Below, piece by piece: positions 1 through 64,000 of a stretch of DNA of 64,000 nt. This stretch comes from Halopseudomonas sabulinigri (GTDB lineage Bacteria; Pseudomonadota; Gammaproteobacteria; Pseudomonadales; Pseudomonadaceae). The notes below the pieces were generated by a model. The model saw only the letters and a program-made list of their open reading frames with translations. It had not been told where the DNA came from and ran no database searches. Within the stretch, counting starts at the first letter, position 1. Each line of letters opens with the position of its first letter. A program made the position numbers and the translations under genes. The stretch lies in the NCBI RefSeq assembly GCF_900105255.1, contig NZ_LT629763.1, forward strand, positions 1,488,001 to 1,552,000, in the 5' to 3' direction.

Positions 1-736
1 CCTGATGCAGCAGTAAGGGAAAACAACCACGCTCCCCATCGAATCGCATCAAAGAAGAGGCACTGTCCTCAACATCAATCTCCAGGCCACTCAAATGCCC
101 GCCATGGGTCGACAGGCTGCGGGGCAAGCCGAAATACCAATAAATCAGGTCCATCTCATGGATCTGAGACAGGATCACCCCGCCGCCCTGATCAGCGCGC
201 GCAGCATACATCTGCCGGTAATCTTCGTAGCGATGCCAATTGGGCAGATACTCGCCAATCTCTGAGCGTACGCTGACGAGCCGTCCAAAAAAGCCGTCGT
301 CAAGCAAGGCCTTGAGCCGCTGTAAGCCAGGATGAAAGCGGAAGTTATAACCGACATGGAACAGCAACTCGCGCTTCTGAACCTCGGCCAGCAGTTCATC
401 CAGACCGTTCATATCGCTTGCTAACGGCTTTTCCATGAATATCGGAACGCCGGCGCGCGCGCATTCCAATGCCACAGGTACATGCAGCGCGTTAGGGTTG
501 CAGATAAAAACCGCCTCAGGCTGCTGCGCGAGAGCATCTGCTAGCTCGTGGTGTACCTGGATGGCGTAATCCTTTTCCAGATCCGCTCCCTCATCGACTG
601 TCAGGTTATCCAGCAGCTTGATGCGCTGACCGCGTACACGATAGGCGTGCACCTCCAGCGTGTCACCCAGCAACAGGCGCAGGTTGCGCAGGTGGCGCTG
701 ACCGATACCACCCAGCCCACAAAACAGAATCTTCAC
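1..736 (-). CDS. Gfo/Idh/MocA-family NAD(P)-dependent sugar dehydrogenase (3' end outside window)
   Basis: About 245 residues are visible; the C-terminus runs off the window start. The protein opens with a Rossmann motif (GLGGIGQRH, residues 7-15) and has the family EKP motif at residues 102-104, where Lys is the usual catalytic residue, followed by a GYNFRFHPG segment. Family members oxidise or reduce hydroxyls of sugars or nucleotide sugars with NAD(P). The start is GTG, overlapping the stop of the upstream isomerase-like gene as GTGA, so translation is probably coupled. It is the last visible gene of the minus-strand glycan operon, so a role in modifying an activated sugar is inferred; the substrate is unknown. 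Confidence 0.85.
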   Translation of the reverse strand, partial: MKILFCGLGGIGQRHLRNLRLLLGDTLEVHAYRVRGQRIKLLDNLTVDEGADLEKDYAIQVHHELADALAQQPEAVFICNPNALHVPVALECARAGVPIFMEKPLASDMNGLDELLAEVQKRELLFHVGYNFRFHPGLQRLKALLDDGFFGRLVSVRSEIGEYLPNWHRYEDYRQMYAARADQGGGVILSQIHEMDLIYWYFGLPRSLSTHGGHLSGLEIDVEDSASSLMRFDGERGCFPLLLHQ

Positions 737-1620
737 GATAGCGCTCTCTTGTCGTCGTTCAGGGCACAGCCGCGCAGCCATTGCGCTGCCAGGCTGGCCA
801 TTTCCGCGAGCCAGCGCGGCTCGTCCCCTGGCTCACCGCGCGCGACCTGCAGCACGAAGTCACCACGGTAGTCATACTTGATCAATTGCTCGCGCAGGCT
901 ACAAAAATCGGTGTCACCCCGGCCCAGCTCAACGGTGCTCGCACCACGCTGACGGTCCTTGATATGAACACTGCCGACCCGCGGCCCATAGGCGGCAAAC
1001 TCATCTGCAGGCAAATACCCCAGCGAGGCGCTGTTGCCCGCGTCATAGTTGACGCGGACCAGAGGATGCTCAAGCGCCGAAAGCAGTCGTTGAAAAGCAT
1101 CAGGGGCAAGGTCGGTTTCAAGGTGCAGTTCTACCGCATGCCGTTCGGCGCTAGGCAACACCTGACGCAATGCTTCAATCACCTCAGCTCGCTCAGCTTC
1201 ACTGCGAATACTTGAGGCATCGACGAAGGGTAAAACCACGCGCCCTATGCCGAGTTCGCCACACACAGCAAGCAGCCACTCCAGACGCGCGAGCAAAGCA
1301 GCACGCTCTGCAGCGTCGGTGCGCAACAGCGGGCGGTCCATAAAATAGTCGGCACAAACCGATACCACGGCAATACCATGCTCACCCAGCAAGCGGGTTA
1401 GCTCTTGGCGGCCGTCTTCAGTTTCTAGCGGGTTTTCGCCCTCGCCGTAGAGGTCGTAAATCCATTCGATACCGCGCAGCCCAATTTGCGCTGCACGTTC
1501 TATTTCCAGGCGCCAATGATGACGAGGAAAGGACTGAAAGCGCCCTTCTTCTGGCGCGCTGAGCCTCCCCTGCATGGTATACAGGCCGCCATCGGCGTAG
1601 GCAGTCAGAAAGTCAGCCAT
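733..1620 (-). CDS. Sugar phosphate isomerase/epimerase-like TIM-barrel protein (AP-endonuclease-2 fold)
   Basis: The 295-residue protein has the xylose isomerase-like barrel pattern: an early IGLRGIEWIYD strand, a central ELHLETD strand, VRVNYDAGNSASLGY (a metal-binding DxGN strand) and VGSVHIKDR near the C-terminus, a typical metal-ligand His strand. The ATG is chosen because GGAGG lies just upstream. It starts one base after the stop of the thiamine-diphosphate gene and overlaps the following dehydrogenase gene by 4 bases, so it belongs to the same transcript. Such enzymes isomerise or epimerise keto sugars. The substrate cannot be read from sequence, but the operon implies an intermediate of the surface sugar. 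Confidence 0.85.
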   Translation of the reverse strand: MADFLTAYADGGLYTMQGRLSAPEEGRFQSFPRHHWRLEIERAAQIGLRGIEWIYDLYGEGENPLETEDGRQELTRLLGEHGIAVVSVCADYFMDRPLLRTDAAERAALLARLEWLLAVCGELGIGRVVLPFVDASSIRSEAERAEVIEALRQVLPSAERHAVELHLETDLAPDAFQRLLSALEHPLVRVNYDAGNSASLGYLPADEFAAYGPRVGSVHIKDRQRGASTVELGRGDTDFCSLREQLIKYDYRGDFVLQVARGEPGDEPRWLAEMASLAAQWLRGCALNDDKRALS

Positions 1621-1621
1621 A

Positions 1622-3409
1622 TCACTCCTCCACCAACGGAATAAGCATATTGGCGCGCAGTTCATCGCGCTCCAGGAAGGGAAAGAGATCCTCCAGCGGA
1701 CTGGAAACCATGGCGCCGTTCTGTCCGATGCGCGAGGTTATGCGCGGGCCAATTGCCTGATCCGGCTCGACCATCACCTCACACACCACCGGCCCCTCAT
1801 GCGCCAGCGCCTGCTCAATGGTAGCGCGCAGGTCGCCAGTGCCATCGACCCGTAAGACGGGCAGACCAAAGGCCGCGGCCAAAGCCGAAATGTCCGGCAG
1901 CGTCAGGCCGGACGTTGGGTCACAGCCAATTGTCTGCTTGAAATAGCCGCCCTGGGATGCGCGAATTGATGCATAACCGTTGTTGTTGAGCACAAAATAC
2001 TTGATTGGCAGCTGCAGGCGCCGAACCACTTCCAACTCTTGAATATTCATCACAAAGCCGCCATCGCCATCAATGGAGACCGTGCGGCGGCTGCCGCTGC
2101 CCAGGCACCCGCCAATGGAGGCAGGCAACCCGTAACCCATGGAGCCAAGACCACCGGTGGCAACCGCTCGCTGGCCGCGTTTAAGGCGCAGCGCCAACCA
2201 GAAGGTATCCAGCGCCGCACCCGAACTACCGGGAATAATCTGATCGCCCTCCGCCAGCAGCTCGGAAAGCACCTCGGTAAACACGTAGGTATTAACGTAG
2301 TTACTCGGCTTGCGATACTCCTCCAGCACAACAGGATAAGCCGCCTTCCATTGCGCGCAGCGCGAACGCCACGCGTCACACTCCAGCTGAGTTCCAGCGC
2401 TAATCCGGTGTAACTGCTGAACAAAGTCCTTGGCATCGCACACAAAGCTTTCGTCCGGCATATCACCCAGCTTGGCTATCTCGGCTGGATCCACATCAAC
2501 CACCACGATCCCGGCCTCGCGGGCGAAGTGTTTGCGGTTAAAGCCGGTAATGGAGAAATCCATTCGGCAGCCAATGGCCAGCACCAGATCCGCATTTTGC
2601 ACCGAGAAGTTGGGGCCACGCGGCGCGACCGTACCACAGCGGCCCGCGTAAAGGGGATGATCATGTTCCAACAGATCAGCGCCAATCCAGGTCGTCAGGG
2701 TCGGGATACGCAAGCTTTCAATAAGTTGCCGCAGCTCTGCCTCTGCCCCAGCTGCGTGCACGCCATTGCCAACCAGCAGTACCGGACGCTGCGCGGACCG
2801 CAACCGATCCATCATCCGTGCCAGTGCCGCTTCATCCGGTAGCAGCAGCTCAGCCTCATCCGGGATGAAGCCTTCCAGCTGCTGCGGATCTATCTCGGTT
2901 GCCTGCACATCCAGCGGCACGTCAATCCACGCCGGGCCCTTGCGTCCACTGAGCATCAGATGCAGGGCTTTCTCCAGTTCATAGCGAACGCGCAACGGAT
3001 CCAGCAGGCATACCGCATATTTGGTCAGGGGCCCAGCCACACTGACGATATCCAGCTCCTGAGTACCCAGTTGGCGCAAGCCGCTATCGCCTTTCAGATC
3101 CGCACGCTTTACCTGGCCTGAAACGAAAAGCGTCGGGGTCGATTCGAACCAGGCTCCTGCCAGCCCCGTCAGGGCATTGGTAGCTCCGGGGCCGGAGGTC
3201 ACCAGGCATACGCCAATACCACCCGAGGTGCGCGCATAGCCTTCTGCGGCTATCGCTGCGCCTTGCTCGTGCAACATGCTGACCGGGGTCAGACGAGTCT
3301 GACGGTAAAGCGCGTTGTTCAAATGCATCGCACCACCGCCAGGCAGAAAGAAAATATGCTTTACACCCTGTTTAGCAATGAACTCAAAAATATAATCGGC
3401 AACACGCAT
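1622..3409 (-). CDS. Thiamine-diphosphate-dependent acetolactate synthase-like enzyme
   Basis: The protein has about 595 residues and the three-domain layout of the acetolactate synthase/pyruvate oxidase family. The N-terminal PYR domain has the activating Glu in HEQGAAIAAEGYAR, a central domain follows, and the C-terminal PP domain has the ThDP/Mg motif GDGGF...NNNGY. There is no partner regulatory subunit and no isoleucine-pathway gene nearby. Instead it follows rfbFGH, whose product is a CDP-4-keto-3,6-dideoxyhexose, the substrate class used by the Yersinia enzyme YerE when it adds a two-carbon unit from pyruvate. A branched-sugar role is therefore inferred. ATG at 3409 is chosen; GTG 3421 and TTG 3433 are in-frame alternatives. 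Confidence 0.85.
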   Translation of the reverse strand: MRVADYIFEFIAKQGVKHIFFLPGGGAMHLNNALYRQTRLTPVSMLHEQGAAIAAEGYARTSGGIGVCLVTSGPGATNALTGLAGAWFESTPTLFVSGQVKRADLKGDSGLRQLGTQELDIVSVAGPLTKYAVCLLDPLRVRYELEKALHLMLSGRKGPAWIDVPLDVQATEIDPQQLEGFIPDEAELLLPDEAALARMMDRLRSAQRPVLLVGNGVHAAGAEAELRQLIESLRIPTLTTWIGADLLEHDHPLYAGRCGTVAPRGPNFSVQNADLVLAIGCRMDFSITGFNRKHFAREAGIVVVDVDPAEIAKLGDMPDESFVCDAKDFVQQLHRISAGTQLECDAWRSRCAQWKAAYPVVLEEYRKPSNYVNTYVFTEVLSELLAEGDQIIPGSSGAALDTFWLALRLKRGQRAVATGGLGSMGYGLPASIGGCLGSGSRRTVSIDGDGGFVMNIQELEVVRRLQLPIKYFVLNNNGYASIRASQGGYFKQTIGCDPTSGLTLPDISALAAAFGLPVLRVDGTGDLRATIEQALAHEGPVVCEVMVEPDQAIGPRITSRIGQNGAMVSSPLEDLFPFLERDELRANMLIPLVEE

Positions 3410-3429
3410 GGCTTTACTCACAGCTCGAA

Positions 3430-4608
3430 TCAAGTTGGAAGGCGATGTTCAGGCACGGCATACAGCACAAGATCCCAGCCATCGCTAACGTGGGGACCAA
3501 GGCTATACCGATAGTTTTTAGAGTAACTGTGCAGCTGCAGCAGGATTTGCCACAGGTGGCTTTGTTCGTGATAGACGCTGACCGCGATCACCGGTTCGTG
3601 CTCGGTGATCATTGCTCTTCCGCCGGCAAGGCATTGAGGCTCAAGGCCTTCGATGTCTATCTTGATAAACGTCGGCAGTAAACCTCTGGCTGATAGCTCG
3701 TCAAGTGTTGTCATGGGAACCAGCTCATCGCCCATACCTACCCGCGATGATGGCCCGTTGGCCGCCTCTATCAATACATCACCAAAGCCTTCGCCAATCG
3801 CTAATCGGTGAGTCTGCACGCGGACATCATCAACTCGCTGCACACACGCCTGAAGTTGCGCAAAATTCTGCGTAACTGGCTCAAAGCAGTGGTACTCCAG
3901 AAAGTCCCGACCGCTGGCCAGGTAACTTTCCAATGTATCGCCATTGAATGCACCCAGATCAAAAACCACTTCTGCCGCATAGTTAGTACTGAAATGAGCA
4001 TCAAAATAAATCTGCAGCGGGGAGGATACGGGTAGCAGATCATGATCCAGATGCAGCCGCCATTCGACATGATCGACGTACAGCTTGCGCGACGTCTCGT
4101 CCGCGAGCAAAGCAAATGCCTTCCTGATTGCTCCAGCTTCCGGCAGCACATTCTCTGGTAGATCCATGCAGTAATGCGGAAGCAGGTATTGCGGAAAGCG
4201 CCACGCCAGATGTCCAAATAAAGCTATACGCTCGAAGCCCAACTCGACCAAGGGCTGAAGCCGGTCTGACATGCAATCATGGATGTGGCCGCTCCAGATG
4301 GTGCAGATGACTGACGGCAAGGCGCCTTCCCATGTCTCCGCCAGCTTAGCTGGGCTGAGCACCAGAACAGAGTCAATCTGAGTCCCCCAGAGCGCCGGAT
4401 TGTTATCCAAGAAGGCGCAGGGAACGAAGCCCAGCTCCTTCAGGACTGCCAAGGCCTTGCGGCCAAGCTGACTTGCGCCAAACAGGACGAAGGGACGATC
4501 AAGCCCGCCAATGCGTTGGTCAAGCGTACCGGCTTGACGCTCACGAACCGATTGCAGAGGTTCGCTAAGCAAGCGTTCCAGTCGCTGGGTAAGGTCTTCT
4601 GTATTCAT
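3430..4608 (-). CDS. FkbM-family methyltransferase with N-terminal Rossmann-like region
   Basis: About 392 residues. The C-terminal half is an FkbM-type SAM methyltransferase: FDLGAFNGDTLESYL is motif I, HCFEPV follows, and IKIDIEGLEPQCLAGG is the hallmark FkbM segment. The N-terminal part carries FVLFGASQLGRKALAVL, a nucleotide-binding-like strand-loop-helix, with FLDNNPALWG after it, resembling the small Rossmann domains seen in glycan-modifying proteins. FkbM enzymes O-methylate sugars or secondary metabolites, so it may methylate the product of this operon. Two in-frame ATGs (4617 and 4608) lie close together; 4608 is used. The upstream NeuB-like gene ends 10 bases before. Confidence 0.8.
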   Translation of the reverse strand: MNTEDLTQRLERLLSEPLQSVRERQAGTLDQRIGGLDRPFVLFGASQLGRKALAVLKELGFVPCAFLDNNPALWGTQIDSVLVLSPAKLAETWEGALPSVICTIWSGHIHDCMSDRLQPLVELGFERIALFGHLAWRFPQYLLPHYCMDLPENVLPEAGAIRKAFALLADETSRKLYVDHVEWRLHLDHDLLPVSSPLQIYFDAHFSTNYAAEVVFDLGAFNGDTLESYLASGRDFLEYHCFEPVTQNFAQLQACVQRVDDVRVQTHRLAIGEGFGDVLIEAANGPSSRVGMGDELVPMTTLDELSARGLLPTFIKIDIEGLEPQCLAGGRAMITEHEPVIAVSVYHEQSHLWQILLQLHSYSKNYRYSLGPHVSDGWDLVLYAVPEHRLPT

Positions 4609-4618
4609 GGTATGCATC

Positions 4619-6514
4619 TCAAAGTGATTGCAAATACGCCAATGCGGACCAGAACCCAGCCCCATGATCTTTGTGCCCCTGCCAGACTTCTGGGATAAAA
4701 CTGGCATCGCTGGCTTTGACTTGCGCCCAGGTGGCCGGCCAGTCCACATCACCTGTGCCCATCAGTACGCCTTCGCCGTTGGTGCCTTTGGCATCGGCCA
4801 CATGCAGATGCGCGGAAAGGGGTAGCAAGCGACGCAATGCCTGCTGAAAATCCAAGCCAAAGTGAAAACACGTCATCTGCAGATGAGATAGATCCAGGCA
4901 CAACCGCAAGCCAAAAGCCTCAGCCTTCTGCGCCAGCTCCTCGGGCATCATGAAGATGTTCTGGTGGCGTTGGCCACCAAAGTGCCAGGGGAACGGCGCC
5001 ATGTTCTGCGGAATTAGCTCGGTGGAGCCAAAGTCAATCTGCGCGCACGAGTTGCGAAAGCGCGCGTAAAGCGCCTCGCGCTGCTCCACGGGCAGCGGCG
5101 CGTCAGCCGAAAAGCCACCCACGTTGGCCACAATCAGCTGCGCATCTGCCTGCGGGAAAAAAGCGGCAATACGCTGAGTCGCATCCACCACCCGCTGCAG
5201 GTTGACGATGGAGCGCTGCCGATAGGCTTCATCCTCGGCAACCAGATCAAGCAGCTCACTATTCTCGAATAGTTCAGGCGCATGCACGACCAACCGATTG
5301 CAGTTAACCATGTCGAGATAGGGTTCAGGGTCGACCGACAAGTCGCGATACGAGAGGTGAAACTCAAACAAATCGGGTGAGATACGCGCGTGATACTGCA
5401 AAAAATCGTGGTAGCGCACTGGCACGCCCCAGCGTATCGGCAAGTCAAACGCCAACTGTTCCTGCCCTGCACCGGCAATATCACTCTCGAACAGGAAGTC
5501 GCCCTGTTCAATATCACGGCAAGCAGCACGTCCCAGCAGGTCTGCCAGACGGTAGGGAGGCAATCCCTGACCGGGGCTGGCAATCCGCAGCTTGTCCTGC
5601 GTGAACACTTCCCCTGCGTTGATCTTGGTGGCGGCTATCACGCTCTTGCCGAGATTCTCGCGGTTAAGCAGCTCTCCCTGACTCACCTGACGTTGCATGC
5701 CTGCGCAGGGCAGCGCCTTTTCCAGTTGTCGAACGCCATCTACCAATTGCTTGAACTCGGTTGGCTCAAGGCTTGCCAGGTGGTCCGGCCCTTCCATATT
5801 CCGATCCAGCGTGATGTGTCGCTCAAGCAACTTGGCACCCAATGCGACCGCGGCAAGTGAAATGGCAATGCCTCGCTCATGCCCCGAATAGCCAACCAAA
5901 CCGTGCAGTTCACGCAAGCGAGCAATGTAACCGAGCTGAATATCCGTCTCAGGCGCCGGATAGGCACTATTGCAATGCAGCAAGGCAAAAGGCACCTGCA
6001 AGGCTCGCAATTGCTCAATCGCAGCCACCACCTCATGCTCGTATGACATACCCGTGGAGAGAATCATCGGCTTGCCCAAGGTCGCTGCCTTTGCAATCAG
6101 GTAGGGATTGCACAAATCTGCCGAAGCCAGTTTGACCGCGGGCAGGTCGAAGTCGGCCAGCGCATCAACACTGGCCTCATCCCAAGGCGTGCAGAGATAA
6201 AGAATATCCTGGCTTGAACAGTAGTCGCGCAACTCCCTGTGCTCTGCCAGTGTCAACTCGACCTTGTCCAGCAGGTCCTGAATGTATTCCACACCCAGGT
6301 CTTCGGCACGTGAGCCATCCGCCTTGCTACGGTAGAGTGCGGCGCGGTTGCGCAGCTGAAACTTGACGCAGTCGGCACCCACCGCGATGGCAGCATCAAC
6401 CAATTTTTTGGCGAGATCGAGCGAGCCATTGTGATTGTTGCCTACCTCAGCAATAACGAATACCCGCTCTCCGCCGACGGAAAACCCACCGATATCCATG
6501 CTTGCGCCAGTCAT
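4619..6514 (-). CDS. NeuB-family synthase (sialic/legionaminic-type) fused to a second TIM-barrel domain
   Basis: The roughly 631-residue protein combines two enzymes. Residues about 15-270 form a NeuB barrel: FVIAEVGNNHNGSLDLAKK, VGADCVKFQ, LSTGMS, GYSGHERG and HITLDRNMEGPDH are family hallmarks for condensing phosphoenolpyruvate with an aldose. An SAF antifreeze-like domain follows (residues about 275-345, SVIAATKINAGEVF). From about 355 to the end lies a separate xylose isomerase-like barrel with LCLDLSHLQMTC, HLHVADAKG and FIPEVWQGH. Stand-alone NeuB proteins are usually about 340-360 residues. ATG 6514 overlaps the upstream stop as ATGA; ATG 6532 is an alternative. The natural sugar substrate is not predictable. 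Confidence 0.88.
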   Translation of the reverse strand: MTGASMDIGGFSVGGERVFVIAEVGNNHNGSLDLAKKLVDAAIAVGADCVKFQLRNRAALYRSKADGSRAEDLGVEYIQDLLDKVELTLAEHRELRDYCSSQDILYLCTPWDEASVDALADFDLPAVKLASADLCNPYLIAKAATLGKPMILSTGMSYEHEVVAAIEQLRALQVPFALLHCNSAYPAPETDIQLGYIARLRELHGLVGYSGHERGIAISLAAVALGAKLLERHITLDRNMEGPDHLASLEPTEFKQLVDGVRQLEKALPCAGMQRQVSQGELLNRENLGKSVIAATKINAGEVFTQDKLRIASPGQGLPPYRLADLLGRAACRDIEQGDFLFESDIAGAGQEQLAFDLPIRWGVPVRYHDFLQYHARISPDLFEFHLSYRDLSVDPEPYLDMVNCNRLVVHAPELFENSELLDLVAEDEAYRQRSIVNLQRVVDATQRIAAFFPQADAQLIVANVGGFSADAPLPVEQREALYARFRNSCAQIDFGSTELIPQNMAPFPWHFGGQRHQNIFMMPEELAQKAEAFGLRLCLDLSHLQMTCFHFGLDFQQALRRLLPLSAHLHVADAKGTNGEGVLMGTGDVDWPATWAQVKASDASFIPEVWQGHKDHGAGFWSALAYLQSL

Positions 6515-7875
6515 TGTATTTTTGTCCGCCATGAGGTCACGCCACTGGATTCAAATCGAAAATTGGTTGTCGAGCAGCCTATCTCATGCATGGCACGAAC
6601 GACTGCCTGACGATGTTGGGGCTGTACATAGAACAGGAAAAAGCCGCCGGCCCCGGCCCCCAGCAACTTGCCACCGAGTGCGCCTGCTGCCTGTGCCTTG
6701 GCGTAGATATCATCCAACTTGTCGTCGCTAACGGCGGAGGAAAACTGCTTTTTAAGCATCCAGGCTTCATGCAGGCATAGGCCAAAATCATGCAGCTCGC
6801 AGCGAATCAGGTGACGGTGCATTCGCCGACACAGCGTCACGCTTTCGCGCAGTAGATCGGTCTGCGACAGCTCCGCCTCCATTTCCTGGCGCTGCATTTC
6901 GTGCAATTGTCCCGAGTCATGCAGCGCGCCCGTGTCGCAAAGCACCAGGCAGGCCTCCAGCTCGAACCGGGCCGCATCTTCAAGGCGTATGGGGTGCACC
7001 AGGTTACGCTGGTTCTCGAACTCGATCAGATTGAAGCCGCCGAACGCAGACGCGTACTGATCCTGCCAGCCACCGGCAATGCCAAAACACAGTCGCTCTG
7101 CCTGAAAGGCCAGTTCGGCTATTTCATAGGTATTCCACCGATCCTGCCGCAGCTCATTGAAGGCGGCGATGATCGCCGTGGTTGCCGCCGAGGAGCCACC
7201 CAGACCGGAACCCACGGAAAAATCAGACCGCAAGTAGAGATCAAAACCATAGGCAGGCCGAATGACCGAAACAATAGTCGCCAGCAAGCTCTTGTGCTCA
7301 CTGATCAGCAATTGCGACAAACTTGGGTAATGCTCTTCGTGCGCAATATCCTCGGAGTAAATATGCACACTGGCGTCATCGCGCGGTACCAATGTCGCGT
7401 GCGCGTAAAGCCCTACCGTGCAACTCAGCACGGCGGCAGGATGATCAACAAAGAAGTAGGTCAGGTCCGCCCCACCGCCACAAAAACTCATTCGCACCGG
7501 GGCGCGCGCGCGCGCCAGCACCGGCACTTCCGGGCTGGCCGTCATTTGCCGTGTATAAATCTCGCAGAGACGCCCGTTGACATCCAACCCCGGCAGCGCG
7601 TTGTAGCCAAGATCGAAGGTTTTCAACAACTGCTCACGCGTGGCGCCGAGCTCAACCGCGCGGAAGTTCCGATTCATGCAAGCAGTGACCGGCAGCTTGG
7701 TGTCACCGCCCTGCAGTAGGTACCGCCGTACGTCACCGTTGGTGACGACGCCTACCAGCCGCTCTTGCGCCTCGACGACAAAGGCAATCTGCAGGTCTCC
7801 CGACTCGATGCACTTCACCGCATCAAGAATCGTCTCATCCACCCGAACCGTGAGCATATCCAGTAACCGGCTCAT
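6511..7875 (-). CDS. CBS-domain pair fused to a GHMP kinase (HddA-like sugar kinase)
   Basis: 454 residues. Residues 1 to about 110 are two CBS repeats (VVEAQERLVGVVTNGDVRRYL is typical of the first), a module that binds adenosine nucleotides and usually regulates an attached enzyme. From about residue 120 a GHMP kinase follows, with RAPVRMSFCGGGADLTYF, the phosphate-binding GSGLGGSSAATTA, and a C-terminal GGKLLGAGAGGFFLFY. The kinase part resembles D-glycero-D-manno-heptose 7-phosphate kinase, which makes the 1-phosphate. It overlaps the nucleotidyltransferase gene by ATGA, so the two probably phosphorylate and nucleotidylate the same sugar. No heptose isomerase or phosphatase is in view, so a heptose substrate is not established. 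Confidence 0.85.
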   Translation of the reverse strand: MSRLLDMLTVRVDETILDAVKCIESGDLQIAFVVEAQERLVGVVTNGDVRRYLLQGGDTKLPVTACMNRNFRAVELGATREQLLKTFDLGYNALPGLDVNGRLCEIYTRQMTASPEVPVLARARAPVRMSFCGGGADLTYFFVDHPAAVLSCTVGLYAHATLVPRDDASVHIYSEDIAHEEHYPSLSQLLISEHKSLLATIVSVIRPAYGFDLYLRSDFSVGSGLGGSSAATTAIIAAFNELRQDRWNTYEIAELAFQAERLCFGIAGGWQDQYASAFGGFNLIEFENQRNLVHPIRLEDAARFELEACLVLCDTGALHDSGQLHEMQRQEMEAELSQTDLLRESVTLCRRMHRHLIRCELHDFGLCLHEAWMLKKQFSSAVSDDKLDDIYAKAQAAGALGGKLLGAGAGGFFLFYVQPQHRQAVVRAMHEIGCSTTNFRFESSGVTSWRTKIQ

Positions 7876-8567
7876 TGTTGCGCACTCCCATCCGAGGAGG
7901 CTTTGAAGGCGGCAAGTGCGTCAGGGGTGCCAATATCGACAAAAGACCCAGCGTAGGTAACAACGCGCAGCGCGCAGCGCGCTATCAGTGACGGTAACAG
8001 GTCCAGCTCCATCGAACAGGGCCGCGGTTGCTCACCGGCCATTGCTGCAGGGGTAAAACAATACACTCCGGCATTGACCAATCCCGGACCGGTCTCGCCT
8101 TTTTCCAGCAACTCGAGCACGTGACCATCATCCGCTACCCGCAGACTGCCGTAGCGCGCACGATCGGCCACTGCCACCCCCAGTATCACACTGTCGACGC
8201 CATCGCTGCGCAGCCGGAAGGCATCATGGGCGAGATAGGTGTCGGCATTGAGCACCAGATAGGGCGCATCTGCAGGATGCTGCTGCAGGGCATTGAGCAG
8301 CGCCCCGCCCGTCCCCAGCGGATGCGGCTCGATGACCAGGTCCAGTGACAACCCAGCGCCTTGCGACAGGTCTGCGAGCATTGTCTCCAGCTGATCAGCA
8401 CGGTACCCGGCGCAGAGCACCACATGCCCTATGCCAGCGGTCTTGAGCTGTCTCAATAACAGCAACAGGAAGGGCTCGCCGTGCACGTCCACCACAGCTT
8501 TCTGCCCCCCCTTGGTGACCTCACGCAAACGCGTCCCCAGGCCGCCACACAGCACGTAGGCACGCAT
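7872..8567 (-). CDS. Sugar-1-phosphate nucleotidyltransferase (HddC-like)
   Basis: 231 residues with the nucleotidyltransferase signature near the start (LCGGLGTRLREVTKGGQKAV), a VLNADTYL metal-binding strand near residue 106 and a C-terminal FVDIGTPDAL segment. It lacks a left-handed beta-helix, so it is a short GT-A pyrophosphorylase like HddC, the guanylyltransferase of GDP-heptose synthesis. Its start ATG shares one base with the rfbH stop (TGATG), and it overlaps the kinase gene by 4 bases. It probably activates the sugar phosphate made by that kinase; which nucleotide is used cannot be read with certainty. Confidence 0.85.
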   Translation of the reverse strand: MRAYVLCGGLGTRLREVTKGGQKAVVDVHGEPFLLLLLRQLKTAGIGHVVLCAGYRADQLETMLADLSQGAGLSLDLVIEPHPLGTGGALLNALQQHPADAPYLVLNADTYLAHDAFRLRSDGVDSVILGVAVADRARYGSLRVADDGHVLELLEKGETGPGLVNAGVYCFTPAAMAGEQPRPCSMELDLLPSLIARCALRVVTYAGSFVDIGTPDALAAFKASSDGSAQQ

Positions 8568-9889
8568 CAGGCAATCCTCGCAAAAAAGGACTCGATACTC
8601 GCGGCGATGTGTTCCAGGTGTTCTTCGCCCAATCCCGGCCAGACACCAACCCAGAAGGTGTCCCTCATGACTTTCTCGGTCACTGGCAAGGCGCCGGAAA
8701 TGCGGAACTCGCGGCCCTGCATGTAGGGCTGACGCACCAGATTGCCGGCAAACAGCAAACGTGTGCCGACGCCCTGGGAATCCAGAAAGCGCAATAGGTC
8801 AACTCGCCTATGGCGTTCGCCGTCACGCAGCGTCAGCGGAAAACCAAACCAGGACGGATCGCTGTTGGGTGTCGCTTCCGGCAGAATAAGGTAGTCGCTC
8901 GCGGCAGCAAGACGGGCGTGTAACCAGTTGAAGTTGGCTTTTCTGGCAGCAATAAAATCGTCCAGTCGATCCATTTGCGCGAGCGCACAGGCCGCCTGCA
9001 TATCCGTGATCTTCAGGTTGTAACCCAGATGCGCATAGATATATTTGTGGTCGTACCCTTCCGGCAGGCTACCGAGTTGCCAGTCAAAACGTTTGCCGCA
9101 GGTATTGTCTTCACCCGGCGGGCAATAACAGTCACGCCCCCAGTCACGGAACGACTCCATGATGCGTTTCAACAACGGCTTGTCGGTAAACACGGCCCCA
9201 CCCTCACCCATGGTGATGTGATGCGCCGGGTAAAAACTGAGGGTACCAATGTCACCGAAAGAACCGACCATTTTGCCGTCATAGGTGGCGCCCAGCGCAT
9301 CGCAGCAGTCTTCTACCAACCACAGCCCATACTTGTCGCAGAGCGCGCGTACAACGCCAAGATCAAACGGGTTGCCCAGGGTGTGCGCCAGCATCACCGC
9401 CTTGGTTTTCGGCGTGATCGCCGCTTCGATCAGCGTCGGGTCTATGTTGCAGGTAGCCAGATCTACATCCACAAAGACAGGTATTGCGCCACACTGGATG
9501 ATCGGATTAACGGTGGTCGGAAAGCCTGCTGCCACGGCAATAACCTCATCGCCGGGCGCGATGGCGCGATCACCCAGCCGAGGCGAGGTCAACGCCGAGA
9601 ATGCCAGAAGATTTGCCGATGAGCCTGAGTTGGTGGTCAGCACGTTGCGCCGCCCGAGGTACTTTGCCAGGCGCTTTTCAAAGGCTTCGTTGAACCGACC
9701 GGTAGTCAGCCAGCCATCAAGCGCAGCGTCTGTCATCAATTGCAGTTCGGCAGCGCCAATCACCTTGCCCGACGGCGGCACCACAGAATCACCCGGTACA
9801 AAGGGTCTCGGGGCCAAGCTGAGTTCAGCGTACTCCTTGACCTTGCGAGCTATCTCCTCGCGCAACTCCTGCTTGCGGGCCTCACTCAT
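8567..9889 (-). CDS. rfbH: CDP-4-keto-6-deoxyglucose 3-dehydrase (E1), RfbH
   Basis: 440 residues of the DegT/DnrJ/EryC1 aminotransferase fold, but with the PLP-anchoring Lys replaced by His in SFYPAHHITMGEGG. This is the defining feature of RfbH/AscC dehydrases, which use PMP to remove the C3 hydroxyl. TNSGSSANL near residue 92 and VEDCCDALG support cofactor binding, and the Cys cluster CYCPPGEDNTC matches the iron-sulfur-binding region of the family. It acts on the RfbG product to yield CDP-3,6-dideoxy-4-keto-glucose together with a reductase (E3) that is not visible here. It overlaps rfbG by ATGA. Confidence 0.95.
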   Translation of the reverse strand: MSEARKQELREEIARKVKEYAELSLAPRPFVPGDSVVPPSGKVIGAAELQLMTDAALDGWLTTGRFNEAFEKRLAKYLGRRNVLTTNSGSSANLLAFSALTSPRLGDRAIAPGDEVIAVAAGFPTTVNPIIQCGAIPVFVDVDLATCNIDPTLIEAAITPKTKAVMLAHTLGNPFDLGVVRALCDKYGLWLVEDCCDALGATYDGKMVGSFGDIGTLSFYPAHHITMGEGGAVFTDKPLLKRIMESFRDWGRDCYCPPGEDNTCGKRFDWQLGSLPEGYDHKYIYAHLGYNLKITDMQAACALAQMDRLDDFIAARKANFNWLHARLAAASDYLILPEATPNSDPSWFGFPLTLRDGERHRRVDLLRFLDSQGVGTRLLFAGNLVRQPYMQGREFRISGALPVTEKVMRDTFWVGVWPGLGEEHLEHIAASIESFFARIA

Positions 9890-10947
9890 ATCGACTCGCC
9901 CTGATGAAGTGCTATCTGCTGCAGGCAGAGCGCATGGGTGTCATCACCACTGCGCCAAGCCTGATGCCAAGCCAAGGTTTGCTTTAGGGCAACATCCAGA
10001 GTCCAGCGCGGTTGCCAGCCCAATAGTTGCCGCGCGCGCGAGGAGTCCAGCGCCAGCAGTCCAGCCTCGTGCGGCTGAGGGTCTGTGGCAGAACACCAGC
10101 GAGCGGCGCCATCACGCCAATACGAGGCCATGCGCGCCACGACTTCCGCTACGCTGGCGACGCCACTGCTATCAGGCCCGAAATTCCACGCTGTGGCGTC
10201 GCCAGGCGAAGCTTTCAGCAGATGTTCGGCCAGCAGCAGGTATCCGTTCAGCGGGTCCAGCACGTGTTGCCATGGCCTGGTGGCGTTGGGATAGCGCAAG
10301 CTCAGCTCTTCACCAGCGTCCCAGGCCCTCAGGACATCGGGAACCAACCGCTCGCGCGCCCAATCGCCCCCGCCGATGACATTGCCCGCACGTGCCGTTG
10401 CCAGCGCAACGCCAGCCGGTTTGAAGAAGGCATCCCGAAAGCTTGCGCATACCAACTCCGCACAGGCTTTTGAGTTGCTATAGGGGTCGAACCCACCTAA
10501 GCGATCAGTTTCTCTGTACGGCCAGTGCCATTCCCGGTTCTCGTAGCACTTATCGGTAGTTATCACCACGATGGCCTCGACCGACGCGCAACGACGCAAG
10601 GCATCCAGCAGATTCACCGTACCCATTACGTTGGTGGCATAGGTTTCTACAGGGTCGCGGTAAGACGCGCGCACTAGCGGTTGCGCGGCAAGGTGAAAAA
10701 CCACCTCCGGAGCAAAGGCCAATACCCGATCAGACAATGCCTGCTGGTCGCGCAGGTCGGTAATGCTGCCGTCAACGCGATCCGCCAAACCGGTGGCTTG
10801 CCAGAGGGAAGGTTCACTATCGGGCGCCAAGGCAATGCCATACACCTGCGCCCCGAGGCTTTGCAGCCAAACGCTCAGCCACCCGCCCTTGAAACCCGTA
10901 TGCCCGGTCAGCAGTACCCGCCGACCAGACCAGAAAGCCGCATTCAC
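9886..10947 (-). CDS. rfbG: CDP-glucose 4,6-dehydratase, RfbG
   Basis: About 353 residues of an extended short-chain dehydrogenase. Near the start [19 protein letters not shown] gives the NAD-binding GxxGxxG typical of RfbG, with [15 protein letters not shown] and the catalytic YSNSK (in [13 protein letters not shown]). It converts CDP-glucose to CDP-4-keto-6-deoxyglucose in the cytoplasm. The chosen GTG start overlaps the rfbF stop as GTGA; longer in-frame extensions would run back into rfbF. It lies between rfbF and rfbH in pathway order. Confidence 0.95.
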
Positions 10948-11714
10948 TCCCACAGGCGCCACTCCGCCTGCCCGCTGGCCCAACGCTCTTCGAGAAAATT
11001 GCGGTCTCGCAGCGTATCCATGGGTTGCCAGAATCCGCGATGAAAATGACACATTAACTCGCCGTCGGCGGCCAGCCGGGTCATGGGTTCAAATTCCCAG
11101 GTTGTGTCGTCGCCCTCGATGTAGTCGAGAGCCGCCGGCTCAAGTACAAAAAAGCCGCCATTGATCCAGCCACCATCGCCCAGCGGCTTCTCCTTGAACC
11201 CAGCAACCTGATGCCCCTGGATATCGAGGGCACCGAAGCGCCCCGGCGGCTGCACCGCAGTTACGGTTGCAAGCTTGCCGTGGTCACGATGGAAAGCGAT
11301 AAGCTCGGGTAGATTGATATTGGAAACACCATCACCGTAGGTAAAGCAGAAGGTGTCGTCACCAAGGTACTCTCGCACCCTCTTCAGGCGGCCGCCGGTG
11401 CTGGACATTTCCCCGGTATCCACCAGGGTTACCCGCCATGGTTCTGCATGCTGCTGGTGAATATGCATGCGATTCTCGACCATATCGAAGGTGACATCCG
11501 ACATGTGGAGAAAGTAATTGGCGAAATATTCCTTGATAACGTAACCCTTGTAACCGAGGCAAATCACAAAGTCAGTAATCCCATAATGCTGGTAGATCTT
11601 CATGATGTGCCAAATGATCGGCTTACCGCCTACCTCTACCATGGGTTTTGGCTTGAGGTGCGACTCTTCGCTGATCCTGGTTCCCAGACCACCCGCCAGA
11701 ATGACTGCCTTCAT
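10944..11714 (-). CDS. rfbF: Glucose-1-phosphate cytidylyltransferase, RfbF
   Basis: 256 residues with [20 protein letters not shown] at the N-terminus, the nucleotide-binding loop of RfbF, then [22 protein letters not shown] (metal-binding) and FEPMTRLA near the C-terminus. It makes CDP-glucose from CTP and glucose 1-phosphate, the entry step for 3,6-dideoxyhexoses. The ATG at 11714 has AAGGA a few bases upstream and gives the family N-terminus; an in-frame extension upstream is not family-like. It is the first gene of the minus-strand operon and diverges from rmlB. Confidence 0.95.
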
Positions 11715-11979
11715 TGTTTTAATCCTTGTCTCGAGGCTACGGGTCGCCAACATTCTGTCGCAAACCCACTTATATGTCGCCATACGCCAACCTACAGCAA
11801 AAACCTTGCCAGCCGGAAACAAAATACCATTGTGGCCAGCAACTTACAGCTCATTGCTGGTCTTGTCTGCCAGACTGATTCCAGCGAGCCCGTGCCAAAC
11901 TCCGGACACTCGTAGTTCAAGCTGCAGCTACAACCGGATAGACTCGTAAACCACTAGAGACCCAGTGCAAGGATCGAAC
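11715..11979. promoter_or_regulatory. Divergent promoter region between rfbF and rmlB
   Basis: These 265 bases separate the first gene of the minus-strand glycan operon from the first gene of rmlBACD, so both operons must start here. The region is more AT-rich than its neighbours. On the minus strand a TATAAG hexamer about 50 bases upstream of rfbF is a possible -10, but no convincing -35 was found. No ops element (GGCGGTAG) was seen. No coding sequence is supported. Confidence 0.5.
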
Positions 11980-13056
11980 ATGCATTTGCGCTTTCTCATC
12001 ACCGGCGGCGCCGGCTTCATCGGCTCTGCTGTCATTCGCGAATTGCTGAGCAACACCCCACACCAGGTCGCCAACGTCGACAAGCTGACCTATGCGGGCA
12101 ACCTGGAGTCTCTGGCCGCAGTCGAAAACTCCGCAGCCTACAGCTTTCATCAGCTGGATATCTGCGACCAGCCCAGTATTGGTCAGCTGCTCGCCGAGTT
12201 CCAACCTGATGTTGTCATGCACCTGGCGGCGGAGTCGCATGTTGACCGCTCCATCGACGGCCCTGCCGCGTTCATGCAGACCAACATTCTCGGCACTTAC
12301 AGCCTGCTGGAAGCCTGCCGGAGCTACTGGCAGAGCATGCCGGACGTGCGCCGCAGCCGCTTTCGCTTTCATCATGTTTCCACCGATGAAGTGTATGGCG
12401 ACCTGGAAAGCGACAACGCCCTGTTCACCGAGACAACGCCTTACGCTCCCAGCTCGCCCTATTCCGCCAGCAAGGCCAGCTCAGATCACCTGGTGCGCGC
12501 CTGGCAGCGCACCTTCGGTCTGCCGGTGGTGGTCACCAATTGCTCCAACAATTATGGCCCTTACCACTTTCCGGAAAAGTTGATTCCGCACATCATTCTC
12601 AACGCCATTCAGGGCAAATCATTGCCGGTGTACGGCGATGGCGGCCAGATTCGCGATTGGCTGTATGTCGAGGATCACGCCAGAGCCTTGATCGAAGTGG
12701 CAACGAAGGGCCAAATCGGTGAGACCTACAATATTGGCGGTCACAACGAGAAGCGCAATCTGGAGGTGGTCGAGACCCTGTGCGACCTACTGGATGAACT
12801 AGCCGCGCAGCAGCGCCCCGCTGGGCTGCAGCGTTATCGAGAACTGATTACCTTCGTGAAGGACCGGCCCGGCCACGACCGCCGCTACGCCATAGACGCG
12901 TCAAAAATTCAGCGCGAACTGGGCTGGGTGCCTCGCGAGACCTTTGACAGCGGCATCCGCAAGACCGTGGAATGGTATTTGCTTAACCCCTCTTGGTGGC
13001 AGCGAGTGCTTAGTGGAGATTATCACTTGGGCAGACTCGGCCATACTCAAGACTGA
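11980..13056 (+). CDS. rmlB: dTDP-glucose 4,6-dehydratase, RmlB
   Basis: 358 residues of the RmlB extended SDR family. [10 protein letters not shown] at about residues 8-17 binds [15 protein letters not shown] and [13 protein letters not shown] are RmlB hallmarks, and SPYSASKAS holds the catalytic Tyr and Lys. It forms dTDP-4-keto-6-deoxyglucose on the way to dTDP-L-rhamnose. The ATG at 11980 has AAGGA 6 bases upstream. It leads the plus-strand rmlBACD operon and diverges from the rfb genes; both branches would serve lipopolysaccharide or exopolysaccharide synthesis. Confidence 0.96.
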
Positions 13057-13077
13057 CTACAACAACAGGGCGTGGGC

Positions 13078-13956
13078 ATGAAAGGCATCATTCTGGCTGG
13101 CGGTTCCGGTACAAGGTTGCACCCGATCACCCGCGGCATCTCCAAGCAATTGCTGCCGATCTACGACAAGCCGATGATCTATTACCCGCTATCGGTGCTG
13201 ATGCTGGCGGGGATTCGCGACATTCTGGTCATTTCTACCCCTGAGGACCTGCCCAACTTCCGCAAGCTGTTGGGTAGCGGCGACGACTTTGGCATTAACC
13301 TGAGCTACGCCGAACAACCTTCGCCAGACGGCTTGGCCCAGGCCTTTCTGATCGGAGAAGACTTCATTGGCGACGACAGCGTTTGCCTGATTCTTGGCGA
13401 CAACATCTTCTACGGGTATGGCTTCAGCGCCATGCTGGCCGAAGCCGCTGCGCGCCCCAACGGCGCCACGGTGTTTGGCTATCACGTAAGCGATCCGGAA
13501 CGCTTTGGCGTAGTGGACTTTGACGAGCGCGGCCTGGCCATTTCCATCGAGGAAAAGCCAGCAAAGCCCAAATCCAACTACGCGGTCACCGGCCTGTATT
13601 TTTATGATAACGACGTGATCGACATAGCCCGAAAAATCAAACCTTCGCCCCGCGGCGAGCTTGAGATAACCGACGTCAACATGGCCTACCTGCAGCGTGG
13701 TGACCTTAATGTCAGCCTGCTGGGACGCGGTTTTGCCTGGCTCGACACCGGCACCCATGACTCGCTGATGGACGCCAGCTATTTCGTGCAAACTATTGAG
13801 GCAAGGCAAGGCTTGAAGGTCGCGTGTCTGGAAGAGATTGCCTTCAATCAGGGCTGGCTGTCTGCCGAGCAACTGCGCACCGAGGCTACCGCCCTGAGCA
13901 AAACCGGTTACGGTCAGTACCTGCTGCGGGTATTGCAGCAGGAAGGTAGACGATGA
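13078..13956 (+). CDS. rmlA: Glucose-1-phosphate thymidylyltransferase, RmlA
   Basis: 292 residues beginning [20 protein letters not shown], the RmlA signature, followed by [29 protein letters not shown] (metal-binding Asp) and VVDFDERG. It makes dTDP-glucose from dTTP and glucose 1-phosphate and is typically feedback-inhibited by dTDP-rhamnose. The ATG at 13078 gives the canonical N-terminus; a GTG two codons upstream is possible. It starts 21 bases after rmlB and overlaps rmlC by ATGA. Confidence 0.96.
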
Positions 13957-14498
13957 AGGCACAAGCGACAGCGCTCCCCGGCGTACTCATTATTACCCCC
14001 CAAAAGTTCGGCGATGAGCGCGGTTTCTTTGTAGAAACCTTTCAGGCCGAACGCTACCGCGCACTGGGCATTGCCCATGATTTTGTCCAGGACAATCACT
14101 CTCGCTCTGCCAGGGGCGTACTACGCGGGCTGCATTTTCAGCGCAATCATCCGCAGGGCAAGCTGGTCAGGGTCAGCCGTGGCAGCGTGTTTGACGTGGT
14201 GGTAGACGTCAACCCAGCCTCGCCGACCTACGGGCAGCATGTCAGCGCCGTCTTGTCCGATGAAAATGGCTTGCAGCTGTGGATTCCGCCAGGTTATGCC
14301 CATGGCTTCTGCGTGCTCAGCGACCTGGCTGACTTTGAGTACAAGTGTACCGAGTACTACCGCCCGGAGGATGAAGGCGGCCTACTGTGGAATGATCCTG
14401 CTCTGGCTATCGAGTGGCCCATCAGCGACCCAGTTCTGTCCGCCAAGGACCAGCGCAACCCCACCCTGGCAGAGTTGCTTGCCGAAGGCGGCGAATGA
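13953..14498 (+). CDS. rmlC: dTDP-4-dehydrorhamnose 3,5-epimerase, RmlC
   Basis: 181 residues of the RmlC cupin family. [30 protein letters not shown] (with the catalytic His) and [16 protein letters not shown] are diagnostic, with a conserved YKCTEYY Tyr strand. It epimerises C3 and C5 of dTDP-4-keto-6-deoxyglucose. Its start overlaps rmlA (ATGA) and its stop overlaps the rmlD start, so the four enzymes are probably made from one coupled message. Confidence 0.96.
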
Positions 14499-15373
14499 TG
14501 CGGGTTTTGTTGACCGGCGGTAATGGGCAGGTCGGGCGAGAACTCTTGGCGCAGACCCCAACAGACATAACCTGCGTGGCACCAAGCTCGACCGAGCTGG
14601 ACATTACCCGTATGGACCAGGTGCGCGCCTGGGTAAAACGGGTATCACCGCAACTGATCATCAACGCCGCTGCCTATACCGCGGTGGATCTGGCGCAAAG
14701 CGAACCCGAGCGCGCCTGGGCCATCAATCACCAGGGTGTGGTCAACCTGGCTGCGGCGGCAAAAGAAGCTGGAGCCCGGTTATTTCAATTGTCCACCGAC
14801 TACGTTTTTGACGGCAACGCCAAGGCAGCTTACGTCGAGACCGCCCCCTGCCAGCCACTGAATGTTTACGGTGCCAGCAAGCTTGCCGGTGAAACGGCGC
14901 TACAGACAGCGATGGAGCATAGCTTGATCCTGCGCACCAGCTGGGTCTTCAGTTGCCACGGCAACAACTTTGTCAAAACCATGTTGCGCCTTGGACAGCA
15001 GCGCGCGGAGCTGGGCGTGGTCGCCGATCAATACGGTAGCCCGACATCCGCTGCCGATATCGCCACGGTGCTCTGGCAACTTGCCGTACAGCCGCAAACC
15101 AAGGGCGTGTTCCACTACAGTGGCGCACCGCGCTGCAGCTGGTATCAATTCGCCACGCAGATTTTTTCCGAGGCGCACACCCTCGGGCTGCTGCAACGCG
15201 TTCCCCAGCTGACGCCGCTAACCAGTGCCGAGTACCCCACAGCAGCCAGCAGACCAGCCAATTCGGCGCTTGATTGCAGCTTGCTGCGCCAACGCTTTGG
15301 CATTACCCAGCCGGATTGGCGGCACGCCCTGCGACTCGTTCTGGCTCAACTGCGCGCCATGCCACGCCAATAA
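14495..15373 (+). CDS. rmlD: dTDP-4-dehydrorhamnose reductase, RmlD
   Basis: About 292 residues of the RmlD reductase family: [16 protein letters not shown] at the start, INAAAYTAVDLAQSEPERAW, LSTDYVFDG, and NVYGASKLAGE with the catalytic YxxxK. It completes dTDP-L-rhamnose using NAD(P)H. Two adjacent ATGs (14495 and 14498) overlap the rmlC stop; either is plausible and adds at most one Met. It is the last gene of the rhamnose operon; the next gene, phaG, starts 175 bases later with its own ribosome-binding site. Confidence 0.95.
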   Translation: MMRVLLTGGNGQVGRELLAQTPTDITCVAPSSTELDITRMDQVRAWVKRVSPQLIINAAAYTAVDLAQSEPERAWAINHQGVVNLAAAAKEAGARLFQLSTDYVFDGNAKAAYVETAPCQPLNVYGASKLAGETALQTAMEHSLILRTSWVFSCHGNNFVKTMLRLGQQRAELGVVADQYGSPTSAADIATVLWQLAVQPQTKGVFHYSGAPRCSWYQFATQIFSEAHTLGLLQRVPQLTPLTSAEYPTAASRPANSALDCSLLRQRFGITQPDWRHALRLVLAQLRAMPRQ

Positions 15374-15548
15374 CGCCGCATGCGGTCCATCGATCGCGCC
15401 GCCCTGCTGCCGGCTTCATTACATCTGCATGAATATTGCCCCAGCGGTGAAGGCATGCAACACCCCTGTAACCTGCCTCCGGTTAGCTGGTGTCATTTCC
15501 AGACCCGTGTGCCAAGGCGCACGCCAACAGACTGACACCGAGGTGCCC

Positions 15549-16421
15549 ATGTACGCTGAGAAAGCCGTTATTCGCGTGCACCGCGATTTGCAGGTGCACA
15601 CCTGGTTCTACCCCAACCCCGCAGCTGAATCGACCATCATTCTGGTCAATGGCTCGCTGGCTACCAGTGCGTCCTTTGGCCAGACGCTGCGGTACCTGCA
15701 ACCCCTGTTCAATGTGGTGCTGTTCGATCAGCCCTACAGCGGTCACTCCCGCGCGTACAACGGCAATCAGCTACTGATCGGCAAGGAAGATGAGGCGCTG
15801 ATTCTGCTGGATCTGATAGAGCATTTTCGCGCCGACCAGGTGTTGTCTTTCTCTTGGGGTGGCGTGGCGACCATGCTGGCACTGGCGCAGCGACCGGAGC
15901 GCATAAAGCGCGCGGTGATCACCTCGTTCTCGCCAATCATCAACCCGGCCATGCAGGACTACCTCGCGCGCGGCAAAGCCTATCTGGCCGCCTGCGACCG
16001 GCAGCAGATTGGCAACCTGATCAACGAGACGATTGGCGAGTTTTTGCCGCCGTTGTTCAAGCGTTGCAACTTCCGCCATGTCAGCAGCTTGGACGAACAC
16101 GAGTACGCGCAAATGCTCCTGCATATCCGCCAGGTACTCGAGCTGGATAGTAGTCAGTACATGAGCTGCGTCAGCAATATCGATATACCGCTACTGTTCG
16201 TCAACGGTACCTGGGACAAGTACACCAGCGCCGAAGATGCGCTGCATTTCGGCAATCTGGCGCCACGCGCCGAGTTTGCGCGTATCGCCCATACCGGGCA
16301 CTTTCTGGATCTGGAGCACAAAACCGCCTGGCAGGACACCCGAGCTGCGGTGGAATCATTCGTCCTGCGCGAGGTGCGCGAGGAGCCGGTCAGGCCTCGC
16401 CAGCTGGCGCTGGCAGGCTGA
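15549..16421 (+). CDS. phaG: PhaG/RhlA-family 3-hydroxyacyl-ACP transferase or thioesterase
   Basis: 290-residue alpha/beta-hydrolase. Segments such as STIILVNGSLATSASFGQT, FNVVLFDQPYSGHSR, SFSWGG (nucleophile elbow), INPAMQDYLARG and HVSSLDEHEYAQM are very close, from memory, to P. putida PhaG and more distant from RhlA. PhaG releases or transfers R-3-hydroxyacyl groups from acyl carrier protein, feeding medium-chain polyhydroxyalkanoate synthesis; RhlA makes the lipid part of rhamnolipids. The C-terminal HTGHFLD supplies the catalytic His region. GAGGT precedes the ATG. The position next to rmlBACD is unusual, and a link to rhamnose chemistry is only a possibility. Confidence 0.88.
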   Translation: MYAEKAVIRVHRDLQVHTWFYPNPAAESTIILVNGSLATSASFGQTLRYLQPLFNVVLFDQPYSGHSRAYNGNQLLIGKEDEALILLDLIEHFRADQVLSFSWGGVATMLALAQRPERIKRAVITSFSPIINPAMQDYLARGKAYLAACDRQQIGNLINETIGEFLPPLFKRCNFRHVSSLDEHEYAQMLLHIRQVLELDSSQYMSCVSNIDIPLLFVNGTWDKYTSAEDALHFGNLAPRAEFARIAHTGHFLDLEHKTAWQDTRAAVESFVLREVREEPVRPRQLALAG

Positions 16422-16423
16422 CT

Positions 16424-16462
16424 CGCTCACCGCTATTGCACCAAGGTGCACAGCGGTGAGCG
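16424..16462. terminator. Long compound hairpin between convergent phaG and SDR genes
   Basis: An 11-base outer stem (CGCTCACCGCT at 16424-16434 with its complement at 16452-16462) encloses a second perfect 6-base stem (TGCACC/GGTGCA) around a two-base loop. It begins two bases after the phaG stop and ends 9 bases before the SDR stop. There is no long T-run, so it is best read as a bidirectional terminator or 3' stabilising structure. Confidence 0.7.
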
Positions 16463-16471
16463 ACCGGCGGC

Positions 16472-17320
16472 TCAGGGATTCAGCGAGTCGAACACGGTGG
16501 TTTCCGCGTCGGCGGCTTGCGCACGCAGACCGATCAACTGCTTGATCTTGCGATGCGGGAACACATAGAACTGGTTGTCCTCGACCGCTTTGAGCGTCTG
16601 CTCGGCAATATCGTTCGCCTGAATCTTGCCCTTCTGAACCGCAGCCTTGGTCATCTCGGCACGCTTGAGCATTATTTCGCTCGGCGCAATGGTATCAGCC
16701 TTGTCCGCCGGGCGGTTACGCTGCGAATCGGAAATACCGGTGGGGAAGAACGCCGGGCATAGGCAGGTAACGCCCACGTTGGCACCCACATCACGCAAAT
16801 CCAACGCCAGGGTCTCGGACAGCGCTACAACCGAGTGTTTGGTCACGTTGTAGATGGCCATGCTGGGGCCGTTCAACCAGCCAGCAGCAGAGGCGGTGTT
16901 GATGATGTGGCCTTCGCCCTGCTCGATCAGCATCGGGGTGAATACCTTGACGCCCCAGACTACGCCATACAGGTTGACACCCATGACCCATTCCCAGTCG
17001 GCAACGGTGTTTTCCCAGGCCGGGCCGCCGACGCTCACGCCAGCGTTGTTGAAGATCAGGTGAGCCGCGCCAAACTCGCTCTTACACAGATCAGCAAAGG
17101 CCTGCACCTGCTCGAGCTTGGAGACATCCAGACGCATGGTAGCGGCCGGGGTACCCGGATGCGCCGCCTCAACCAGGCGCAGGGTTTCCTGCATGCCGGC
17201 CTCATCTACATCGCCGAGCACCAGCTTCATTCCCCGCGCGGCGCAGCACAGCGCGAATTCCCGACCCAAACCACTGCCGCCGCCGGTGATGGCCGCCACT
17301 TTGCCCTGTAGATTCTGCAT
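16472..17320 (-). CDS. Short-chain dehydrogenase/reductase (SDR)
   Basis: 282 residues of a classical SDR: AAITGGGSGLGREFA (NAD(P) motif TGxxxGxG), FNNAGVSVGG, a Ser in INTASAAGW and the catalytic Tyr/Lys in YNVTKHSVV. The C-terminal extension with PHRKIKQLIGLRAQA resembles SDRs that act on lipid, sterol or aliphatic alcohol substrates in Pseudomonas. AGGAG precedes the ATG. It is transcribed alone, convergent with phaG. The substrate is not determined. Confidence 0.88.
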   Translation of the reverse strand: MQNLQGKVAAITGGGSGLGREFALCCAARGMKLVLGDVDEAGMQETLRLVEAAHPGTPAATMRLDVSKLEQVQAFADLCKSEFGAAHLIFNNAGVSVGGPAWENTVADWEWVMGVNLYGVVWGVKVFTPMLIEQGEGHIINTASAAGWLNGPSMAIYNVTKHSVVALSETLALDLRDVGANVGVTCLCPAFFPTGISDSQRNRPADKADTIAPSEIMLKRAEMTKAAVQKGKIQANDIAEQTLKAVEDNQFYVFPHRKIKQLIGLRAQAADAETTVFDSLNP

Positions 17321-17553
17321 GCTCTGCTCCTCTGAACCTGCGCCCGGCTTATGCGGGCGACAATGAATTATAAGTTGGATGAATAGAATGCCCCGTTCAC
17401 CCTGGCCAGACCAGTGCTATCGGTCAGGTTGATCGACCCCAAGCAGTGCAATTTATAAAGCTCGTCACAGCCTGAGGTCACACGGCAGAAATCAACTACC
17501 CAGAGACCGGTTATGACCTATAGTGGGATCAACATGGTTGCTGGAATACAAAG
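17321..17553. other. Intergenic region between divergent SDR and solute-binding protein genes
   Basis: These 233 bases must contain the promoters of both divergently transcribed neighbours. No clear -35/-10 pair, inverted repeat or small coding sequence was recognised. Confidence 0.5.
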
Positions 17554-18804
17554 ATGCCTGGACGCCTCTGGTTAGCCCTGCTCCTCACCCTGCCCCTGGC
17601 CGCCCAAAGCGCGCCACTGAGGCTGAATACGGATATTTTCCCGCCCTATCAGGTGCAAGAGGGAGACCGCCTGACCGGTAGCTCCATCAAGGCACTGGCC
17701 TGCATTTTCAGCGCCATGGATAGAGACTACGAGATCAGGGTTCTGCCCTGGCAGCGAGCCGTGCATGATGTCAGCCTCGGCCGCGCGGAAGGCTTCTTTT
17801 CCGCCACCCGCATGAACCGCGCCAGCGACTTTGCCACCCTCTCCGCGCCCTTGGCGCTGGAAAAGTGGTACTGGTTCAGCAACAACCCTGTCCGTCCGCC
17901 GGCATTTGGTACCAACAGCACGTTGCGTATTGGCGGGGTGCGTGGCAGCAATCAGGTCGACTGGCTACTGCAGCATGGCTACGAGGTCGATCCCCTGGTG
18001 ACCAATACCTCGCAATTGCTGCACCTGCTCAAGCGCGGTCGCATCGACGCCTTCCTCGCCGACCAGCAAACCCTGCGTATCGAGCTCACCCAGCAGCCAC
18101 TCGACCTGCGCCCGCGCAATGCCTACTTTCAGCAGTACACCACTCTGGGAGTGTATTTTGCCAATGCGCTGCTCGGCCGTGAGCCCAATTTTCTTGAGCA
18201 GTTCAACCAGCAAGTCTATCAATGCATTCCGGAGATCAGCGTATTGCAGGCCGAGGAACGCGAGCAACTACAGAAGTTGCACCGGACGCTGTTTGCCAAC
18301 TGGCGGCACGAACCCGCGCTGATCGAGGCAATACTCCAGCAGAACCAACAGCACGCCAACATTTCATTGAGCGGCATCCACGAACTGGACCAGCGGTGGC
18401 AGACCGAGCAACGGCAAGTCGAAAGACCCTTGATCAGCAGCGTACTCGGTAACTCGCTATCAGCCTGGCTCGCGCAACAGCAGGCCAGCTACAAGGGGCT
18501 GATCAGTGAAATCATGGTAACCGACCAGCACGGGCTGAACGTGGCGGCCAGTGAGATGACCACCGACTACTGGCAAGGTGACGAGGCCAAATTCGCCGAT
18601 GCCTTTTTTGCCAGCCAGGACAGTCCCTTCATGGGGCCATTGAGTTACGATCAATCCACCCAGCGCTATCAGGTGCACATCAGTACCGCCATACACCGCC
18701 CCGGTGGTGATGAGGTGATCGGCGTCATGGTAATCGGCATCGATATTGAACGCGCGCTGAAGATGGAAAACAGCCTGTTTGACGGAGAAAGCACACCGCA
18801 ATGA
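17554..18804 (+). CDS. Periplasmic solute-binding (SBP_bac_3-like) protein with C-terminal Cache/PDC-like domain
   Basis: 416 residues. A signal peptide (cleavage after about residue 19, AAQSAP) is followed by a family-3-like solute-binding domain up to about residue 235: LRLNTDIFPPYQV, RVLPWQRAV, EGFFSATRM, GGVRGSNQVDWLL and IDAFLADQQT. A linker leads to a second domain (about 300-410) with ISEIMVTDQHGLNVAASE and VIGVMVIGIDIERALK, resembling the PDC/Cache sensor fold usually attached to membrane receptors. There is no membrane helix after it, so the whole protein seems to be periplasmic. Its stop overlaps the start of a lipoprotein gene (ATGA). Function and ligand are unknown. Confidence 0.8.
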   Translation: MPGRLWLALLLTLPLAAQSAPLRLNTDIFPPYQVQEGDRLTGSSIKALACIFSAMDRDYEIRVLPWQRAVHDVSLGRAEGFFSATRMNRASDFATLSAPLALEKWYWFSNNPVRPPAFGTNSTLRIGGVRGSNQVDWLLQHGYEVDPLVTNTSQLLHLLKRGRIDAFLADQQTLRIELTQQPLDLRPRNAYFQQYTTLGVYFANALLGREPNFLEQFNQQVYQCIPEISVLQAEEREQLQKLHRTLFANWRHEPALIEAILQQNQQHANISLSGIHELDQRWQTEQRQVERPLISSVLGNSLSAWLAQQQASYKGLISEIMVTDQHGLNVAASEMTTDYWQGDEAKFADAFFASQDSPFMGPLSYDQSTQRYQVHISTAIHRPGGDEVIGVMVIGIDIERALKMENSLFDGESTPQ

Positions 18805-19247
18805 GTAATCACCCACTGCCCATCAAAATCATTCCCTGCGCGCTGCTGATCGCCTGCAGCGCCTGTTCACCGGTACCAGAGAAACCCATCGACAAGGGCA
18901 TGGCGCGCATCAACCTGGATGCTGACGTGGGCAATGAGGTCAGAGCGTATCACCTCGATGGGGAGCTCACCAAGAGCATCCGCTTTGGTGATATCAACCC
19001 CGGCGCCCACCAACTGCAGGTGCGTTATCACTTTGAAGTGCCCGGCGGCTCGGCCAGCGGCGGCTTGCTCGACGGCAATTTTCGCACCTGCATAATGGAA
19101 GTCAGCTACGCGAACTTCGAGCCCGGCATGCAGTACCTGTTGAAAACCGAGCGGCGCGGCTGGAAACCGGCCGGCTGGTTATACGATCAGCAAACGCAGG
19201 AGAAAATTGCCGACGCCGAGGAGGTGCGCTGCGGCCCCGGCATCTAA
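18801..19247 (+). CDS. Putative lipoprotein of unknown function
   Basis: 148 residues with a lipoprotein-type signal (hydrophobic stretch, then LIAC or CSAC lipobox near residues 17-22). The mature part, with VRAYHLDGELTKSIRF and GAHQLQVRYHFEVPGG, looks like a beta-rich domain; two further Cys lie in FRTCIMEVSY and VRCGPG. No known family was recognised with confidence. It overlaps the preceding Cache-like protein gene by 4 bases, suggesting a joint periplasmic function. Confidence 0.75.
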   Translation: MSNHPLPIKIIPCALLIACSACSPVPEKPIDKGMARINLDADVGNEVRAYHLDGELTKSIRFGDINPGAHQLQVRYHFEVPGGSASGGLLDGNFRTCIMEVSYANFEPGMQYLLKTERRGWKPAGWLYDQQTQEKIADAEEVRCGPGI

Positions 19248-20047
19248 CGCGGCGCTACCCAGCCCGCCGCGCGCCACGCCGCCAGCCAAGCCAACCGATC
19301 CGTCTCTCCTTTTGCCGCGCGATACTCCGCCGCGAGCCACCCACGGTAATCGGCACTGTCGAGCGCCTGGAACGCCGCGCGAAAATCCAGCTCGCCGCTA
19401 CCGGGTGCGCCGCGCCCGGGCACATCCGCAAACTGCACATGACCAATCTGCCCGGCCAGCTGCCGAACGCTCAGGGCAACCGGCTCGCCCATCCGCGCCA
19501 TGTGGTAAAAATCCAGCTGCGCGGACAAATTGGGATGGGCTACCCGCGCCAGCATGGCCGCCAATTCGGCCGAGCTGGCCAGCAAAAAACCTGGCATATC
19601 CAGGCGATTGATCGCCTCACACACCACAGCCACGCCCAACGGCGCGAAGGCCTCCGCCGTCAACCGCAGGTTGTGCTCCAGGGTGTCGAGCGCCTGTGCC
19701 TCGCTCACGCCGCGGGCCAACTTACCCGGCAGCACGTTAACCTTCTGCGGCTGCAACACATCGGCATAATCCAGCGCCTGTTGCAGCGCCTGCGCAAACG
19801 CCGTCTCGCGGCCGGGCACGGCTGCCAGCCCAGGGCCGCCGTCCATCAAATCACCGGCTGGCAGGTTGAACAGCACCAGCGGCATGCCCTGCCGTTGCAA
19901 TTCAGCCTGTAGATCCGACGCCGGCAGCCCGTACGGAAACTGTACTTCCACGCCATCAAAGCCGGCCTGCGTTGCCGCGGCGATACGCTCAAGCAAAGGC
20001 TGTTCGGTAAACAGCATCGACAGGTTGGCGGCGAGTTTCCATTGCAT
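19244..20047 (-). CDS. Hydroxypyruvate isomerase-like TIM-barrel protein
   Basis: 267 residues resembling Hyi/OtnI: MQWKLAANLSMLFTE at the start, GFDGVEVQFPY, VVCEAINR with the metal-ligand Glu, SAQLDFYHMARMGEP, and IGHVQFADVPGRGAPGSGE followed by WLAAEYR. Hyi interconverts hydroxypyruvate and tartronate semialdehyde, while OtnI isomerises four-carbon sugar acids. The ATG at 20047 gives the family N-terminus and has GGAG upstream. It is convergent with, and overlaps by 4 bases, the preceding lipoprotein gene. No glyoxylate-pathway genes are adjacent, so the substrate is uncertain. Confidence 0.85.
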   Translation of the reverse strand: MQWKLAANLSMLFTEQPLLERIAAATQAGFDGVEVQFPYGLPASDLQAELQRQGMPLVLFNLPAGDLMDGGPGLAAVPGRETAFAQALQQALDYADVLQPQKVNVLPGKLARGVSEAQALDTLEHNLRLTAEAFAPLGVAVVCEAINRLDMPGFLLASSAELAAMLARVAHPNLSAQLDFYHMARMGEPVALSVRQLAGQIGHVQFADVPGRGAPGSGELDFRAAFQALDSADYRGWLAAEYRAAKGETDRLAWLAAWRAAGWVAPR

Positions 20048-20214
20048 GGCAGAGGCTCCGATAGGACGAGGCAATCAGTGTAATTCACTGCGCCCAAAGC
20101 CTGAATGGCCAAGGGGCTTCGCCTGCGTGGGCTTTTTCTTTAAACTTGGCGCCACGCCCTGCTCTGCCACGACAGCCGAGCCGGAGTCTTCCGCTATTGA
20201 ACCGGAGCAATAAC

Positions 20215-21084
20215 ATGTCGATGATCAAACGCCCCCTGGCTGCGCTGGCAGGTCTGTGTCTGTCTGCCGTTACCCTGCTGTCTACCCCTGCGCTGGCAGA
20301 GACCACCACGCTGCGCGTTTCGGCCATCCCCGACGAGGCGCCCACCGAGCTGATGCGCAAGTTTGAGCCACTGGGCAAGTATCTGGTGGCCGAACTGGGC
20401 ATGCCGGTCACCTTCCAGCCGGTATCGGATTACGCCGGCGTGGTTGAAGCACTGGGCGCCAAACGGCTTGACCTGGCCTGGCTGGGCGGCTTTACCTTTG
20501 TTCAGGCCAAACTGCGCACCGGTGATGCCATTCCGCTGGTACAACGCGAACAGGACGAGGTGTTTACCAGCACCTTTATTACCGCCGATCCCGACGTAAA
20601 AACCCACGCTGACCTCAAAGGCAAGAGCTTCGCCTTTGGCTCGGTGTCGTCCACCTCTGGTCACCTGATGCCGCGTTATTTCCTGCAGCAGGACGGCATT
20701 GATCCTGACGCCTTCTTCAGCCGCGTCGGCTTCTCCGGTGCGCACGACGCCACCGTAGCCTGGGTCGAGTCCGGCAAGGTCGACGCCGGCGTGCTGAACT
20801 CCTCGGTCTGGGAAAAACTGCTAGAGCAGGACAAGGTGAATACTGACAAGGTGCGCGTTTACGCCGTCACTCCCACCTACTATGACTACAACTGGACGGT
20901 ACGTGGCGACCTCGACCCGGCACTGATCGAAAAGATCAAGGCGGCCTTCCTGGCGCTCGACCCGGCCAACCCGGAACACAAGACGATCCTCGATCTGCAA
21001 CGCGCCTCACGCTTTGTGCCCACCAAAGCAGAAAACTACCAGGGCATCGAAGAGGCTGCGCGCGCTGCCGGCTTGCTTGAGTGA
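20215..21084 (+). CDS. PhnD-like periplasmic binding protein of an ABC transporter (phosphonate/selenate-type)
   Basis: 289 residues with a signal peptide ending near residue 27 (TPALAET) and a PhnD-type binding domain: LRVSAIPDEAPTELMRKFEPL, DYAGVVEALGAKRLDLAWLGGFTF and SFAFGSVSSTSGHLMPRYF. The SSTSGH loop is where related proteins hold an oxyanion. From memory, very similar proteins are labelled putative selenate-binding in databases, while the wider family binds phosphonate or phosphite; the ligand is therefore open. It opens a four-gene operon whose members all overlap. Confidence 0.88.
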   Translation: MSMIKRPLAALAGLCLSAVTLLSTPALAETTTLRVSAIPDEAPTELMRKFEPLGKYLVAELGMPVTFQPVSDYAGVVEALGAKRLDLAWLGGFTFVQAKLRTGDAIPLVQREQDEVFTSTFITADPDVKTHADLKGKSFAFGSVSSTSGHLMPRYFLQQDGIDPDAFFSRVGFSGAHDATVAWVESGKVDAGVLNSSVWEKLLEQDKVNTDKVRVYAVTPTYYDYNWTVRGDLDPALIEKIKAAFLALDPANPEHKTILDLQRASRFVPTKAENYQGIEEAARAAGLLE

Positions 21085-21887
21085 GCATCAGCCTGAACGG
21101 GGTGGGTTACACCCACCCCAATGGCACGCAGGCCTTGCGCAGCATCAATCTACGCATAGACGCAGACGAACAGGTCGCCATCATCGGCTCTTCCGGTGCC
21201 GGAAAAACCACCCTGCTAAAGCTGCTGGCCACCAGCCTGATGGCCTCCAGCGGCGAGTTGGAGCTGCTGCAACAGCACCCCAGGCGCCTGCGCTCTCGCG
21301 CATTGCGACAGCTGCGTAGCCGCATCGGCCTGATTCATCAAAGCCCGCCCCTGCCGCCGCGCCAGCGCGTGGTGACCGCTGTACTGGCAGGCCGGCTTGG
21401 CCAATGGTCACTGGCCCGAGCCTGTCTTTCGCTGTGTTATCCGAGCGACATTAGCGGTGCACGAGCAGAGCTGTCCCGGCTTGATGTGAGCGACAAGCTG
21501 TTTGCCCGCTGCGATCAGCTCTCCGGTGGCCAGCAACAACGCGTTGGCATCGCTCGTGTGCTGTATCAGCAGCCTGACCTGATGCTGGCGGACGAACCGG
21601 TTTCGGCGATGGACCCGGTACTGGCAGAACACACCCTAAGCATTCTCGGCAGTATCGCCCGCGAGCGAGGCGTGCCGCTGATTGCCAGCCTGCATGCAGT
21701 CGAACTGGCGCTGCGTCACTTCCCCCGCATAATCGGTTTGCGCGCCGGCGAGATTCTGTTCGACAAGGCTGCCGAGACGGTAAGCCAGCAGGATCTGGAT
21801 GCGCTCTACGTCAACACTGGTCTGAGCGACCCACAGCAGCAAGCCAGTGCAGTTGTGCTACCGCCACTGCGCAACCCATGCCTGTAG
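21081..21887 (+). CDS. PhnC-like ABC transporter ATP-binding protein
   Basis: 268 residues with Walker A GSSGAGKTT near residue 37, signature LSGGQQQRVGIARVL and Walker B LMLADEP, in the order of an importer ATPase. The GTG start overlaps the binding-protein stop (GTGA). It powers the adjacent two-permease transporter. About 25 residues after the core are variable. The substrate is set by the binding protein. Confidence 0.92.
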   Translation: MSISLNGVGYTHPNGTQALRSINLRIDADEQVAIIGSSGAGKTTLLKLLATSLMASSGELELLQQHPRRLRSRALRQLRSRIGLIHQSPPLPPRQRVVTAVLAGRLGQWSLARACLSLCYPSDISGARAELSRLDVSDKLFARCDQLSGGQQQRVGIARVLYQQPDLMLADEPVSAMDPVLAEHTLSILGSIARERGVPLIASLHAVELALRHFPRIIGLRAGEILFDKAAETVSQQDLDALYVNTGLSDPQQQASAVVLPPLRNPCL

Positions 21888-22714
21888 CCGCGCCCCGCCA
21901 GCACTGGCAGGACCCGGCAGCCAGACCCAGGTTGCTAATAACCCTGGCCGCACTGCTCCTGCTATGGCCAGGCCTGCAGATCACCGAGTTCCGACCACAG
22001 ATCCTGTTCGACGCGCAGAACCGTGAGGTCATGGGGCGTTTTCTTTCCGGCTTCTGGCCGCCGGAAGTCGGTAGCGAATTTCTCAGGTTGCTCGGCCGCG
22101 CTACGCTGGAAACCCTGGCCATGGCCACCGCCGGTCTCGTCCTGGCCCTTCTCTTGGCAGTGCCGCTAAGCCTGATTGCCACCCGCGCGCTATCGATCTC
22201 AACCGTGCTCATTGGCACGCCGAGCGGCGTTGGGCGCTGGGTACGCTATCCGGTGCGCGTCGTGCTGGTTGTGCTGCGCAGCATTCCCGAAATTGTCTGG
22301 GCGCTGCTGTTCGTGCGCGCCGTTGGACTCGGCCCGACCGCCGGTGTGTTCGCCATCGCCATCACCTATAGCGGCATGCTCGGCAAGGTGTATGCCGAGA
22401 TCTACGAATCCGTCGACGCCCAACCCACCCGCGCGCTGCTCCAGAGCGGTAGCTCACGGCTAGCGGCTTTTCTGTATGCCGTGCTGCCCAACGCCGCACA
22501 GGAGCTGACCTCCTACACGCTGTATCGCTGGGAATGCGCGGTGCGCGCTTCGGTGATCATGGGCTTTGTCGGCGCCGGCGGCCTGGGTCAGATGATCGAC
22601 CTGTCGATTCGCATGTTTGCCGGCGGTGAAGTCGTCAGCATTTTGCTGACCTTCCTGCTGTTGGTACTGCTGGCCGACCAGGTCAGTCTGCACCTGCGCC
22701 GGAGGCTGGCATGA
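21878..22714 (+). CDS. PhnE-like ABC transporter permease 1
   Basis: 278 residues, about six membrane helices, with the permease EAA-type loop near the C-terminus (LPNAAQELTSYTLYRWECAVRASVIMGFVGAGGLGQ) showing the G-x-G-G-L-G-Q ending typical of PhnE. The ATG overlaps the ATPase gene by 10 bases. Together with the following permease it should form a heterodimeric channel. Confidence 0.92.
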   Translation: MPVAAPRQHWQDPAARPRLLITLAALLLLWPGLQITEFRPQILFDAQNREVMGRFLSGFWPPEVGSEFLRLLGRATLETLAMATAGLVLALLLAVPLSLIATRALSISTVLIGTPSGVGRWVRYPVRVVLVVLRSIPEIVWALLFVRAVGLGPTAGVFAIAITYSGMLGKVYAEIYESVDAQPTRALLQSGSSRLAAFLYAVLPNAAQELTSYTLYRWECAVRASVIMGFVGAGGLGQMIDLSIRMFAGGEVVSILLTFLLLVLLADQVSLHLRRRLA

Positions 22715-23475
22715 GACCTGGCGTCGGCGCGGCATGCTGGCTGGTAGCGATCACTGCGGCCGTAGTGGCGTCCTTTGCCTATCTGCAACTGGATTTCGGC
22801 AGCCTCATCCGGGCTGACAGCCGTGCCCAGATGCTGGACTACGCGGGTTCATTCTTTCCGCCCAACACCTCGCCCGCCTGGCTGGCCAAATTGTGGCAGG
22901 GCGCGGCGGAAACCCTGGCTATTTCCGCCATCGGCACTCTGCTCGCCGCGCTTTTTGGCTCAGCATTGAGCCTTCTGGCCGCAGGTCGGCTAGGCGGCAT
23001 GGCCAAATCAGCCTGCCGTCTGTTGCTCAATGCTCTGCGCTCGGTACCCGAACTGGTCTGGGCGGCGCTCATGGTATTGGCGGCAGGGCTTGGGCCCTTT
23101 GCCGGCACACTGGCAATCGCCCTGCACACCACTGGCGTGCTCGGCCGCCTGTTCGCCGAAGCGCTGGAAAACGCTCCGTCAGAGCCGGCCAACGCCCTGC
23201 GCCAAGCAGGTGCTTCAGCCACCACTGCCTTTCTCTATGGCACCCTGCCCGGCGTCATCCCGCAGTGGCTGGCTTATACCTTGTATCGTTGGGAGAACAA
23301 TATTCGCATGGCGGCGGTGCTGGGCTTTGTGGGTGCTGGCGGTTTGGGTCAGATGCTGCACGTCACGCTGAGTCTGTTTCAGCAGTCCAAGGCGATGAGT
23401 GTCATTTTGGCTATGTTGGCAATGGTGTTGTTGGTGGATGCGTTGAGCGGGTGGTTAAGGGCGAGGTTGGGTTAA
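22711..23475 (+). CDS. PhnE-like ABC transporter permease 2
   Basis: 254 residues, homologous to the preceding permease: ALRSVPELVWAALM, then LPGVIPQWLAYTLYRWENN and GFVGAGGLGQ. The duplicated PhnE arrangement is also seen in some phosphite or phosphonate systems. It overlaps permease 1 by ATGA and is the last gene of the operon; a 670-base non-coding region follows. Confidence 0.92.
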   Translation: MRPGVGAACWLVAITAAVVASFAYLQLDFGSLIRADSRAQMLDYAGSFFPPNTSPAWLAKLWQGAAETLAISAIGTLLAALFGSALSLLAAGRLGGMAKSACRLLLNALRSVPELVWAALMVLAAGLGPFAGTLAIALHTTGVLGRLFAEALENAPSEPANALRQAGASATTAFLYGTLPGVIPQWLAYTLYRWENNIRMAAVLGFVGAGGLGQMLHVTLSLFQQSKAMSVILAMLAMVLLVDALSGWLRARLG

Positions 23476-24148
23476 GCCTGAAGCACAAGCAACCTGCAAC
23501 ACTGCGCAGCGCGCATAGCACTGGACGCGTAGCACTAAGAAGAACTCCCCACGCTGGAGTGCAGCTCCCCTCCATGCAATACCTCAGAGCCACCGATTTA
23601 ATTCATTGCTGCGCTGTTTTGGGGTCTGCCCTTAGCCTTTTCCGGCGAGTTACTTTTCTTTGAATGGCCAAAGAAAAGATAACCAAAAGAACTTCACGCG
23701 ACCAGCCTGGGCCACTAGGCTGGCCTTCGGCTCCTCTGCATTACTCGGCAGAGCGGAACGGGGAGTCAGCGGCTAGCCTGCGCGCGAACTTGGATTTTGA
23801 TTGTGTAGTTTCATTTCTTACATAAGACTCTGCAGCAACACGGGCTAATAATTCCCATCTGAGCGGGCGAGTAGCACAGAGCTACCGGGAAAAAGGCGTG
23901 CGCGGTGTCTGAGCGAAGCGAGTTTGCGCGCGTCCCCGGTAGATCGAGCAACGCAGCGAACCCGAAGGGCCGCGCAGCTGGGTGCCCTGGGGGATTGTTA
24001 AGGGGGCATGGGCAAGCATGCCCCCTTGACTCGCCTGGAGGCGAAAAGGGTATCAAGCCAATCGCCGGCTTCTGAGTGAGCGCAGTCAGCAAGACCGCCA
24101 GCCAAACGAAGCTATCTCCCAGCGTTGATTTCAGGTGAAGAAAGCGCG
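23476..24148. repeat. Non-coding region with hairpins, probably a dispersed intergenic repeat element
   Basis: No coding sequence is supported. The stretch has several inverted repeats: a 10-base stem CTTTTCTTTG/CAAAGAAAAG at 23653-23678, embedded in a TTACTTTTCTTTG-type motif that I recall as a recurring extragenic element in Pseudomonas and relatives, and an 11-base perfect stem at 24000-24027. The segment from about 23900 to 23990 has a sequence style (GAGCGAAGCGAG, CGAACCCGAAGGG) also familiar from dispersed repeats. Copy number in the genome cannot be checked here. It separates the PhnCDE-like operon from DUF2288. Confidence 0.45.
24000..24027. repeat. Perfect 11-base inverted repeat
   Basis: AAGGGGGCATG at 24000-24010 pairs with CATGCCCCCTT at 24017-24027 around a six-base loop. 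It is very stable but has no adjacent T-run, and it is more than 500 bases from the permease stop, so it may belong to the dispersed repeat rather than act as that operon's terminator. Confidence 0.6.
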
Positions 24149-24454
24149 TCAGCTTCCAACCCGCTCCTGCACCAACACCCAAGGCCTGATCACCACGGCC
24201 CACAAGTTGTCGGGCTCGCGCTCAGCCCAGTCGCCAGCCTGCGCGTCCGTCGCCACCTGCAACTGCCTGGCGTCCATCCAGGCTTTGATCTGCTCACTGT
24301 CGTCTTCCATCATCGCCGCGGCCGCTTGCACCAGATCCAACTCAGGCGCCACCACTAGCAAATCGCCACGGGCAAAATGCGGCTCCAGGGTTTTCCATTC
24401 AATGTTGCCGGTGGCGCCAAGGATCGCCGCATAGGCTTCATCAGACAGGGTCAT
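24149..24454 (-). CDS. DUF2288 family protein
   Basis: 101 residues. The pattern IEWKTLEPHFARGDLLVVAPELDLVQAA, then IKAWMDARQL, and a C-terminal LWAVVIRPWVLVQE fits DUF2288 proteins of gammaproteobacteria and cyanobacteria. No signal peptide or membrane helix is visible, so it is probably a small cytosolic protein. A GGAC sequence lies upstream of the ATG. Function is unknown. Confidence 0.85.
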   Translation of the reverse strand: MTLSDEAYAAILGATGNIEWKTLEPHFARGDLLVVAPELDLVQAAAAMMEDDSEQIKAWMDARQLQVATDAQAGDWAEREPDNLWAVVIRPWVLVQERVGS

Positions 24455-24753
24455 TGCTCAGGTCCTTTCTTCATATACAAAGGTGTTGCATGGTAGCCAG
24501 CTGCGGCCGACATGCAAGAAATCGTCGGCAATGTCGCCAAAAACGGCCTATTCTTTCCGTGGGTATGTCGCCATACAGACACAATATTGCAGTTAACGGA
24601 CATTGGCTGACAAATCGACAGCCGTCGATTCCCTGTACCGATGGCGGTTGCTAAACTGCGCCGGTACAGTTCCGATCAGGCTGTGTATCCATAAAAAATA
24701 AGCAGGAACAAGCCAAGGCTACTTCGGCATAACAACACAAGTGAGCAGATGAT
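24455..24753. promoter_or_regulatory. Promoter region of braC (and DUF2288)
   Basis: This roughly 300-base AT-richer region lies between divergent DUF2288 and braC, so both promoters must be here. No unambiguous sigma-70 hexamer pair or operator palindrome could be assigned. Confidence 0.4.
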
Positions 24754-25881
24754 ATGAAAATGGCACACAAAAAAGCACTTTCCCAGATTATCGCCGCCGC
24801 TGCGCTGGTTGGCGTCAGCGGTTATTCGCTGGCGGCAGACACCATTAAGATCGCGCTAGCCGGCCCGGTCACCGGCCCGGTAGCCCAGTACGGTGATATG
24901 CAGTTCATTGGTGCCAAGATGGCCATCGAGCAGATCAACAAGGCTGGCGGCGTCAACGGCAGCCAACTTGAGGGTGTGGTATTCGATGACGCCTGCGACC
25001 CCAAGCAGGCGGTAGCAGTCGCCAACCGCATCGTCAATGACGGCATCAGCTATGTGGTCGGCCACCTCTGCTCCAGCTCTACCCAGCCGGCTTCCGACAT
25101 TTATGAAGATGAAGGCATCCTGATGGTGACCGCGGCGTCCACCAGCCCGGAAATCACCGAGCGCGGTTACCAGCTGGTATTCCGCACCATCGGTCTGGAC
25201 AGCCTGCAGGGGCCAACCGCCGGCAAGTACATCGCCGAGCAGATCAAGCCGAAGAAAGTCGCGGTCATCCATGACAAACAGCAGTACGGCGAAGGTATTG
25301 CCACCGCCGTGCGCGATGTGCTGACCGAAGCCGGTATTGAAGTCCCCCTGTTCGAAGGTATCACCGCCGGTGACAAGGACTTCTCCGCACTGATCGCCAA
25401 GCTGCGCCAGGCCGGTGTCGACTTCGTCTACTACGGCGGCTACCACCCCGAGCTGGGCCTGATCCTGCGTCAAGCCTCCGAACAGGGTTTGGACGTACGC
25501 TTCATGGGTCCTGAGGGCGTGGGCAATACCGATATTTCCGCGATCTCCGGCGAAGCCTCTGAAGGCCTGCTGGTTACCCTGCCGAAAGCCTTCGACGAAG
25601 ATCCCAAGAACGCTGACCTGGTAGAGGCCTTCAAAGCCAAGAACGAAGACCCCTCCGGCCCGTTCGTGTTTCCGGCCTACGCCGCCGTTCAGGTTATTGC
25701 CGATGGTATCAAGCTGGCTAAAAGCACCGACACCGAGGCCGTTGCTGCCGCACTGCGCGCCAACAGCTTCGACACCCCCACCGGCACCCTGGCTTTTGAT
25801 GAAAAAGGCGACCTGAAAGACTTCAACTTTGTTGTCTACGAATGGCACGCTGACGCCAGCAAGACCGCACTGACCGAGTAA
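24754..25881 (+). CDS. braC: Branched-chain amino acid ABC transporter binding protein, BraC
   Basis: 375 residues with a signal peptide (cleavage near SLAADT, about residue 28) and a type I periplasmic binding domain. DTIKIALAGPVTGPVAQYGD, NKAGGVNGSQLEG, DDACDPKQAVAVANR and GHLCSSSTQP are close to P. aeruginosa BraC, including the disulfide Cys pair. It delivers leucine, isoleucine, valine and probably alanine or threonine to BraDEFG. It is followed by an intrinsic terminator, which should make it more abundant than the membrane subunits. Confidence 0.95.
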   Translation: MKMAHKKALSQIIAAAALVGVSGYSLAADTIKIALAGPVTGPVAQYGDMQFIGAKMAIEQINKAGGVNGSQLEGVVFDDACDPKQAVAVANRIVNDGISYVVGHLCSSSTQPASDIYEDEGILMVTAASTSPEITERGYQLVFRTIGLDSLQGPTAGKYIAEQIKPKKVAVIHDKQQYGEGIATAVRDVLTEAGIEVPLFEGITAGDKDFSALIAKLRQAGVDFVYYGGYHPELGLILRQASEQGLDVRFMGPEGVGNTDISAISGEASEGLLVTLPKAFDEDPKNADLVEAFKAKNEDPSGPFVFPAYAAVQVIADGIKLAKSTDTEAVAAALRANSFDTPTGTLAFDEKGDLKDFNFVVYEWHADASKTALTE

Positions 25882-25892
25882 GTGAACTGACT

Positions 25893-25931
25893 CCGGGCCT
25901 GTCCAACGCTGTTGGCAGGCCCGGTTTTTTT
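25893..25931 (+). terminator. Intrinsic terminator after braC, inside the bra operon
   Basis: CCGGGCCTG-T-CCAAC pairs with GTTGGCAGGCCCGG with a single bulged base, followed by seven Ts. It starts 11 bases after the braC stop. Because braD begins about 60 bases later with no strong promoter visible, partial read-through would set the ratio of binding protein to permease. Confidence 0.88.
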
Positions 25932-25989
25932 GTTGATGCCCGTCTTTGCGGACCAGCATTGCTCCCCTTGTAATTTCGGTGTCATGGCT

Positions 25990-26912
<923 letters not shown>

Positions 26913-26916
<4 letters not shown>

Positions 26917-28172
26917 TGCGCGCCAATTTGAAACCGGCGGTCATTTCCGCCGTGGTGGTAGTGGTACTCACCGCCTTGCTGATGGGTGTGCGCCTGAACC
27001 AGGACGGCACCAACCTGTCACTGGTCGGCGCTGGCCCAGATGTGTACTGGAAAATCGCCTGCGCGGCGATCTTCATCTTTTTCTACAACCTGTTCCGTGA
27101 TCACTTGGCAGCACTGTGGAAGGCCATGCCCGGCATGCCGAAAACACCCACGCAGCTGGTCGAGGTCAGCAAGAAGCCGGCTCTGCGCCGCCTGTTCTGG
27201 TGCTTTCTGATCGCCCTCGCCATTATCTGGCCGTTTATCTCCAATCGCGGCGGTACCGACCTGGCTACCCTGGTGCTGATCTACGTGATGCTGGGTCTGG
27301 GCCTGAACATCGTGGTGGGCCTCGCGGGTCTGCTCGACCTGGGTTACGTCGGCTTCTACGCCGTAGGCGCCTACGGTTACGCCCTGCTGGCGATGTACTT
27401 TGATGTTGGCTTCTGGACCGGTCTGGTCGCCGCTGGCGCACTTGCCGCGCTGTTCGGCTTTCTGCTGGGCTTTCCGGTATTGCGCCTGCGCGGTGACTAT
27501 TTGGCCATCGTGACCCTGGGCTTTGGCGAGATCATCCGCATTCTGCTCAACAACATGACCTGGCTCACCAACGGCCCGAACGGGATCGGCGGCATTCCCA
27601 AACCCACCTTATTCGGTCTGGAGTTCAGCCGCCGCGCCAGTGAAGGCATGCAAAGTTTCCACGAGTTTGTCGGCATCGACTACAGCTCCGAGCACCGTGT
27701 GATCTTCCTGTACCTGTTGGCCCTGCTGCTGGTGCTGATCACCCTGTTCGTGATCAATCGCCTGCTGCGCATGCCGATCGGCCGCGCCTGGGAAGCGCTG
27801 CGCGAAGACGAGATTGCCTGCCGAGCGCTGGGTATCAACCCAACCACGGTCAAGCTCGGCGCCTTCACCATCGGTGCCAGCTTCGCTGGTTTCGCCGGCT
27901 GCTTCTTTGCCGCGCGCCAGGGCTTTATCAGCCCTGAATCCTTCACCTTTATCGAGTCTGCCATCATCCTCGCCATTGTGGTGCTGGGTGGCATGGGGTC
28001 ACAGATTGGCGTCATCCTGGCCGCTATCATCATGACCATCCTGCCGGAGATGGCCCGCGAGTTTAACGAGTACCGCATGCTGCTGTTTGGTTTGATGATG
28101 GTCCTGATGATGATCTGGCGCCCGCAAGGGTTGCTGCCGATGAACCGTCCGCATCTGGAGTTGCGCACATGA
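26913..28172 (+). CDS. braE: Branched-chain amino acid ABC transporter permease, BraE (LivM)
   Basis: 419 residues. A long N-terminal part with two or three helices precedes the LivM core: [55 protein letters not shown] and [19 protein letters not shown]. This is the second channel subunit. It starts by ATGA overlap with braD and ends by ATGA overlap with braF. Confidence 0.94.
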
Positions 28173-28936
28173 GCCGCCCGTTACTCGAAGTGTCCGGGCT
28201 GACCATGCGCTTTGGCGGCCTGCTGGCCGTCGACGGCGTGGAGCTGAGTGTGCAGCCCGGCCAGATCGTTTCCATGATCGGCCCCAACGGCGCCGGCAAG
28301 ACCACGGTATTCAATTGCCTCACCGGCTTCTACAAGCCGAGTGGCGGCAAGATCGTGTTTGATGGCCAGGAAATCCAGGGCCTACCCGGTTTCCGCGTGG
28401 CGCGGCGCGGCATGATCCGCACCTTCCAGCACGTTCGCCTGTTCAAGGAAATGACCGTGGTGGAGAACCTGCTGGTCGCTCAGCACCAGCACATGAATAC
28501 CAGCATGCTGGCGGGGCTGTTCAAGACCCCGGGTTACCGGCGTAGCGAACGCGAAGCCATGGAGCGCGCGGCCTACTGGCTGGAGCGGGTAGACCTGCAC
28601 CAGTTTGCCAACCGCCCGGCCAATACCCTGGCTTACGGCCAGCAACGCCGCCTGGAGATCGCCCGTTGCATGGTCACGCAACCCAAACTGCTGATGCTGG
28701 ACGAGCCGGCTGCCGGCCTCAACCCACGGGAAACCGATGATCTGAAGGCGCTAATCGCTGAACTGCGCGACCATCACCAGCTCACGGTGCTGCTGATCGA
28801 GCACGACATGAAACTGGTGATGAGCATCTCTGATCAGATTGTGGTGATCAACCAGGGCCGGCCACTGGCTGCCGGTACGCCAGACGAGATCAAGCAGAAT
28901 CCAGACGTCATCAAAGCCTACCTGGGTGAAACCTGA
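28169..28936 (+). CDS. braF: Branched-chain amino acid ABC transporter ATPase, BraF (LivG)
   Basis: 255 residues: Walker [10 protein letters not shown], LivG-specific [17 protein letters not shown], signature [13 protein letters not shown], Walker [14 protein letters not shown] and switch HDMK. It hydrolyses ATP at the cytoplasmic face together with BraG. The ATG overlaps braE. Confidence 0.95.
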
Positions 28937-28949
28937 GGGATTGCAAGCC

Positions 28950-29651
28950 ATGCTGTACATGAAGAACGTATCGACCCACTACGGGAAGATTCAGGCGCTG
29001 CACGAGGTGAACCTGGAGGTTCAACGCGGCGAAATCGTTACCCTGATCGGCGCCAACGGCGCCGGCAAGACCACCCTGCTGATGACCCTGTGCGGCGATC
29101 CCCGTGCCACGACCGGCAGTATTCGCTACGAAGGCGACGAGCTGACCGGCCTCACCACCGCTGAAATCATGCGCAAGGATATCGCCATCGTGCCGGAAGG
29201 CCGCCGGGTATTCTCGCGTCTGACCGTGGAAGAGAATCTGAGCATGGGCGGTTTTTTTACCGCCAAGGAGCAGCTGCAGGAACAACTGGACACCACGCTG
29301 ACGCTGTTTCCGCGCCTCAAGGAACGCTACCAGCAACGTGCCGGTACCATGTCCGGGGGCGAACAACAGATGCTGGCGATTGGTCGTGCATTGATGAGCA
29401 AGCCCCGCCTGCTGCTGCTGGACGAGCCCTCGCTGGGTCTGGCGCCCATCATCATCCAGCAGATCTTCGATATCATCGAGCAACTGCGCCAACAGGGTGT
29501 CACCATCTTTCTGGTCGAGCAGAACGCCAACCAGGCGCTCAAACTGGCCGATCGTGGTTACGTGATGGAGCACGGCCACATCGTCATGCAGGACAGCGGC
29601 GACGCGCTACTGGCCAATCCTGACGTTCGCAAGGCTTATCTCGGCGGTTAA
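28950..29651 (+). CDS. braG: Branched-chain amino acid ABC transporter ATPase, BraG (LivF)
   Basis: 233 residues: YGKIQALHEVNLEV, Walker A GANGAGKTT, IVPEGRRVFSRLTVEENL (LivF-specific), signature MSGGEQQMLAIGRALM and Walker B LLLLDEPSLGLAP. The ATG at 28950 is preceded by GAGGGA at a 9-base spacing; an upstream in-frame GTG overlapping braF is less likely. It is the last gene of the operon. Confidence 0.95.
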   Translation: MLYMKNVSTHYGKIQALHEVNLEVQRGEIVTLIGANGAGKTTLLMTLCGDPRATTGSIRYEGDELTGLTTAEIMRKDIAIVPEGRRVFSRLTVEENLSMGGFFTAKEQLQEQLDTTLTLFPRLKERYQQRAGTMSGGEQQMLAIGRALMSKPRLLLLDEPSLGLAPIIIQQIFDIIEQLRQQGVTIFLVEQNANQALKLADRGYVMEHGHIVMQDSGDALLANPDVRKAYLGG

Positions 29652-29661
29652 CCTGCCTGCT

Positions 29662-29687
29662 GTCAGGGCGTCGTCTGACGCCCCTGA
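29662..29687. terminator. Hairpin between convergent braG and lipoprotein genes
   Basis: CAGGGCGTC and GACGCCCCTG pair around GTCT with one bulge, directly after braG and overlapping the stop of the opposing lipoprotein gene. T-runs are absent, so it is a candidate shared terminator rather than a certain one. Confidence 0.6.
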
Positions 29688-30310
29688 TAGCCACAACCAC
29701 TCTGGCGCTCGCCATTGACCAACAGTACCGAGTGCATGTGGAAGTAATCCCCCGTCACCACATCCTGACAATCCTGGGGATACAGCCACAGCTCCAGATC
29801 GCCGCTCAGACTACGCGCATTCAACGAGCCATCCGGCAACTGCTCGGTTACCACTGGCACCGGCGCATGCGCCCGGTCGGCATCACTGCGCGTCAAACCA
29901 TTGGCAGCCAGTACCGCGCGCCAGGCGGGTTGATACTGTAACGCGACCCACTGCGCGCCATCGGCGCTGCTGTCGGCACAACCCCTACCCTGCGATTGCA
30001 TACGCAGAACCTTGACTGGCTGCACCCGCCCGGCAGAGTCGGTTCGACCCAGCAGATCCACGAATATCGCCGTCTGGCCCGGTTGGGCTGCCTGCGCAAA
30101 AATGGTTTCAAGCTGGGCATTTTCGATCACCGGTTGCGCCCCGTCCGAGCCGCACTGACGCAACGTAAAGCCCGCAGCGTTATGCTCCAGCAGACCACTT
30201 ATGCGCTGCTCCGGACCACTCCAGCTGTTGCGCAACAGGCTACAGCCGGAGACCAGCAACACCATTGCAATCAGCATGATGCGCGTGCTTTTTAGTGTAA
30301 AAGGTCTCAA
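29663..30310 (-). CDS. Putative lipoprotein, probable TTG start
   Basis: 215 residues if translation begins at TTG 30310, which has GGAG 8 bases upstream and supplies the positively charged signal n-region; the first ATG (30277) would leave almost no n-region. The lipobox is LVSGC, giving lipidation at about residue 23. The mature domain has two halves with paired Cys (LRQCGSDG, GRGCADSS, PQDCQDVV, QSGCGYQG) and a C-terminal SVLLVNGERQSGCGYQG segment resembling small envelope lipoproteins of the COG3650 type. Function is unknown. Confidence 0.75.
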   Translation of the reverse strand: MRPFTLKSTRIMLIAMVLLVSGCSLLRNSWSGPEQRISGLLEHNAAGFTLRQCGSDGAQPVIENAQLETIFAQAAQPGQTAIFVDLLGRTDSAGRVQPVKVLRMQSQGRGCADSSADGAQWVALQYQPAWRAVLAANGLTRSDADRAHAPVPVVTEQLPDGSLNARSLSGDLELWLYPQDCQDVVTGDYFHMHSVLLVNGERQSGCGYQGRQTTP

Positions 30311-30484
30311 TCTGTGAACTCCATTGCGTAAAAATTGAATATGCCGCCAAAATCATGACGTACGGCAGATCACAAATGCAATTGGCAATGGTACTCTGTG
30401 CCACATTCGCCCGCATGCGATTCATTTTGGCGGGTTTGGTTCCCGAATATCGTTTTGTTGGATAACACTGTTGGAAGCACAATA

Positions 30485-31042
30485 ATGAAGAAGATTTCTG
30501 CCGTCGTACTCAGCACTCTCGCACTGACCATTACCGCTTGCTCAACCAACAAACCCGCACCACCGCCGCCAACGCCGGAAGCCACACCCTGGGCCCAGGC
30601 GCATATGGCGGAGCTGACTGCTATAGCGCTCGAAGAGCACTATGAAATTCAGAACAACGGTGAGCAGATCCGCCTGATTATCCCGGTGAAAAACAACTTC
30701 CATCCCAAACGCACGTTACTGTTGCCCTCCGGCCTGGTGCCCTTGTCACGTATCGCCAAAGTGCTACGCACCGCGACCGATAGCAACATCTCGGTGGTTG
30801 GCTTCAGCGACGACGTAGGGGCTGACGACACCAACCAGCAACTCAGCCTGGAGCGCGCCGAAGCGGTCGCCAGCGTTCTGCAACTGGGTGGTGTCCGCCG
30901 CCACAACATGCAACTCAAGAGCCTGGGTGAAGATCAGCCACGTGCCGACAACAGCACCCCGGAAGGCCGTGACCTGAACCGTCGGGTAGAGATCGAAATT
31001 ACCCCGCGCGGCGCGGTCTCCAGTCTGGCACTGGCCCCCTGA
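30485..31042 (+). CDS. OmpA-family lipoprotein
   Basis: 185 residues. Signal with lipobox ITAC (Cys near residue 19), then a Pro-rich linker (KPAPPPPTPEATP) and an OmpA-like peptidoglycan-binding domain: LSRIAKVLRTATDSNISVVGFSDDVG, QQLSLERAEAVASVL and GRDLNRRVEIEI. Such proteins tether the outer membrane to peptidoglycan. It is transcribed alone and divergent from the preceding lipoprotein. Confidence 0.88.
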   Translation: MKKISAVVLSTLALTITACSTNKPAPPPPTPEATPWAQAHMAELTAIALEEHYEIQNNGEQIRLIIPVKNNFHPKRTLLLPSGLVPLSRIAKVLRTATDSNISVVGFSDDVGADDTNQQLSLERAEAVASVLQLGGVRRHNMQLKSLGEDQPRADNSTPEGRDLNRRVEIEITPRGAVSSLALAP

Positions 31043-31049
31043 GCCAACT

Positions 31050-31078
31050 CCTTGGCATCGGCCAGCCCGGTGCCAAGG
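31050..31078 (+). terminator. Hairpin after the OmpA-like gene
   Basis: CCTTGGCA pairs perfectly with TGCCAAGG around a 13-base loop, 8 bases after the stop codon. There is no T-run, so intrinsic termination is only probable. Confidence 0.5.
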
Positions 31079-31195
31079 TCCTGCCCTCCCGCTCGCACTT
31101 GCAGCAGGCACTCGCCTACCATGGCTGCTAGAATATCGACTGATTCCGCCACCTCTGGGCGGTAACCTTTTCAGCTAACCCATAAGCGACTTCCC

Positions 31196-32536
31196 ATGGA
31201 CTCTACGCCCCAGGCGCCAAGGGCATCAGCCCTGTTACCACTGCTGCTGTTTCTGCTGATTTTCCTCGGCAGCGGCATTTACTACACACTGCAAGGCACC
31301 GACTTCGCGTTTTATCAGCTCAAGGCACCGGTAGCGATACTACCCGCCATCATTCTGGCTATGCTGCTGACCCAACGCAGCTACCGCGAGAGCCTGATGA
31401 CCTTTATCGACGGTATCGGCGACCGCAACATCATCACCATGGCGCTGGTGTTCCTGCTGGCCGGTGCCTTCTCCAGCGTGGCCAAGGCTATCGGTGGCGT
31501 CGACGCCACCGTGAACCTGGGGCTCAGCGTACTGCCAGCCAATATGGTGCTGCCGGGGCTGTTTGTTATCGCCGTGTTCATTTCTACCGCCATGGGCACC
31601 TCCATGGGCACCATTGGCGCATTGATACCCATTGCGCTGGGCTTTGCCGAGGCGACCGGGCTGTCGATTCCGCTGGCCGCCGGTGCCGTCATTGGCGGCG
31701 CCATGGCCGGCGACAACCTGTCGATCATCTCCGACACTACCATTGCCGCCACCCGCACCCAGGGCGTGGGCATGCGTGACAAGTTCCGACTCAACCTGAT
31801 GATTGCCCTGCCCGCCATGTTGCTGACGCTAGTTGTGCTGTTCATTCTTGGCGGCAGTACCACAGCGGCGCCAGCGGCCGAGTACAATGCATGGCTGGTG
31901 TTGCCCTACGTCGCGGTGCTGATACTGGCTCTGAGTGGACTGGACGTGATGATAGTACTGATGGCCGGCATCCTGCTGTCCGGCATTACCGGCCTGCTGG
32001 TGAAGCCGGATTACGCGTTGGCTACCTACGGCAATGATATTTACCAGGGCTTCGCCGGCATGCTGGAAATCATGGTGCTGTCGATGCTGATCGGTGGGCT
32101 CTCGGCCATCATGAAACAGGAAGGCGGGCTGGACTGGCTGCGCCTGCGAATCCAGAGCCTCACCTCACGCAGCGCCGCGCCAGGCCGCCGCAGCGGTGAA
32201 ACCGGGATCGCCGGCCTGGTCAGCCTGACCAACCTGTTTGTCGCCAACAACACCGTCGCCATCATCATCAGCGGCAGCGTCGCCAAGGACCTGGCTGATC
32301 ACTACTCCGTCGATCCACGCCGCAGCGCCAGCCTGCTCGATATCTTTTCCTGTGTGGTGCAGGGGTTGATTCCGTACGGCGCGCAAATCCTGCTAGCCGG
32401 CTCTTTAGCGGCGCTATCGCCGCTGGCACTCATCAGCCAGGTACATTACTGCTGGCTGCTCGCGCTGATGGCGGTATTGGCTATCGTATTCGGCTTCCCG
32501 CGGGTCAAGCAGCCCCCCGCCGAGCACGCCGCCTGA
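31196..32536 (+). CDS. NhaC-family Na+/H+ antiporter
   Basis: 446 residues with about 11-12 membrane helices. AMGTSMGTIGALIPIALGFAEATG, GGAMAGDNLSIISDTTIAATRTQG and SLTNLFVANNTVAIIISGSVAKDLADHY are characteristic of the NhaC group; the Asp-rich GDNLSIISDTT segment is a likely ion site. It probably exchanges Na+ (or an organic-acid/Na+ pair) for protons in the inner membrane. It is convergent with the Mrp operon 9 bases away. The start at 31196 has a poor ribosome-binding site. Confidence 0.88.
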   Translation: MDSTPQAPRASALLPLLLFLLIFLGSGIYYTLQGTDFAFYQLKAPVAILPAIILAMLLTQRSYRESLMTFIDGIGDRNIITMALVFLLAGAFSSVAKAIGGVDATVNLGLSVLPANMVLPGLFVIAVFISTAMGTSMGTIGALIPIALGFAEATGLSIPLAAGAVIGGAMAGDNLSIISDTTIAATRTQGVGMRDKFRLNLMIALPAMLLTLVVLFILGGSTTAAPAAEYNAWLVLPYVAVLILALSGLDVMIVLMAGILLSGITGLLVKPDYALATYGNDIYQGFAGMLEIMVLSMLIGGLSAIMKQEGGLDWLRLRIQSLTSRSAAPGRRSGETGIAGLVSLTNLFVANNTVAIIISGSVAKDLADHYSVDPRRSASLLDIFSCVVQGLIPYGAQILLAGSLAALSPLALISQVHYCWLLALMAVLAIVFGFPRVKQPPAEHAA

Positions 32537-32545
32537 GCCAGCGCG

Positions 32546-32884
32546 CTACTGCTCCCAGGGCTCGCCTCGGGTCCTAGGTTCGCGCCGCAGTTTCTCATGC
32601 ATGGCCGCCTTGGCCAGCATCTGCGCACTGACTGGCGCTGTCAGAAACAGGAAAAAGGTAATCAGCAACTCATGCAGGCTGGGCTCACCGGCCTGCAGCG
32701 AGAAATACAGCATCGAGCCCAGCACCATGGAACCCACGCCAAGCGTAGTCGCCTTGGTCGGGCCGTGCAGGCGCATGAAAAAGTCTGGCAGCTTGACCAG
32801 CCCGATGGAGCCGATCAGCGCGAACAGGCTACCGGTCAGCAGCAGTGCGGCGATCAACCATTCGATCCAGCTTGGTTCGTTCAT
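32546..32884 (-). CDS. mrpG: Mrp Na+/H+ antiporter subunit G
   Basis: 112 residues, three membrane helices, with LIGSIGLVKLPDFFMRLHGPTKATTLGVG, the MrpG/PhaG-domain signature (unrelated to PhaG of polyhydroxyalkanoate synthesis). It is the last gene of the six-gene operon and lies 11 bases after mrpF. All Mrp subunits are required for the antiporter complex. Confidence 0.93.
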   Translation of the reverse strand: MNEPSWIEWLIAALLLTGSLFALIGSIGLVKLPDFFMRLHGPTKATTLGVGSMVLGSMLYFSLQAGEPSLHELLITFFLFLTAPVSAQMLAKAAMHEKLRREPRTRGEPWEQ

Positions 32885-32895
32885 CCCTACCTCTC

Positions 32896-33165
32896 CTATT
32901 CGATGATGTTGCCGCGCATCAGGTGCTTGGCAATGGCCACGGTGCTGACAAAGCCCATTACCGCAATCAGCAGTGCGGCCTCAAAAAACAGGTTTGAATC
33001 CAGATACAGGCCGAACAGCATGATCACCGCGATGCCGTTGATATACAGGGTATCCATGGCCAGAATGCGGTCAGGTAAATCAGGCCCCTTGATCAGACGC
33101 ACAAAGGTCAGAATCAACGCAACGCTCATTACACCCAAGCAAAACAGAATCACGGCCTGGAGCAT
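32896..33165 (-). CDS. mrpF: Mrp Na+/H+ antiporter subunit F
   Basis: 89 residues, three helices; RLIKGPDLPDRILAMDTLYING is the MrpF hallmark with conserved Asp residues. It overlaps mrpE by 16 bases, a long overlap that supports tight translational coupling. Confidence 0.93.
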   Translation of the reverse strand: MLQAVILFCLGVMSVALILTFVRLIKGPDLPDRILAMDTLYINGIAVIMLFGLYLDSNLFFEAALLIAVMGFVSTVAIAKHLMRGNIIE

Positions 33166-33656
33166 TCGAATACCTCCTTGATCGGCTGCTCATAGCGGCG
33201 CCGGATATGCTCGATCAGCTGCTGCTCATCCTTTACGTCCAGCCCATGGATCAGCAGGGTCTTGCGGTCGGCGCTGATATCCGCCGAAACGGTGCCGGGC
33301 GTCAGCGAGATGGTACTGGCCAGCACACTGATGGAAAACTCGTGTTCCAGGCTGATGGGGTATTCCACAAAAGCCGGGCGCAGTTCGCGGCGCGGGCCGA
33401 GAATCAGCTTGGCGACCTGCAGATTGGCCAACAGGATATCCACCAGCACCCGCCAGACGAACAGCAGCAAACGGTCAACCCGGCAGCTCAGCGGCGGATT
33501 GGGCCAGAACACATTGGTCAGCCAGGGGATCAGGCAAGCCAGCACCGCGCCCATGATCAGGCTACCCGCCGACACGCTGTTCATCAGCAACTGCCAACCT
33601 ATCAGCATCGACAGGCTCAGCCAGGGGTGCGGCAGCACGCGCTTGAGCAGGCTCAT
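33150..33656 (-). CDS. mrpE: Mrp Na+/H+ antiporter subunit E
   Basis: 168 residues: PHPWLSLSMLIGWQLL at the start, two to three helices, then a cytoplasmic domain with ISVLASTISLTPGTVSADISADRKTLLIHGLDV, typical for MrpE. Its start overlaps the mrpD stop (ATGA). Confidence 0.93.
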   Translation of the reverse strand: MSLLKRVLPHPWLSLSMLIGWQLLMNSVSAGSLIMGAVLACLIPWLTNVFWPNPPLSCRVDRLLLFVWRVLVDILLANLQVAKLILGPRRELRPAFVEYPISLEHEFSISVLASTISLTPGTVSADISADRKTLLIHGLDVKDEQQLIEHIRRRYEQPIKEVFECSRP

Positions 33657-35164
33657 GGAATCACCTCGGAGTGTGCGGGCAGCACAGCGTCAATATAACT
33701 CTGGGGCTGCAGCAGCTGATCTGCCGTGGCGGCCAGATAGGTCAGCACCGGCTCGGCGAACACCACCAGCAATGGGCTGGCCAGCAGCAGCAACAGCAAG
33801 GCGGTCATGCGCAACCCATCAACCGGCTCGCCCGAGGCTGCCACATCGGTCTGCCGCCAGAACAGGGTGGTACCTGCGCGGCTCAGCGCAACAAGACTCA
33901 GCAGCCCGCTGCCAAGCACCACCGGATACAACCAGGCGGCCAACTCACCGGTGCCAGCCGCGCTCAACAGCAGCAGCTTGCCGATGAAACCGGACAGCGG
34001 CGGCATACCGACAATTGACATCGCGGCGAGAAAAAACACGCCGCCCAGCAGCATAGGGCGAGGCAGGCTCGGGCCGGCGACCAGCCGCGCAGCGAAACGC
34101 GGCCCGCGTACCCGCTGCACCACGCCGGCAAATAGAAAAAGTGCACCGGTAATCCAGGTCGAGTGCATCAGGTAGAACAGGGTCGCACGCAACGCCTCCG
34201 GCGTGCCCATGGCCAGCCCCGCCAGCATGGTACCCACCGACACCACCACCAGGTACGCAATCAGCCCGGTCAGAGTCGCCGCCGCCAGTGCACCCACCGC
34301 GCCCAGTACCAGGGTTACTAATGCCAACGGCCACAACCAGCCGTTGACCAGTTGCGCCAGGGTATCCGCCTGCTCGCCAAACATCAGGGTATAGACGCGC
34401 AATATCGAATACAGGCCCACCTTGGTCATGATCGCGAACAGCGCCGCCACGGGCGCGCTGGACGCTGCGTAGGCGCGCGGTAGCCAGAAATACAGCGGAA
34501 ACACCGCCGTCTTGAGGCCAAAGACGACCAGCAACAGCATACCGGCAGCGCCCACCAACGGCTGCTCGGTGCGGGGCAGCTCGCTGATGCGCACTGCCAG
34601 GTCGGCCATATTCAAGGTGCCCAGCACGCCGTACAGCGTGCCCACAGCAATCAGGAACAGCGCCGAGCCGGTCAGATTCAGCAGCACATAATGCAGGCCC
34701 GCACGGACACGTGCCGAGCCAACGCCATGCAACAGTAGCGCGTAGGATGCGATCAGCAGAATTTCAAAAAACACGAACAGGTTGAACAGGTCGCCGGTCA
34801 AAAAGGCACCGGTAATACCCATCAACTGAAACTGAAACAACGGGTGAAAGTTGCGCCCTGCAGCATCATCGCCGCGCACCGCATACAGCAGCGCGGCGCA
34901 GGCGAGCACGGCAGTAATCACCAGCATCAGCGCTGCCAGACGATCCACCACCAGAACTATGCCAAACGGTGGAGCCCAGTTACCCAGGGTGTACACCAGG
35001 GTTCCTTGGCTGGCCTGCAGCAACAACATGATCGCCAACGGCAGCTGGGCAAAGGTCGCGAGCAAACTGATGCCGCGCTTGAAATCCATACTGCCGCGCA
35101 TGAGCAGCAGCGCGGCCCCGACGACCATCGATAGAAAGATGGGCAGAATCGGCAAGTGGCTCAT
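33653..35164 (-). CDS. mrpD: Mrp Na+/H+ antiporter subunit D (NuoN/NuoL-like)
   Basis: 503 residues with about 14 helices and the proton-translocation core shared with complex I subunits: FQLMGITGAFLTGDLFNLFVFFEILLIASYALL, VFPLYFWLPRAYAASSAPVAALFAIMTKVGLY (a conserved Lys helix) and PPLSGFIGKLLLL. The ATG shares bases with the mrpC stop (TGATG). Confidence 0.95.
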   Translation of the reverse strand: MSHLPILPIFLSMVVGAALLLMRGSMDFKRGISLLATFAQLPLAIMLLLQASQGTLVYTLGNWAPPFGIVLVVDRLAALMLVITAVLACAALLYAVRGDDAAGRNFHPLFQFQLMGITGAFLTGDLFNLFVFFEILLIASYALLLHGVGSARVRAGLHYVLLNLTGSALFLIAVGTLYGVLGTLNMADLAVRISELPRTEQPLVGAAGMLLLVVFGLKTAVFPLYFWLPRAYAASSAPVAALFAIMTKVGLYSILRVYTLMFGEQADTLAQLVNGWLWPLALVTLVLGAVGALAAATLTGLIAYLVVVSVGTMLAGLAMGTPEALRATLFYLMHSTWITGALFLFAGVVQRVRGPRFAARLVAGPSLPRPMLLGGVFFLAAMSIVGMPPLSGFIGKLLLLSAAGTGELAAWLYPVVLGSGLLSLVALSRAGTTLFWRQTDVAASGEPVDGLRMTALLLLLLASPLLVVFAEPVLTYLAATADQLLQPQSYIDAVLPAHSEVIP

Positions 35165-35490
35165 CAACGATCCCCCTTGCCATCAACATGGTCACTATCC
35201 AGCTCACCCTGTGCACGCAAGGCCAGCACCAGAGCAAACGCGGTCATGGCAAAGCCGATCACAATGGCGGTCAGCACCAACGCCTGTGGCAAGGGGTCTG
35301 CATAATCCGTGCGGTCGCTCAGCACCGCCGGCACCGCCTCACCAATGCGCCCCATGGCGAACAGAAACAGGTTGACCGCATAGCTGAGCAAGGTCAGGCC
35401 GATGACCACCGGGAAAGTGCGGGCGCGCAACATGAGAAACACCCCGCAACTGGTCAACAGGCCGATAAGCAGCGCATACATCAGCTCCAT
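35164..35490 (-). CDS. mrpC: Mrp Na+/H+ antiporter subunit C (NuoK-like)
   Basis: 108 residues, three helices, NuoK-like: SCGVFLMLRARTFPVVIGLTLLSYAVNLFLFAMG, then YADPLPQALVLTAIVIGFAMTAF, the conserved MrpC motif. It begins one base into the mrpA stop region and ends at mrpD. Confidence 0.95.
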   Translation of the reverse strand: MELMYALLIGLLTSCGVFLMLRARTFPVVIGLTLLSYAVNLFLFAMGRIGEAVPAVLSDRTDYADPLPQALVLTAIVIGFAMTAFALVLALRAQGELDSDHVDGKGDR

Positions 35491-38282
35491 CAGAAATCCC
35501 CCCCACGCGATGGCAGCTGCGACAGCTTGCCGAGGTTGGCGAGGATCAACAGGGTGGCACCAACGACCGTCAAATAAACCCCCAGATCAAACAGCATGGC
35601 GGTGGCCAACTCGATGTCGCCCACCAATGGAATATGGAAATGGTCGAAGGCACTGGTGAGGAACGGGTAACCGAACAGCCAGCTGCCAGCGCCGGTGGCG
35701 GCCGCGATCAATACCCCGGCCGCCGCCAGGTAGTGGTAGTTCACTGGCCAGCGGCGTGAAGTCCACTCCTCGCCACTGGCAACGTATTGCAGTATCAGCG
35801 CCACCGCGGTAATCAGCCCAGCGATAAAACCACCCCCGGGCAGATTGTGACCCCGCAGGAAGATATACACCGAGATCAGCAGGGCCAGCGGCAGTAGCAC
35901 CCGCGACAGGTTGACCAGCATCAGCAGCTCACCGCGCTTCGCCCAGGGCTTGCCGAGGCTGTCACCGCCCGGCAGACGCAAACGCAGGCCGTCGATCAGC
36001 GCGTAGATACCAATAGCCGCAATCGCCAGCACGGTGATCTCACCCATGGTATCGAAGCCACGGAAGTCAACCAGAATCACGTTCACCACGTTGCTGCCGC
36101 CACCACCGGTCAGGCTGTTCTGCAAGAAGAAGCCGGCAATACTGTCGTAGGGTCGCGTCAACACGGCAAAGGCCAATGCCGCCACCAATAGACCGCAGAG
36201 CAACGCCAACAGCAGGTCGCGGCCACGCCGTAATACCGAGGACTCACGCGGCGAGCGCGCCGGCAGGAAAAACAGTGCCAGCATCAACAGGACGATGGTA
36301 ACCACTTCGACCGAGATCTGCGTCAGTGCCAGGTCCGGCGCGGCAAAACGCGCGAACGCCAGCACCACACCAAGCCCCACCACACTGAGCATGGTCAGCG
36401 ACACCAGCCGCTGACGATGCCAGAACACAGTTGCCAATGCCGCCACCGACATGATCAGCGCCACCGCCAGACTGGTGCCATCAATCGGCGTGAGCGCTAC
36501 TTCGCCACGCAGGCTCGGCAGTTTGTACAACCACCAGCCGCTGACCAATAACGCTGAACCCAGCAAACAAGCCAGATAGCGCTGCAGCGAAGCGTTCTCC
36601 AGCATCAGCGTAAATTGCCCTGCACCGCGCACCAGTGATTGCACCAGCCGCTCAAACACCAGCTTGGCATCCAGCTCGGGTTGCCGTGCATACCAATCAA
36701 ACAGGGGACGACGGGCAGCATAGACCGCCACACCCACTACCAGCGCCACCACACTCATCAGCAGTGGCAGGTTGAAGCCATGCCAGATAGCCAGACTGTA
36801 TTCAGGCAGGGTCGTGCCGATCGTGGCCTGCGCGGCAACCGCCAACAGCCCCGCCACGGTGAGTCCTGGCGCGAGGCCCACCATCAAACACATGGCAACC
36901 AGAATCTCGACCGGCACCTTCATATAGCGCGGCGGCTCATGGGGTGGGTATTTGGGCAGATTGACCGGCTTACCGTTGAAAAACACGTCGTGCACGAAAC
37001 GCAGCGAGTAAGCGACAGAGAACACCCCACCGAGCGTGGCGCCCAGGGGAATCAACCAACTGAAGCTACCCAGCATGTGCTGTTCCAGCGTCTCGCTAAA
37101 GAACATTTCCTTGCTCAGGAAGCCGTTGAGGAGCGGCACCCCGGCCATGGCCGACGCCGCCACCATCGCCAGCGTGGCAGTATGCGGCATGTACCGCAGC
37201 AGGCCGTTGATACGCCGCATGTCACGGGTGCCGGTTTCATGATCGATAATACCGGCGGCCATGAACAACGAAGCCTTGAAGGTCGCGTGGTTGATAATGT
37301 GGAATACCGCCGCGACGGCGGCCAGGCGCGTATCCAAACCAAACAGCAGCGTAATCAGCCCCAGATGACTGATGGTCGAATAGGCCAGCAAGCCCTTGAG
37401 ATCATGCTGAAACAACGCCGTACAGGCACCCACCAGCAGTGTGGCCATACCGGCACTGCTGACGATGTAAAACCAAAGGTCGGTGTCGGCCAGCGCGGGA
37501 TAAAGCCGTGCCAGCAAGAATACCCCGGCCTTGACCATGGTTGCCGAGTGCAGGTACGCAGAAACCGGGGTCGGCGCCGCCATGGCGTGCGGTAGCCAGA
37601 AGTGAAACGGGAACTGTGCCGACTTGGTAAACACGCCCAGCAGCACCAGTACCAGTATTACCGGGTAAAGCGCGTGCTCGCGCAGCAGGTTGCCAGCGGC
37701 AAATACATCGCTCAGTTGATAGCTGCCCACCACCTGGCCAATCAGCAACACACCGGCCAGCAGCGCCAGGCCACCCGCGCCGGTAACCGCCAGCGCCATG
37801 CGCGCACCCTTGCGGGCATCTGTGGAATGCGACCAGTAACCGATCAGCAGGAAAGATGACAGACTGGTCATCTCCCAGAAGAACATCATCAGCAGCAGGT
37901 TTTCCGACAGCACCACGCCCAGCATGGCCGACATGAACAGCAGCAGATACGCAAAGAAACGGCCCATGGGGTCTTTCTTCGCCAGGTAATAGCGGGCGTA
38001 GAGAATGACCAGCAGACCGATGCCGAGGATCATCAGTGCAAACAGGAAACTCAGGCCGTCGAGGCGAAAACTGATGTGCAGCCCCAGCAGGTCGAGCCAA
38101 CGCCAGGTCTGCACCAGTGTTTCACCGGCGAACACCGCCGACGCCTGTTGCCAGAGCAACACCATGCCAATGACCGGGGCCAGCATGGTCATGGTGGCGC
38201 ACAATGAACGACCGTGATTATTGAACAGCAATGGCAGCAAGCTGCCCAACAGGGGAAGGATGACGATAAGCGCCAAGGTCAT
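35490..38282 (-). CDS. mrpA: Mrp Na+/H+ antiporter fused subunits A and B
   Basis: 930 residues. Residues 1-770 are MrpA: a NuoL-like core ([84 protein letters not shown]) plus the MrpA-specific C-terminal helices. The last about 150 residues carry an MrpB domain ([27 protein letters not shown]). The A/B fusion with six genes is the group-2 Mrp layout common in Pseudomonas and Rhizobium. The complex exports Na+ (or K+) for protons and serves salt and alkali tolerance. First gene of the operon. Confidence 0.95.
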
Positions 38283-38479
38283 GCAGGACTAACTCCATCA
38301 ATGGCCAAGAAGGCTATTACCGGTGATTCCGCTCTCCGTGCGCTACCAGCCCGAGCGGCCTCGTGTGACTCATCAGCCTAGCACGGCAGGCACCTGCCGG
38401 TCGCCGCGCGCCAGTCAGGGCGCTCATTATAGAGGCAGTGACCGGGTGCGCGACGCCTGGCATTCACGCATTGCGTTAC
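38283..38479. promoter_or_regulatory. Upstream region of the mrp operon
   Basis: About 200 bases between mrpA and the terminator of the glycine-zipper lipoprotein gene, both on the minus strand. It must hold the mrp promoter. No confident promoter hexamers or operator repeats were identified. Confidence 0.4.
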
Positions 38480-38518
38480 AAAATGCGTAACCCGGCCAGG
38501 GCAGGGTCGGGTTACGCA
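38480..38518 (-). terminator. Intrinsic terminator of the glycine-zipper lipoprotein gene
   Basis: A perfect 11-base stem (TGCGTAACCCG at 38484-38494 with its complement at 38508-38518) lies 9 bases past the lipoprotein stop on the minus strand and is followed, in that direction, by four Ts. It isolates this gene from the mrp operon. Confidence 0.8.
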
Positions 38519-38527
38519 GGCTGCAGC

Positions 38528-38989
38528 TTACTTAACTACCCGCGACTCGCCGTTTACGGTCATCACCCGCACCCGGTCACCCGCGGCAAAATTGACGCCT
38601 TCCTGTGCTTCCTGCACGTAGGCGCGGGTCTGGCCGGAGTCCTCGGTGACGGTGATTTCCACCCCCTGAGTACGCGTAACCCCCTCTTCCGCCGCCGCGC
38701 CGGCCAAACCACCGGCCAAGGCGCCAACGATAGTGGCGATCGCGCGTCCACTGCCGCCGCCCACACTGTTACCCGCAACACCGCCAATCGCAGCACCGGC
38801 AGCAGGTCCAACCACCGTCTTGGTGCCTTCGATCTTGACCGGCCGAACGGACTCCACAGTGCCCATGCGCACGATCTGCGGGGCGCGCGCATCTTCACGG
38901 CTGTAGGTATCGCCGGTCAGCGATGACGCACAGCCGGACAGCACCAGCACAGCGCTCATCAGCAGAGTTGTCATCAGTTGCTTGTTCAT
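38528..38989 (-). CDS. Glycine-zipper outer-membrane lipoprotein (SlyB/Pcp family)
   Basis: 153 residues from the ATG at 38989. Lipobox LSGC (Cys near residue 20). The mature part has the SlyB pattern: VESVRPVKIEG, then a Gly/Ala-rich zipper (GAAIGGVAGNSVGGGSGRA...ALAGGLAGAAAEE) and a C-terminal EITVTEDSG...DRVRVM strand set. SlyB-type proteins stabilise outer-membrane complexes under Mg2+ or envelope stress. It is transcribed alone, with its own terminator. Confidence 0.9.
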   Translation of the reverse strand: MNKQLMTTLLMSAVLVLSGCASSLTGDTYSREDARAPQIVRMGTVESVRPVKIEGTKTVVGPAAGAAIGGVAGNSVGGGSGRAIATIVGALAGGLAGAAAEEGVTRTQGVEITVTEDSGQTRAYVQEAQEGVNFAAGDRVRVMTVNGESRVVK

Positions 38990-39337
38990 ATCTGTAAACC
39001 TCAAAGTGGGTGTAATAGTCATGCTGGGTTGTGCTCACCAGGCTGCGCAGCTTGCCGTATAGGTGGCAAGGCGCACCAGAGGGCGGCACCACCATTGATC
39101 GGGAAGGCGGCCTCACTGGTCGAATTCAATCGCCAATTGGCCTAAAATCGCGCCTGCTTATGAACCGGTGGAATGGCGGATGCCGCCCACCACATCATCC
39201 CATTTGTGTTTCGTCGTAACCCTCCATAATCACAAGAATAGACAGGTACAGACAGGACCGGAAGCGGCGCACCGGTTAATCGCTGGCTGGCCATCCTGTA
39301 CCGCTGGTTACCGATTCCGTTGTTCGGAGGACCGCCC
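38990..39337. promoter_or_regulatory. Divergent intergenic region
   Basis: About 350 bases between the lipoprotein (minus) and the small membrane protein (plus). A TAAAAT at 39143-39148 next to a perfect 10-base palindrome GCCAATTGGC (39132-39141) could be a -10 with an operator for the plus-strand gene, but no good -35 is visible. No coding sequence is supported. Confidence 0.35.
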
Positions 39338-39616
39338 ATGTCTCCCTTGCAGGCAGCATGGCTGTATTACCTTGCGCATCCGGCGCTGGTGATTAACGCA
39401 CTGGCGCTGTTTTTTGCCGTTACCGGCAGCTGGCTTTGGCTGGCTACCCAGCTGCGCGGTCTGTTGGCAGCCCAGCGCCTGGCTACTGCTGCGCAGGCGC
39501 CGCAGCTGAACGCCAACGATCGCGCGACAATGCGCAGCAACCGCCTGTTCTATAGCGTTGGCGCGCTGAGCCTCAGTCTGGCACTGCTGCTCAGTGTAAT
39601 CAGCACCCAGATATAA
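39338..39616 (+). CDS. Small two-helix membrane protein of unknown function
   Basis: 92 residues. GGAGG lies at good distance before the ATG. Two membrane helices (about residues 15-38, LVINALALFFAVTGSWLWLA, and 70-90, GALSLSLALLLSVIS) flank a polar segment. No family was recognised. It is convergent with the acyltransferase gene. Confidence 0.75.
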   Translation: MSPLQAAWLYYLAHPALVINALALFFAVTGSWLWLATQLRGLLAAQRLATAAQAPQLNANDRATMRSNRLFYSVGALSLSLALLLSVISTQI

Positions 39617-39638
39617 CGGGTCGGCGGCAAATGCCGCC

Positions 39639-40787
39639 TCAGGTTGCCTCCAGCACCCGCAAGCGACTGCGCACCGGGTTGGCATATTGCAACAGCCAAT
39701 ACGGCTGTTGCGCGGGTGACACCGCGGCCAGACGTTCGGCAAAGCGGCGCTCCTCGGCGGCGACCTCGGCGGCGGTGAACGAGCTGCGCCAATCCGCCAC
39801 CGCTACCGGCAGCTCACCCTGTTGTTCCAGCGCCAGATAATTGCTGGGATACAAACGGTATTGGGTAAGTATCTGCTGATCTACCGCTCGCGCCACCACC
39901 TTGGCATCGGCATAGTCCTCCTGCAATGGCTGACCAAACGCCACATGCACCCGTCCCTTGTAACCAGTCAGCCCCATGGCGATGGAACGATCATCCTCAC
40001 CGGCTTCCTTGCGGTACTCACCCAGACGGGCCTTCTGCTCAAGTTCACGGGCCTTCATGCCATCGCAGGGGTCCCATTCGTAGGCAATGGAGACAGGTAC
40101 GATGCGCAGTGAGCGAATCACTTCGGCAAAGTCCTCACCCTTTCGACTCATGCAGAACATCTTGATGATCGCCGGATCGGTTTCATCCAGACCATCCTTC
40201 GCGCGTCCTTCAGCCTGGGCGATCCAGATCGACTCATTTTGCCGCAACGAGTGGCTGATATAAGCCGACATGGTCTGATATGCCTGCAGCTTCTCACGGC
40301 GCCCGGTCAACGAGCGATGGACGATGAAGCACTTGTTCAGCCGCATCAGGTCGGCAACGAAGGGACGTTGCAGCAAATTGTCGCCAATTGCCATGCGCGG
40401 CGTCGGATGGCCCGCGTGGTAAAGCGCATAGTTGACGAACGCCGGATCCATCACGATGTCGCGGTGGTTGGCCAGAAACAGGTGAGACTGCCCCTTCTGC
40501 AGATTTTCCAGGCCGCTGTAGGTCACCTGTAGAGTGCTACTTTCAATCAGACGATCAAGATAGGGCTCCAGCTTGTGCTGCAGCGTGTCCACGCAGGCGA
40601 TACCCCGCGCCTCACGGCGCAGACCGCACTGCACCGCCGCCTGCAACGGGCCGGGGAACCAGCGTGACAGGCGCGGAAAACGATAGGACGTCAGCATCCG
40701 CATCAGATCGCGGTCGGCCAGTAATCGTGCCATTACCGTTGGCACTTCAGCATCGTCATACGGCCGAATAGCATCAAACTCGCCCAT
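39639..40787 (-). CDS. Glycerolipid-type acyltransferase (PlsC/PlsB-like)
   Basis: 382 residues with the HX4D acyltransferase motif in LFLANHRDIVMDPAF, a later AEGRAKDGLD (EGR-like) block and IVPVSIAYEWDP (block IV). There is no obvious membrane helix. Such proteins transfer acyl chains to glycerol-phosphate or related acceptors at the inner membrane face; this long form is a common Pseudomonas family of uncertain substrate. GAGG precedes the ATG. Confidence 0.83.
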   Translation of the reverse strand: MGEFDAIRPYDDAEVPTVMARLLADRDLMRMLTSYRFPRLSRWFPGPLQAAVQCGLRREARGIACVDTLQHKLEPYLDRLIESSTLQVTYSGLENLQKGQSHLFLANHRDIVMDPAFVNYALYHAGHPTPRMAIGDNLLQRPFVADLMRLNKCFIVHRSLTGRREKLQAYQTMSAYISHSLRQNESIWIAQAEGRAKDGLDETDPAIIKMFCMSRKGEDFAEVIRSLRIVPVSIAYEWDPCDGMKARELEQKARLGEYRKEAGEDDRSIAMGLTGYKGRVHVAFGQPLQEDYADAKVVARAVDQQILTQYRLYPSNYLALEQQGELPVAVADWRSSFTAAEVAAEERRFAERLAAVSPAQQPYWLLQYANPVRSRLRVLEAT

Positions 40788-40901
40788 GTAATCCTCAATG
40801 TCGTAAGCTCAGGCCGCGCATTATGCGACGCGCACAGCGGTTTCGCCAAATTGACGATAGGGCTACACTGGGCGTCACACTCGCTACAGCGGAGTTATCC
40901 C

Positions 40902-41096
40902 TTGCAGGCCCTCGAAGAAGCTACCCTCGCCTGCCCGCATTGCGGCGAAGCCATCGTCCTACTACTGGACATCGCCAGCGGCACGCAGGCTTACATCGAA
41001 GATTGCCAGGTGTGCTGTCAGCCCATCCATGTGAGTCTGTGGATTGATCCGCAGGCAGACGAATACCACGTTGATCTGCGCCGCGAGCAGGACTGA
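40902..41096 (+). CDS. CPXCG-motif cysteine-rich protein, TTG start
   Basis: 64 residues from TTG 40902, which has GGAG 7 bases upstream; no ATG or GTG gives a sensible start. CPHCG near residue 11 and CQVCCQPI near residue 34 form a two-knuckle zinc ribbon, with YHVDLRREQD at the end, matching the Cys_rich_CPXCG family. Function is unknown. It precedes DUF2007 and an SRAP-like gene in what looks like a three-gene operon. Confidence 0.85.
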   Translation: MQALEEATLACPHCGEAIVLLLDIASGTQAYIEDCQVCCQPIHVSLWIDPQADEYHVDLRREQD

Positions 41097-41098
41097 GC

Positions 41099-41359
41099 AT
41101 GCAGTGTATCTATCGCCCCCTCGATCTCACCGAGGCCACACTGTTGCAGCGCATGCTGGCCGACCATCACATCGACTGCCATATCAGCGGCCAGTACCTG
41201 CAAGGCGCTGTTGGCGACCTGCCAGCGCACGACCTGATTGCCCTGTGGCTCAGCGATGAAGACGCTCCGCGCGGCAGCCAGCTAATCAACGACTACCTGG
41301 CAGCCAGCCCGCTAGAGGCAGCCGGCGAGCAGCCTGACCCGGACTCTCGCCCTTCATGA
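41099..41359 (+). CDS. DUF2007-family putative signal-transducing protein
   Basis: 86 residues: CIYRPLDLTEATLLQRMLADHHIDCHISGQYLQGAVGDLP, followed by ALWLSDED, is typical of DUF2007, a GlnB-like alpha/beta domain often annotated as a putative signal transducer. It starts 2 bases after the CPXCG gene and overlaps the SRAP-like gene (ATGA). Confidence 0.85.
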   Translation: MQCIYRPLDLTEATLLQRMLADHHIDCHISGQYLQGAVGDLPAHDLIALWLSDEDAPRGSQLINDYLAASPLEAAGEQPDPDSRPS

Positions 41360-42006
41360 CCGGACGTCTTGCCCAGTTCACCCCGCCGCACGCCAGTACT
41401 CCCGGCGATTGGCAACCCGACTGGAATCTGCCACCCGGCGCGCGCGTTCTGATATTGCGCAAACAGGCGGCGCGTCTGGAATGCGTGCCGGTACTATGGA
41501 ATCTGACACCCGCTTGGCTGACCGATTTTAGCCGCGCCAGTTTCAACGCACGCGCCGAGTTCCTGCATGAAAAACCCATGTTCAAACAGGCACTGGCGCA
41601 ACGCCGCTGTCTGCTTCCGGTCAATGGCTATTACCTGTGGAAAAGCAACGGCACGCGCAAGCACCCCTGGTATCTGCGGCGCCGCGAAAGCGGCCTGGCA
41701 CTGGCCGGGCTGTGGGAGCGTTATCAGCTGGATGACGGTCAGTACTGGGACAGTTGCGCACTCATCACCGCGCCGGCCAAGGGCTTGCCGGCCAAGCTGG
41801 CCGAGCGTATGCCGGTCGCGCTGAACAGCGGCGAGCAAGCCATCTGGCTGGCAGAGGCAACCGCCGTTACCGCCCTGCAGCCGCTGCTAATGAACGCCGA
41901 GGCGCAGGTCGAGATGATGCATCCCGTGGCCAGTGCCGTCAGCAGCCCGCTGACCAAGGGGCCGCATTGCTGCAACCCCCACGGCCCGGTTCAGACCTTG
42001 AACTGA
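41356..42006 (+). CDS. SRAP-fold (YedK/HMCES-like) protein lacking the catalytic residues
   Basis: 216 residues. The fold is recognisable: [63 protein letters not shown] and MHPVASAV. YedK/HMCES crosslinks abasic DNA with Cys2 (start MCGR), assisted by a Glu in the GWFEWK segment and a His in the HDRxP segment. Here position 2 is Thr, the Glu position reads Leu (GYYLWK) and the His position reads Ala (LAERMP), while the Asn in NARAE and the late HPV are kept. It is intact otherwise, so it is likely a divergent, non-crosslinking member rather than a pseudogene. Confidence 0.82.
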
Positions 42007-44126
42007 TTGATCAGGCGGCGCTGATGCTCGGCCAACTTGGTCAGTGAAGCACTGGCCTGAGAGGCTTCCTCGGCACCCGCAGCGACCGACTTGGCGACAG
42101 TATCAATAGTGGTCACATTGCGGTTGATGTCTTCCGCCACAGCGCTTTGTTGCTCCGCGGCACTGGCGATCTGATTGTTCATGTCGTTGATCACCGAGAC
42201 CGCCTGAGTGATAGAGGTCAAGGCGGCATCCGCCTCTTCGGCCTGCAGCACGCTCTGATCGGTACGCGCGCGGCTCTGCTCCATCACCTTGACCGTTTCG
42301 CGGGTGCCGTTCTGCAACTGCTCGATCATGGTCTGGATCTCAGCCGTCGACGACTGGGTCTTCTGCGCCAGGTTGCGCACCTCGTCCGCCACGACGGCAA
42401 AGCCGCGCCCCTGTTCACCCGCGCGCGCCGCCTCGATAGCCGCGTTCAGCGCCAGCAGGTTGGTCTGCTCGGCAATACCGCGGATGGTATCGAGAATCCC
42501 GGTGATGTTTTCACTGTCCCGCGCCAGCGACTGCACGCTGTCTACCGCGCGCTGAATATCCTCTGACAGACTTTGAATGGTCGCCGAGGTCGCTTGCACC
42601 ACCTCCCGTCCGTGGTTCGCCGAGCCATCAGCATTGTGCGCCGCACTGGCCGCCTGCGAAGCGTTGCGCGCAACATCCTGCGCCGTTGCGGTCATTTCGG
42701 TCACCGCGGTGGCCACCAGATCGATCTCGCTGAGCTGGCGCTGCACGCCGTCGTTGGTGCGGATAGCGATATCGGCGGTATGCTCGGAGGCATCCGTTAC
42801 CTGCTGGACCGACCCCACAACCTCTTTGATCATGCCCTGCAACTTGTCGAGGAAGGCGTTGAAACCCTTGGCAATCGCGCCAAGCTCGTCGGCGCGCTCC
42901 ACTTTCAGCCGTTTGGTCAGGTCCCCGTCGCCCTTGGCGATATCGTCCAGCATCGCCACCAACTGGCGTGCCGGTTTGGCCAGGCCGTAGGCCACGAAGA
43001 CCATCACCACCAGCCCGACCAGGGCCACCAGGAAGCCGACAACCGCCAGCATAATTGCCGAGCTGGTGCGCTGGGCATCCAGCTCGGCATCCAGCGCTAC
43101 CAGATCTGCCATCACGGCATCCAGCGGCAGAATAATCAGCAGCGACCAGCGCACGTTGCTGCCGCCGATAGTGATTGGCATGGCCAGCTCAATATGTCCG
43201 CCAGCTTCGTCGATGTCGTAAATGGGCTCGTCCTGCAGGCGCGCCAGGTTAGCCAGATCGTTCGCATCGAGTACGCTGTCGGCACGATCACCCGGCTTGG
43301 CGTCACTGCCGGTGTACGCCACCAGACGGCCACGCTCACTGATCAGCGCCTGCTGGCCCTGGCCCGCATAGAGCTCGTTGTCGCTCTCATGCAGCATGCC
43401 CTGCAGAAAATCCATCGAAAGGTCGGCCCCGGCCACACCCACAAAGTTACCCTCACTGATGATAGGCACCGTGAAGGAGGACAGCAGGATGGTTTTATCG
43501 CCCACTTCATAAGGCGCTGGATCGGTCACGCAGGGCCGCAGGCTTTCCTTGGGGCAGAGGTAATATTCGCCCGCGCGCACACCGGTCTCGAGGAGGGTTT
43601 CATCTTCCATATCAGACAGCGAGTCCAGCGTGAGTGAGCCGTCCGCGTTACGGTACCACCAGGGCATGTAACGGCCAGTGCCATCGTAGCCGCCACCTTC
43701 AACGCCTTCAAAAAAGTTGTCCAGGTCATCCAGCGAGTTGGGCTCCCAGCCGACGTAGGCTCCCAGCAGGTCCGGGTTTTCCTTGAGGGTCATTTCAATC
43801 ACGCGGGTCATTTCCTCGCGCCCCATCATCAGCGCGGGCATGCCATCAGGCTGGATCTCGCCAATCATCTGGTTGAGGTTGGCCAATTGCGAGGCAACGG
43901 CAAGCGGGAATTCCAGATGGCGGCGAATGCGCGCGCGCTCAGCGTTGGCGATCGACAGCAAACGCTCCTTGACCACCCCTTCCAGCAATTCCTGACTACG
44001 CGCTTGCACGTGTTGTTGGCTGCGCTCGGAGGAGTAGACGGAAAACAGCGTCATAACCCCCACTGCGATGAACAGACAAGCTCCAGCCAGAACTGCGATG
44101 GATAGCTGAATCGACTTGAATTTCAT
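41991..44126 (-). CDS. Methyl-accepting chemotaxis protein with dCache ligand domain
   Basis: 711 residues. TM1 near residues 8-30, a large periplasmic double-Cache domain (about 40-345; [48 protein letters not shown]), TM2 near 357-380, HAMP, and a signalling domain with the invariant hairpin tip [37 protein letters not shown]. It has no C-terminal CheR-binding pentapeptide. dCache chemoreceptors of this type often bind amino acids or organic acids. A sigma-28 promoter lies upstream. Its 3' end overlaps the convergent SRAP-like gene by 16 bases. Confidence 0.93.
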
Positions 44127-44433
44127 TGATTACCTCGGCTTAGCGGCCAGACTAGGGCGGCGCGTACATGTTCTTGTTGTTATATCGGCGCAAGGCAAAA
44201 AAACTTCAATCCTGTGAGGACTTTGGCGCTTTGGCGCTGTCGAATTGCCTGAAACCGGTGATGGCCATACCATACTAGCCGTGTTTCCGTGTGCTGAACT
44301 ACCGCATTTTATGCACCGCGCCCGTTAACCCGGTTCGCCGCCGAAACAGTCGCGAACTGGGCAGCGCCCCAGGCTCTGCTAGATTTACCGGTGCGGGTGT
44401 GTATTGCGTTCAATCAATCTGGAGAAACACATA
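44127..44433. other. Divergent intergenic region between chemoreceptor and entericidin genes
   Basis: About 300 bases. It contains the sigma-28 promoter of the chemoreceptor on the minus strand and must also hold the plus-strand entericidin promoter, which could not be assigned. No coding sequence is supported. Confidence 0.5.
44182..44208 (-). promoter_or_regulatory. Sigma-28 (FliA) promoter of the chemoreceptor gene
   Basis: On the minus strand TGAAG (44204-44208) is followed after exactly 14 bases by GCCGATAT (44182-44189), a near-consensus flagellar sigma-28 promoter. It lies about 55 bases upstream of the chemoreceptor ATG and ties its expression to the flagellar cascade. Confidence 0.85.
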
Positions 44434-44568
44434 ATGAAAAAAACGCTGATGATGCTTGTAGCAACCCTGTTCGGTATCGCTGTGCTCTCGGGCTGCAATA
44501 CCGTTGAAGGCTTTGGCAAGGATGTGCAAAAGGTTGGCGATGGTATTGAAGACTCTGCCGATCGATAA
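44434..44568 (+). CDS. Entericidin A/B-family small lipoprotein
   Basis: 44 residues: MKKTLMMLVATLFGIAVLSGC, a lipoprotein signal with lipobox LSGC, then NTVEGFGKDVQKVGDGIEDSADR, the short amphipathic tail typical of entericidins (GxGKDVxxxGxxIxxxA). GGAG lies 9 bases before the ATG. Entericidins are outer-membrane-associated toxin/antidote lipoproteins in E. coli; only one copy is present here. A hairpin follows, then an M48 protease gene. Confidence 0.88.
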   Translation: MKKTLMMLVATLFGIAVLSGCNTVEGFGKDVQKVGDGIEDSADR

Positions 44569-44578
44569 GCACCACAAT

Positions 44579-44602
44579 GGCGTGGCGGTCAAACGCCACG
44601 CC
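44579..44602 (+). terminator. Hairpin between entericidin and M48 protease genes
   Basis: GGCGTGGCG and CGCCACGCC form a perfect 9-base stem around six bases, 10 bases after the entericidin stop and 24 bases before the next ATG. Only TTATT follows, so it may be a leaky terminator or an RNA-processing site giving more entericidin than protease. Confidence 0.6.
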
Positions 44603-44626
44603 CAGTTATTCAAGGAAAATAGAACC

Positions 44627-45433
44627 ATGCGATTGCGTTTTCTGCTGTGTGTCCCGGTCATCGCGCTGGCCGGCTGCCAGAGCGTACAGACCACCCAGGG
44701 TGGCAATGTGGGGGTAGACCGCACCCAGTATATGATGAGCGGTTTATCCAGTGAAGAAGTCAACCAGATGGCCGCCCAGTCGTATGACGAAACCCTCGCC
44801 GAGGCCAAAAAGGCCGGCGTGCTGAACACCAACGCGGCCACCGTGCGCCGTCTGCGCAAGATCGCCGACGACCTGACCGCGCAAGCCACTTATTTCCGCC
44901 CCGATGCTGCGCAGTGGGATTGGGAGGTCAACCTGATCAAGGATGACCAGCTCAACGCCAGCTGCGCCCCCGGCGGCAAGATCCTGTTCTACTCCGGCAT
45001 CATCGACAAACTCAACCTGACCGACGATGAGATTGCCCAGATCATGGGCCACGAAATCGCCCACGCCCTGCGCGAGCATGGCCGCGAAGCCATATCCCGC
45101 GCCTATGCGACACAGATGGGCACGCAACTGGCAGGCGCCCTGCTGGGTCTGGGCGCCGGCAGCCAGCAGGCTGCCGAAATGGCAGTACAGTATGGGCTGA
45201 CCCTGCCCAACAGCCGCTCGAATGAGAGCGAGGCCGATCTGATCGGCCTGGAACTGGCGGCCCGCGCGGGTTACAACCCCGACGCTGCGGTCTCCCTGTG
45301 GCAGAAAATGTCCAGCGCTTCGCAGGGTGAGCCACCGGCTTTCATGAGCACGCACCCCTCCTCCTCCGGCCGCATCGATGCCCTGCGCGCTGCCGCGCCC
45401 CGGGTTGAGGCGCTCTACCAAGCTAACAAGTAA
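44627..45433 (+). CDS. M48-family metalloprotease lipoprotein (LoiP/BepA-like)
   Basis: 268 residues. Lipobox LAGC (Cys near residue 17). The zinc protease motif HEIAH (in IMGHEIAHALREHGREA) with the downstream Glu in SNESEADLIGLELAARAGY defines family M48; STHPSSSGRI is the conserved C-terminal block. Such periplasmic proteases degrade misassembled outer-membrane proteins. AAGGA lies 9 bases upstream of the ATG. Confidence 0.92.
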   Translation: MRLRFLLCVPVIALAGCQSVQTTQGGNVGVDRTQYMMSGLSSEEVNQMAAQSYDETLAEAKKAGVLNTNAATVRRLRKIADDLTAQATYFRPDAAQWDWEVNLIKDDQLNASCAPGGKILFYSGIIDKLNLTDDEIAQIMGHEIAHALREHGREAISRAYATQMGTQLAGALLGLGAGSQQAAEMAVQYGLTLPNSRSNESEADLIGLELAARAGYNPDAAVSLWQKMSSASQGEPPAFMSTHPSSSGRIDALRAAAPRVEALYQANK

Positions 45434-45439
45434 ACCCTT

Positions 45440-45463
45440 GCCGGGCGCCGCCAGGCGCCCGGC
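45440..45463 (+). terminator. Hairpin after the M48 protease gene
   Basis: GCCGGGCGCC and GGCGCCCGGC form a perfect 10-base stem with a four-base loop, 6 bases after the stop codon. It lacks a T-run but is very stable, so termination or 3' end protection is likely. Confidence 0.65.
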
Positions 45464-45535
45464 ATCCGCTTGACCCTTACCCCGCTGAACGTCCCGTTCA
45501 TCCATTGCGCACAAAATAACTGGCCGTGCGCCGAT

Positions 45536-45557
45536 AAATCATTAGAATATCCGCCGC
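45536..45557 (+). promoter_or_regulatory. Possible -10 region of yhhQ
   Basis: TAGAAT at about 45543 lies in an AT-rich stretch 30-35 bases upstream of the preQ1 aptamer, with a weak TGGCCG 16 bases further upstream. It would start the transcript just before the aptamer. The -35 match is poor. Confidence 0.35.
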
Positions 45558-45575
45558 TCAAGGCCATACTGGCCG

Positions 45576-45610
45576 ACATGGGTTCCCTAACCCCATTTAC
45601 AAACAACGGC
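45576..45610 (+). ncRNA. preQ1-I riboswitch aptamer upstream of yhhQ
   Basis: The 34-base segment aligns almost base for base with the Thermoanaerobacter tengcongensis preQ1-I aptamer as I remember it. P1 is ATGGG (45578-45582) pairing with CCCAT (45592-45596), the TAACCCC block includes the preQ1-recognising C, and an A-rich TTTACAAACAA loop leads to GG (45608-45609), which pairs back with C bases of the P1 loop to close the pseudoknot. It precedes a queuosine-precursor transporter, the expected target. A 7-base hairpin (45610-45626, CGGAGGC/GCTTCCG) follows directly and may be part of the expression platform. Confidence 0.82.
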
Positions 45611-45647
45611 GGAGGCACGGCTTCCGAACCGGTAAAAAGGACACAAG

Positions 45648-46304
45648 ATGCAGACCCTTTCCCCCGCGCGCCGGCAGCAGGCCCTCGCGCTGCTGATTGC
45701 TTTTCATATCGCCATCATCATTGCCAGCAACTATCTGGTTCAGTTGCCGATCACGCTGTTTGGCTATCACACTACCTGGGGCGCCTTCAGCTTTCCCTTT
45801 ATCTTTCTGGCCACCGACCTGACCGTCCGCCTGCTCGGCAAGGGCGCCGCACGCAAGGTGATTGCGCGCGTGATGCTGCCTGCGCTGGTGGTGTCTTACG
45901 CGGTATCAGTGGTGTTTCAGGAGGGCAGTTATCGCGGGTTGGAAGCGCTGTTGTCGTTCAACGACTTCGTATTACGTATTTCTCTTGCCAGTTTCGTGGC
46001 CTATGTCATCGGCCAGTTGCTGGACATCCAGGTGTTTGATCGCCTGCGCCAATCGAAGCGCTGGTGGATTGCCCCCAGCCTCTCGACCGTGCTCGGCAAC
46101 CTGGCCGACACCTTCGCCTTCTTCTCCGTCGCGTTCTGGCGCAGCAGCAACGAGTTTATGGCGACCCACTGGGTCGAAATCGCCACGGTGGACTACGCCA
46201 TCAAGCTGATCATCAGCCTGCTGTTGTTCCTGCCGCTATATGGCGTACTGCTGAATGCGCTGCTGCGCCGCATATCAGGCCCCACGCCTGCACCCAGCCA
46301 CTGA
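45648..46304 (+). CDS. yhhQ: Queuosine precursor transporter YhhQ
   Basis: 218 residues with about six membrane helices: IIASNYLVQLPITLFGYHTTWGAFSFPFIFLATDLTVRLLGKGAARKVI, FVAYVIGQLLDIQVFDRLRQ and STVLGNLADTFAFFSVAFW match YhhQ, which imports preQ0/preQ1 for tRNA queuosine. AAAAGGA lies 7 bases before the ATG. A preQ1-I riboswitch upstream implies repression when the precursor is plentiful. Confidence 0.94.
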   Translation: MQTLSPARRQQALALLIAFHIAIIIASNYLVQLPITLFGYHTTWGAFSFPFIFLATDLTVRLLGKGAARKVIARVMLPALVVSYAVSVVFQEGSYRGLEALLSFNDFVLRISLASFVAYVIGQLLDIQVFDRLRQSKRWWIAPSLSTVLGNLADTFAFFSVAFWRSSNEFMATHWVEIATVDYAIKLIISLLLFLPLYGVLLNALLRRISGPTPAPSH

Positions 46305-46331
46305 TCTGGCGAGCACGTCCACGGCGCGCTG

Positions 46332-47684
46332 CTACCAGAGGCTGACTCCCAGCCCCAGCAGCGCGCAGACCGCCAGCGTTTGCAATGCCGAACGCTTGGC
46401 CGCAAAAAGCATCAGCACCGCCACTAAGGCAATCACCACAGCGCCCGCATCCCACTGGCCCGCAAAGCCTTGCGGCCAGAACACGTGGTAGGCGAAGAAC
46501 AACGCCAGATTGACGATGACGCCCACTACCGCCGCTGTAATTGCCGTCAGCGGCGCAGTGAACGACAGCTTACCGTGGGTCGATTCAACCAGCGGGCCAC
46601 CGCCCAGAATGAATAGAAACGAGGGTAAGAAGGTAAACCAGGTCACCAGAAAGGCCGCTACCGCACCCGCCAGAAATGCCTGCGCCGGGCCAAATACCTC
46701 CAGCCCGTAGCCACCGACAAAAGCGACAAAGACCACCACCATGATCAGCGGGCCCGGCGTGCTTTCACCCAGCGCCAGCCCATCAATCATCTGGGTTGGC
46801 GTCAGCCAGCCGAACTGGGTTACCGCGCCCTGGTACACATAGGGCAAAACCGCGTAGGCGCCACCGAAGGTCAACAGCGCCGCCTTGGTGAAGAACCAGC
46901 TCATCTGCGTCAAGTCGCCGCCCCAGCCAAAGCAGAGCGTCAACGCCGCCATCGGCAGCAACCAGAGCAAGGCCCCAACCGCAAGCAGCCGAGCCAGCGC
47001 AGGCCAACTGAAACGCGCGTGCGCGGGGGGTGGCGTGTGATCGTCAATCAGCGCGGACGGGTGCTCGCGCTTAGCGTTAGCGGGCTCACCGCCCAGCTGA
47101 AAATACGCAGGCCGCCAGCGCCCACCGAGATAACCCGCCACGCCGGCGCCCAGCACAATCAGCGGGAAGGGTAACCTCAGGGCAAAGATTGCCACGAAGG
47201 CACTTACAGCGATCGCCCACAGCCACGGATTTTTCAGCACCCGCCCGCCAATCCGCCAGGCCGCCTGAAACACCACGGCAGTCACCGCCGGCTTGATGCC
47301 ATAAAACAGACCCGCCACCCAGGGCAGATCACCGTAGGCCAGATACAACCAGGCCAATAGCACCAGCAAAAACAACGAGGGCAAAATAAACAGCACCCCT
47401 GCGATTACCCCGCCCCAGGTGCGGTGCAATAACCATCCAAGATAGGTCGCCAACTGCTGCGCCTCGGGGCCGGGCAGCATCATGCAGTAGTTCAGCGCGT
47501 GCAAGAAACGACGCTCGGAAATCCAGCGGCGTTTATCCACCAGCTCTTCATGCATGAGCGCAATCTGGCCGGCGGGGCCGCCAAAGCTGATAAAGCCAAG
47601 CTTCAGCCAAAACAGCAGCGCCTCACGCAGTGAGGCCTGCGCAGCTGAGCTGGCCGAGCCCTCGTGTGTTTGCGGTGCGTCCAT
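46332..47684 (-). CDS. chrA: Chromate transporter ChrA (long form)
   Basis: 450 residues, two homologous six-helix halves. The N half has LKLGFISFGGPAGQIALMHEELVDKRRWIS and NYCMMLPGPEAQQLATYLGWLLH, the C half TKAALLTFGGAYAVLPYVYQGAV and GESTPGPLIMVVVFVAFVGGY; these paired FGGP/PGP motifs define ChrA. It expels chromate (or imports/exports sulfate-like oxyanions) using the membrane potential. AGGAG precedes the ATG. No chrB is adjacent. Confidence 0.93.
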   Translation of the reverse strand: MDAPQTHEGSASSAAQASLREALLFWLKLGFISFGGPAGQIALMHEELVDKRRWISERRFLHALNYCMMLPGPEAQQLATYLGWLLHRTWGGVIAGVLFILPSLFLLVLLAWLYLAYGDLPWVAGLFYGIKPAVTAVVFQAAWRIGGRVLKNPWLWAIAVSAFVAIFALRLPFPLIVLGAGVAGYLGGRWRPAYFQLGGEPANAKREHPSALIDDHTPPPAHARFSWPALARLLAVGALLWLLPMAALTLCFGWGGDLTQMSWFFTKAALLTFGGAYAVLPYVYQGAVTQFGWLTPTQMIDGLALGESTPGPLIMVVVFVAFVGGYGLEVFGPAQAFLAGAVAAFLVTWFTFLPSFLFILGGGPLVESTHGKLSFTAPLTAITAAVVGVIVNLALFFAYHVFWPQGFAGQWDAGAVVIALVAVLMLFAAKRSALQTLAVCALLGLGVSLW

Positions 47685-47990
47685 ACCAGCTCCTCTTGTA
47701 AACCCACCTTCAGCGCGCGCCCTTATTTCAGCAGCATGCCAGAGTCAGGTTGCAACCAGATTGCAATATTGTGGAAAAAATACTGTCTTGAGGGGCTAGC
47801 CGAAAATCACCGCCAGAGGCATTATTCTGCCATCGCAGGCACTGCCTCGCGGCCCTCCTGCGGCATGGATGCCCCCGATACTCTGCCTGTTTGTGCTTAC
47901 CGTTCGGCCACTGCTCGCTGGCACTCTGAGCATCCGCCGCCAAGGCCCCGGAAGCACTGAAGAGAATCACCCACAAAAAGGAAGTAGTCG
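47685..47990. promoter_or_regulatory. Divergent region between chrA and a DUF2846 lipoprotein
   Basis: About 300 bases. Two TTGCAA palindromes, GGTTGCAACC (47748-47757) and ATTGCAAT (47760-47767), sit 11 bases apart, 64-83 bases upstream of chrA; they could be an operator. No coding sequence or clear promoter hexamers were identified. Confidence 0.4.
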
Positions 47991-48437
47991 ATGTTAATCA
48001 GGAAAATGCTGTTCTCTGCAGTACTCATGGGCGCGGTGATGGCTACCGGTTGCGCCAGCGTCAACAAGGCGCCCGCCGCCATGGATGCCGAAGCCAAGCA
48101 ATTCAACACCCACCCCGATTTCGCTCAGGTTTACGTTTACCGCAACGAAACCTTCGGCGCTGCGGTCTCCATGCCGGTCGCGGTCGACGGCCAGCGCGCC
48201 GGCACCACCGGGCCCAAGTCGTTCTTCATGTTTCAGCTGCCTGAGGGGTCGCACACTATCAGCTCACAGAATGGCGCTTCTTCGCTGTTGATCAATGCCG
48301 AGAAGAACAAGAACTACTTCGTCTGGCAGGAAGTGAAAATGGGCATGGCCTCCGGCGGCTCCAAACTGCAGTTGGTGAGTGAGCAGCAGGGCCGTTCCGG
48401 TGTGCAGCAGTGCAGCCTGATTCACAGCAACCTCTGA
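47991..48437 (+). CDS. DUF2846-type lipoprotein
   Basis: 148 residues. Lipobox ATGC (Cys near residue 21), then a DUF2846-like domain: FAQVYVYRNETFGAAVSMPVAVDGQRAGTTGPKSFFMFQLPEGSHTIS, with INAEKNKNYFVWQEVKMG. The family is made of small envelope lipoproteins of unknown role. A GGAAG sequence lies before the ATG, and a terminator follows the gene. Confidence 0.85.
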   Translation: MLIRKMLFSAVLMGAVMATGCASVNKAPAAMDAEAKQFNTHPDFAQVYVYRNETFGAAVSMPVAVDGQRAGTTGPKSFFMFQLPEGSHTISSQNGASSLLINAEKNKNYFVWQEVKMGMASGGSKLQLVSEQQGRSGVQQCSLIHSNL

Positions 48438-48450
48438 AGCCTGTGGCAAG

Positions 48451-48480
48451 ATGACCGGCAGCGCTAGGCGCCGGTCATTT
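48451..48480 (+). terminator. Intrinsic terminator after the DUF2846 lipoprotein gene
   Basis: ATGACCGGC pairs with GCCGGTCAT (9 bases) around ten bases, 13 bases after the stop codon, with a short T-run following. Confidence 0.75.
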
Positions 48481-48643
48481 CAATTGCTACGCCCGTTCGC
48501 AACTGCCTTGCTGCTTGCGGTACCCCGCTGCAGTTAGCGGATGGGTCACCACTCCCTCTCAGCATGCAACGAGCGACCAGGCCGAGTGCGATCGATCAGC
48601 ACACAGCACTATTCGACAAACCTGTCAGGGAGGAGCATGACGC

Positions 48644-49078
48644 ATGACTGAACTACACGGAAAATGCCTCTGTGAAGCGGTCACCTATCAAATAACCGGA
48701 AATCTCGGCCCGATCTACCACTGCCACTGCAGCAAATGCCGCCGCTGGCATGGTGCAGCCTTTCGCACCCGCACCTCTATTCTGCGCAGTCAGTTCAGCT
48801 GGCTCAGCGGTGAAGACAAGCTCTCCACCTACGATTCATCCGACAACGTCACCAAGTACTTCTGTCGCACCTGCGGCTCGCCGCTGATCAGCACCTACAA
48901 GGATCACCCGCAAGTGCTGGGCATCGCGCTCGGCGGGCTTGAGGGTGAGATCACCGAGCAGCCGCAGGGCCATCTATTTACCGACTCCAAGGCCAGTTGG
49001 CACCAGATAACCGATGACCTGCCGCAGTTTCCGGGCTGGCCCGGTGCCGAGGCGCTGGTACGCAAGACCGCAGATTAG
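48644..49078 (+). CDS. GFA-family (glutathione-dependent formaldehyde-activating-like) zinc protein
   Basis: 144 residues: GKCLCEAVTY, YHCHCSKCRRWHGAAFRT and KYFCRTCGSPL supply the seven zinc-ligand Cys residues of the GFA/CENP-V domain. The founding member helps condense formaldehyde with glutathione, but most paralogues have unknown substrates. It is convergent with a DsbA-like gene; the stops overlap by 4 bases. Confidence 0.9.
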   Translation: MTELHGKCLCEAVTYQITGNLGPIYHCHCSKCRRWHGAAFRTRTSILRSQFSWLSGEDKLSTYDSSDNVTKYFCRTCGSPLISTYKDHPQVLGIALGGLEGEITEQPQGHLFTDSKASWHQITDDLPQFPGWPGAEALVRKTAD

Positions 49079-49740
49079 GCCGGCGCGCCCTCGGCGCCCT
49101 GCTGGGCGATTTCACGCAGCGCTTCCACCAGATAGGCTGGCTCTTGGGCGCCGGAAATCAGGTATTGATTGTTGATAATAAATGCCGGTACCGACGACAC
49201 GCCCGCCTGCTGATACCGCGCCTCGTCGCTGCGTACTTCTTCAACATAAGCATCGGAGGCCAGCACCTGCTGCGCGGCGTCTGCATCCAGTCCTACCTTC
49301 TGCACACAGCGCAAGAGCACATCCCGCTCGCCCACGTTCTCCGCGTGACCAAAATAGGCATCAAACAGCGCCTGTTTCATCGCCGTCGCCTTGCCCTGCT
49401 CCGCCGCCCATTTCACCAGTCGGTGAGCATCAAAGGTGTTGGCGGTGTAGCGCTGCTGCATTTTGCTGAAATTCAGCCCCAAGTCGGTAGCAATCTCGAT
49501 CATGTTGGCCTGCGCCGCTTCCATCTCGGCTTCACTGCGGCCGTACTTACGGCTCAGTGCCTGCAAAATGGGTTGCGGCTTGCTGTCCGGGTCCGGGTTC
49601 AGCTCAAAGGCATGCCACTCGACATCGGCCTGAAGCTCGCCGTCCAGACTAGCCATCGCCTGTTCCAGCCGGGCATAGCCGATGGCGCACCAAGGGCAGG
49701 CGATGTCGGACACGATATCAATATGCAGGTTGGTGCTCAT
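49075..49740 (-). CDS. DsbA-family oxidoreductase (FrnE-like)
   Basis: 221 residues, no signal peptide, so cytoplasmic. DIVSDIACPWCAIGYARLEQA holds the CPWC active site; the inserted helical domain (YGRSEAEMEAAQ...FDAHRLVKWAAEQGKA) and the cis-Pro loop GVSSVPAFIINNQYLISGAQ match FrnE-type disulfide oxidoreductases, some of which protect against oxidative stress. The second Met (49740) is taken as the start. Confidence 0.92.
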   Translation of the reverse strand: MSTNLHIDIVSDIACPWCAIGYARLEQAMASLDGELQADVEWHAFELNPDPDSKPQPILQALSRKYGRSEAEMEAAQANMIEIATDLGLNFSKMQQRYTANTFDAHRLVKWAAEQGKATAMKQALFDAYFGHAENVGERDVLLRCVQKVGLDADAAQQVLASDAYVEEVRSDEARYQQAGVSSVPAFIINNQYLISGAQEPAYLVEALREIAQQGAEGAPA

Positions 49741-49863
49741 GGACTGTCTCACTCTGAGTCGTTATCAAGGCACACAGCCTACACCGCAAGCCCCGAGCTT
49801 TCACCTGTCAGCTCGGCAAGCTGGCTATACTCGCTGCACCACCCCTGTTTTGCCGGAGCCACC

Positions 49864-50115
49864 ATGCTTGAGTTACGCCCCAACTGCGAATGCTGTGACA
49901 AGGACCTGCCACCGACTGCAGAAGACGCATTGATCTGCAGCTTTGAATGTACCTTCTGCCACGATTGCGCAGCGCGACACCTGCAGTTCACCTGCCCCAA
50001 CTGCGGCGGCAATCTGCTGCAACGGCCGAGCCGTCCGGAGCGCCTGTTGGCAGCGAACCCGGCCTCCACGCAGCGCGTACTCAAGGTCCACGGCAACTGC
50101 CGGCAGACGCGCTGA
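49864..50115 (+). CDS. DUF1272-family small zinc-ribbon protein
   Basis: 83 residues with GGAG before the ATG. MLELRPNCECCDKDLPPTAEDALICSFECTFCHDCA and FTCPNCGGNL give eight Cys residues arranged as two zinc sites, diagnostic of DUF1272. Function is unknown. It precedes the cstA promoter region. Confidence 0.9.
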   Translation: MLELRPNCECCDKDLPPTAEDALICSFECTFCHDCAARHLQFTCPNCGGNLLQRPSRPERLLAANPASTQRVLKVHGNCRQTR

Positions 50116-50204
50116 TTCGGCACCGGGCAGAAAGAACATAGACTTTAGTCACATAGCCGCCCTATTTACTGTGCAACCCGGCTACCCTTCGCGGTCGCGT
50201 CGAC

Positions 50205-50235
50205 TATAGTTAGGCCAGACCCCACCAGGGTCTGG
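50205..50235 (+). promoter_or_regulatory. cstA promoter/leader with an inverted repeat
   Basis: TATAGT at 50205-50210 is a good -10, though its -35 is weak. Just downstream CCAGACCC (50215-50222) pairs with GGGTCTGG (50228-50235) around five bases. The repeat starts near the expected transcript start and could be an operator or a 5' hairpin that affects cstA mRNA. Confidence 0.5.
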
Positions 50236-50275
50236 TTCACGCAGCCGCGCACAAATACAAAACCGGGAGCCTTGC

Positions 50276-51958
50276 ATGAGCGCTGTTATTCTGTTGTTGG
50301 CCGGTCTGGCCATGATGTCTCTGGGGTACTTCATCTACTCCAAGTTCATCGCCGAAAAGATCTATCGCCTTGACCCCGACTATCGTACGCCAGCGCACGA
50401 GTTTGAAGACGGCGTCGATTTTGTCCCCACCAACAGGTTCGTACTCTGGGGCCACCATTTCACCTCGGTCGCTGGCGCAGCGCCCATCGTCGGCCCCGCT
50501 ATAGCCGTGATCTGGGGCTGGGCACCGGCCTTTTTATGGGTGGTATTCGGCACCATCTTCTTTGCCGGCGTACACGACATGGGCGCCATCTGGGCCAGCG
50601 TGCGCAACAAGGCCCGCTCGGTCGGCTCGCTGACCGGCGATGTGGTCGGCAAGCGCGCCCGCAGCATCTTCATGATCGTCATCTTCCTGGTATTGCTGAT
50701 GGTCAACGCGGTCTTTGCCGTGGTGATTGCCAAACTGATGATGAGCTTTCCGACCGCCGTATTGCCGGTCTGGGGCGCCATTGGTGTGGCACTGATCGTC
50801 GGCCAACTGATTTACCGTCGCATCCTCAACCTGGTCAGCGTCTCAGTTATCGGTGTGATTGCGCTCTACGCGCTGATCTTTGCCGGCCCGTCCATGCCGA
50901 TTCAGATGCCTGCCGAGGTAGCTGGCGTCTCCGGTAACGCAGTCTGGATCGTGCTGCTGTTCATCTACGCAGGTGTAGCGTCGATCCTGCCGGTGTGGAT
51001 GCTGCTGCAACCGCGCGATTACATCAACGGTCTGCAACTGTTTGTGGGCTTGCTGATTCTCTACGGCGCCATCCTGCTGCTGAATCCGACAATGGTTGCC
51101 CCCATGTTCAATGATGCCGTGCCCGCCGGTACGCCCTCGATAATACCGCTACTGTTCGTCACCATTGCCTGCGGGGCGATATCCGGCTTCCACGGCTTGG
51201 TCGCTTCCGGCACCACGTCCAAGCAGTTGAACAAGGAAACCGACGCACGCTTTGTTGGCTACTTCGGTGCTATTGGGGAGGGTTGTCTGTCGCTGGCGGC
51301 GATTCTGGTCGCCACCGCCGGCTTTGCCAGTCTGACCGACTGGAAGGCCATGTACTCGGCCTTTGGCCAGGGCGGCGTCACCGCCTTTGTTGAGGGCGGT
51401 GCGTACATCATCCACAACGGGCTGGGCCTGCCGCAGGTCACTGCTGCCACGCTGCTCACCGTTATGGCGGCGCTCTTTGCCGGTACCACCATGGATACCG
51501 GCCTGCGCCTGCAGCGTTACATTTTCCAGGAATTTGGCGAAATCTATAACCAGCCCTGGATGCAGAAACCTCTGGTTGCCACCCTGCTGGCGGTTGGCAG
51601 CTGCATGTTGCTGGCATTCGGTGCCGGCGCCGATGGCTCCGGCGGCATGATTATCTGGCCGCTGTTCGGCACCACCAACCAGTTGCTCGCCGGCCTCACC
51701 CTGCTGGTAATCACCGTGATGCTGGTGCACATGCGCCGCCCGATGTGGTACACCCTGGCGCCACTGTGCTTTCTGCTGGTAATGACCGTGGTGGCGCTGC
51801 TGACCCAGCTGCGCACCTTCTATCAGCAGGAGAACTACTTCCTGCTGTTTCTCGACATTGTGGTACTGATAGCAGCCATTCTGGTGGCCATGGAATGTGC
51901 CGCCGCACTCAAGCGCCACCGCGCGATAGCGGCTGCAGAGGACGGCAATGCCTCCTGA
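50276..51958 (+). CDS. cstA: Carbon starvation protein A (CstA family transporter)
   Basis: 560 residues, about 14-16 helices, the shorter CstA form. RLDPDYRTPAHEFEDGVDFVPTNRFVLWGHHFTSVAGAAPIVGPAIAVIWGW, FAGVHDMGAIWASVRNKARSVG, SGFHGLVASGTTSKQLNKETDARFVGYFGAIGEG and IWPLFGTTNQLLAGL are CstA signatures. CstA-type proteins import pyruvate or peptides. Its end overlaps a cory-CC-star gene, which is followed by an ArsA-like ATPase. Confidence 0.94.
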   Translation: MSAVILLLAGLAMMSLGYFIYSKFIAEKIYRLDPDYRTPAHEFEDGVDFVPTNRFVLWGHHFTSVAGAAPIVGPAIAVIWGWAPAFLWVVFGTIFFAGVHDMGAIWASVRNKARSVGSLTGDVVGKRARSIFMIVIFLVLLMVNAVFAVVIAKLMMSFPTAVLPVWGAIGVALIVGQLIYRRILNLVSVSVIGVIALYALIFAGPSMPIQMPAEVAGVSGNAVWIVLLFIYAGVASILPVWMLLQPRDYINGLQLFVGLLILYGAILLLNPTMVAPMFNDAVPAGTPSIIPLLFVTIACGAISGFHGLVASGTTSKQLNKETDARFVGYFGAIGEGCLSLAAILVATAGFASLTDWKAMYSAFGQGGVTAFVEGGAYIIHNGLGLPQVTAATLLTVMAALFAGTTMDTGLRLQRYIFQEFGEIYNQPWMQKPLVATLLAVGSCMLLAFGAGADGSGGMIIWPLFGTTNQLLAGLTLLVITVMLVHMRRPMWYTLAPLCFLLVMTVVALLTQLRTFYQQENYFLLFLDIVVLIAAILVAMECAAALKRHRAIAAAEDGNAS

Positions 51959-52229
51959 AAAAGCCGGGGAGTGGCGCGCCTGGCTAGGCAAGGCGCGCTT
52001 CTTTCTCGAGGAAACCTACAGCACGCGCTACCGTGGCGCCATTGCCCGGGCACGGCGCGATGAAGATGACCTGTTCATGCTGCTGGTGTTCTCGGAGATG
52101 ATGGGCGTGCCCAACCCAGCCAGCTATTACACCCTGGAACTGCAGCCGCTGTTGCTGCAGCGCTTCCATGACTGGCACAGACGCATGGGCATGGAGCACT
52201 CGCCGCTGGACCACTTTCGCTGCTGCTGA
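51948..52229 (+). CDS. cory-CC-star family small protein
   Basis: 93 residues: AWLGKARFFLEETYSTRYRGAIARARRDEDDLFMLLVFSEMMGVPNPASYYTLEL, ending in HFRCC directly before the TGA stop, the C-terminal Cys-Cys that gives the family its name. From memory, members lie beside cstA and ArsA/Get3-like ATPases, as here. It overlaps cstA by 11 bases. The ATPase open reading frame continues in the same frame after the TGA. Confidence 0.85.
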   Translation: MPPEKAGEWRAWLGKARFFLEETYSTRYRGAIARARRDEDDLFMLLVFSEMMGVPNPASYYTLELQPLLLQRFHDWHRRMGMEHSPLDHFRCC

Positions 52230-52244
52230 TCTGGAGCACCCGCT

Positions 52245-53264
52245 ATCACTACCGCACGCTTTGACCTGCTCAACCGCCGCCTGATCTGGGTCGGCGGCAA
52301 GGGCGGGGTAGGCAAGACAACTGTCTCCGCCGCCCTTGCCGTACTCGCCGCCGGCCGCGGCAAACGCTGCCTGATTGTCTCAACCGACCCGGCGCACAGC
52401 CTGGGCGACGTGTTCGCCAAGCAGCTGGACGACACACCACGGCGCCTGCTGCCCAACCTCGATGCCATGGAAATCGACCCCGATACCGAGGTCGAAGCGC
52501 ACCTGGCACGCGTCAGCGCCCAGATGCGCCGCTTCGCCAGCGCCGAAATGCTGCCGGAACTGGAGCGCCAGTTGCGGCTGACGCGGCAGTCCCCGGGCAC
52601 CCAGGAAGCAGCACTGCTGGAACGGATTGCCCGGCTGATCAGCACGCCGCACCCCGAGTACGACCTGATCATTTTCGATACCGCGCCCACCGGCCATACC
52701 CTGCGACTGCTTACCTTGCCAGAGGCCATGGCCGCCTGGACCGAGGGACTGCTCAGCCATAACCGCAAGTCAGAGGAACTGGGCAAGGTATTGCAACACC
52801 TTACGCCCAAGCGCGGTCGCGATATCGACAGCCCTTTTGATACGCCGCAAACCAATGAACTGGGCGACCTTGACCGCAAAACCCGCGACATCGCCGATAC
52901 TCTGCTAAACCGCCGCCGACTATTCCACCAGGCCAGGCGGATACTCAAGGATCATCAGCAAAGCGGCTTTCTGTTCGTGCTCACGCCAGAGCGTTTGCCT
53001 ATACTGGAAACCGCCCGCGCAGTCAGCGCGCTGCAATCGGTGGACATTCCCATCGTCGCCGCACTGATCAACCGGGTGATTCCGGCGACGGCCGACGGTC
53101 AGTTTCTACAACGCCGTCGAGAACAGGAAGCCAGCTACCTGCAGCGTATTGAGCACGAGCTTGGACACTTGCCGCTACCCCGCTTGCCGTGGTTGGAAAC
53201 CGACGTCCAAGGTCTGGATATTCTGCAGAGCATTGCTGAACAATTGGCAGCTCAGGGCTTCTAA
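52245..53264 (+). CDS. ArsA/Get3-family ATPase with no canonical start codon
   Basis: 339 residues if initiated at ATC 52245. LIWVGGKGGVGKTTVSAALA is the deviant Walker A of ArsA/Get3, LIVSTDPAHSLGD is switch I and DLIIFDTAPTGHTLRLL is switch II. The frame is open back to the cory-CC-star TGA (52227-52229), but no ATG, GTG or TTG occurs before the P-loop; the first ATG would remove it. GGAG at 52233-52236 lies 8 bases before ATC, so an ATC start is the best candidate, with UGA read-through or a base-call error as alternatives. It has no DsbC-like second half, so it is a single-domain ATPase. It probably works with CstA. Confidence 0.85.
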   Translation: MTTARFDLLNRRLIWVGGKGGVGKTTVSAALAVLAAGRGKRCLIVSTDPAHSLGDVFAKQLDDTPRRLLPNLDAMEIDPDTEVEAHLARVSAQMRRFASAEMLPELERQLRLTRQSPGTQEAALLERIARLISTPHPEYDLIIFDTAPTGHTLRLLTLPEAMAAWTEGLLSHNRKSEELGKVLQHLTPKRGRDIDSPFDTPQTNELGDLDRKTRDIADTLLNRRRLFHQARRILKDHQQSGFLFVLTPERLPILETARAVSALQSVDIPIVAALINRVIPATADGQFLQRRREQEASYLQRIEHELGHLPLPRLPWLETDVQGLDILQSIAEQLAAQGF

Positions 53265-53303
53265 GCCATTAGGTTAAGACCCATGACAGAGAAGGGATAC
53301 CAC

Positions 53304-53726
53304 ATGAAACAGCTATTAATGACCGCCGCCGCACTACTGCTGATCGCCGGCTGCACCAGCCAACCGATCTACAACGTCAGCGATGCCAGCACCCAGGTTT
53401 ACAACAACGACTTTGAGCCCACCGAGCAACAGGTAGAACAGGCCATCATGCTGGGGGCTACCCGCTACGGCTGGCAGCCGCGGCTGGTCGAACCGGGACT
53501 GATCGAAGCCAGTATCCTGTTGCGCGACCATCAGGCGACTGTCGAAATCCCCTACTCCGCCAACAGCTACAGCATTCGCCACAAAAGCAGCGAAAATCTG
53601 GACTACAAGAACGGTGAAATTCACCGTAACTACAACCGCTGGGTGATGAACCTTTCGTCGGCCATTCAGCAACAACTGAGCGCCGAAGCCTACGGCAGCA
53701 GCCCGCAGGGCGGCCAGATTCGCTGA
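53304..53726 (+). CDS. Putative lipoprotein of unknown function
   Basis: 140 residues from the ATG at 53304 (AAGGG upstream). Lipobox IAGC (Cys near residue 17). The mature domain (TEQQVEQAIMLGATRYGWQPRLVEPGLIEASILLRDHQATVEIPYSANSYSIRH) resembles a small alpha/beta domain often found in gammaproteobacterial envelope lipoproteins. No function is assigned. Confidence 0.8.
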   Translation: MKQLLMTAAALLLIAGCTSQPIYNVSDASTQVYNNDFEPTEQQVEQAIMLGATRYGWQPRLVEPGLIEASILLRDHQATVEIPYSANSYSIRHKSSENLDYKNGEIHRNYNRWVMNLSSAIQQQLSAEAYGSSPQGGQIR

Positions 53727-53787
53727 ACCCACAGCGCTACGCTGGGTCAACTGCAGTAATACCCGCGTAGCGCAGGAGGATCACCGC

Positions 53788-54153
53788 ATGCTCAACATCA
53801 CGCTCGACCCCGATAGCGCCATCGTCACCCTCGAACCCCACGGCACCCTCAGCGAAGAGGATTTTCGCCGTGCCGGCGCCGCCGTCGATCCCTTCATCGA
53901 GCTGCACGGCGGCTTGCGCGGCATGATCATTCACGTGCACTCGTTTCCGGGCTGGGATTCGTTCAGCGCCATGATTTCGCATCTGTCCTTTGTTCAGCAG
54001 CACCATCGCAAGGTGAAGCGAATTGCCGTCGCCAGCGATAGCAATCTGGGCAACCTGGCCGAAGCCATTGGCTCTCACCTGGTCGCCGCCGAGATCAGGC
54101 CGTTCGGCTTTGATCAACTGGAGGACGCCAAGCGCTGGATTCTGGCCGGCTGA
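53788..54153 (+). CDS. SpoIIAA-like (STAS-type) protein
   Basis: 121 residues: ITLDPDSAIVTLEPHGTLSEEDFRRAGAAVDPFIELHGGLRGMIIHVHSFPGWDSFSAMISHLSFVQQHH followed by KRIAVASDSNLGNLAEAIGSHLVAAEIRPF matches the SpoIIAA-like family (PF11964), alpha/beta STAS-fold proteins possibly binding lipids at membranes. It is the middle of a plus-strand run of single genes. AGGAGG lies upstream of the ATG. Confidence 0.85.
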   Translation: MLNITLDPDSAIVTLEPHGTLSEEDFRRAGAAVDPFIELHGGLRGMIIHVHSFPGWDSFSAMISHLSFVQQHHRKVKRIAVASDSNLGNLAEAIGSHLVAAEIRPFGFDQLEDAKRWILAG

Positions 54154-54258
54154 GATGCTCGCTCTCCCGGTTAACGACTGACAACCAAGCCACCTCTCGA
54201 AGCTGCCACAAAGTCGTGCTATACAGAAGCCATCACTTTTCCAGGGACAGGAGCAGTT

Positions 54259-55557
54259 ATGGCACTCGACACCGCCACCAGCGGCCGCATTCATAGCATT
54301 CTCGGCAGCGCACAGGCCAAAATAGAACAACTGCGCAACCTTGAACCCTTTCTGATCGATCTCTCGCTGCGGGAAAACCCGGTCGGCGCGCGCGTGGGCC
54401 AAACCCTGGCCGACAAGCTGGCGATCCTGCCCAAGGTGCGCGCCTTCGGCTTCGACAAGATATTGCTCGGCACCCTCGACTACTCGATGCCCGATGAACT
54501 CGAAGTCGATGACGACTTCATGCTGTACCTGCGTGACCAGCAGATCGATACCACCGGCTGCTACGCCTTCACCGACATTGGCCTGGTCGACGCGCAGGGT
54601 CAGTTCACGCCCTCGCCATCAATGCTCAAGCTGCGCGATTACCGCGTGCCCAACACCCTGCACGAAATCTACCTGAGCAAGGATGGCATGGCCGGCCAGT
54701 ACGACTTGCCAACACTGGTGCGCAGCCTGCCCGCCAGCATCGCCTGGTTGCAGCAGAACATTCGTGGCGATAATGGCGGTGCACCGAAGATTCTGATCAA
54801 CGTGGTCGACGGCTGCGATGCCCTGGCCGAAGATCCGGACACAGCCTGCAGTGTGTTCGCCCTGCTCGCCCAGCAACCCATAGAAGGCATTAGCATCGAG
54901 GACGACCGCGGCACCTACCTGCCGTTCCAGGTGGGTGCCTTTGTTGCTGCCATCCGCTGCGTGCTGCCGGCGCCGTTGAAGCTGTTGGTGCACATGCATG
55001 CCGGCGGCGGGTTCGAGAATGCCTCGGTGCTCGAAGCGCTGCTCAACGGCGCCGATGGCGCGTGGGGCGGCTTGCCCAAACGGGCAGCGATCATCGGTCA
55101 TGCCTCGCTGGGTGAGCTGATCGCCAACCTGGTGCGTGTCGGCAACCCGCACATGAGCACGCGCTATCAACTGGATCAACTACTGCCGCTGGCAACCCAG
55201 CTGCAGGTGCTCGACGAAGAAGAGACAGTACCGGACGACCTGCCAATCCTGGGTTACAACGCGTACCGCTTACCGTTGAGCTTTTTTCGCCAGCGTGCCG
55301 ATCGCTTCATGGATCTCATCCCGGAAGCCATTGGGGGCAGTTACCGTTACCGCATCTGCCCGGTGGTCAGCGACCCGGCGGTGATTGCCGGGCGTCTGGC
55401 CGAGGTCACCGGCCAGCCCGCCGACAGCTTTAGCCAGGCAGTCCTGCAACAGATGGTGCGCTTGATGCGGCGCGAACTGCGCGCCGGAGAACGCATTGTC
55501 TACGACCAGCCGGCGCAGTTACTGGCGCTCTACGACAGAGCCTGCAACAGCCTGTGA
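54259..55557 (+). CDS. DRE-TIM metallolyase-like protein of unknown function
   Basis: 432 residues. FLIDLSLRENPVGARVGQTLADKLAILPKV resembles the first strand of DRE-TIM enzymes (DxxxRE) such as isopropylmalate and homocitrate synthase and HMG-CoA lyase, and LLVHMHAGGGFENASVLEALLNGADGAWGGL resembles their HxH metal strand and the G-A-N-x-L helix. The usual third motif is not clear and the C-terminal 130 residues are not recognised. It has no signal peptide. Function is unknown; it stands alone after a SpoIIAA-like gene. Confidence 0.65.
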   Translation: MALDTATSGRIHSILGSAQAKIEQLRNLEPFLIDLSLRENPVGARVGQTLADKLAILPKVRAFGFDKILLGTLDYSMPDELEVDDDFMLYLRDQQIDTTGCYAFTDIGLVDAQGQFTPSPSMLKLRDYRVPNTLHEIYLSKDGMAGQYDLPTLVRSLPASIAWLQQNIRGDNGGAPKILINVVDGCDALAEDPDTACSVFALLAQQPIEGISIEDDRGTYLPFQVGAFVAAIRCVLPAPLKLLVHMHAGGGFENASVLEALLNGADGAWGGLPKRAAIIGHASLGELIANLVRVGNPHMSTRYQLDQLLPLATQLQVLDEEETVPDDLPILGYNAYRLPLSFFRQRADRFMDLIPEAIGGSYRYRICPVVSDPAVIAGRLAEVTGQPADSFSQAVLQQMVRLMRRELRAGERIVYDQPAQLLALYDRACNSL

Positions 55558-55722
55558 GCCGTTGCAACGGCGGCCATGAGCCAGACAAGGCTTTACAAGC
55601 CGTGCGGCTGGTCGTAAAAAAGACCCTTAACGTTCGACAGATTTCTGCATGGATCAGCAGCCACGCGCCAGGGAAGCCGCTGAACCTTGCACTCTGCACT
55701 CCCTACTCAGAGTTGAAGGACC

Positions 55723-56667
55723 ATGACTGACATAGCCCGCGAGATAGAACAGGATAGCGCCGTCTACAAAACCCTGCTGGAATCCACCAAGGCCATTCCC
55801 TGGAAAATCGACTGGGCGACCATGCAGTTCGCCTACATCGGTCCGCAAATTGAAGCCCTGCTGGGTTGGGCCCAGAACAGCTGGCTCAGCGTCAACGACT
55901 GGTCCGACCGCATGCATCCCGAGGACCGCGAGTGGGTGGTGAATTTCTGCGTATCGCAATCGCAATCAGGCATCGATCACGAAGCCGACTATCGCGCGCT
56001 GACCCGCGACGGTAACTACGTATGGATTCGCGATGTGGTGCACGTGGTGCGCAATGATGATGGCGAGGTAGAAGCGCTGGTTGGCTTCATGTTCGACATC
56101 AGTGAGCGCAAGAAAACCGAAGAAAAGTTGCTGACCCTCCAGAAAGAGCTGGAAGAGCTGTCGTTCAAGGATGGCCTGACCGGCGTGGCCAACCGCCGTA
56201 TGTTCGACTCGATAATGCAACTGGAGTGGACCAACTCAAGGCGCACCGGCCAGCCCTTGTCGGTCATCATGATCGATATCGACTACTTCAAGCAGTACAA
56301 CGACCATTATGGCCACCTCAAGGGCGATGATTGCCTCCGGCGCGTGGCCAAGGCGCTGAACACGGCCGCAGCGCGCTCACGCGACTTTTTCGCCCGTTAC
56401 GGCGGCGAAGAGTTCATTCTGGTACTGCCGGAAACCGACGCTGCCGCGGCCGAGCGCGTAGCCGAACGCTGTCGCAACCTGGTGTTCAAAGAACAGATCC
56501 AGCACGACTACTCCGCCGTCAGCCAGATACTGACCATCAGCATGGGTCTGGGCACCATAACGCCCAGCCAGAAGGACGAACCCCGCGCCTTCATCGACGC
56601 GGTGGATCGCAACCTCTATCTGGCCAAGCAACAGGGCCGCAACCGGCAGGTCAGCGGCCTGGACTGA
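55723..56667 (+). CDS. Diguanylate cyclase with PAS sensor domain
   Basis: 314 residues: an N-terminal PAS fold (MQFAYIGPQIEALLGWAQNSW, MHPEDREWV, DGNYVWIRDVVHVVRNDDG, GFMFDISERKKTEEKL), a coiled linker, and a GGDEF domain with FKDGLTGVANRRMFD, RYGGEEFILVLPETD and the inhibitory I-site RSRD five residues before GGEEF. It should make cyclic di-GMP under control of a cytosolic signal. Product inhibition is expected from the I-site. Confidence 0.93.
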   Translation: MTDIAREIEQDSAVYKTLLESTKAIPWKIDWATMQFAYIGPQIEALLGWAQNSWLSVNDWSDRMHPEDREWVVNFCVSQSQSGIDHEADYRALTRDGNYVWIRDVVHVVRNDDGEVEALVGFMFDISERKKTEEKLLTLQKELEELSFKDGLTGVANRRMFDSIMQLEWTNSRRTGQPLSVIMIDIDYFKQYNDHYGHLKGDDCLRRVAKALNTAAARSRDFFARYGGEEFILVLPETDAAAAERVAERCRNLVFKEQIQHDYSAVSQILTISMGLGTITPSQKDEPRAFIDAVDRNLYLAKQQGRNRQVSGLD

Positions 56668-56674
56668 ACGCCGC

Positions 56675-57277
56675 CTATGCCGGCTGAAACACCAGCCAGC
56701 CGGCATACAACCCCAGCAGCAAGAAGGCCAGCGCCGTCACCCGGCGTATCCACACCAGCGGCAACTTGTCAGCGGCGGCATTGCCCAGCAATACCACCGG
56801 CACGTTGGCCAGCAGCATGCCCAGCGTAGTGCCGAGGACTACCCACAGGTAGGCATCAAACTGCGCTGCCAGCACCACGGTCGCAATCTGTGTCTTGTCG
56901 CCCATCTCCGCCAGGAAGAAGGCAATCAGCGTCGCCATGAAGGCGCCATAACGGCCAATGGGCGGCGTGTCATCTTCATCCAGCTTGTCTGGCACCAGGG
57001 TCCAGGCGGCGACCGCCAGGAAAGATACGGCCAGAATACCGTGCTGCCATTCATAACTGAGCAGATCGGCCACCACCTGCCCGACCGCGCCAGCCAGGGC
57101 GTGGTTGACGACAGTGGCAACAAGAATGCCCCAGATGATCGGCCAGGGCCGACGGAAACGCGCCGCCAGCAGCAAGGCCAGCAATTGGGTTTTGTCGCCG
57201 ATCTCTGCCAGCGAGACAATCCCGGTTGATACAAAAAAAGCTTCCACGGAGGTTCCAACGGAGGGCGGGTCAGACAT
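56675..57277 (-). CDS. GDT1/TMEM165-family manganese exporter
   Basis: 200 residues, six helices in two repeats, each with the ExGDKTQ motif (AEIGDKTQLLALLLA and AEMGDKTQIATVVLA). Bacterial members export Mn2+, alone or with MntP. The ATG at 57277 is used; the leader upstream is a yybP-ykoY riboswitch, which turns such exporters on when Mn2+ is high. The gene is convergent with the diguanylate cyclase. Confidence 0.92.
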   Translation of the reverse strand: MSDPPSVGTSVEAFFVSTGIVSLAEIGDKTQLLALLLAARFRRPWPIIWGILVATVVNHALAGAVGQVVADLLSYEWQHGILAVSFLAVAAWTLVPDKLDEDDTPPIGRYGAFMATLIAFFLAEMGDKTQIATVVLAAQFDAYLWVVLGTTLGMLLANVPVVLLGNAAADKLPLVWIRRVTALAFLLLGLYAGWLVFQPA

Positions 57278-57317
57278 ACCAATGACACACAAACACCCCC
57301 GCCCTCGGCTGGTGCTC

Positions 57318-57455
57318 GTATGTCATAGGTCTCGTCAAACCCGTGCCGCGAGGTGCGGCTGAGGTTTGCGAACGCCATGATCTGCGGATCAATTATGTTG
57401 ACGTTCGCCAATGGAAGGCAGGCTTCCGGAGAGACTACTCCCCTAAGACGGGGGC
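57318..57455 (-). ncRNA. yybP-ykoY manganese riboswitch
   Basis: On the minus strand the conserved pieces appear in order: GGGGAGTAG (57435-57443), a stem, CGTCAACAT, CATGGCG, then GACGAGACCTATG near the 3' end (57325-57337). These loops form the two-site Mn2+/Mg2+ pocket of the yybP-ykoY class. It lies about 40 bases upstream of the GDT1/TMEM165-like exporter. A clear anti-terminator was not traced; translational control is likely. Confidence 0.85.
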
Positions 57456-57493
57456 AAATTTAACAGCATCGGCGCGCGCAGGCAACGGCAAAA

Positions 57494-58513
57494 TCAGCCG
57501 GGCGCGACCGCCGAGTAAACCTTGAAGCGATTATTCTCGCGCAGTACCTCACAGGGGCCAATGTGCTGTTCTATCAATGGCGGGTACCGCAGAAAACCGT
57601 TGGCCACAATGCGCAGCTCACCGCGCGGCAACAGGTTGCGGGTTACCTGATTGAAAAAACGTTCGGCGATGCTGGTGTCCTGGCGGATACCAGTATGAAA
57701 CGGCGGATTACTGATCACGCTGGCGTAGCGCCCATGTACTTCGCTCAGGCCATCGGAGGCATACACCTGCGCTGCAACGCCGTTCAGTTGCAGCGACTGC
57801 TGAGCACACCAGAGCGCCAGCGCATCCACATCAACCAGTTCGAACTGGCACGCCGGGTTGCGCCGCGCCAGCGCAATGGACAACACGCCCGAGCCGCAGC
57901 CAAAATCCAGCACCTTGCCGCTGGGCAGCGCCTTGCGCTCATCCAGCAGCAGCTCACTACCCTCGTCCAGACGGCCGTGGCTGAACACGCCGGGCAGACT
58001 CAGCAGGTCAATCTGCTGGTCGTCCAACTGCAACTGGTAGCGCTGTTGCCAGGCGTCCAGTTTGAACGGCGCTGCTGGGCGGTCGGTAACCACCCGCCAG
58101 AGCTGACAGTGGCGCGCGGAATCCAGTTTCTCCGGCGTCGCACCATACGCACCCAATAGCCGTTCGGCGCGGGTAATACCCCCCTTCTTCTCGCCCACCA
58201 GATAGATCGGCTTGCCCAGCGCCAGCAACGGCGCCACCTGCGCCAGAGCATACTCGGCACGTTCAATGGCTTTGGGCATGAGCACGATGGCGGCATCCAG
58301 CGCCTCGACCTCGGGGCACAGATGGGAGAACACCAGTCGCTCGGCCGGCAGCTGACCGGAGAGCCCCTGAATGACTGCAAAATCCCAGCTCCAGAGCGTC
58401 CAGTCGGCCGCCAGGCTGCGGGTCAGGCCGTCGGCGGTCGGATTGACCAGCAGCAGACGCTGGCCGCTGAACAGCTCGGCACTGCGTTCAAGAATCTGAC
58501 TGGTATTGTCCAT
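57494..58513 (-). CDS. rsmC: 16S rRNA (guanine1207-N2)-methyltransferase, RsmC
   Basis: 339 residues. The N-terminal pseudo-methyltransferase half (LERSAELFSGQRLLLVNPTADGL) is followed by a SAM domain: FSHGRLDEGSELLL, VLDFGCGSGVLSIALA (motif I), ELVDVDALAL and the catalytic SNPPFHTGI. This layout is RsmC, which methylates the 30S subunit. AGGAG lies before the ATG. It is followed on the minus strand by the riboswitch and GDT1 gene. Confidence 0.93.
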   Translation of the reverse strand: MDNTSQILERSAELFSGQRLLLVNPTADGLTRSLAADWTLWSWDFAVIQGLSGQLPAERLVFSHLCPEVEALDAAIVLMPKAIERAEYALAQVAPLLALGKPIYLVGEKKGGITRAERLLGAYGATPEKLDSARHCQLWRVVTDRPAAPFKLDAWQQRYQLQLDDQQIDLLSLPGVFSHGRLDEGSELLLDERKALPSGKVLDFGCGSGVLSIALARRNPACQFELVDVDALALWCAQQSLQLNGVAAQVYASDGLSEVHGRYASVISNPPFHTGIRQDTSIAERFFNQVTRNLLPRGELRIVANGFLRYPPLIEQHIGPCEVLRENNRFKVYSAVAPG

Positions 58514-58591
58514 GGGCTACTCCTGATGATGGCCAGCGGGTTGCGCAAAGGGCGCATTGTAAGCGCAGCGCCAAGACGCTGAAACCTGCAA

Positions 58592-61126
58592 TTACGATCG
58601 CGGCTTGGCCCGCCGCGTGGGTTCGGCCTGCAGCGGATCATCCGGCCAATAATGTTTCGGATAGCGGCCTTTCATCTCTTTCTTTACCTCGGCGTAACTG
58701 CCGCGCCAGAAGCCGGCCAGATCCTGGGTGACCTGCACCGGGCGCTGTGCTGGCGAGAGCAACTGCAGTTTGAGCGGCTGCCGCCCGCGCGCAATGCGCG
58801 GGTTGTCGGCACTGCCGAACAGCTCCTGCAGCCGCACCGACAGGCTCGGCGGCGTTTCACTGTAATCAATGCGAATGCGCGAACCGGTCGGCACTTGCCA
58901 ATGGGTCGGTGCCTGCTCGTCCAGTTGTTGTGGTAACGGCCAGGGCAAGCGCGCCGCGAGTATGCCGGGCAGATCGAGGTTGGCAAAATGGGCCAGCCGG
59001 GTAACCTTGTCCAGATAGGGCGCGAGCCAGTCTTCGAGACTATCGAGCAGCGTCTGGTCAGACATATCCGGCCAGTCACTGGTGGGCTGCTGCGCCAGAT
59101 CCAGGGCACGCAGCAGCGCAATGCGCGCCTGCCATTGGCGCAGCGCCGGCGTCCAGGGCAGCAACGCCAAGCCTTGCCGGCGTACTACGTCACAGAGCGC
59201 GCGCTGACGTTGCTGCGGATCAATTTGTGGCAGCGCAGTGCGCTGCCAGACCAGTTCGCCGATGCGCTCCTGGCGTTCGGCCAACAGACTTTCGCTGCGC
59301 GCGTCCCAGGCCAAGGTATCGCGCTGGTTCAGTAGTTCAGGCTGCAGCGCCAGCAGTGCCGGTACATCCAGCTCGGCTGCCAGAAAAATCCGCGCATTAC
59401 GCTGCGCGGCCTGGCCGCCCAGGGCGGCAATCGCCAGCCAGCTCGACTGCTGTAACGAGTCGGGTTCGATAAAGGCAGCGGCGCGACCATTGGCCAGCCG
59501 GTACTCGCTGCCAGCTGCGCCGCGCCGTTGCGCGATGCGATCCGGATAGGCCAGCGCCAGCAGCACGCCCACCCATTTATCGTGCGCTGGATCACTCACC
59601 TGCCCCCACTGCGGCAATCGCTGCAGTTGCCGCTGCCACTGCTCGGCCAGCTTGCGCGCACGCTGCAGGGCGCCGCGGTCGGCATCAGCGCCACGGGCGT
59701 CGTCAAACAGCGCCAGGCGCAAACTCGCATCGACACTGACAGCGCGCCGCAACAGGTCACGTTCATCCACAATTGCGGCCAGCCGCGCCGCCATCTGGCC
59801 CAGGCCAACGCGCTGCCCTACCACCAGCATATGCGCCAGCCTGGGATGCATGGGCAGACTCACCAGGGTTTCGCCATGTGCGGTCAGCTGCCATCCCCGC
59901 TCGCTGTGCTGCAAGGCGCCCAGGCGCTGCAACAATTCGCGACCCTGCTGCAAGGCCGCAGCGGGCGGCGGGTCGAGCCAGACCAGTTCGCTCGTGTCCT
60001 GCACGCCCCAGTGCGCCAACTGCAATGCCAGTGGCGCCAGATCGGCCTGGCGGATTTCTGGTTCACGCTGGGCTGCCAACTGCTCATGCTGCTGCGCAGA
60101 CCACAACCGATAGCAGACGCCGGGCTCCAGGCGACCGGCGCGGCCCGCGCGCTGTTCCGCGGCAGCGCGGGAGACGCGGCGAGTCTGCAGCCGGGTCATG
60201 CCGGTTTGCGGGTCGAAGGCGGCCTCGCGTGACAGGCCGGCATCGACCACCACACGAATGCCTTCAATGGTCAGACTGGTTTCGGCAATCGCAGTGGCCA
60301 GCACGATCTTGCGCTGCCCGATCGGCGCTGACTGAATCGCTTGACGCTGGGCGGTAAAGTCCAGCTCGCCGTACAGGGGCGTCAGCAGCACATCCGGCCG
60401 GCTGCCCAGGCTCTGCTCGAGCTGCGCTTGCACCCGGCGAATCTCGGCGGTGCCCGGCAGAAATACCAACAGGCTGCCCTGCTCATCGCTCAATGCCTGC
60501 AGCACCGTCTGACAAACCAGCGGCTCGATAAACTGCCGGGACTCCCAGGGCGCACCGTAGTTCACAGTCACCGGAAACTGGCGCCCCAGGCTGGTTACTA
60601 CCGGGGCGTCGTCGAGCAACTGGCTGACGCCTTCGGCATCCAAAGTAGCCGACATCACCAGCAGGCGCAGCGGCAACTCATCGCGCAGGTATTGCTGAGT
60701 TTGTACGCAGAGCGCCAGGCCCAGATCGGCGTCCAGGCTGCGTTCGTGGAACTCATCGAAAATCACCAGGCCAACGCCTGGCAACTCGGGATCGGCCTGC
60801 AACTGGCGCTGCAGAATACCCTCGGTGACCACTTCGATTCGGGTAGCCGCGCTGACCTTGCTGTCGAGGCGAATGCGATAGCCCACGGTTTGCCCAACCG
60901 GCTCGCCCAGCATGTGGGCCAAGCGCTCGGCTGCGGCGCGAGCAGCCAGCCGGCGCGGCTCGAGCAAAATGATTTTCTGCCCGGCCAGCCACTCGGCCTG
61001 CAACAGGGCCAGCGGCACCAGCGTAGTTTTACCGGCACCGGGCGGCGCCTGCAGCACCGCCGAGAGATGGCTTTCCATGGCGTGCAGCAGTTGCGGCAGA
61101 ATCTGGGTAACCGGGAGTTCACTCAT
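58592..61126 (-). CDS. hrpB: ATP-dependent RNA helicase HrpB
   Basis: 844 residues: DEAH-family motifs APPGAGKTT (about residues 27-35), DEFHERSLD, VMSATLDAEGVSQ, VLATAIAETSLTI and EQRAGRAGRLEPG, followed by the HA2 region and the HrpB-specific C-terminal domain (FWRGSYAEVKKEMKGRYPKHYWPDDP). HrpB is a cytoplasmic helicase of uncertain RNA substrate. It precedes rsmC by about 80 bases on the same strand. Confidence 0.94.
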   Translation of the reverse strand: MSELPVTQILPQLLHAMESHLSAVLQAPPGAGKTTLVPLALLQAEWLAGQKIILLEPRRLAARAAAERLAHMLGEPVGQTVGYRIRLDSKVSAATRIEVVTEGILQRQLQADPELPGVGLVIFDEFHERSLDADLGLALCVQTQQYLRDELPLRLLVMSATLDAEGVSQLLDDAPVVTSLGRQFPVTVNYGAPWESRQFIEPLVCQTVLQALSDEQGSLLVFLPGTAEIRRVQAQLEQSLGSRPDVLLTPLYGELDFTAQRQAIQSAPIGQRKIVLATAIAETSLTIEGIRVVVDAGLSREAAFDPQTGMTRLQTRRVSRAAAEQRAGRAGRLEPGVCYRLWSAQQHEQLAAQREPEIRQADLAPLALQLAHWGVQDTSELVWLDPPPAAALQQGRELLQRLGALQHSERGWQLTAHGETLVSLPMHPRLAHMLVVGQRVGLGQMAARLAAIVDERDLLRRAVSVDASLRLALFDDARGADADRGALQRARKLAEQWQRQLQRLPQWGQVSDPAHDKWVGVLLALAYPDRIAQRRGAAGSEYRLANGRAAAFIEPDSLQQSSWLAIAALGGQAAQRNARIFLAAELDVPALLALQPELLNQRDTLAWDARSESLLAERQERIGELVWQRTALPQIDPQQRQRALCDVVRRQGLALLPWTPALRQWQARIALLRALDLAQQPTSDWPDMSDQTLLDSLEDWLAPYLDKVTRLAHFANLDLPGILAARLPWPLPQQLDEQAPTHWQVPTGSRIRIDYSETPPSLSVRLQELFGSADNPRIARGRQPLKLQLLSPAQRPVQVTQDLAGFWRGSYAEVKKEMKGRYPKHYWPDDPLQAEPTRRAKPRS

Positions 61127-61307
61127 GCGCTGACCATACCGAAAGAGAGGCCCGCATTATACGGGTTGCGGGCTTTCAGTCAGCCCGGCGCGCAGATATG
61201 CTATGCGCAACCGCTGTGGCGCCAGCACAGCTCCGCGCGACCCGTGCTTGCACACGGTGCCCCGCTGGCGTCCACCCTCACATCGTCTTATCAGGAGATC
61301 TGTCGCC

Positions 61308-61718
61308 ATGCGTCTGAAGCCCCTTGCCGCCGTTCTGCTTGCTACCACCCTGACCACCCAGCTGACCGCCTGTGGCACCGTGTTTTACCCGGAGCGCCGC
61401 GGCCAGATCAGCGGTGAGATTGATCCTGGCGTCGCGATTCTCAACGGCATCGGCCTGTTGTTCTACATCATCCCCGGCGTCGTTGCCTTCGCGGTGGACT
61501 TCGCCACCGGCGCAATCTATCTGCCGGATGCGCGCTACAGCCTGGAGCCTTCGCAGCTGCAACCGGCAATCGACGCTGATGGCAAGGTCGACAAAAGCAA
61601 ACTGCAGGCAATTCTGCACCGCGAGCTGAACCTGGATCTGCAACTCGATCAGGCTGAAGAAAGCCGGCAGCCTCTGCCCAGCCACATTGCCCTGCTGCAT
61701 ACCGCGCCGCGCGCGTGA
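61308..61718 (+). CDS. Putative lipoprotein with membrane-like hydrophobic segments
   Basis: 136 residues from the ATG at 61308 with AGGAG at a 9-base spacing. Lipobox LTAC (Cys near residue 22). YPERRGQISGEIDPGVAILNGIGLLFYIIPGVVAFAVDFATGAIYLP is a conserved segment in a Pseudomonas family with no known function. Its stop overlaps the GTG start of the cation transporter gene (GTGA). Confidence 0.8.
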   Translation: MRLKPLAAVLLATTLTTQLTACGTVFYPERRGQISGEIDPGVAILNGIGLLFYIIPGVVAFAVDFATGAIYLPDARYSLEPSQLQPAIDADGKVDKSKLQAILHRELNLDLQLDQAEESRQPLPSHIALLHTAPRA

Positions 61719-62599
61719 GTTCAGAGCGTACGCACGACAGCGCCGAGCGCGCGCGCCTGCTGAGACTGGCGACCCGCGCCTCGGTCGCCGTGGCATTGGT
61801 GTTGATTGCACTCAAGGGTGGCGTGTGGCTGGCATCGGGTTCGGTCAGTCTGCTGGCCGGCCTGATCGACTCGCTGATGGATGCCGGCGCCTCGATCATC
61901 AACCTGTTTGCGGTGGGTTACGCGCTGAAGCCGGCAGACAAGGAGCACCGTTTCGGGCACGGCAAGGCCGAGGCCCTGGCCGGACTGGCGCAGGCCGCGT
62001 TCATCAGCGGCTCGGCACTGCTGGTGTTACTGCAAGGCGTCGACCGGCTGTTGCATCCGCAGCCGCTTGATGCGGCCTGGTCCGGCATTGCGGTCATGCT
62101 GTTCTCGATTATCGCTACCCTCGGGCTGCTGGCACTGCAACGCCACGTAATCAAGCGAACCGGCTCTACAGCGATCGGTGCCGATGCATTGCATTACCGT
62201 TCTGACCTGCTGCTCAACCTGAGCATCATCGCCGCCCTTCTGTTGGCGCAGTTTGGCGTGCAGCGTGCCGACGCTCTGTTTGGTCTGGCCATTGCGCTGT
62301 TCATCGCTTTTGGCGCGGTACAGATCGGGCGGCAGGCGGTGCAGATTCTGATGGACCGCGAATTACCTGACGGCGTGCGTGCCCACACCTTGCAACTGGC
62401 CCGCTCGATTCCCGGCGTACTGGACATCCATGACCTGCGCACCCGCGAATCGGGGCAGCATTGGTTTATGCAACTGCACTTGGAGCTTCCGGCCGAGCTC
62501 AGCCTGGCGCAAGCGCACGAAATCGGCGAGCAGGTGCGCCTGGCCATCATCACCCACTATCCCCAGGCCGAAGTACTGGTGCACAAGGACCCGGCCTGA
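61715..62599 (+). CDS. Cation diffusion facilitator (FieF-like)
   Basis: 294 residues, six helices. LIDSLMDAGASIINLFAV and DALHYRSDLLLNLSIIAAL carry the DxxxD and HxxxD metal site, EHRFGHGKAEALAG the cytoplasmic loop, and the C-terminal domain (IPGVLDIHDLRTRESGQHWFMQLHLELP) the dimer metal sites. FieF exports Zn2+ or Fe2+ for protons. GTG start by overlap with the lipoprotein gene; an intrinsic terminator follows. Confidence 0.92.
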   Translation: MSSERTHDSAERARLLRLATRASVAVALVLIALKGGVWLASGSVSLLAGLIDSLMDAGASIINLFAVGYALKPADKEHRFGHGKAEALAGLAQAAFISGSALLVLLQGVDRLLHPQPLDAAWSGIAVMLFSIIATLGLLALQRHVIKRTGSTAIGADALHYRSDLLLNLSIIAALLLAQFGVQRADALFGLAIALFIAFGAVQIGRQAVQILMDRELPDGVRAHTLQLARSIPGVLDIHDLRTRESGQHWFMQLHLELPAELSLAQAHEIGEQVRLAIITHYPQAEVLVHKDPA

Positions 62600-62628
62600 G
62601 CCTCGGCTTGCAGCAAACCGCGCACAAC

Positions 62629-62666
62629 AAAAAGGCGAGCCACCCGTTGAGTAGCTCGCCTTTTTT
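62629..62666 (+). terminator. Intrinsic terminator after the cation transporter gene
   Basis: AAAAGGCGAGC and GCTCGCCTTTTTT form an 11-base stem around 13 bases and end in six Ts, about 30 bases after the stop codon. Confidence 0.9.
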
Positions 62667-62926
62667 ACGTCCGCTGGATTCCTTGTGGGATCTTGCCTTG
62701 CTCCCGTGCCTTGTGGGCTGGGTAACCGGCTGGCAGCACACCTGTTAGATGCTCTTGCCCCGACTCGCCGGATAAGCGAGGCGGCTGGACGACCGGTTCT
62801 GGCTGAAACTGTTGACTATAGTAGGCCGACCGGAGCGAAATAACTTACCTTATATTGCATAAAATATTGCCAAATCAGCAATTTTTATCTAAAAATCACA
62901 AAACATGCGCAATAAGGTAAAAACCG
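62667..62926 (+). promoter_or_regulatory. AT-rich promoter region of the Lrp-family regulator
   Basis: The last 90 bases before the regulator are strikingly AT-rich (runs such as TTATATTGCATAAAATATTG and TTTTTATCTAAAAATC) in a GC-rich window. Lrp proteins often bind such sequences, and autoregulation is typical of the family. TAAAAT or TATATT may be the -10. No coding sequence was found in the upstream part. Confidence 0.5.
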
Positions 62927-63415
62927 ATGAATTCTCTCAACCTGGATCGCTACGACCTGAAGATTCTCGCTGCCCTGCAGCACGATGCACGCATCAGTAA
63001 TCAGGAGCTGGCAGAACGCATTGGCTTGTCGCCCTCGCCCTGCTCACGCCGCGTCAAGGCACTGGAAGACAGCGGGCTGATAAAGCGTCAGGTTGCACTG
63101 CTTGACCCCGGCATGCTTGGGCTCAAGCTTACCGCCTTCGTGATGATCGGCATGGACCGCCACACCCCGGAACGCTTTGCCGGATTTGAAGCGGTAATCC
63201 GCGAATGCCCCGAGGTACTCGACTGTTGTCTGGTCACTGGCATGGACGCCGACTATCACCTGCGCGTGGTGGTGCCTGATATGGAGCACTATCAGCAGCT
63301 GCTGCTGGGCACGCTGACGCGTATCGAAGGCGTCTCCAGTGTGCGCTCCAGCTTTGTACTGAGCCAGGTACTGGCCAGCACCGAGCTGCCGCTCAAGCAC
63401 CTGGGCCTGAACTGA
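62927..63415 (+). CDS. Lrp/AsnC-family transcriptional regulator
   Basis: 162 residues: LDRYDLKILAALQHDARISNQELAERIGLSPSPCSRRVKALEDSGLI is the winged helix-turn-helix, followed by the RAM ligand domain (LTAFVMIGMDRHT, YHLRVVVPDMEHY, IEGVSSVRSSFVLSQVL). It probably responds to an amino acid; the target genes are unknown. It stands alone between two terminators. Confidence 0.93.
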   Translation: MNSLNLDRYDLKILAALQHDARISNQELAERIGLSPSPCSRRVKALEDSGLIKRQVALLDPGMLGLKLTAFVMIGMDRHTPERFAGFEAVIRECPEVLDCCLVTGMDADYHLRVVVPDMEHYQQLLLGTLTRIEGVSSVRSSFVLSQVLASTELPLKHLGLN

Positions 63416-63419
63416 AATA

Positions 63420-63454
63420 AGCGTGCTGACGCCTGCCACTGGCGCAAGCACGCT
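63420..63454 (+). terminator. Hairpin after the Lrp-family gene
   Basis: AGCGTGCT (63420-63427) pairs with AGCACGCT (63447-63454), with an additional internal GCGCC-type pairing. It starts 4 bases after the stop. A T-run is absent, so termination is probable but not certain. Confidence 0.6.
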
Positions 63455-63464
63455 GCAGAGCCGT

Positions 63465-63470
63465 TATACT
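63465..63470 (+). promoter_or_regulatory. -10 element of the DUF2788 gene
   Basis: TATACT at 63465-63470 is a near-consensus -10, 32 bases before the ATG. The matching -35 is weak. Confidence 0.45.
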
Positions 63471-63502
63471 GGCGCCCCTTTTTCATCGTCTGGAGCCCGC
63501 CC

Positions 63503-63700
63503 ATGACCTACGACCAGTTTGAAGCTCTCGCCATGCCGCTAATGATCTTTGGCCTTGTGGCCTTCATGGGTTTCATCGTCTGGGATCTGGCCAAGCAATC
63601 CAAGGCTGGACGCTACGGCACGTTTGTACTCTTTGGTGTACTGGGTCTGGGTGTGATGGCCTTTGTTATCAAGGAAGTGGTGATCGGCATCATCAGCTGA
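63503..63700 (+). CDS. DUF2788 small membrane protein
   Basis: 65 residues: FEALAMPLMIFGLVAFMGFIVWDLAKQSKAGRYGTFVLFGVLGLGVMAFVIK gives two membrane helices with a positive loop (KQSKAGRYG), characteristic of DUF2788. GGAG precedes the ATG. Function is unknown. Confidence 0.9.
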   Translation: MTYDQFEALAMPLMIFGLVAFMGFIVWDLAKQSKAGRYGTFVLFGVLGLGVMAFVIKEVVIGIIS

Positions 63701-63771
63701 GCGCCACCTGCCAGTACAGCCGCGGCCAAAAAGCCGCCAAATCTGACCAATATCCCGCCTGCATCAAAGTC

Positions 63772-63813
63772 TGAATCATGATTCACTGCATTCAAACAAT
63801 GAATACGGATTCA
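63772..63813. promoter_or_regulatory. Palindromic operator array before a TetR-family gene
   Basis: A perfect 14-base palindrome TGAATCATGATTCA (63772-63785) is followed at 63800-63813 by an imperfect copy TGAATACGGATTCA. A further ATTCA half-site (63790-63794) faces the second copy. The two copies are 28 bases apart, and the array ends 4 bases before the TetR ATG, so autoregulation is likely. Confidence 0.7.
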
Positions 63814-63817
63814 GATC

Positions 63818-64000
63818 ATGGCTTACCGCACCACCGCCACCCGCATCGAACGTGACCAGGTACTGCGTGAACACATTCTCGATTGCGCCCTGCAACAGGT
63901 TGCCGAACAGGGTTTCACGGCCCTGACCATGAGCGGCCTTGCCGGTGCCGCCGGGGTCGCCACTGGCAGCCTGTACCGGCACTTTCCGGGCAAGGGTGCG
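63818..64000 (+). CDS. TetR-family transcriptional regulator (truncated by the window end)
   Basis: 61 residues are visible. REHILDCALQQVAEQGFTALTMSGLAGAAGVATGSLYRHFPGKG is a TetR DNA-binding domain, with the recognition helix in GVATGSLYRHF. The ligand domain is outside the window. The palindromic array immediately upstream is its probable operator. Confidence 0.9.
   Translation, partial: MAYRTTATRIERDQVLREHILDCALQQVAEQGFTALTMSGLAGAAGVATGSLYRHFPGKGA

Follow-up and report, generated by a model that had tools for sequence, protein, structure and literature searches.

A single-domain GET3/ArsA-family ATPase gene of one Halopseudomonas clade very probably starts at AUU or AUC

An ATPase frame with no canonical start ahead of its P-loop

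How is translation of a gene initiated when neither ATG, GTG nor TTG is found ahead of its first conserved motif? The question is raised by an ATPase gene in the window, by which we mean the whole 64,000-nucleotide stretch of Halopseudomonas sabulinigri DNA that was analysed. The gene is the last in a run of three on the + strand, encoding a CstA-family transporter, a cory-CC-star small protein and the ATPase, which looks like one operon. The features are as follows.

50276..51958, + strand: gene of the CstA-family (carbon starvation/pyruvate-type) transporter (PF02554, E 1.5e-139)
51948..52229, + strand: gene of the cory-CC-star small protein (NF041419, E 5.7e-40, 135 bits against a cut-off of 80)
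52227..52229, + strand: TGA stop of cory-CC-star, 15 nt ahead of the proposed ATPase start
52233..52236, + strand: putative ATPase Shine-Dalgarno (SD) sequence GGAG, unchanged in 9/9 clade members
52245..52247, + strand: proposed ATPase start codon ATC, with ATC or ATT at the same codon in 9/9 clade members
52245..53264, + strand: GET3/ArsA-family single-domain ATPase, 339 aa when counted from the ATC (TIGR00345, E 1.3e-77, 261 bits against a cut-off of 135; PF02374, E 1e-74)
52293..52319, + strand: P-loop of the ATPase, GGKGGVGKT, read from the sequence

The cory-CC-star gene overlaps the 3' end of the transporter gene. Its product was assigned to this class from a score above the NF041419 cut-off and from its C-terminus, Cys-Cys followed directly by the TGA at 52227-52229; a Pfam search with the same protein returned no family even at E 10. 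The ATPase belongs to the TRC40/GET3/ArsA class, with a TIGR00345 score above the cut-off and an intact P-loop.

The reading frame of cory-CC-star stays open beyond its TGA, from 52230 to 53264, and runs into the P-loop, as a first-pass annotation of this DNA had described; the distance that it gave, about 25 codons, came to 21 when counted. Direct reading bore out its statement that no ATG, GTG or TTG lies between the Cys-Cys-TGA and the P-loop at 52293. The earliest canonical start in the ATPase frame is a GTG at 52410, 39 codons beyond the first glycine of the P-loop, so that a start there would remove the Walker A motif. The ATC at 52245-52247, proposed in the same annotation as a rare start giving the N-terminus MTTARFDLL, is indeed preceded by GGAG at 52233-52236 with a spacer of 8 nt. 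As a chance yardstick, when 60-nt pieces were drawn at random from the window, 0.31% had an in-frame ATT or ATC 5-9 nt after GGAG, and 0.11% had one when the spacing was limited to 7-8 nt.

One codon position that reads ATT or ATC in nine species

We searched 37 genomes of the genus for the ATPase. An ortholog, with an identity of at least 73%, was detected in 25 of them; in the other 12, some of which are incomplete genomes, only distant P-loop proteins were found. A CstA frame lies upstream of the ATPase in all 25 loci, and so does a cory-CC-star frame. Across the 37 genomes cory-CC-star and the ATPase co-occur, both being present in the same 25 and both missing from the same 12.

With codons numbered relative to the P-loop, ATG stands at codon -12 in 16 of the 25 orthologs. 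The other nine have no ATG there, and their codon -16 is ATC in two cases, the window genome (G000) and an H. sabulinigri MAG (G018), and ATT in seven, namely neustonica (G010), oceani (G011), aestusnigri (G002), pachastrellae (G012), abyssi (G001), UBA836 (G023) and G008. The arrangement typical of infC, an AT[TCA] codon with a normally spaced SD kept across species, was found in all nine, with GGAG 8 nt upstream in three species and 7 nt upstream in six. The comparison of starts in closely related genomes that the first-pass annotation had proposed thus found eight further species with an ATT or ATC here, and the shared codon position, the GGAG and the near-identical spacing favour its rare ATC start. 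On these comparisons an AUU/AUC start site of the ATPase is well supported.

The frame is open up to the P-loop with no ATG, GTG or TTG in six of the nine species, the window genome included. Ill-placed GTG or TTG codons are present in the remaining three: GTG at -1 in G018, GTG at -1 and -19 in G010, and TTG at -9 in G023. By eye, none of these has an SD at a normal distance; the TTG at -9 in G023 and the GTG at -19 in G010 are possible alternative starts. At the Pseudomonas neustonica loci L004 and L038 an in-frame GTG, nine nt ahead of the ATT, shares bases with the ATPase SD (GGAGTG), and by eye this GTG has no SD of its own.

Since ATC is a single base away from ATG, the first-pass annotation had also considered a sequencing error that hides a true ATG. 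With the corresponding codon reading ATT or ATC in the genomes of eight further species, a local error is excluded, and we give this explanation practically no credence.

Conservation of the proposed start site and selection on the ATPase

On the tree of the nine ATT/ATC species, in which the order among G000, G010 and G018 is weakly supported, the four-fold degenerate sites of the ATPase underwent a mean of 2.55 changes, and 7/115 were unchanged. The six sites formed by the AT of the start codon and the GGAG are all unchanged on this tree, and the third base of the start codon changed twice, between T and C only. On the assumption that these six evolve as four-fold sites do, their invariance would have a probability of ~5e-8; the figure serves as a rough guide, since other constraints may act on leader sites.

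The loss of the ATG would also be seen if the ATPase were untranslated and decaying in this clade. The coding sequence argues strongly against such decay. Median dN/dS was 0.098 within the nine species (35/36 pairs; dS partly saturated, with a median of 1.26 and a largest value of 4.19) and 0.095 among the ATG species (115/120 pairs), and the frame is free of internal stops in 9/9. By these measures the gene is functional and under purifying selection, with dN/dS about 0.10, and decay is scarcely conceivable.

The putative SD of the nine species is also the stronger one. The best pairing with the anti-SD had a mean energy of -6.8 kcal/mol in the nine ATT/ATC species versus -4.3 in the 16 ATG species (Mann-Whitney p 0.0003, a value that overstates independence since a single clade is compared with the rest).

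Read-through of the TGA and initiation at CUG

Another way to produce the ATPase would be read-through of the TGA, by suppression or selenocysteine insertion, into a fusion of cory-CC-star with the ATPase, which the first-pass annotation had listed as an alternative. The shared open frame in the window and a SelB match above the family cut-off in the window genome speak for it. The frame relationship that the annotation had reported is true of the window, but it is not conserved among relatives. Only two of the nine ATT/ATC species have an in-frame TGA; two have an in-frame TAA (G010 and G012), and in five the ATPase lies in a different frame. Among 79 ATPase loci from named genomes, which come partly from the same Halopseudomonas genomes as the genus set, the cory-CC-star stop is TGA in 52, TAG in 14 and TAA in 13, and the frame is common to both genes in 37/79. 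There was no excess of structure at the junction (z 0.39 and 1.39), and an Rfam scan of the junction gave no relevant match, only a weak match to mir-3155 that appeared on both strands and fell short of the gathering score. As a mechanism common to the clade, read-through is ruled out by the two TAA stops together with the five frame differences, and for the window it is very improbable. Because the frame is not conserved, its sharing by cory-CC-star and the ATPase appears incidental.

The SelB match lies at C1:3901277-3903100 of the window genome (L184), and this genome may decode selenocysteine.

CUG is a near-cognate start codon, and initiation could be imagined at the CUG seven codons downstream of the ATC, at 52266 (UUG in G023). 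This codon, at -9, is CTG in eight of the nine species and TTG in G023. The leucine at codon -9 is, however, also present in the relatives that start at ATG (MFDLL), which gives a coding reason for its conservation. A normally spaced SD is absent, the GGAG ending 29 nt before the CUG with nothing nearer by eye, and a CUG start would leave the conserved GGAG and ATT/ATC unexplained. We consider it unlikely.

Origin of the proposed ATT/ATC start

The nine ATT/ATC species form one side of a branch that separates them from the 16 ATG species, with support of 100/99 in a tree of PcnB, IF3 and ThrS and of 95/93 after cory-CC-star and CstA were added. These trees on other genes were rooted on G034 and G009, in agreement with the ATPase tree, for which Halomonadaceae and relatives served as the root; PcnB was available for 21/25 genomes, and G023 entered without IF3 and ThrS. 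Since the nine species form one clade on other genes, the switch from ATG to ATT/ATC probably happened once.

The ATPase tree by itself does not settle a single origin. It gave one change, with support 62/82, when the locus L106 was left uncounted, and two changes when L106 was removed from the tree, where a one-clade tree was not rejected (p-AU 0.41). One switch is the simplest reading of these sequences, and parallel switches in two lineages, both reaching this codon position, are the less likely alternative. Whether the ATPase tree implies one change or two has no bearing on the start-site assignment, whose probability is thus unaffected.

Comparison with known AUU and AUC starts

Start at AUU/AUC with a strong SD, after loss of an ancestral ATG and with a lowered output to be expected, is very probably the explanation of the ATPase gene in these nine species. 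To our knowledge, conserved AUU/AUC starts have been described for few bacterial genes, and the ATPase, with the start proposed here, adds a Gammaproteobacterial gene to this small class. Binns and Masters reportedly described, in 2002, an AUU start for pcnB of E. coli.

The start codon of both infC and pcnB in E. coli is given as AUU (PMC9410913, in the portion consulted). We used infC of the genus as a control. The gene was present in 33/37 genomes, and in 32/32 loci read (L116-L145, L182 and L183; L129 in the window genome) the start region is GGAG-N8-ATT. The first ATG is four codons downstream of the ATT, so that this control rests on homology. The ATPase resembles infC in joining an ATT/ATC start to a strong SD, and in the window it has the same GGAG-N8 layout, with ATC; it differs in that IF3 represses its own start, whereas no role in translation is known for the ATPase. 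The pcnB gene of E. coli resembles the ATPase as a gene for something other than an initiation factor, with a weak AUU start holding its output down, although the two genes are unrelated. Halopseudomonas PcnB was recovered in 21/25 genomes with the pattern M[IL]RK, and because the ATG of MIRKLL is a candidate start in all 21, it was unsuitable as a second positive control.

Fixed or conserved non-canonical starts like that of the ATPase are also described for cvfC1 (AUU) and ccpN (AUA) of Staphylococcus aureus (PMC13009471, in part) and for rnhC (ATC) of Listeria (PMC13068326, in part), which are, in contrast, other genes from Firmicutes. In infC, cvfC1 and ccpN of S. aureus a strong SD is placed beside a weak start, and an extended SD and a lower output were measured in S. 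aureus: in the consulted portion of that report, AUU/AUA starts with an extended SD gave about 10%, and once up to 30%, of AUG output (PMC13009471).

Predicted output of the ATPase and possible control by IF3

The reading that we prefer can be set out as a mechanism. The ATPase would initiate at the AUC at 52245, decoded by initiator tRNA as Met (MTTARFDLLNRRLIWVGGKGGVGKTT...), and the strong SD GGAG, 8 nt upstream, would position this start 15 nt after the cory-CC-star stop. The ancestor of the clade would have lost the ATG that the other species use, the start having shifted four codons upstream to an AUU/AUC, and this state would since have been maintained by selection beside the strong SD. 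As AUU and AUC are weak and opposed by IF3, we infer that the cell would make far less of the ATPase than of CstA and cory-CC-star; some of this loss could be made up by the stronger SD. A throttle on the ATPase relative to its partner, suggested in the first-pass annotation, is plausible. Retention of a very rare weak start in each of the nine species examined suggests that the ATPase is meant to be scarce, as a low-abundance partner whose dose would have been lowered in this clade.

Initiation at non-canonical starts is inhibited when IF3 is raised (PMC2268962, in the portion consulted), and ATPase output should for this reason be IF3-sensitive, falling as IF3 rises in the manner of infC and E. 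coli pcnB. By analogy with such genes, the output is probably low and sensitive to IF3. That the ATPase partner of a carbon-starvation-type transporter is placed under IF3-dependent translational control in this clade through its AUU/AUC start is a more tentative proposal, which we hold possible but rather doubtful. It is weakened by the behaviour of S. aureus, where the response to medium, in the portion of the report consulted, was clear for ccpN and modest for citZ (an AUA reporter), and the AUU site of cvfC1 gave none (PMC13009471). If true, the ratio of the ATPase to the transporter and cory-CC-star would track initiation-factor level and growth state, and a link of translation status to nutrient uptake would have arisen in one clade and then been fixed.

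Operons of cstA, cstX and arsA, encoding CstA, the small protein CstX and single-domain ArsA homologues of ~330 aa, are described in PMC2963123, and they resemble the window in combining a one-domain ArsA homologue with CstA and a small protein. The ATPase is proposed there to energise CstA, perhaps via CstX; the consulted portion of that report does not remark on the start codon of arsA. A pyruvate uptake system of E. coli is described as consisting of CstA together with the small protein YbdD (PMC5847655, in part). Cory-CC-star occupies the position of CstX and YbdD, a likeness by position alone.

Searches of the open-licence PMC literature gave no paper naming cory-CC-star, and none whose title or beginning of the abstract deals with the start of the Halopseudomonas ATPase, which does not prove it unpublished. 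With ATG in sister species and AUU/AUC in one clade, this gene group offers a natural setting in which to compare a fixed weak start with an ordinary one. A gene finder restricted to ATG, GTG and TTG would truncate or miss the ATPase of the window, since its frame offers a canonical start only after Walker A, and owing to this blind spot AUU/AUC genes may be under-counted.

Distribution among wider relatives

The 79 loci from named genomes were also compared for their start codons. ATG was found in 70 of them (66 at -12, two at -17 and two at -15). Five have no ATG, GTG or TTG within codons -9 to -25, and four have GTG or TTG only. All five of the former, together with L038 and L076 of the latter, belong to the Halopseudomonas clade. 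The other two loci with GTG or TTG only are L106 (Litchfieldella) and L114 (a gammaproteobacterial MAG), whose codons -16 are CTT and TCC. Among the 79 loci the ATT/ATC start is confined to one Halopseudomonas clade. More distant relatives, 28 in number and at 41-53% identity, came from other genera of the family.

Two loci show changes in the ATPase itself. In L046, from a Halomonas MAG, the P-loop reads GGKGGVGET, the Walker A lysine being replaced by Glu, which may be a MAG error. In L112, from Alkalilimnicola ehrlichii, the ATPase frame is broken soon after the P-loop in the manner of a frameshift.
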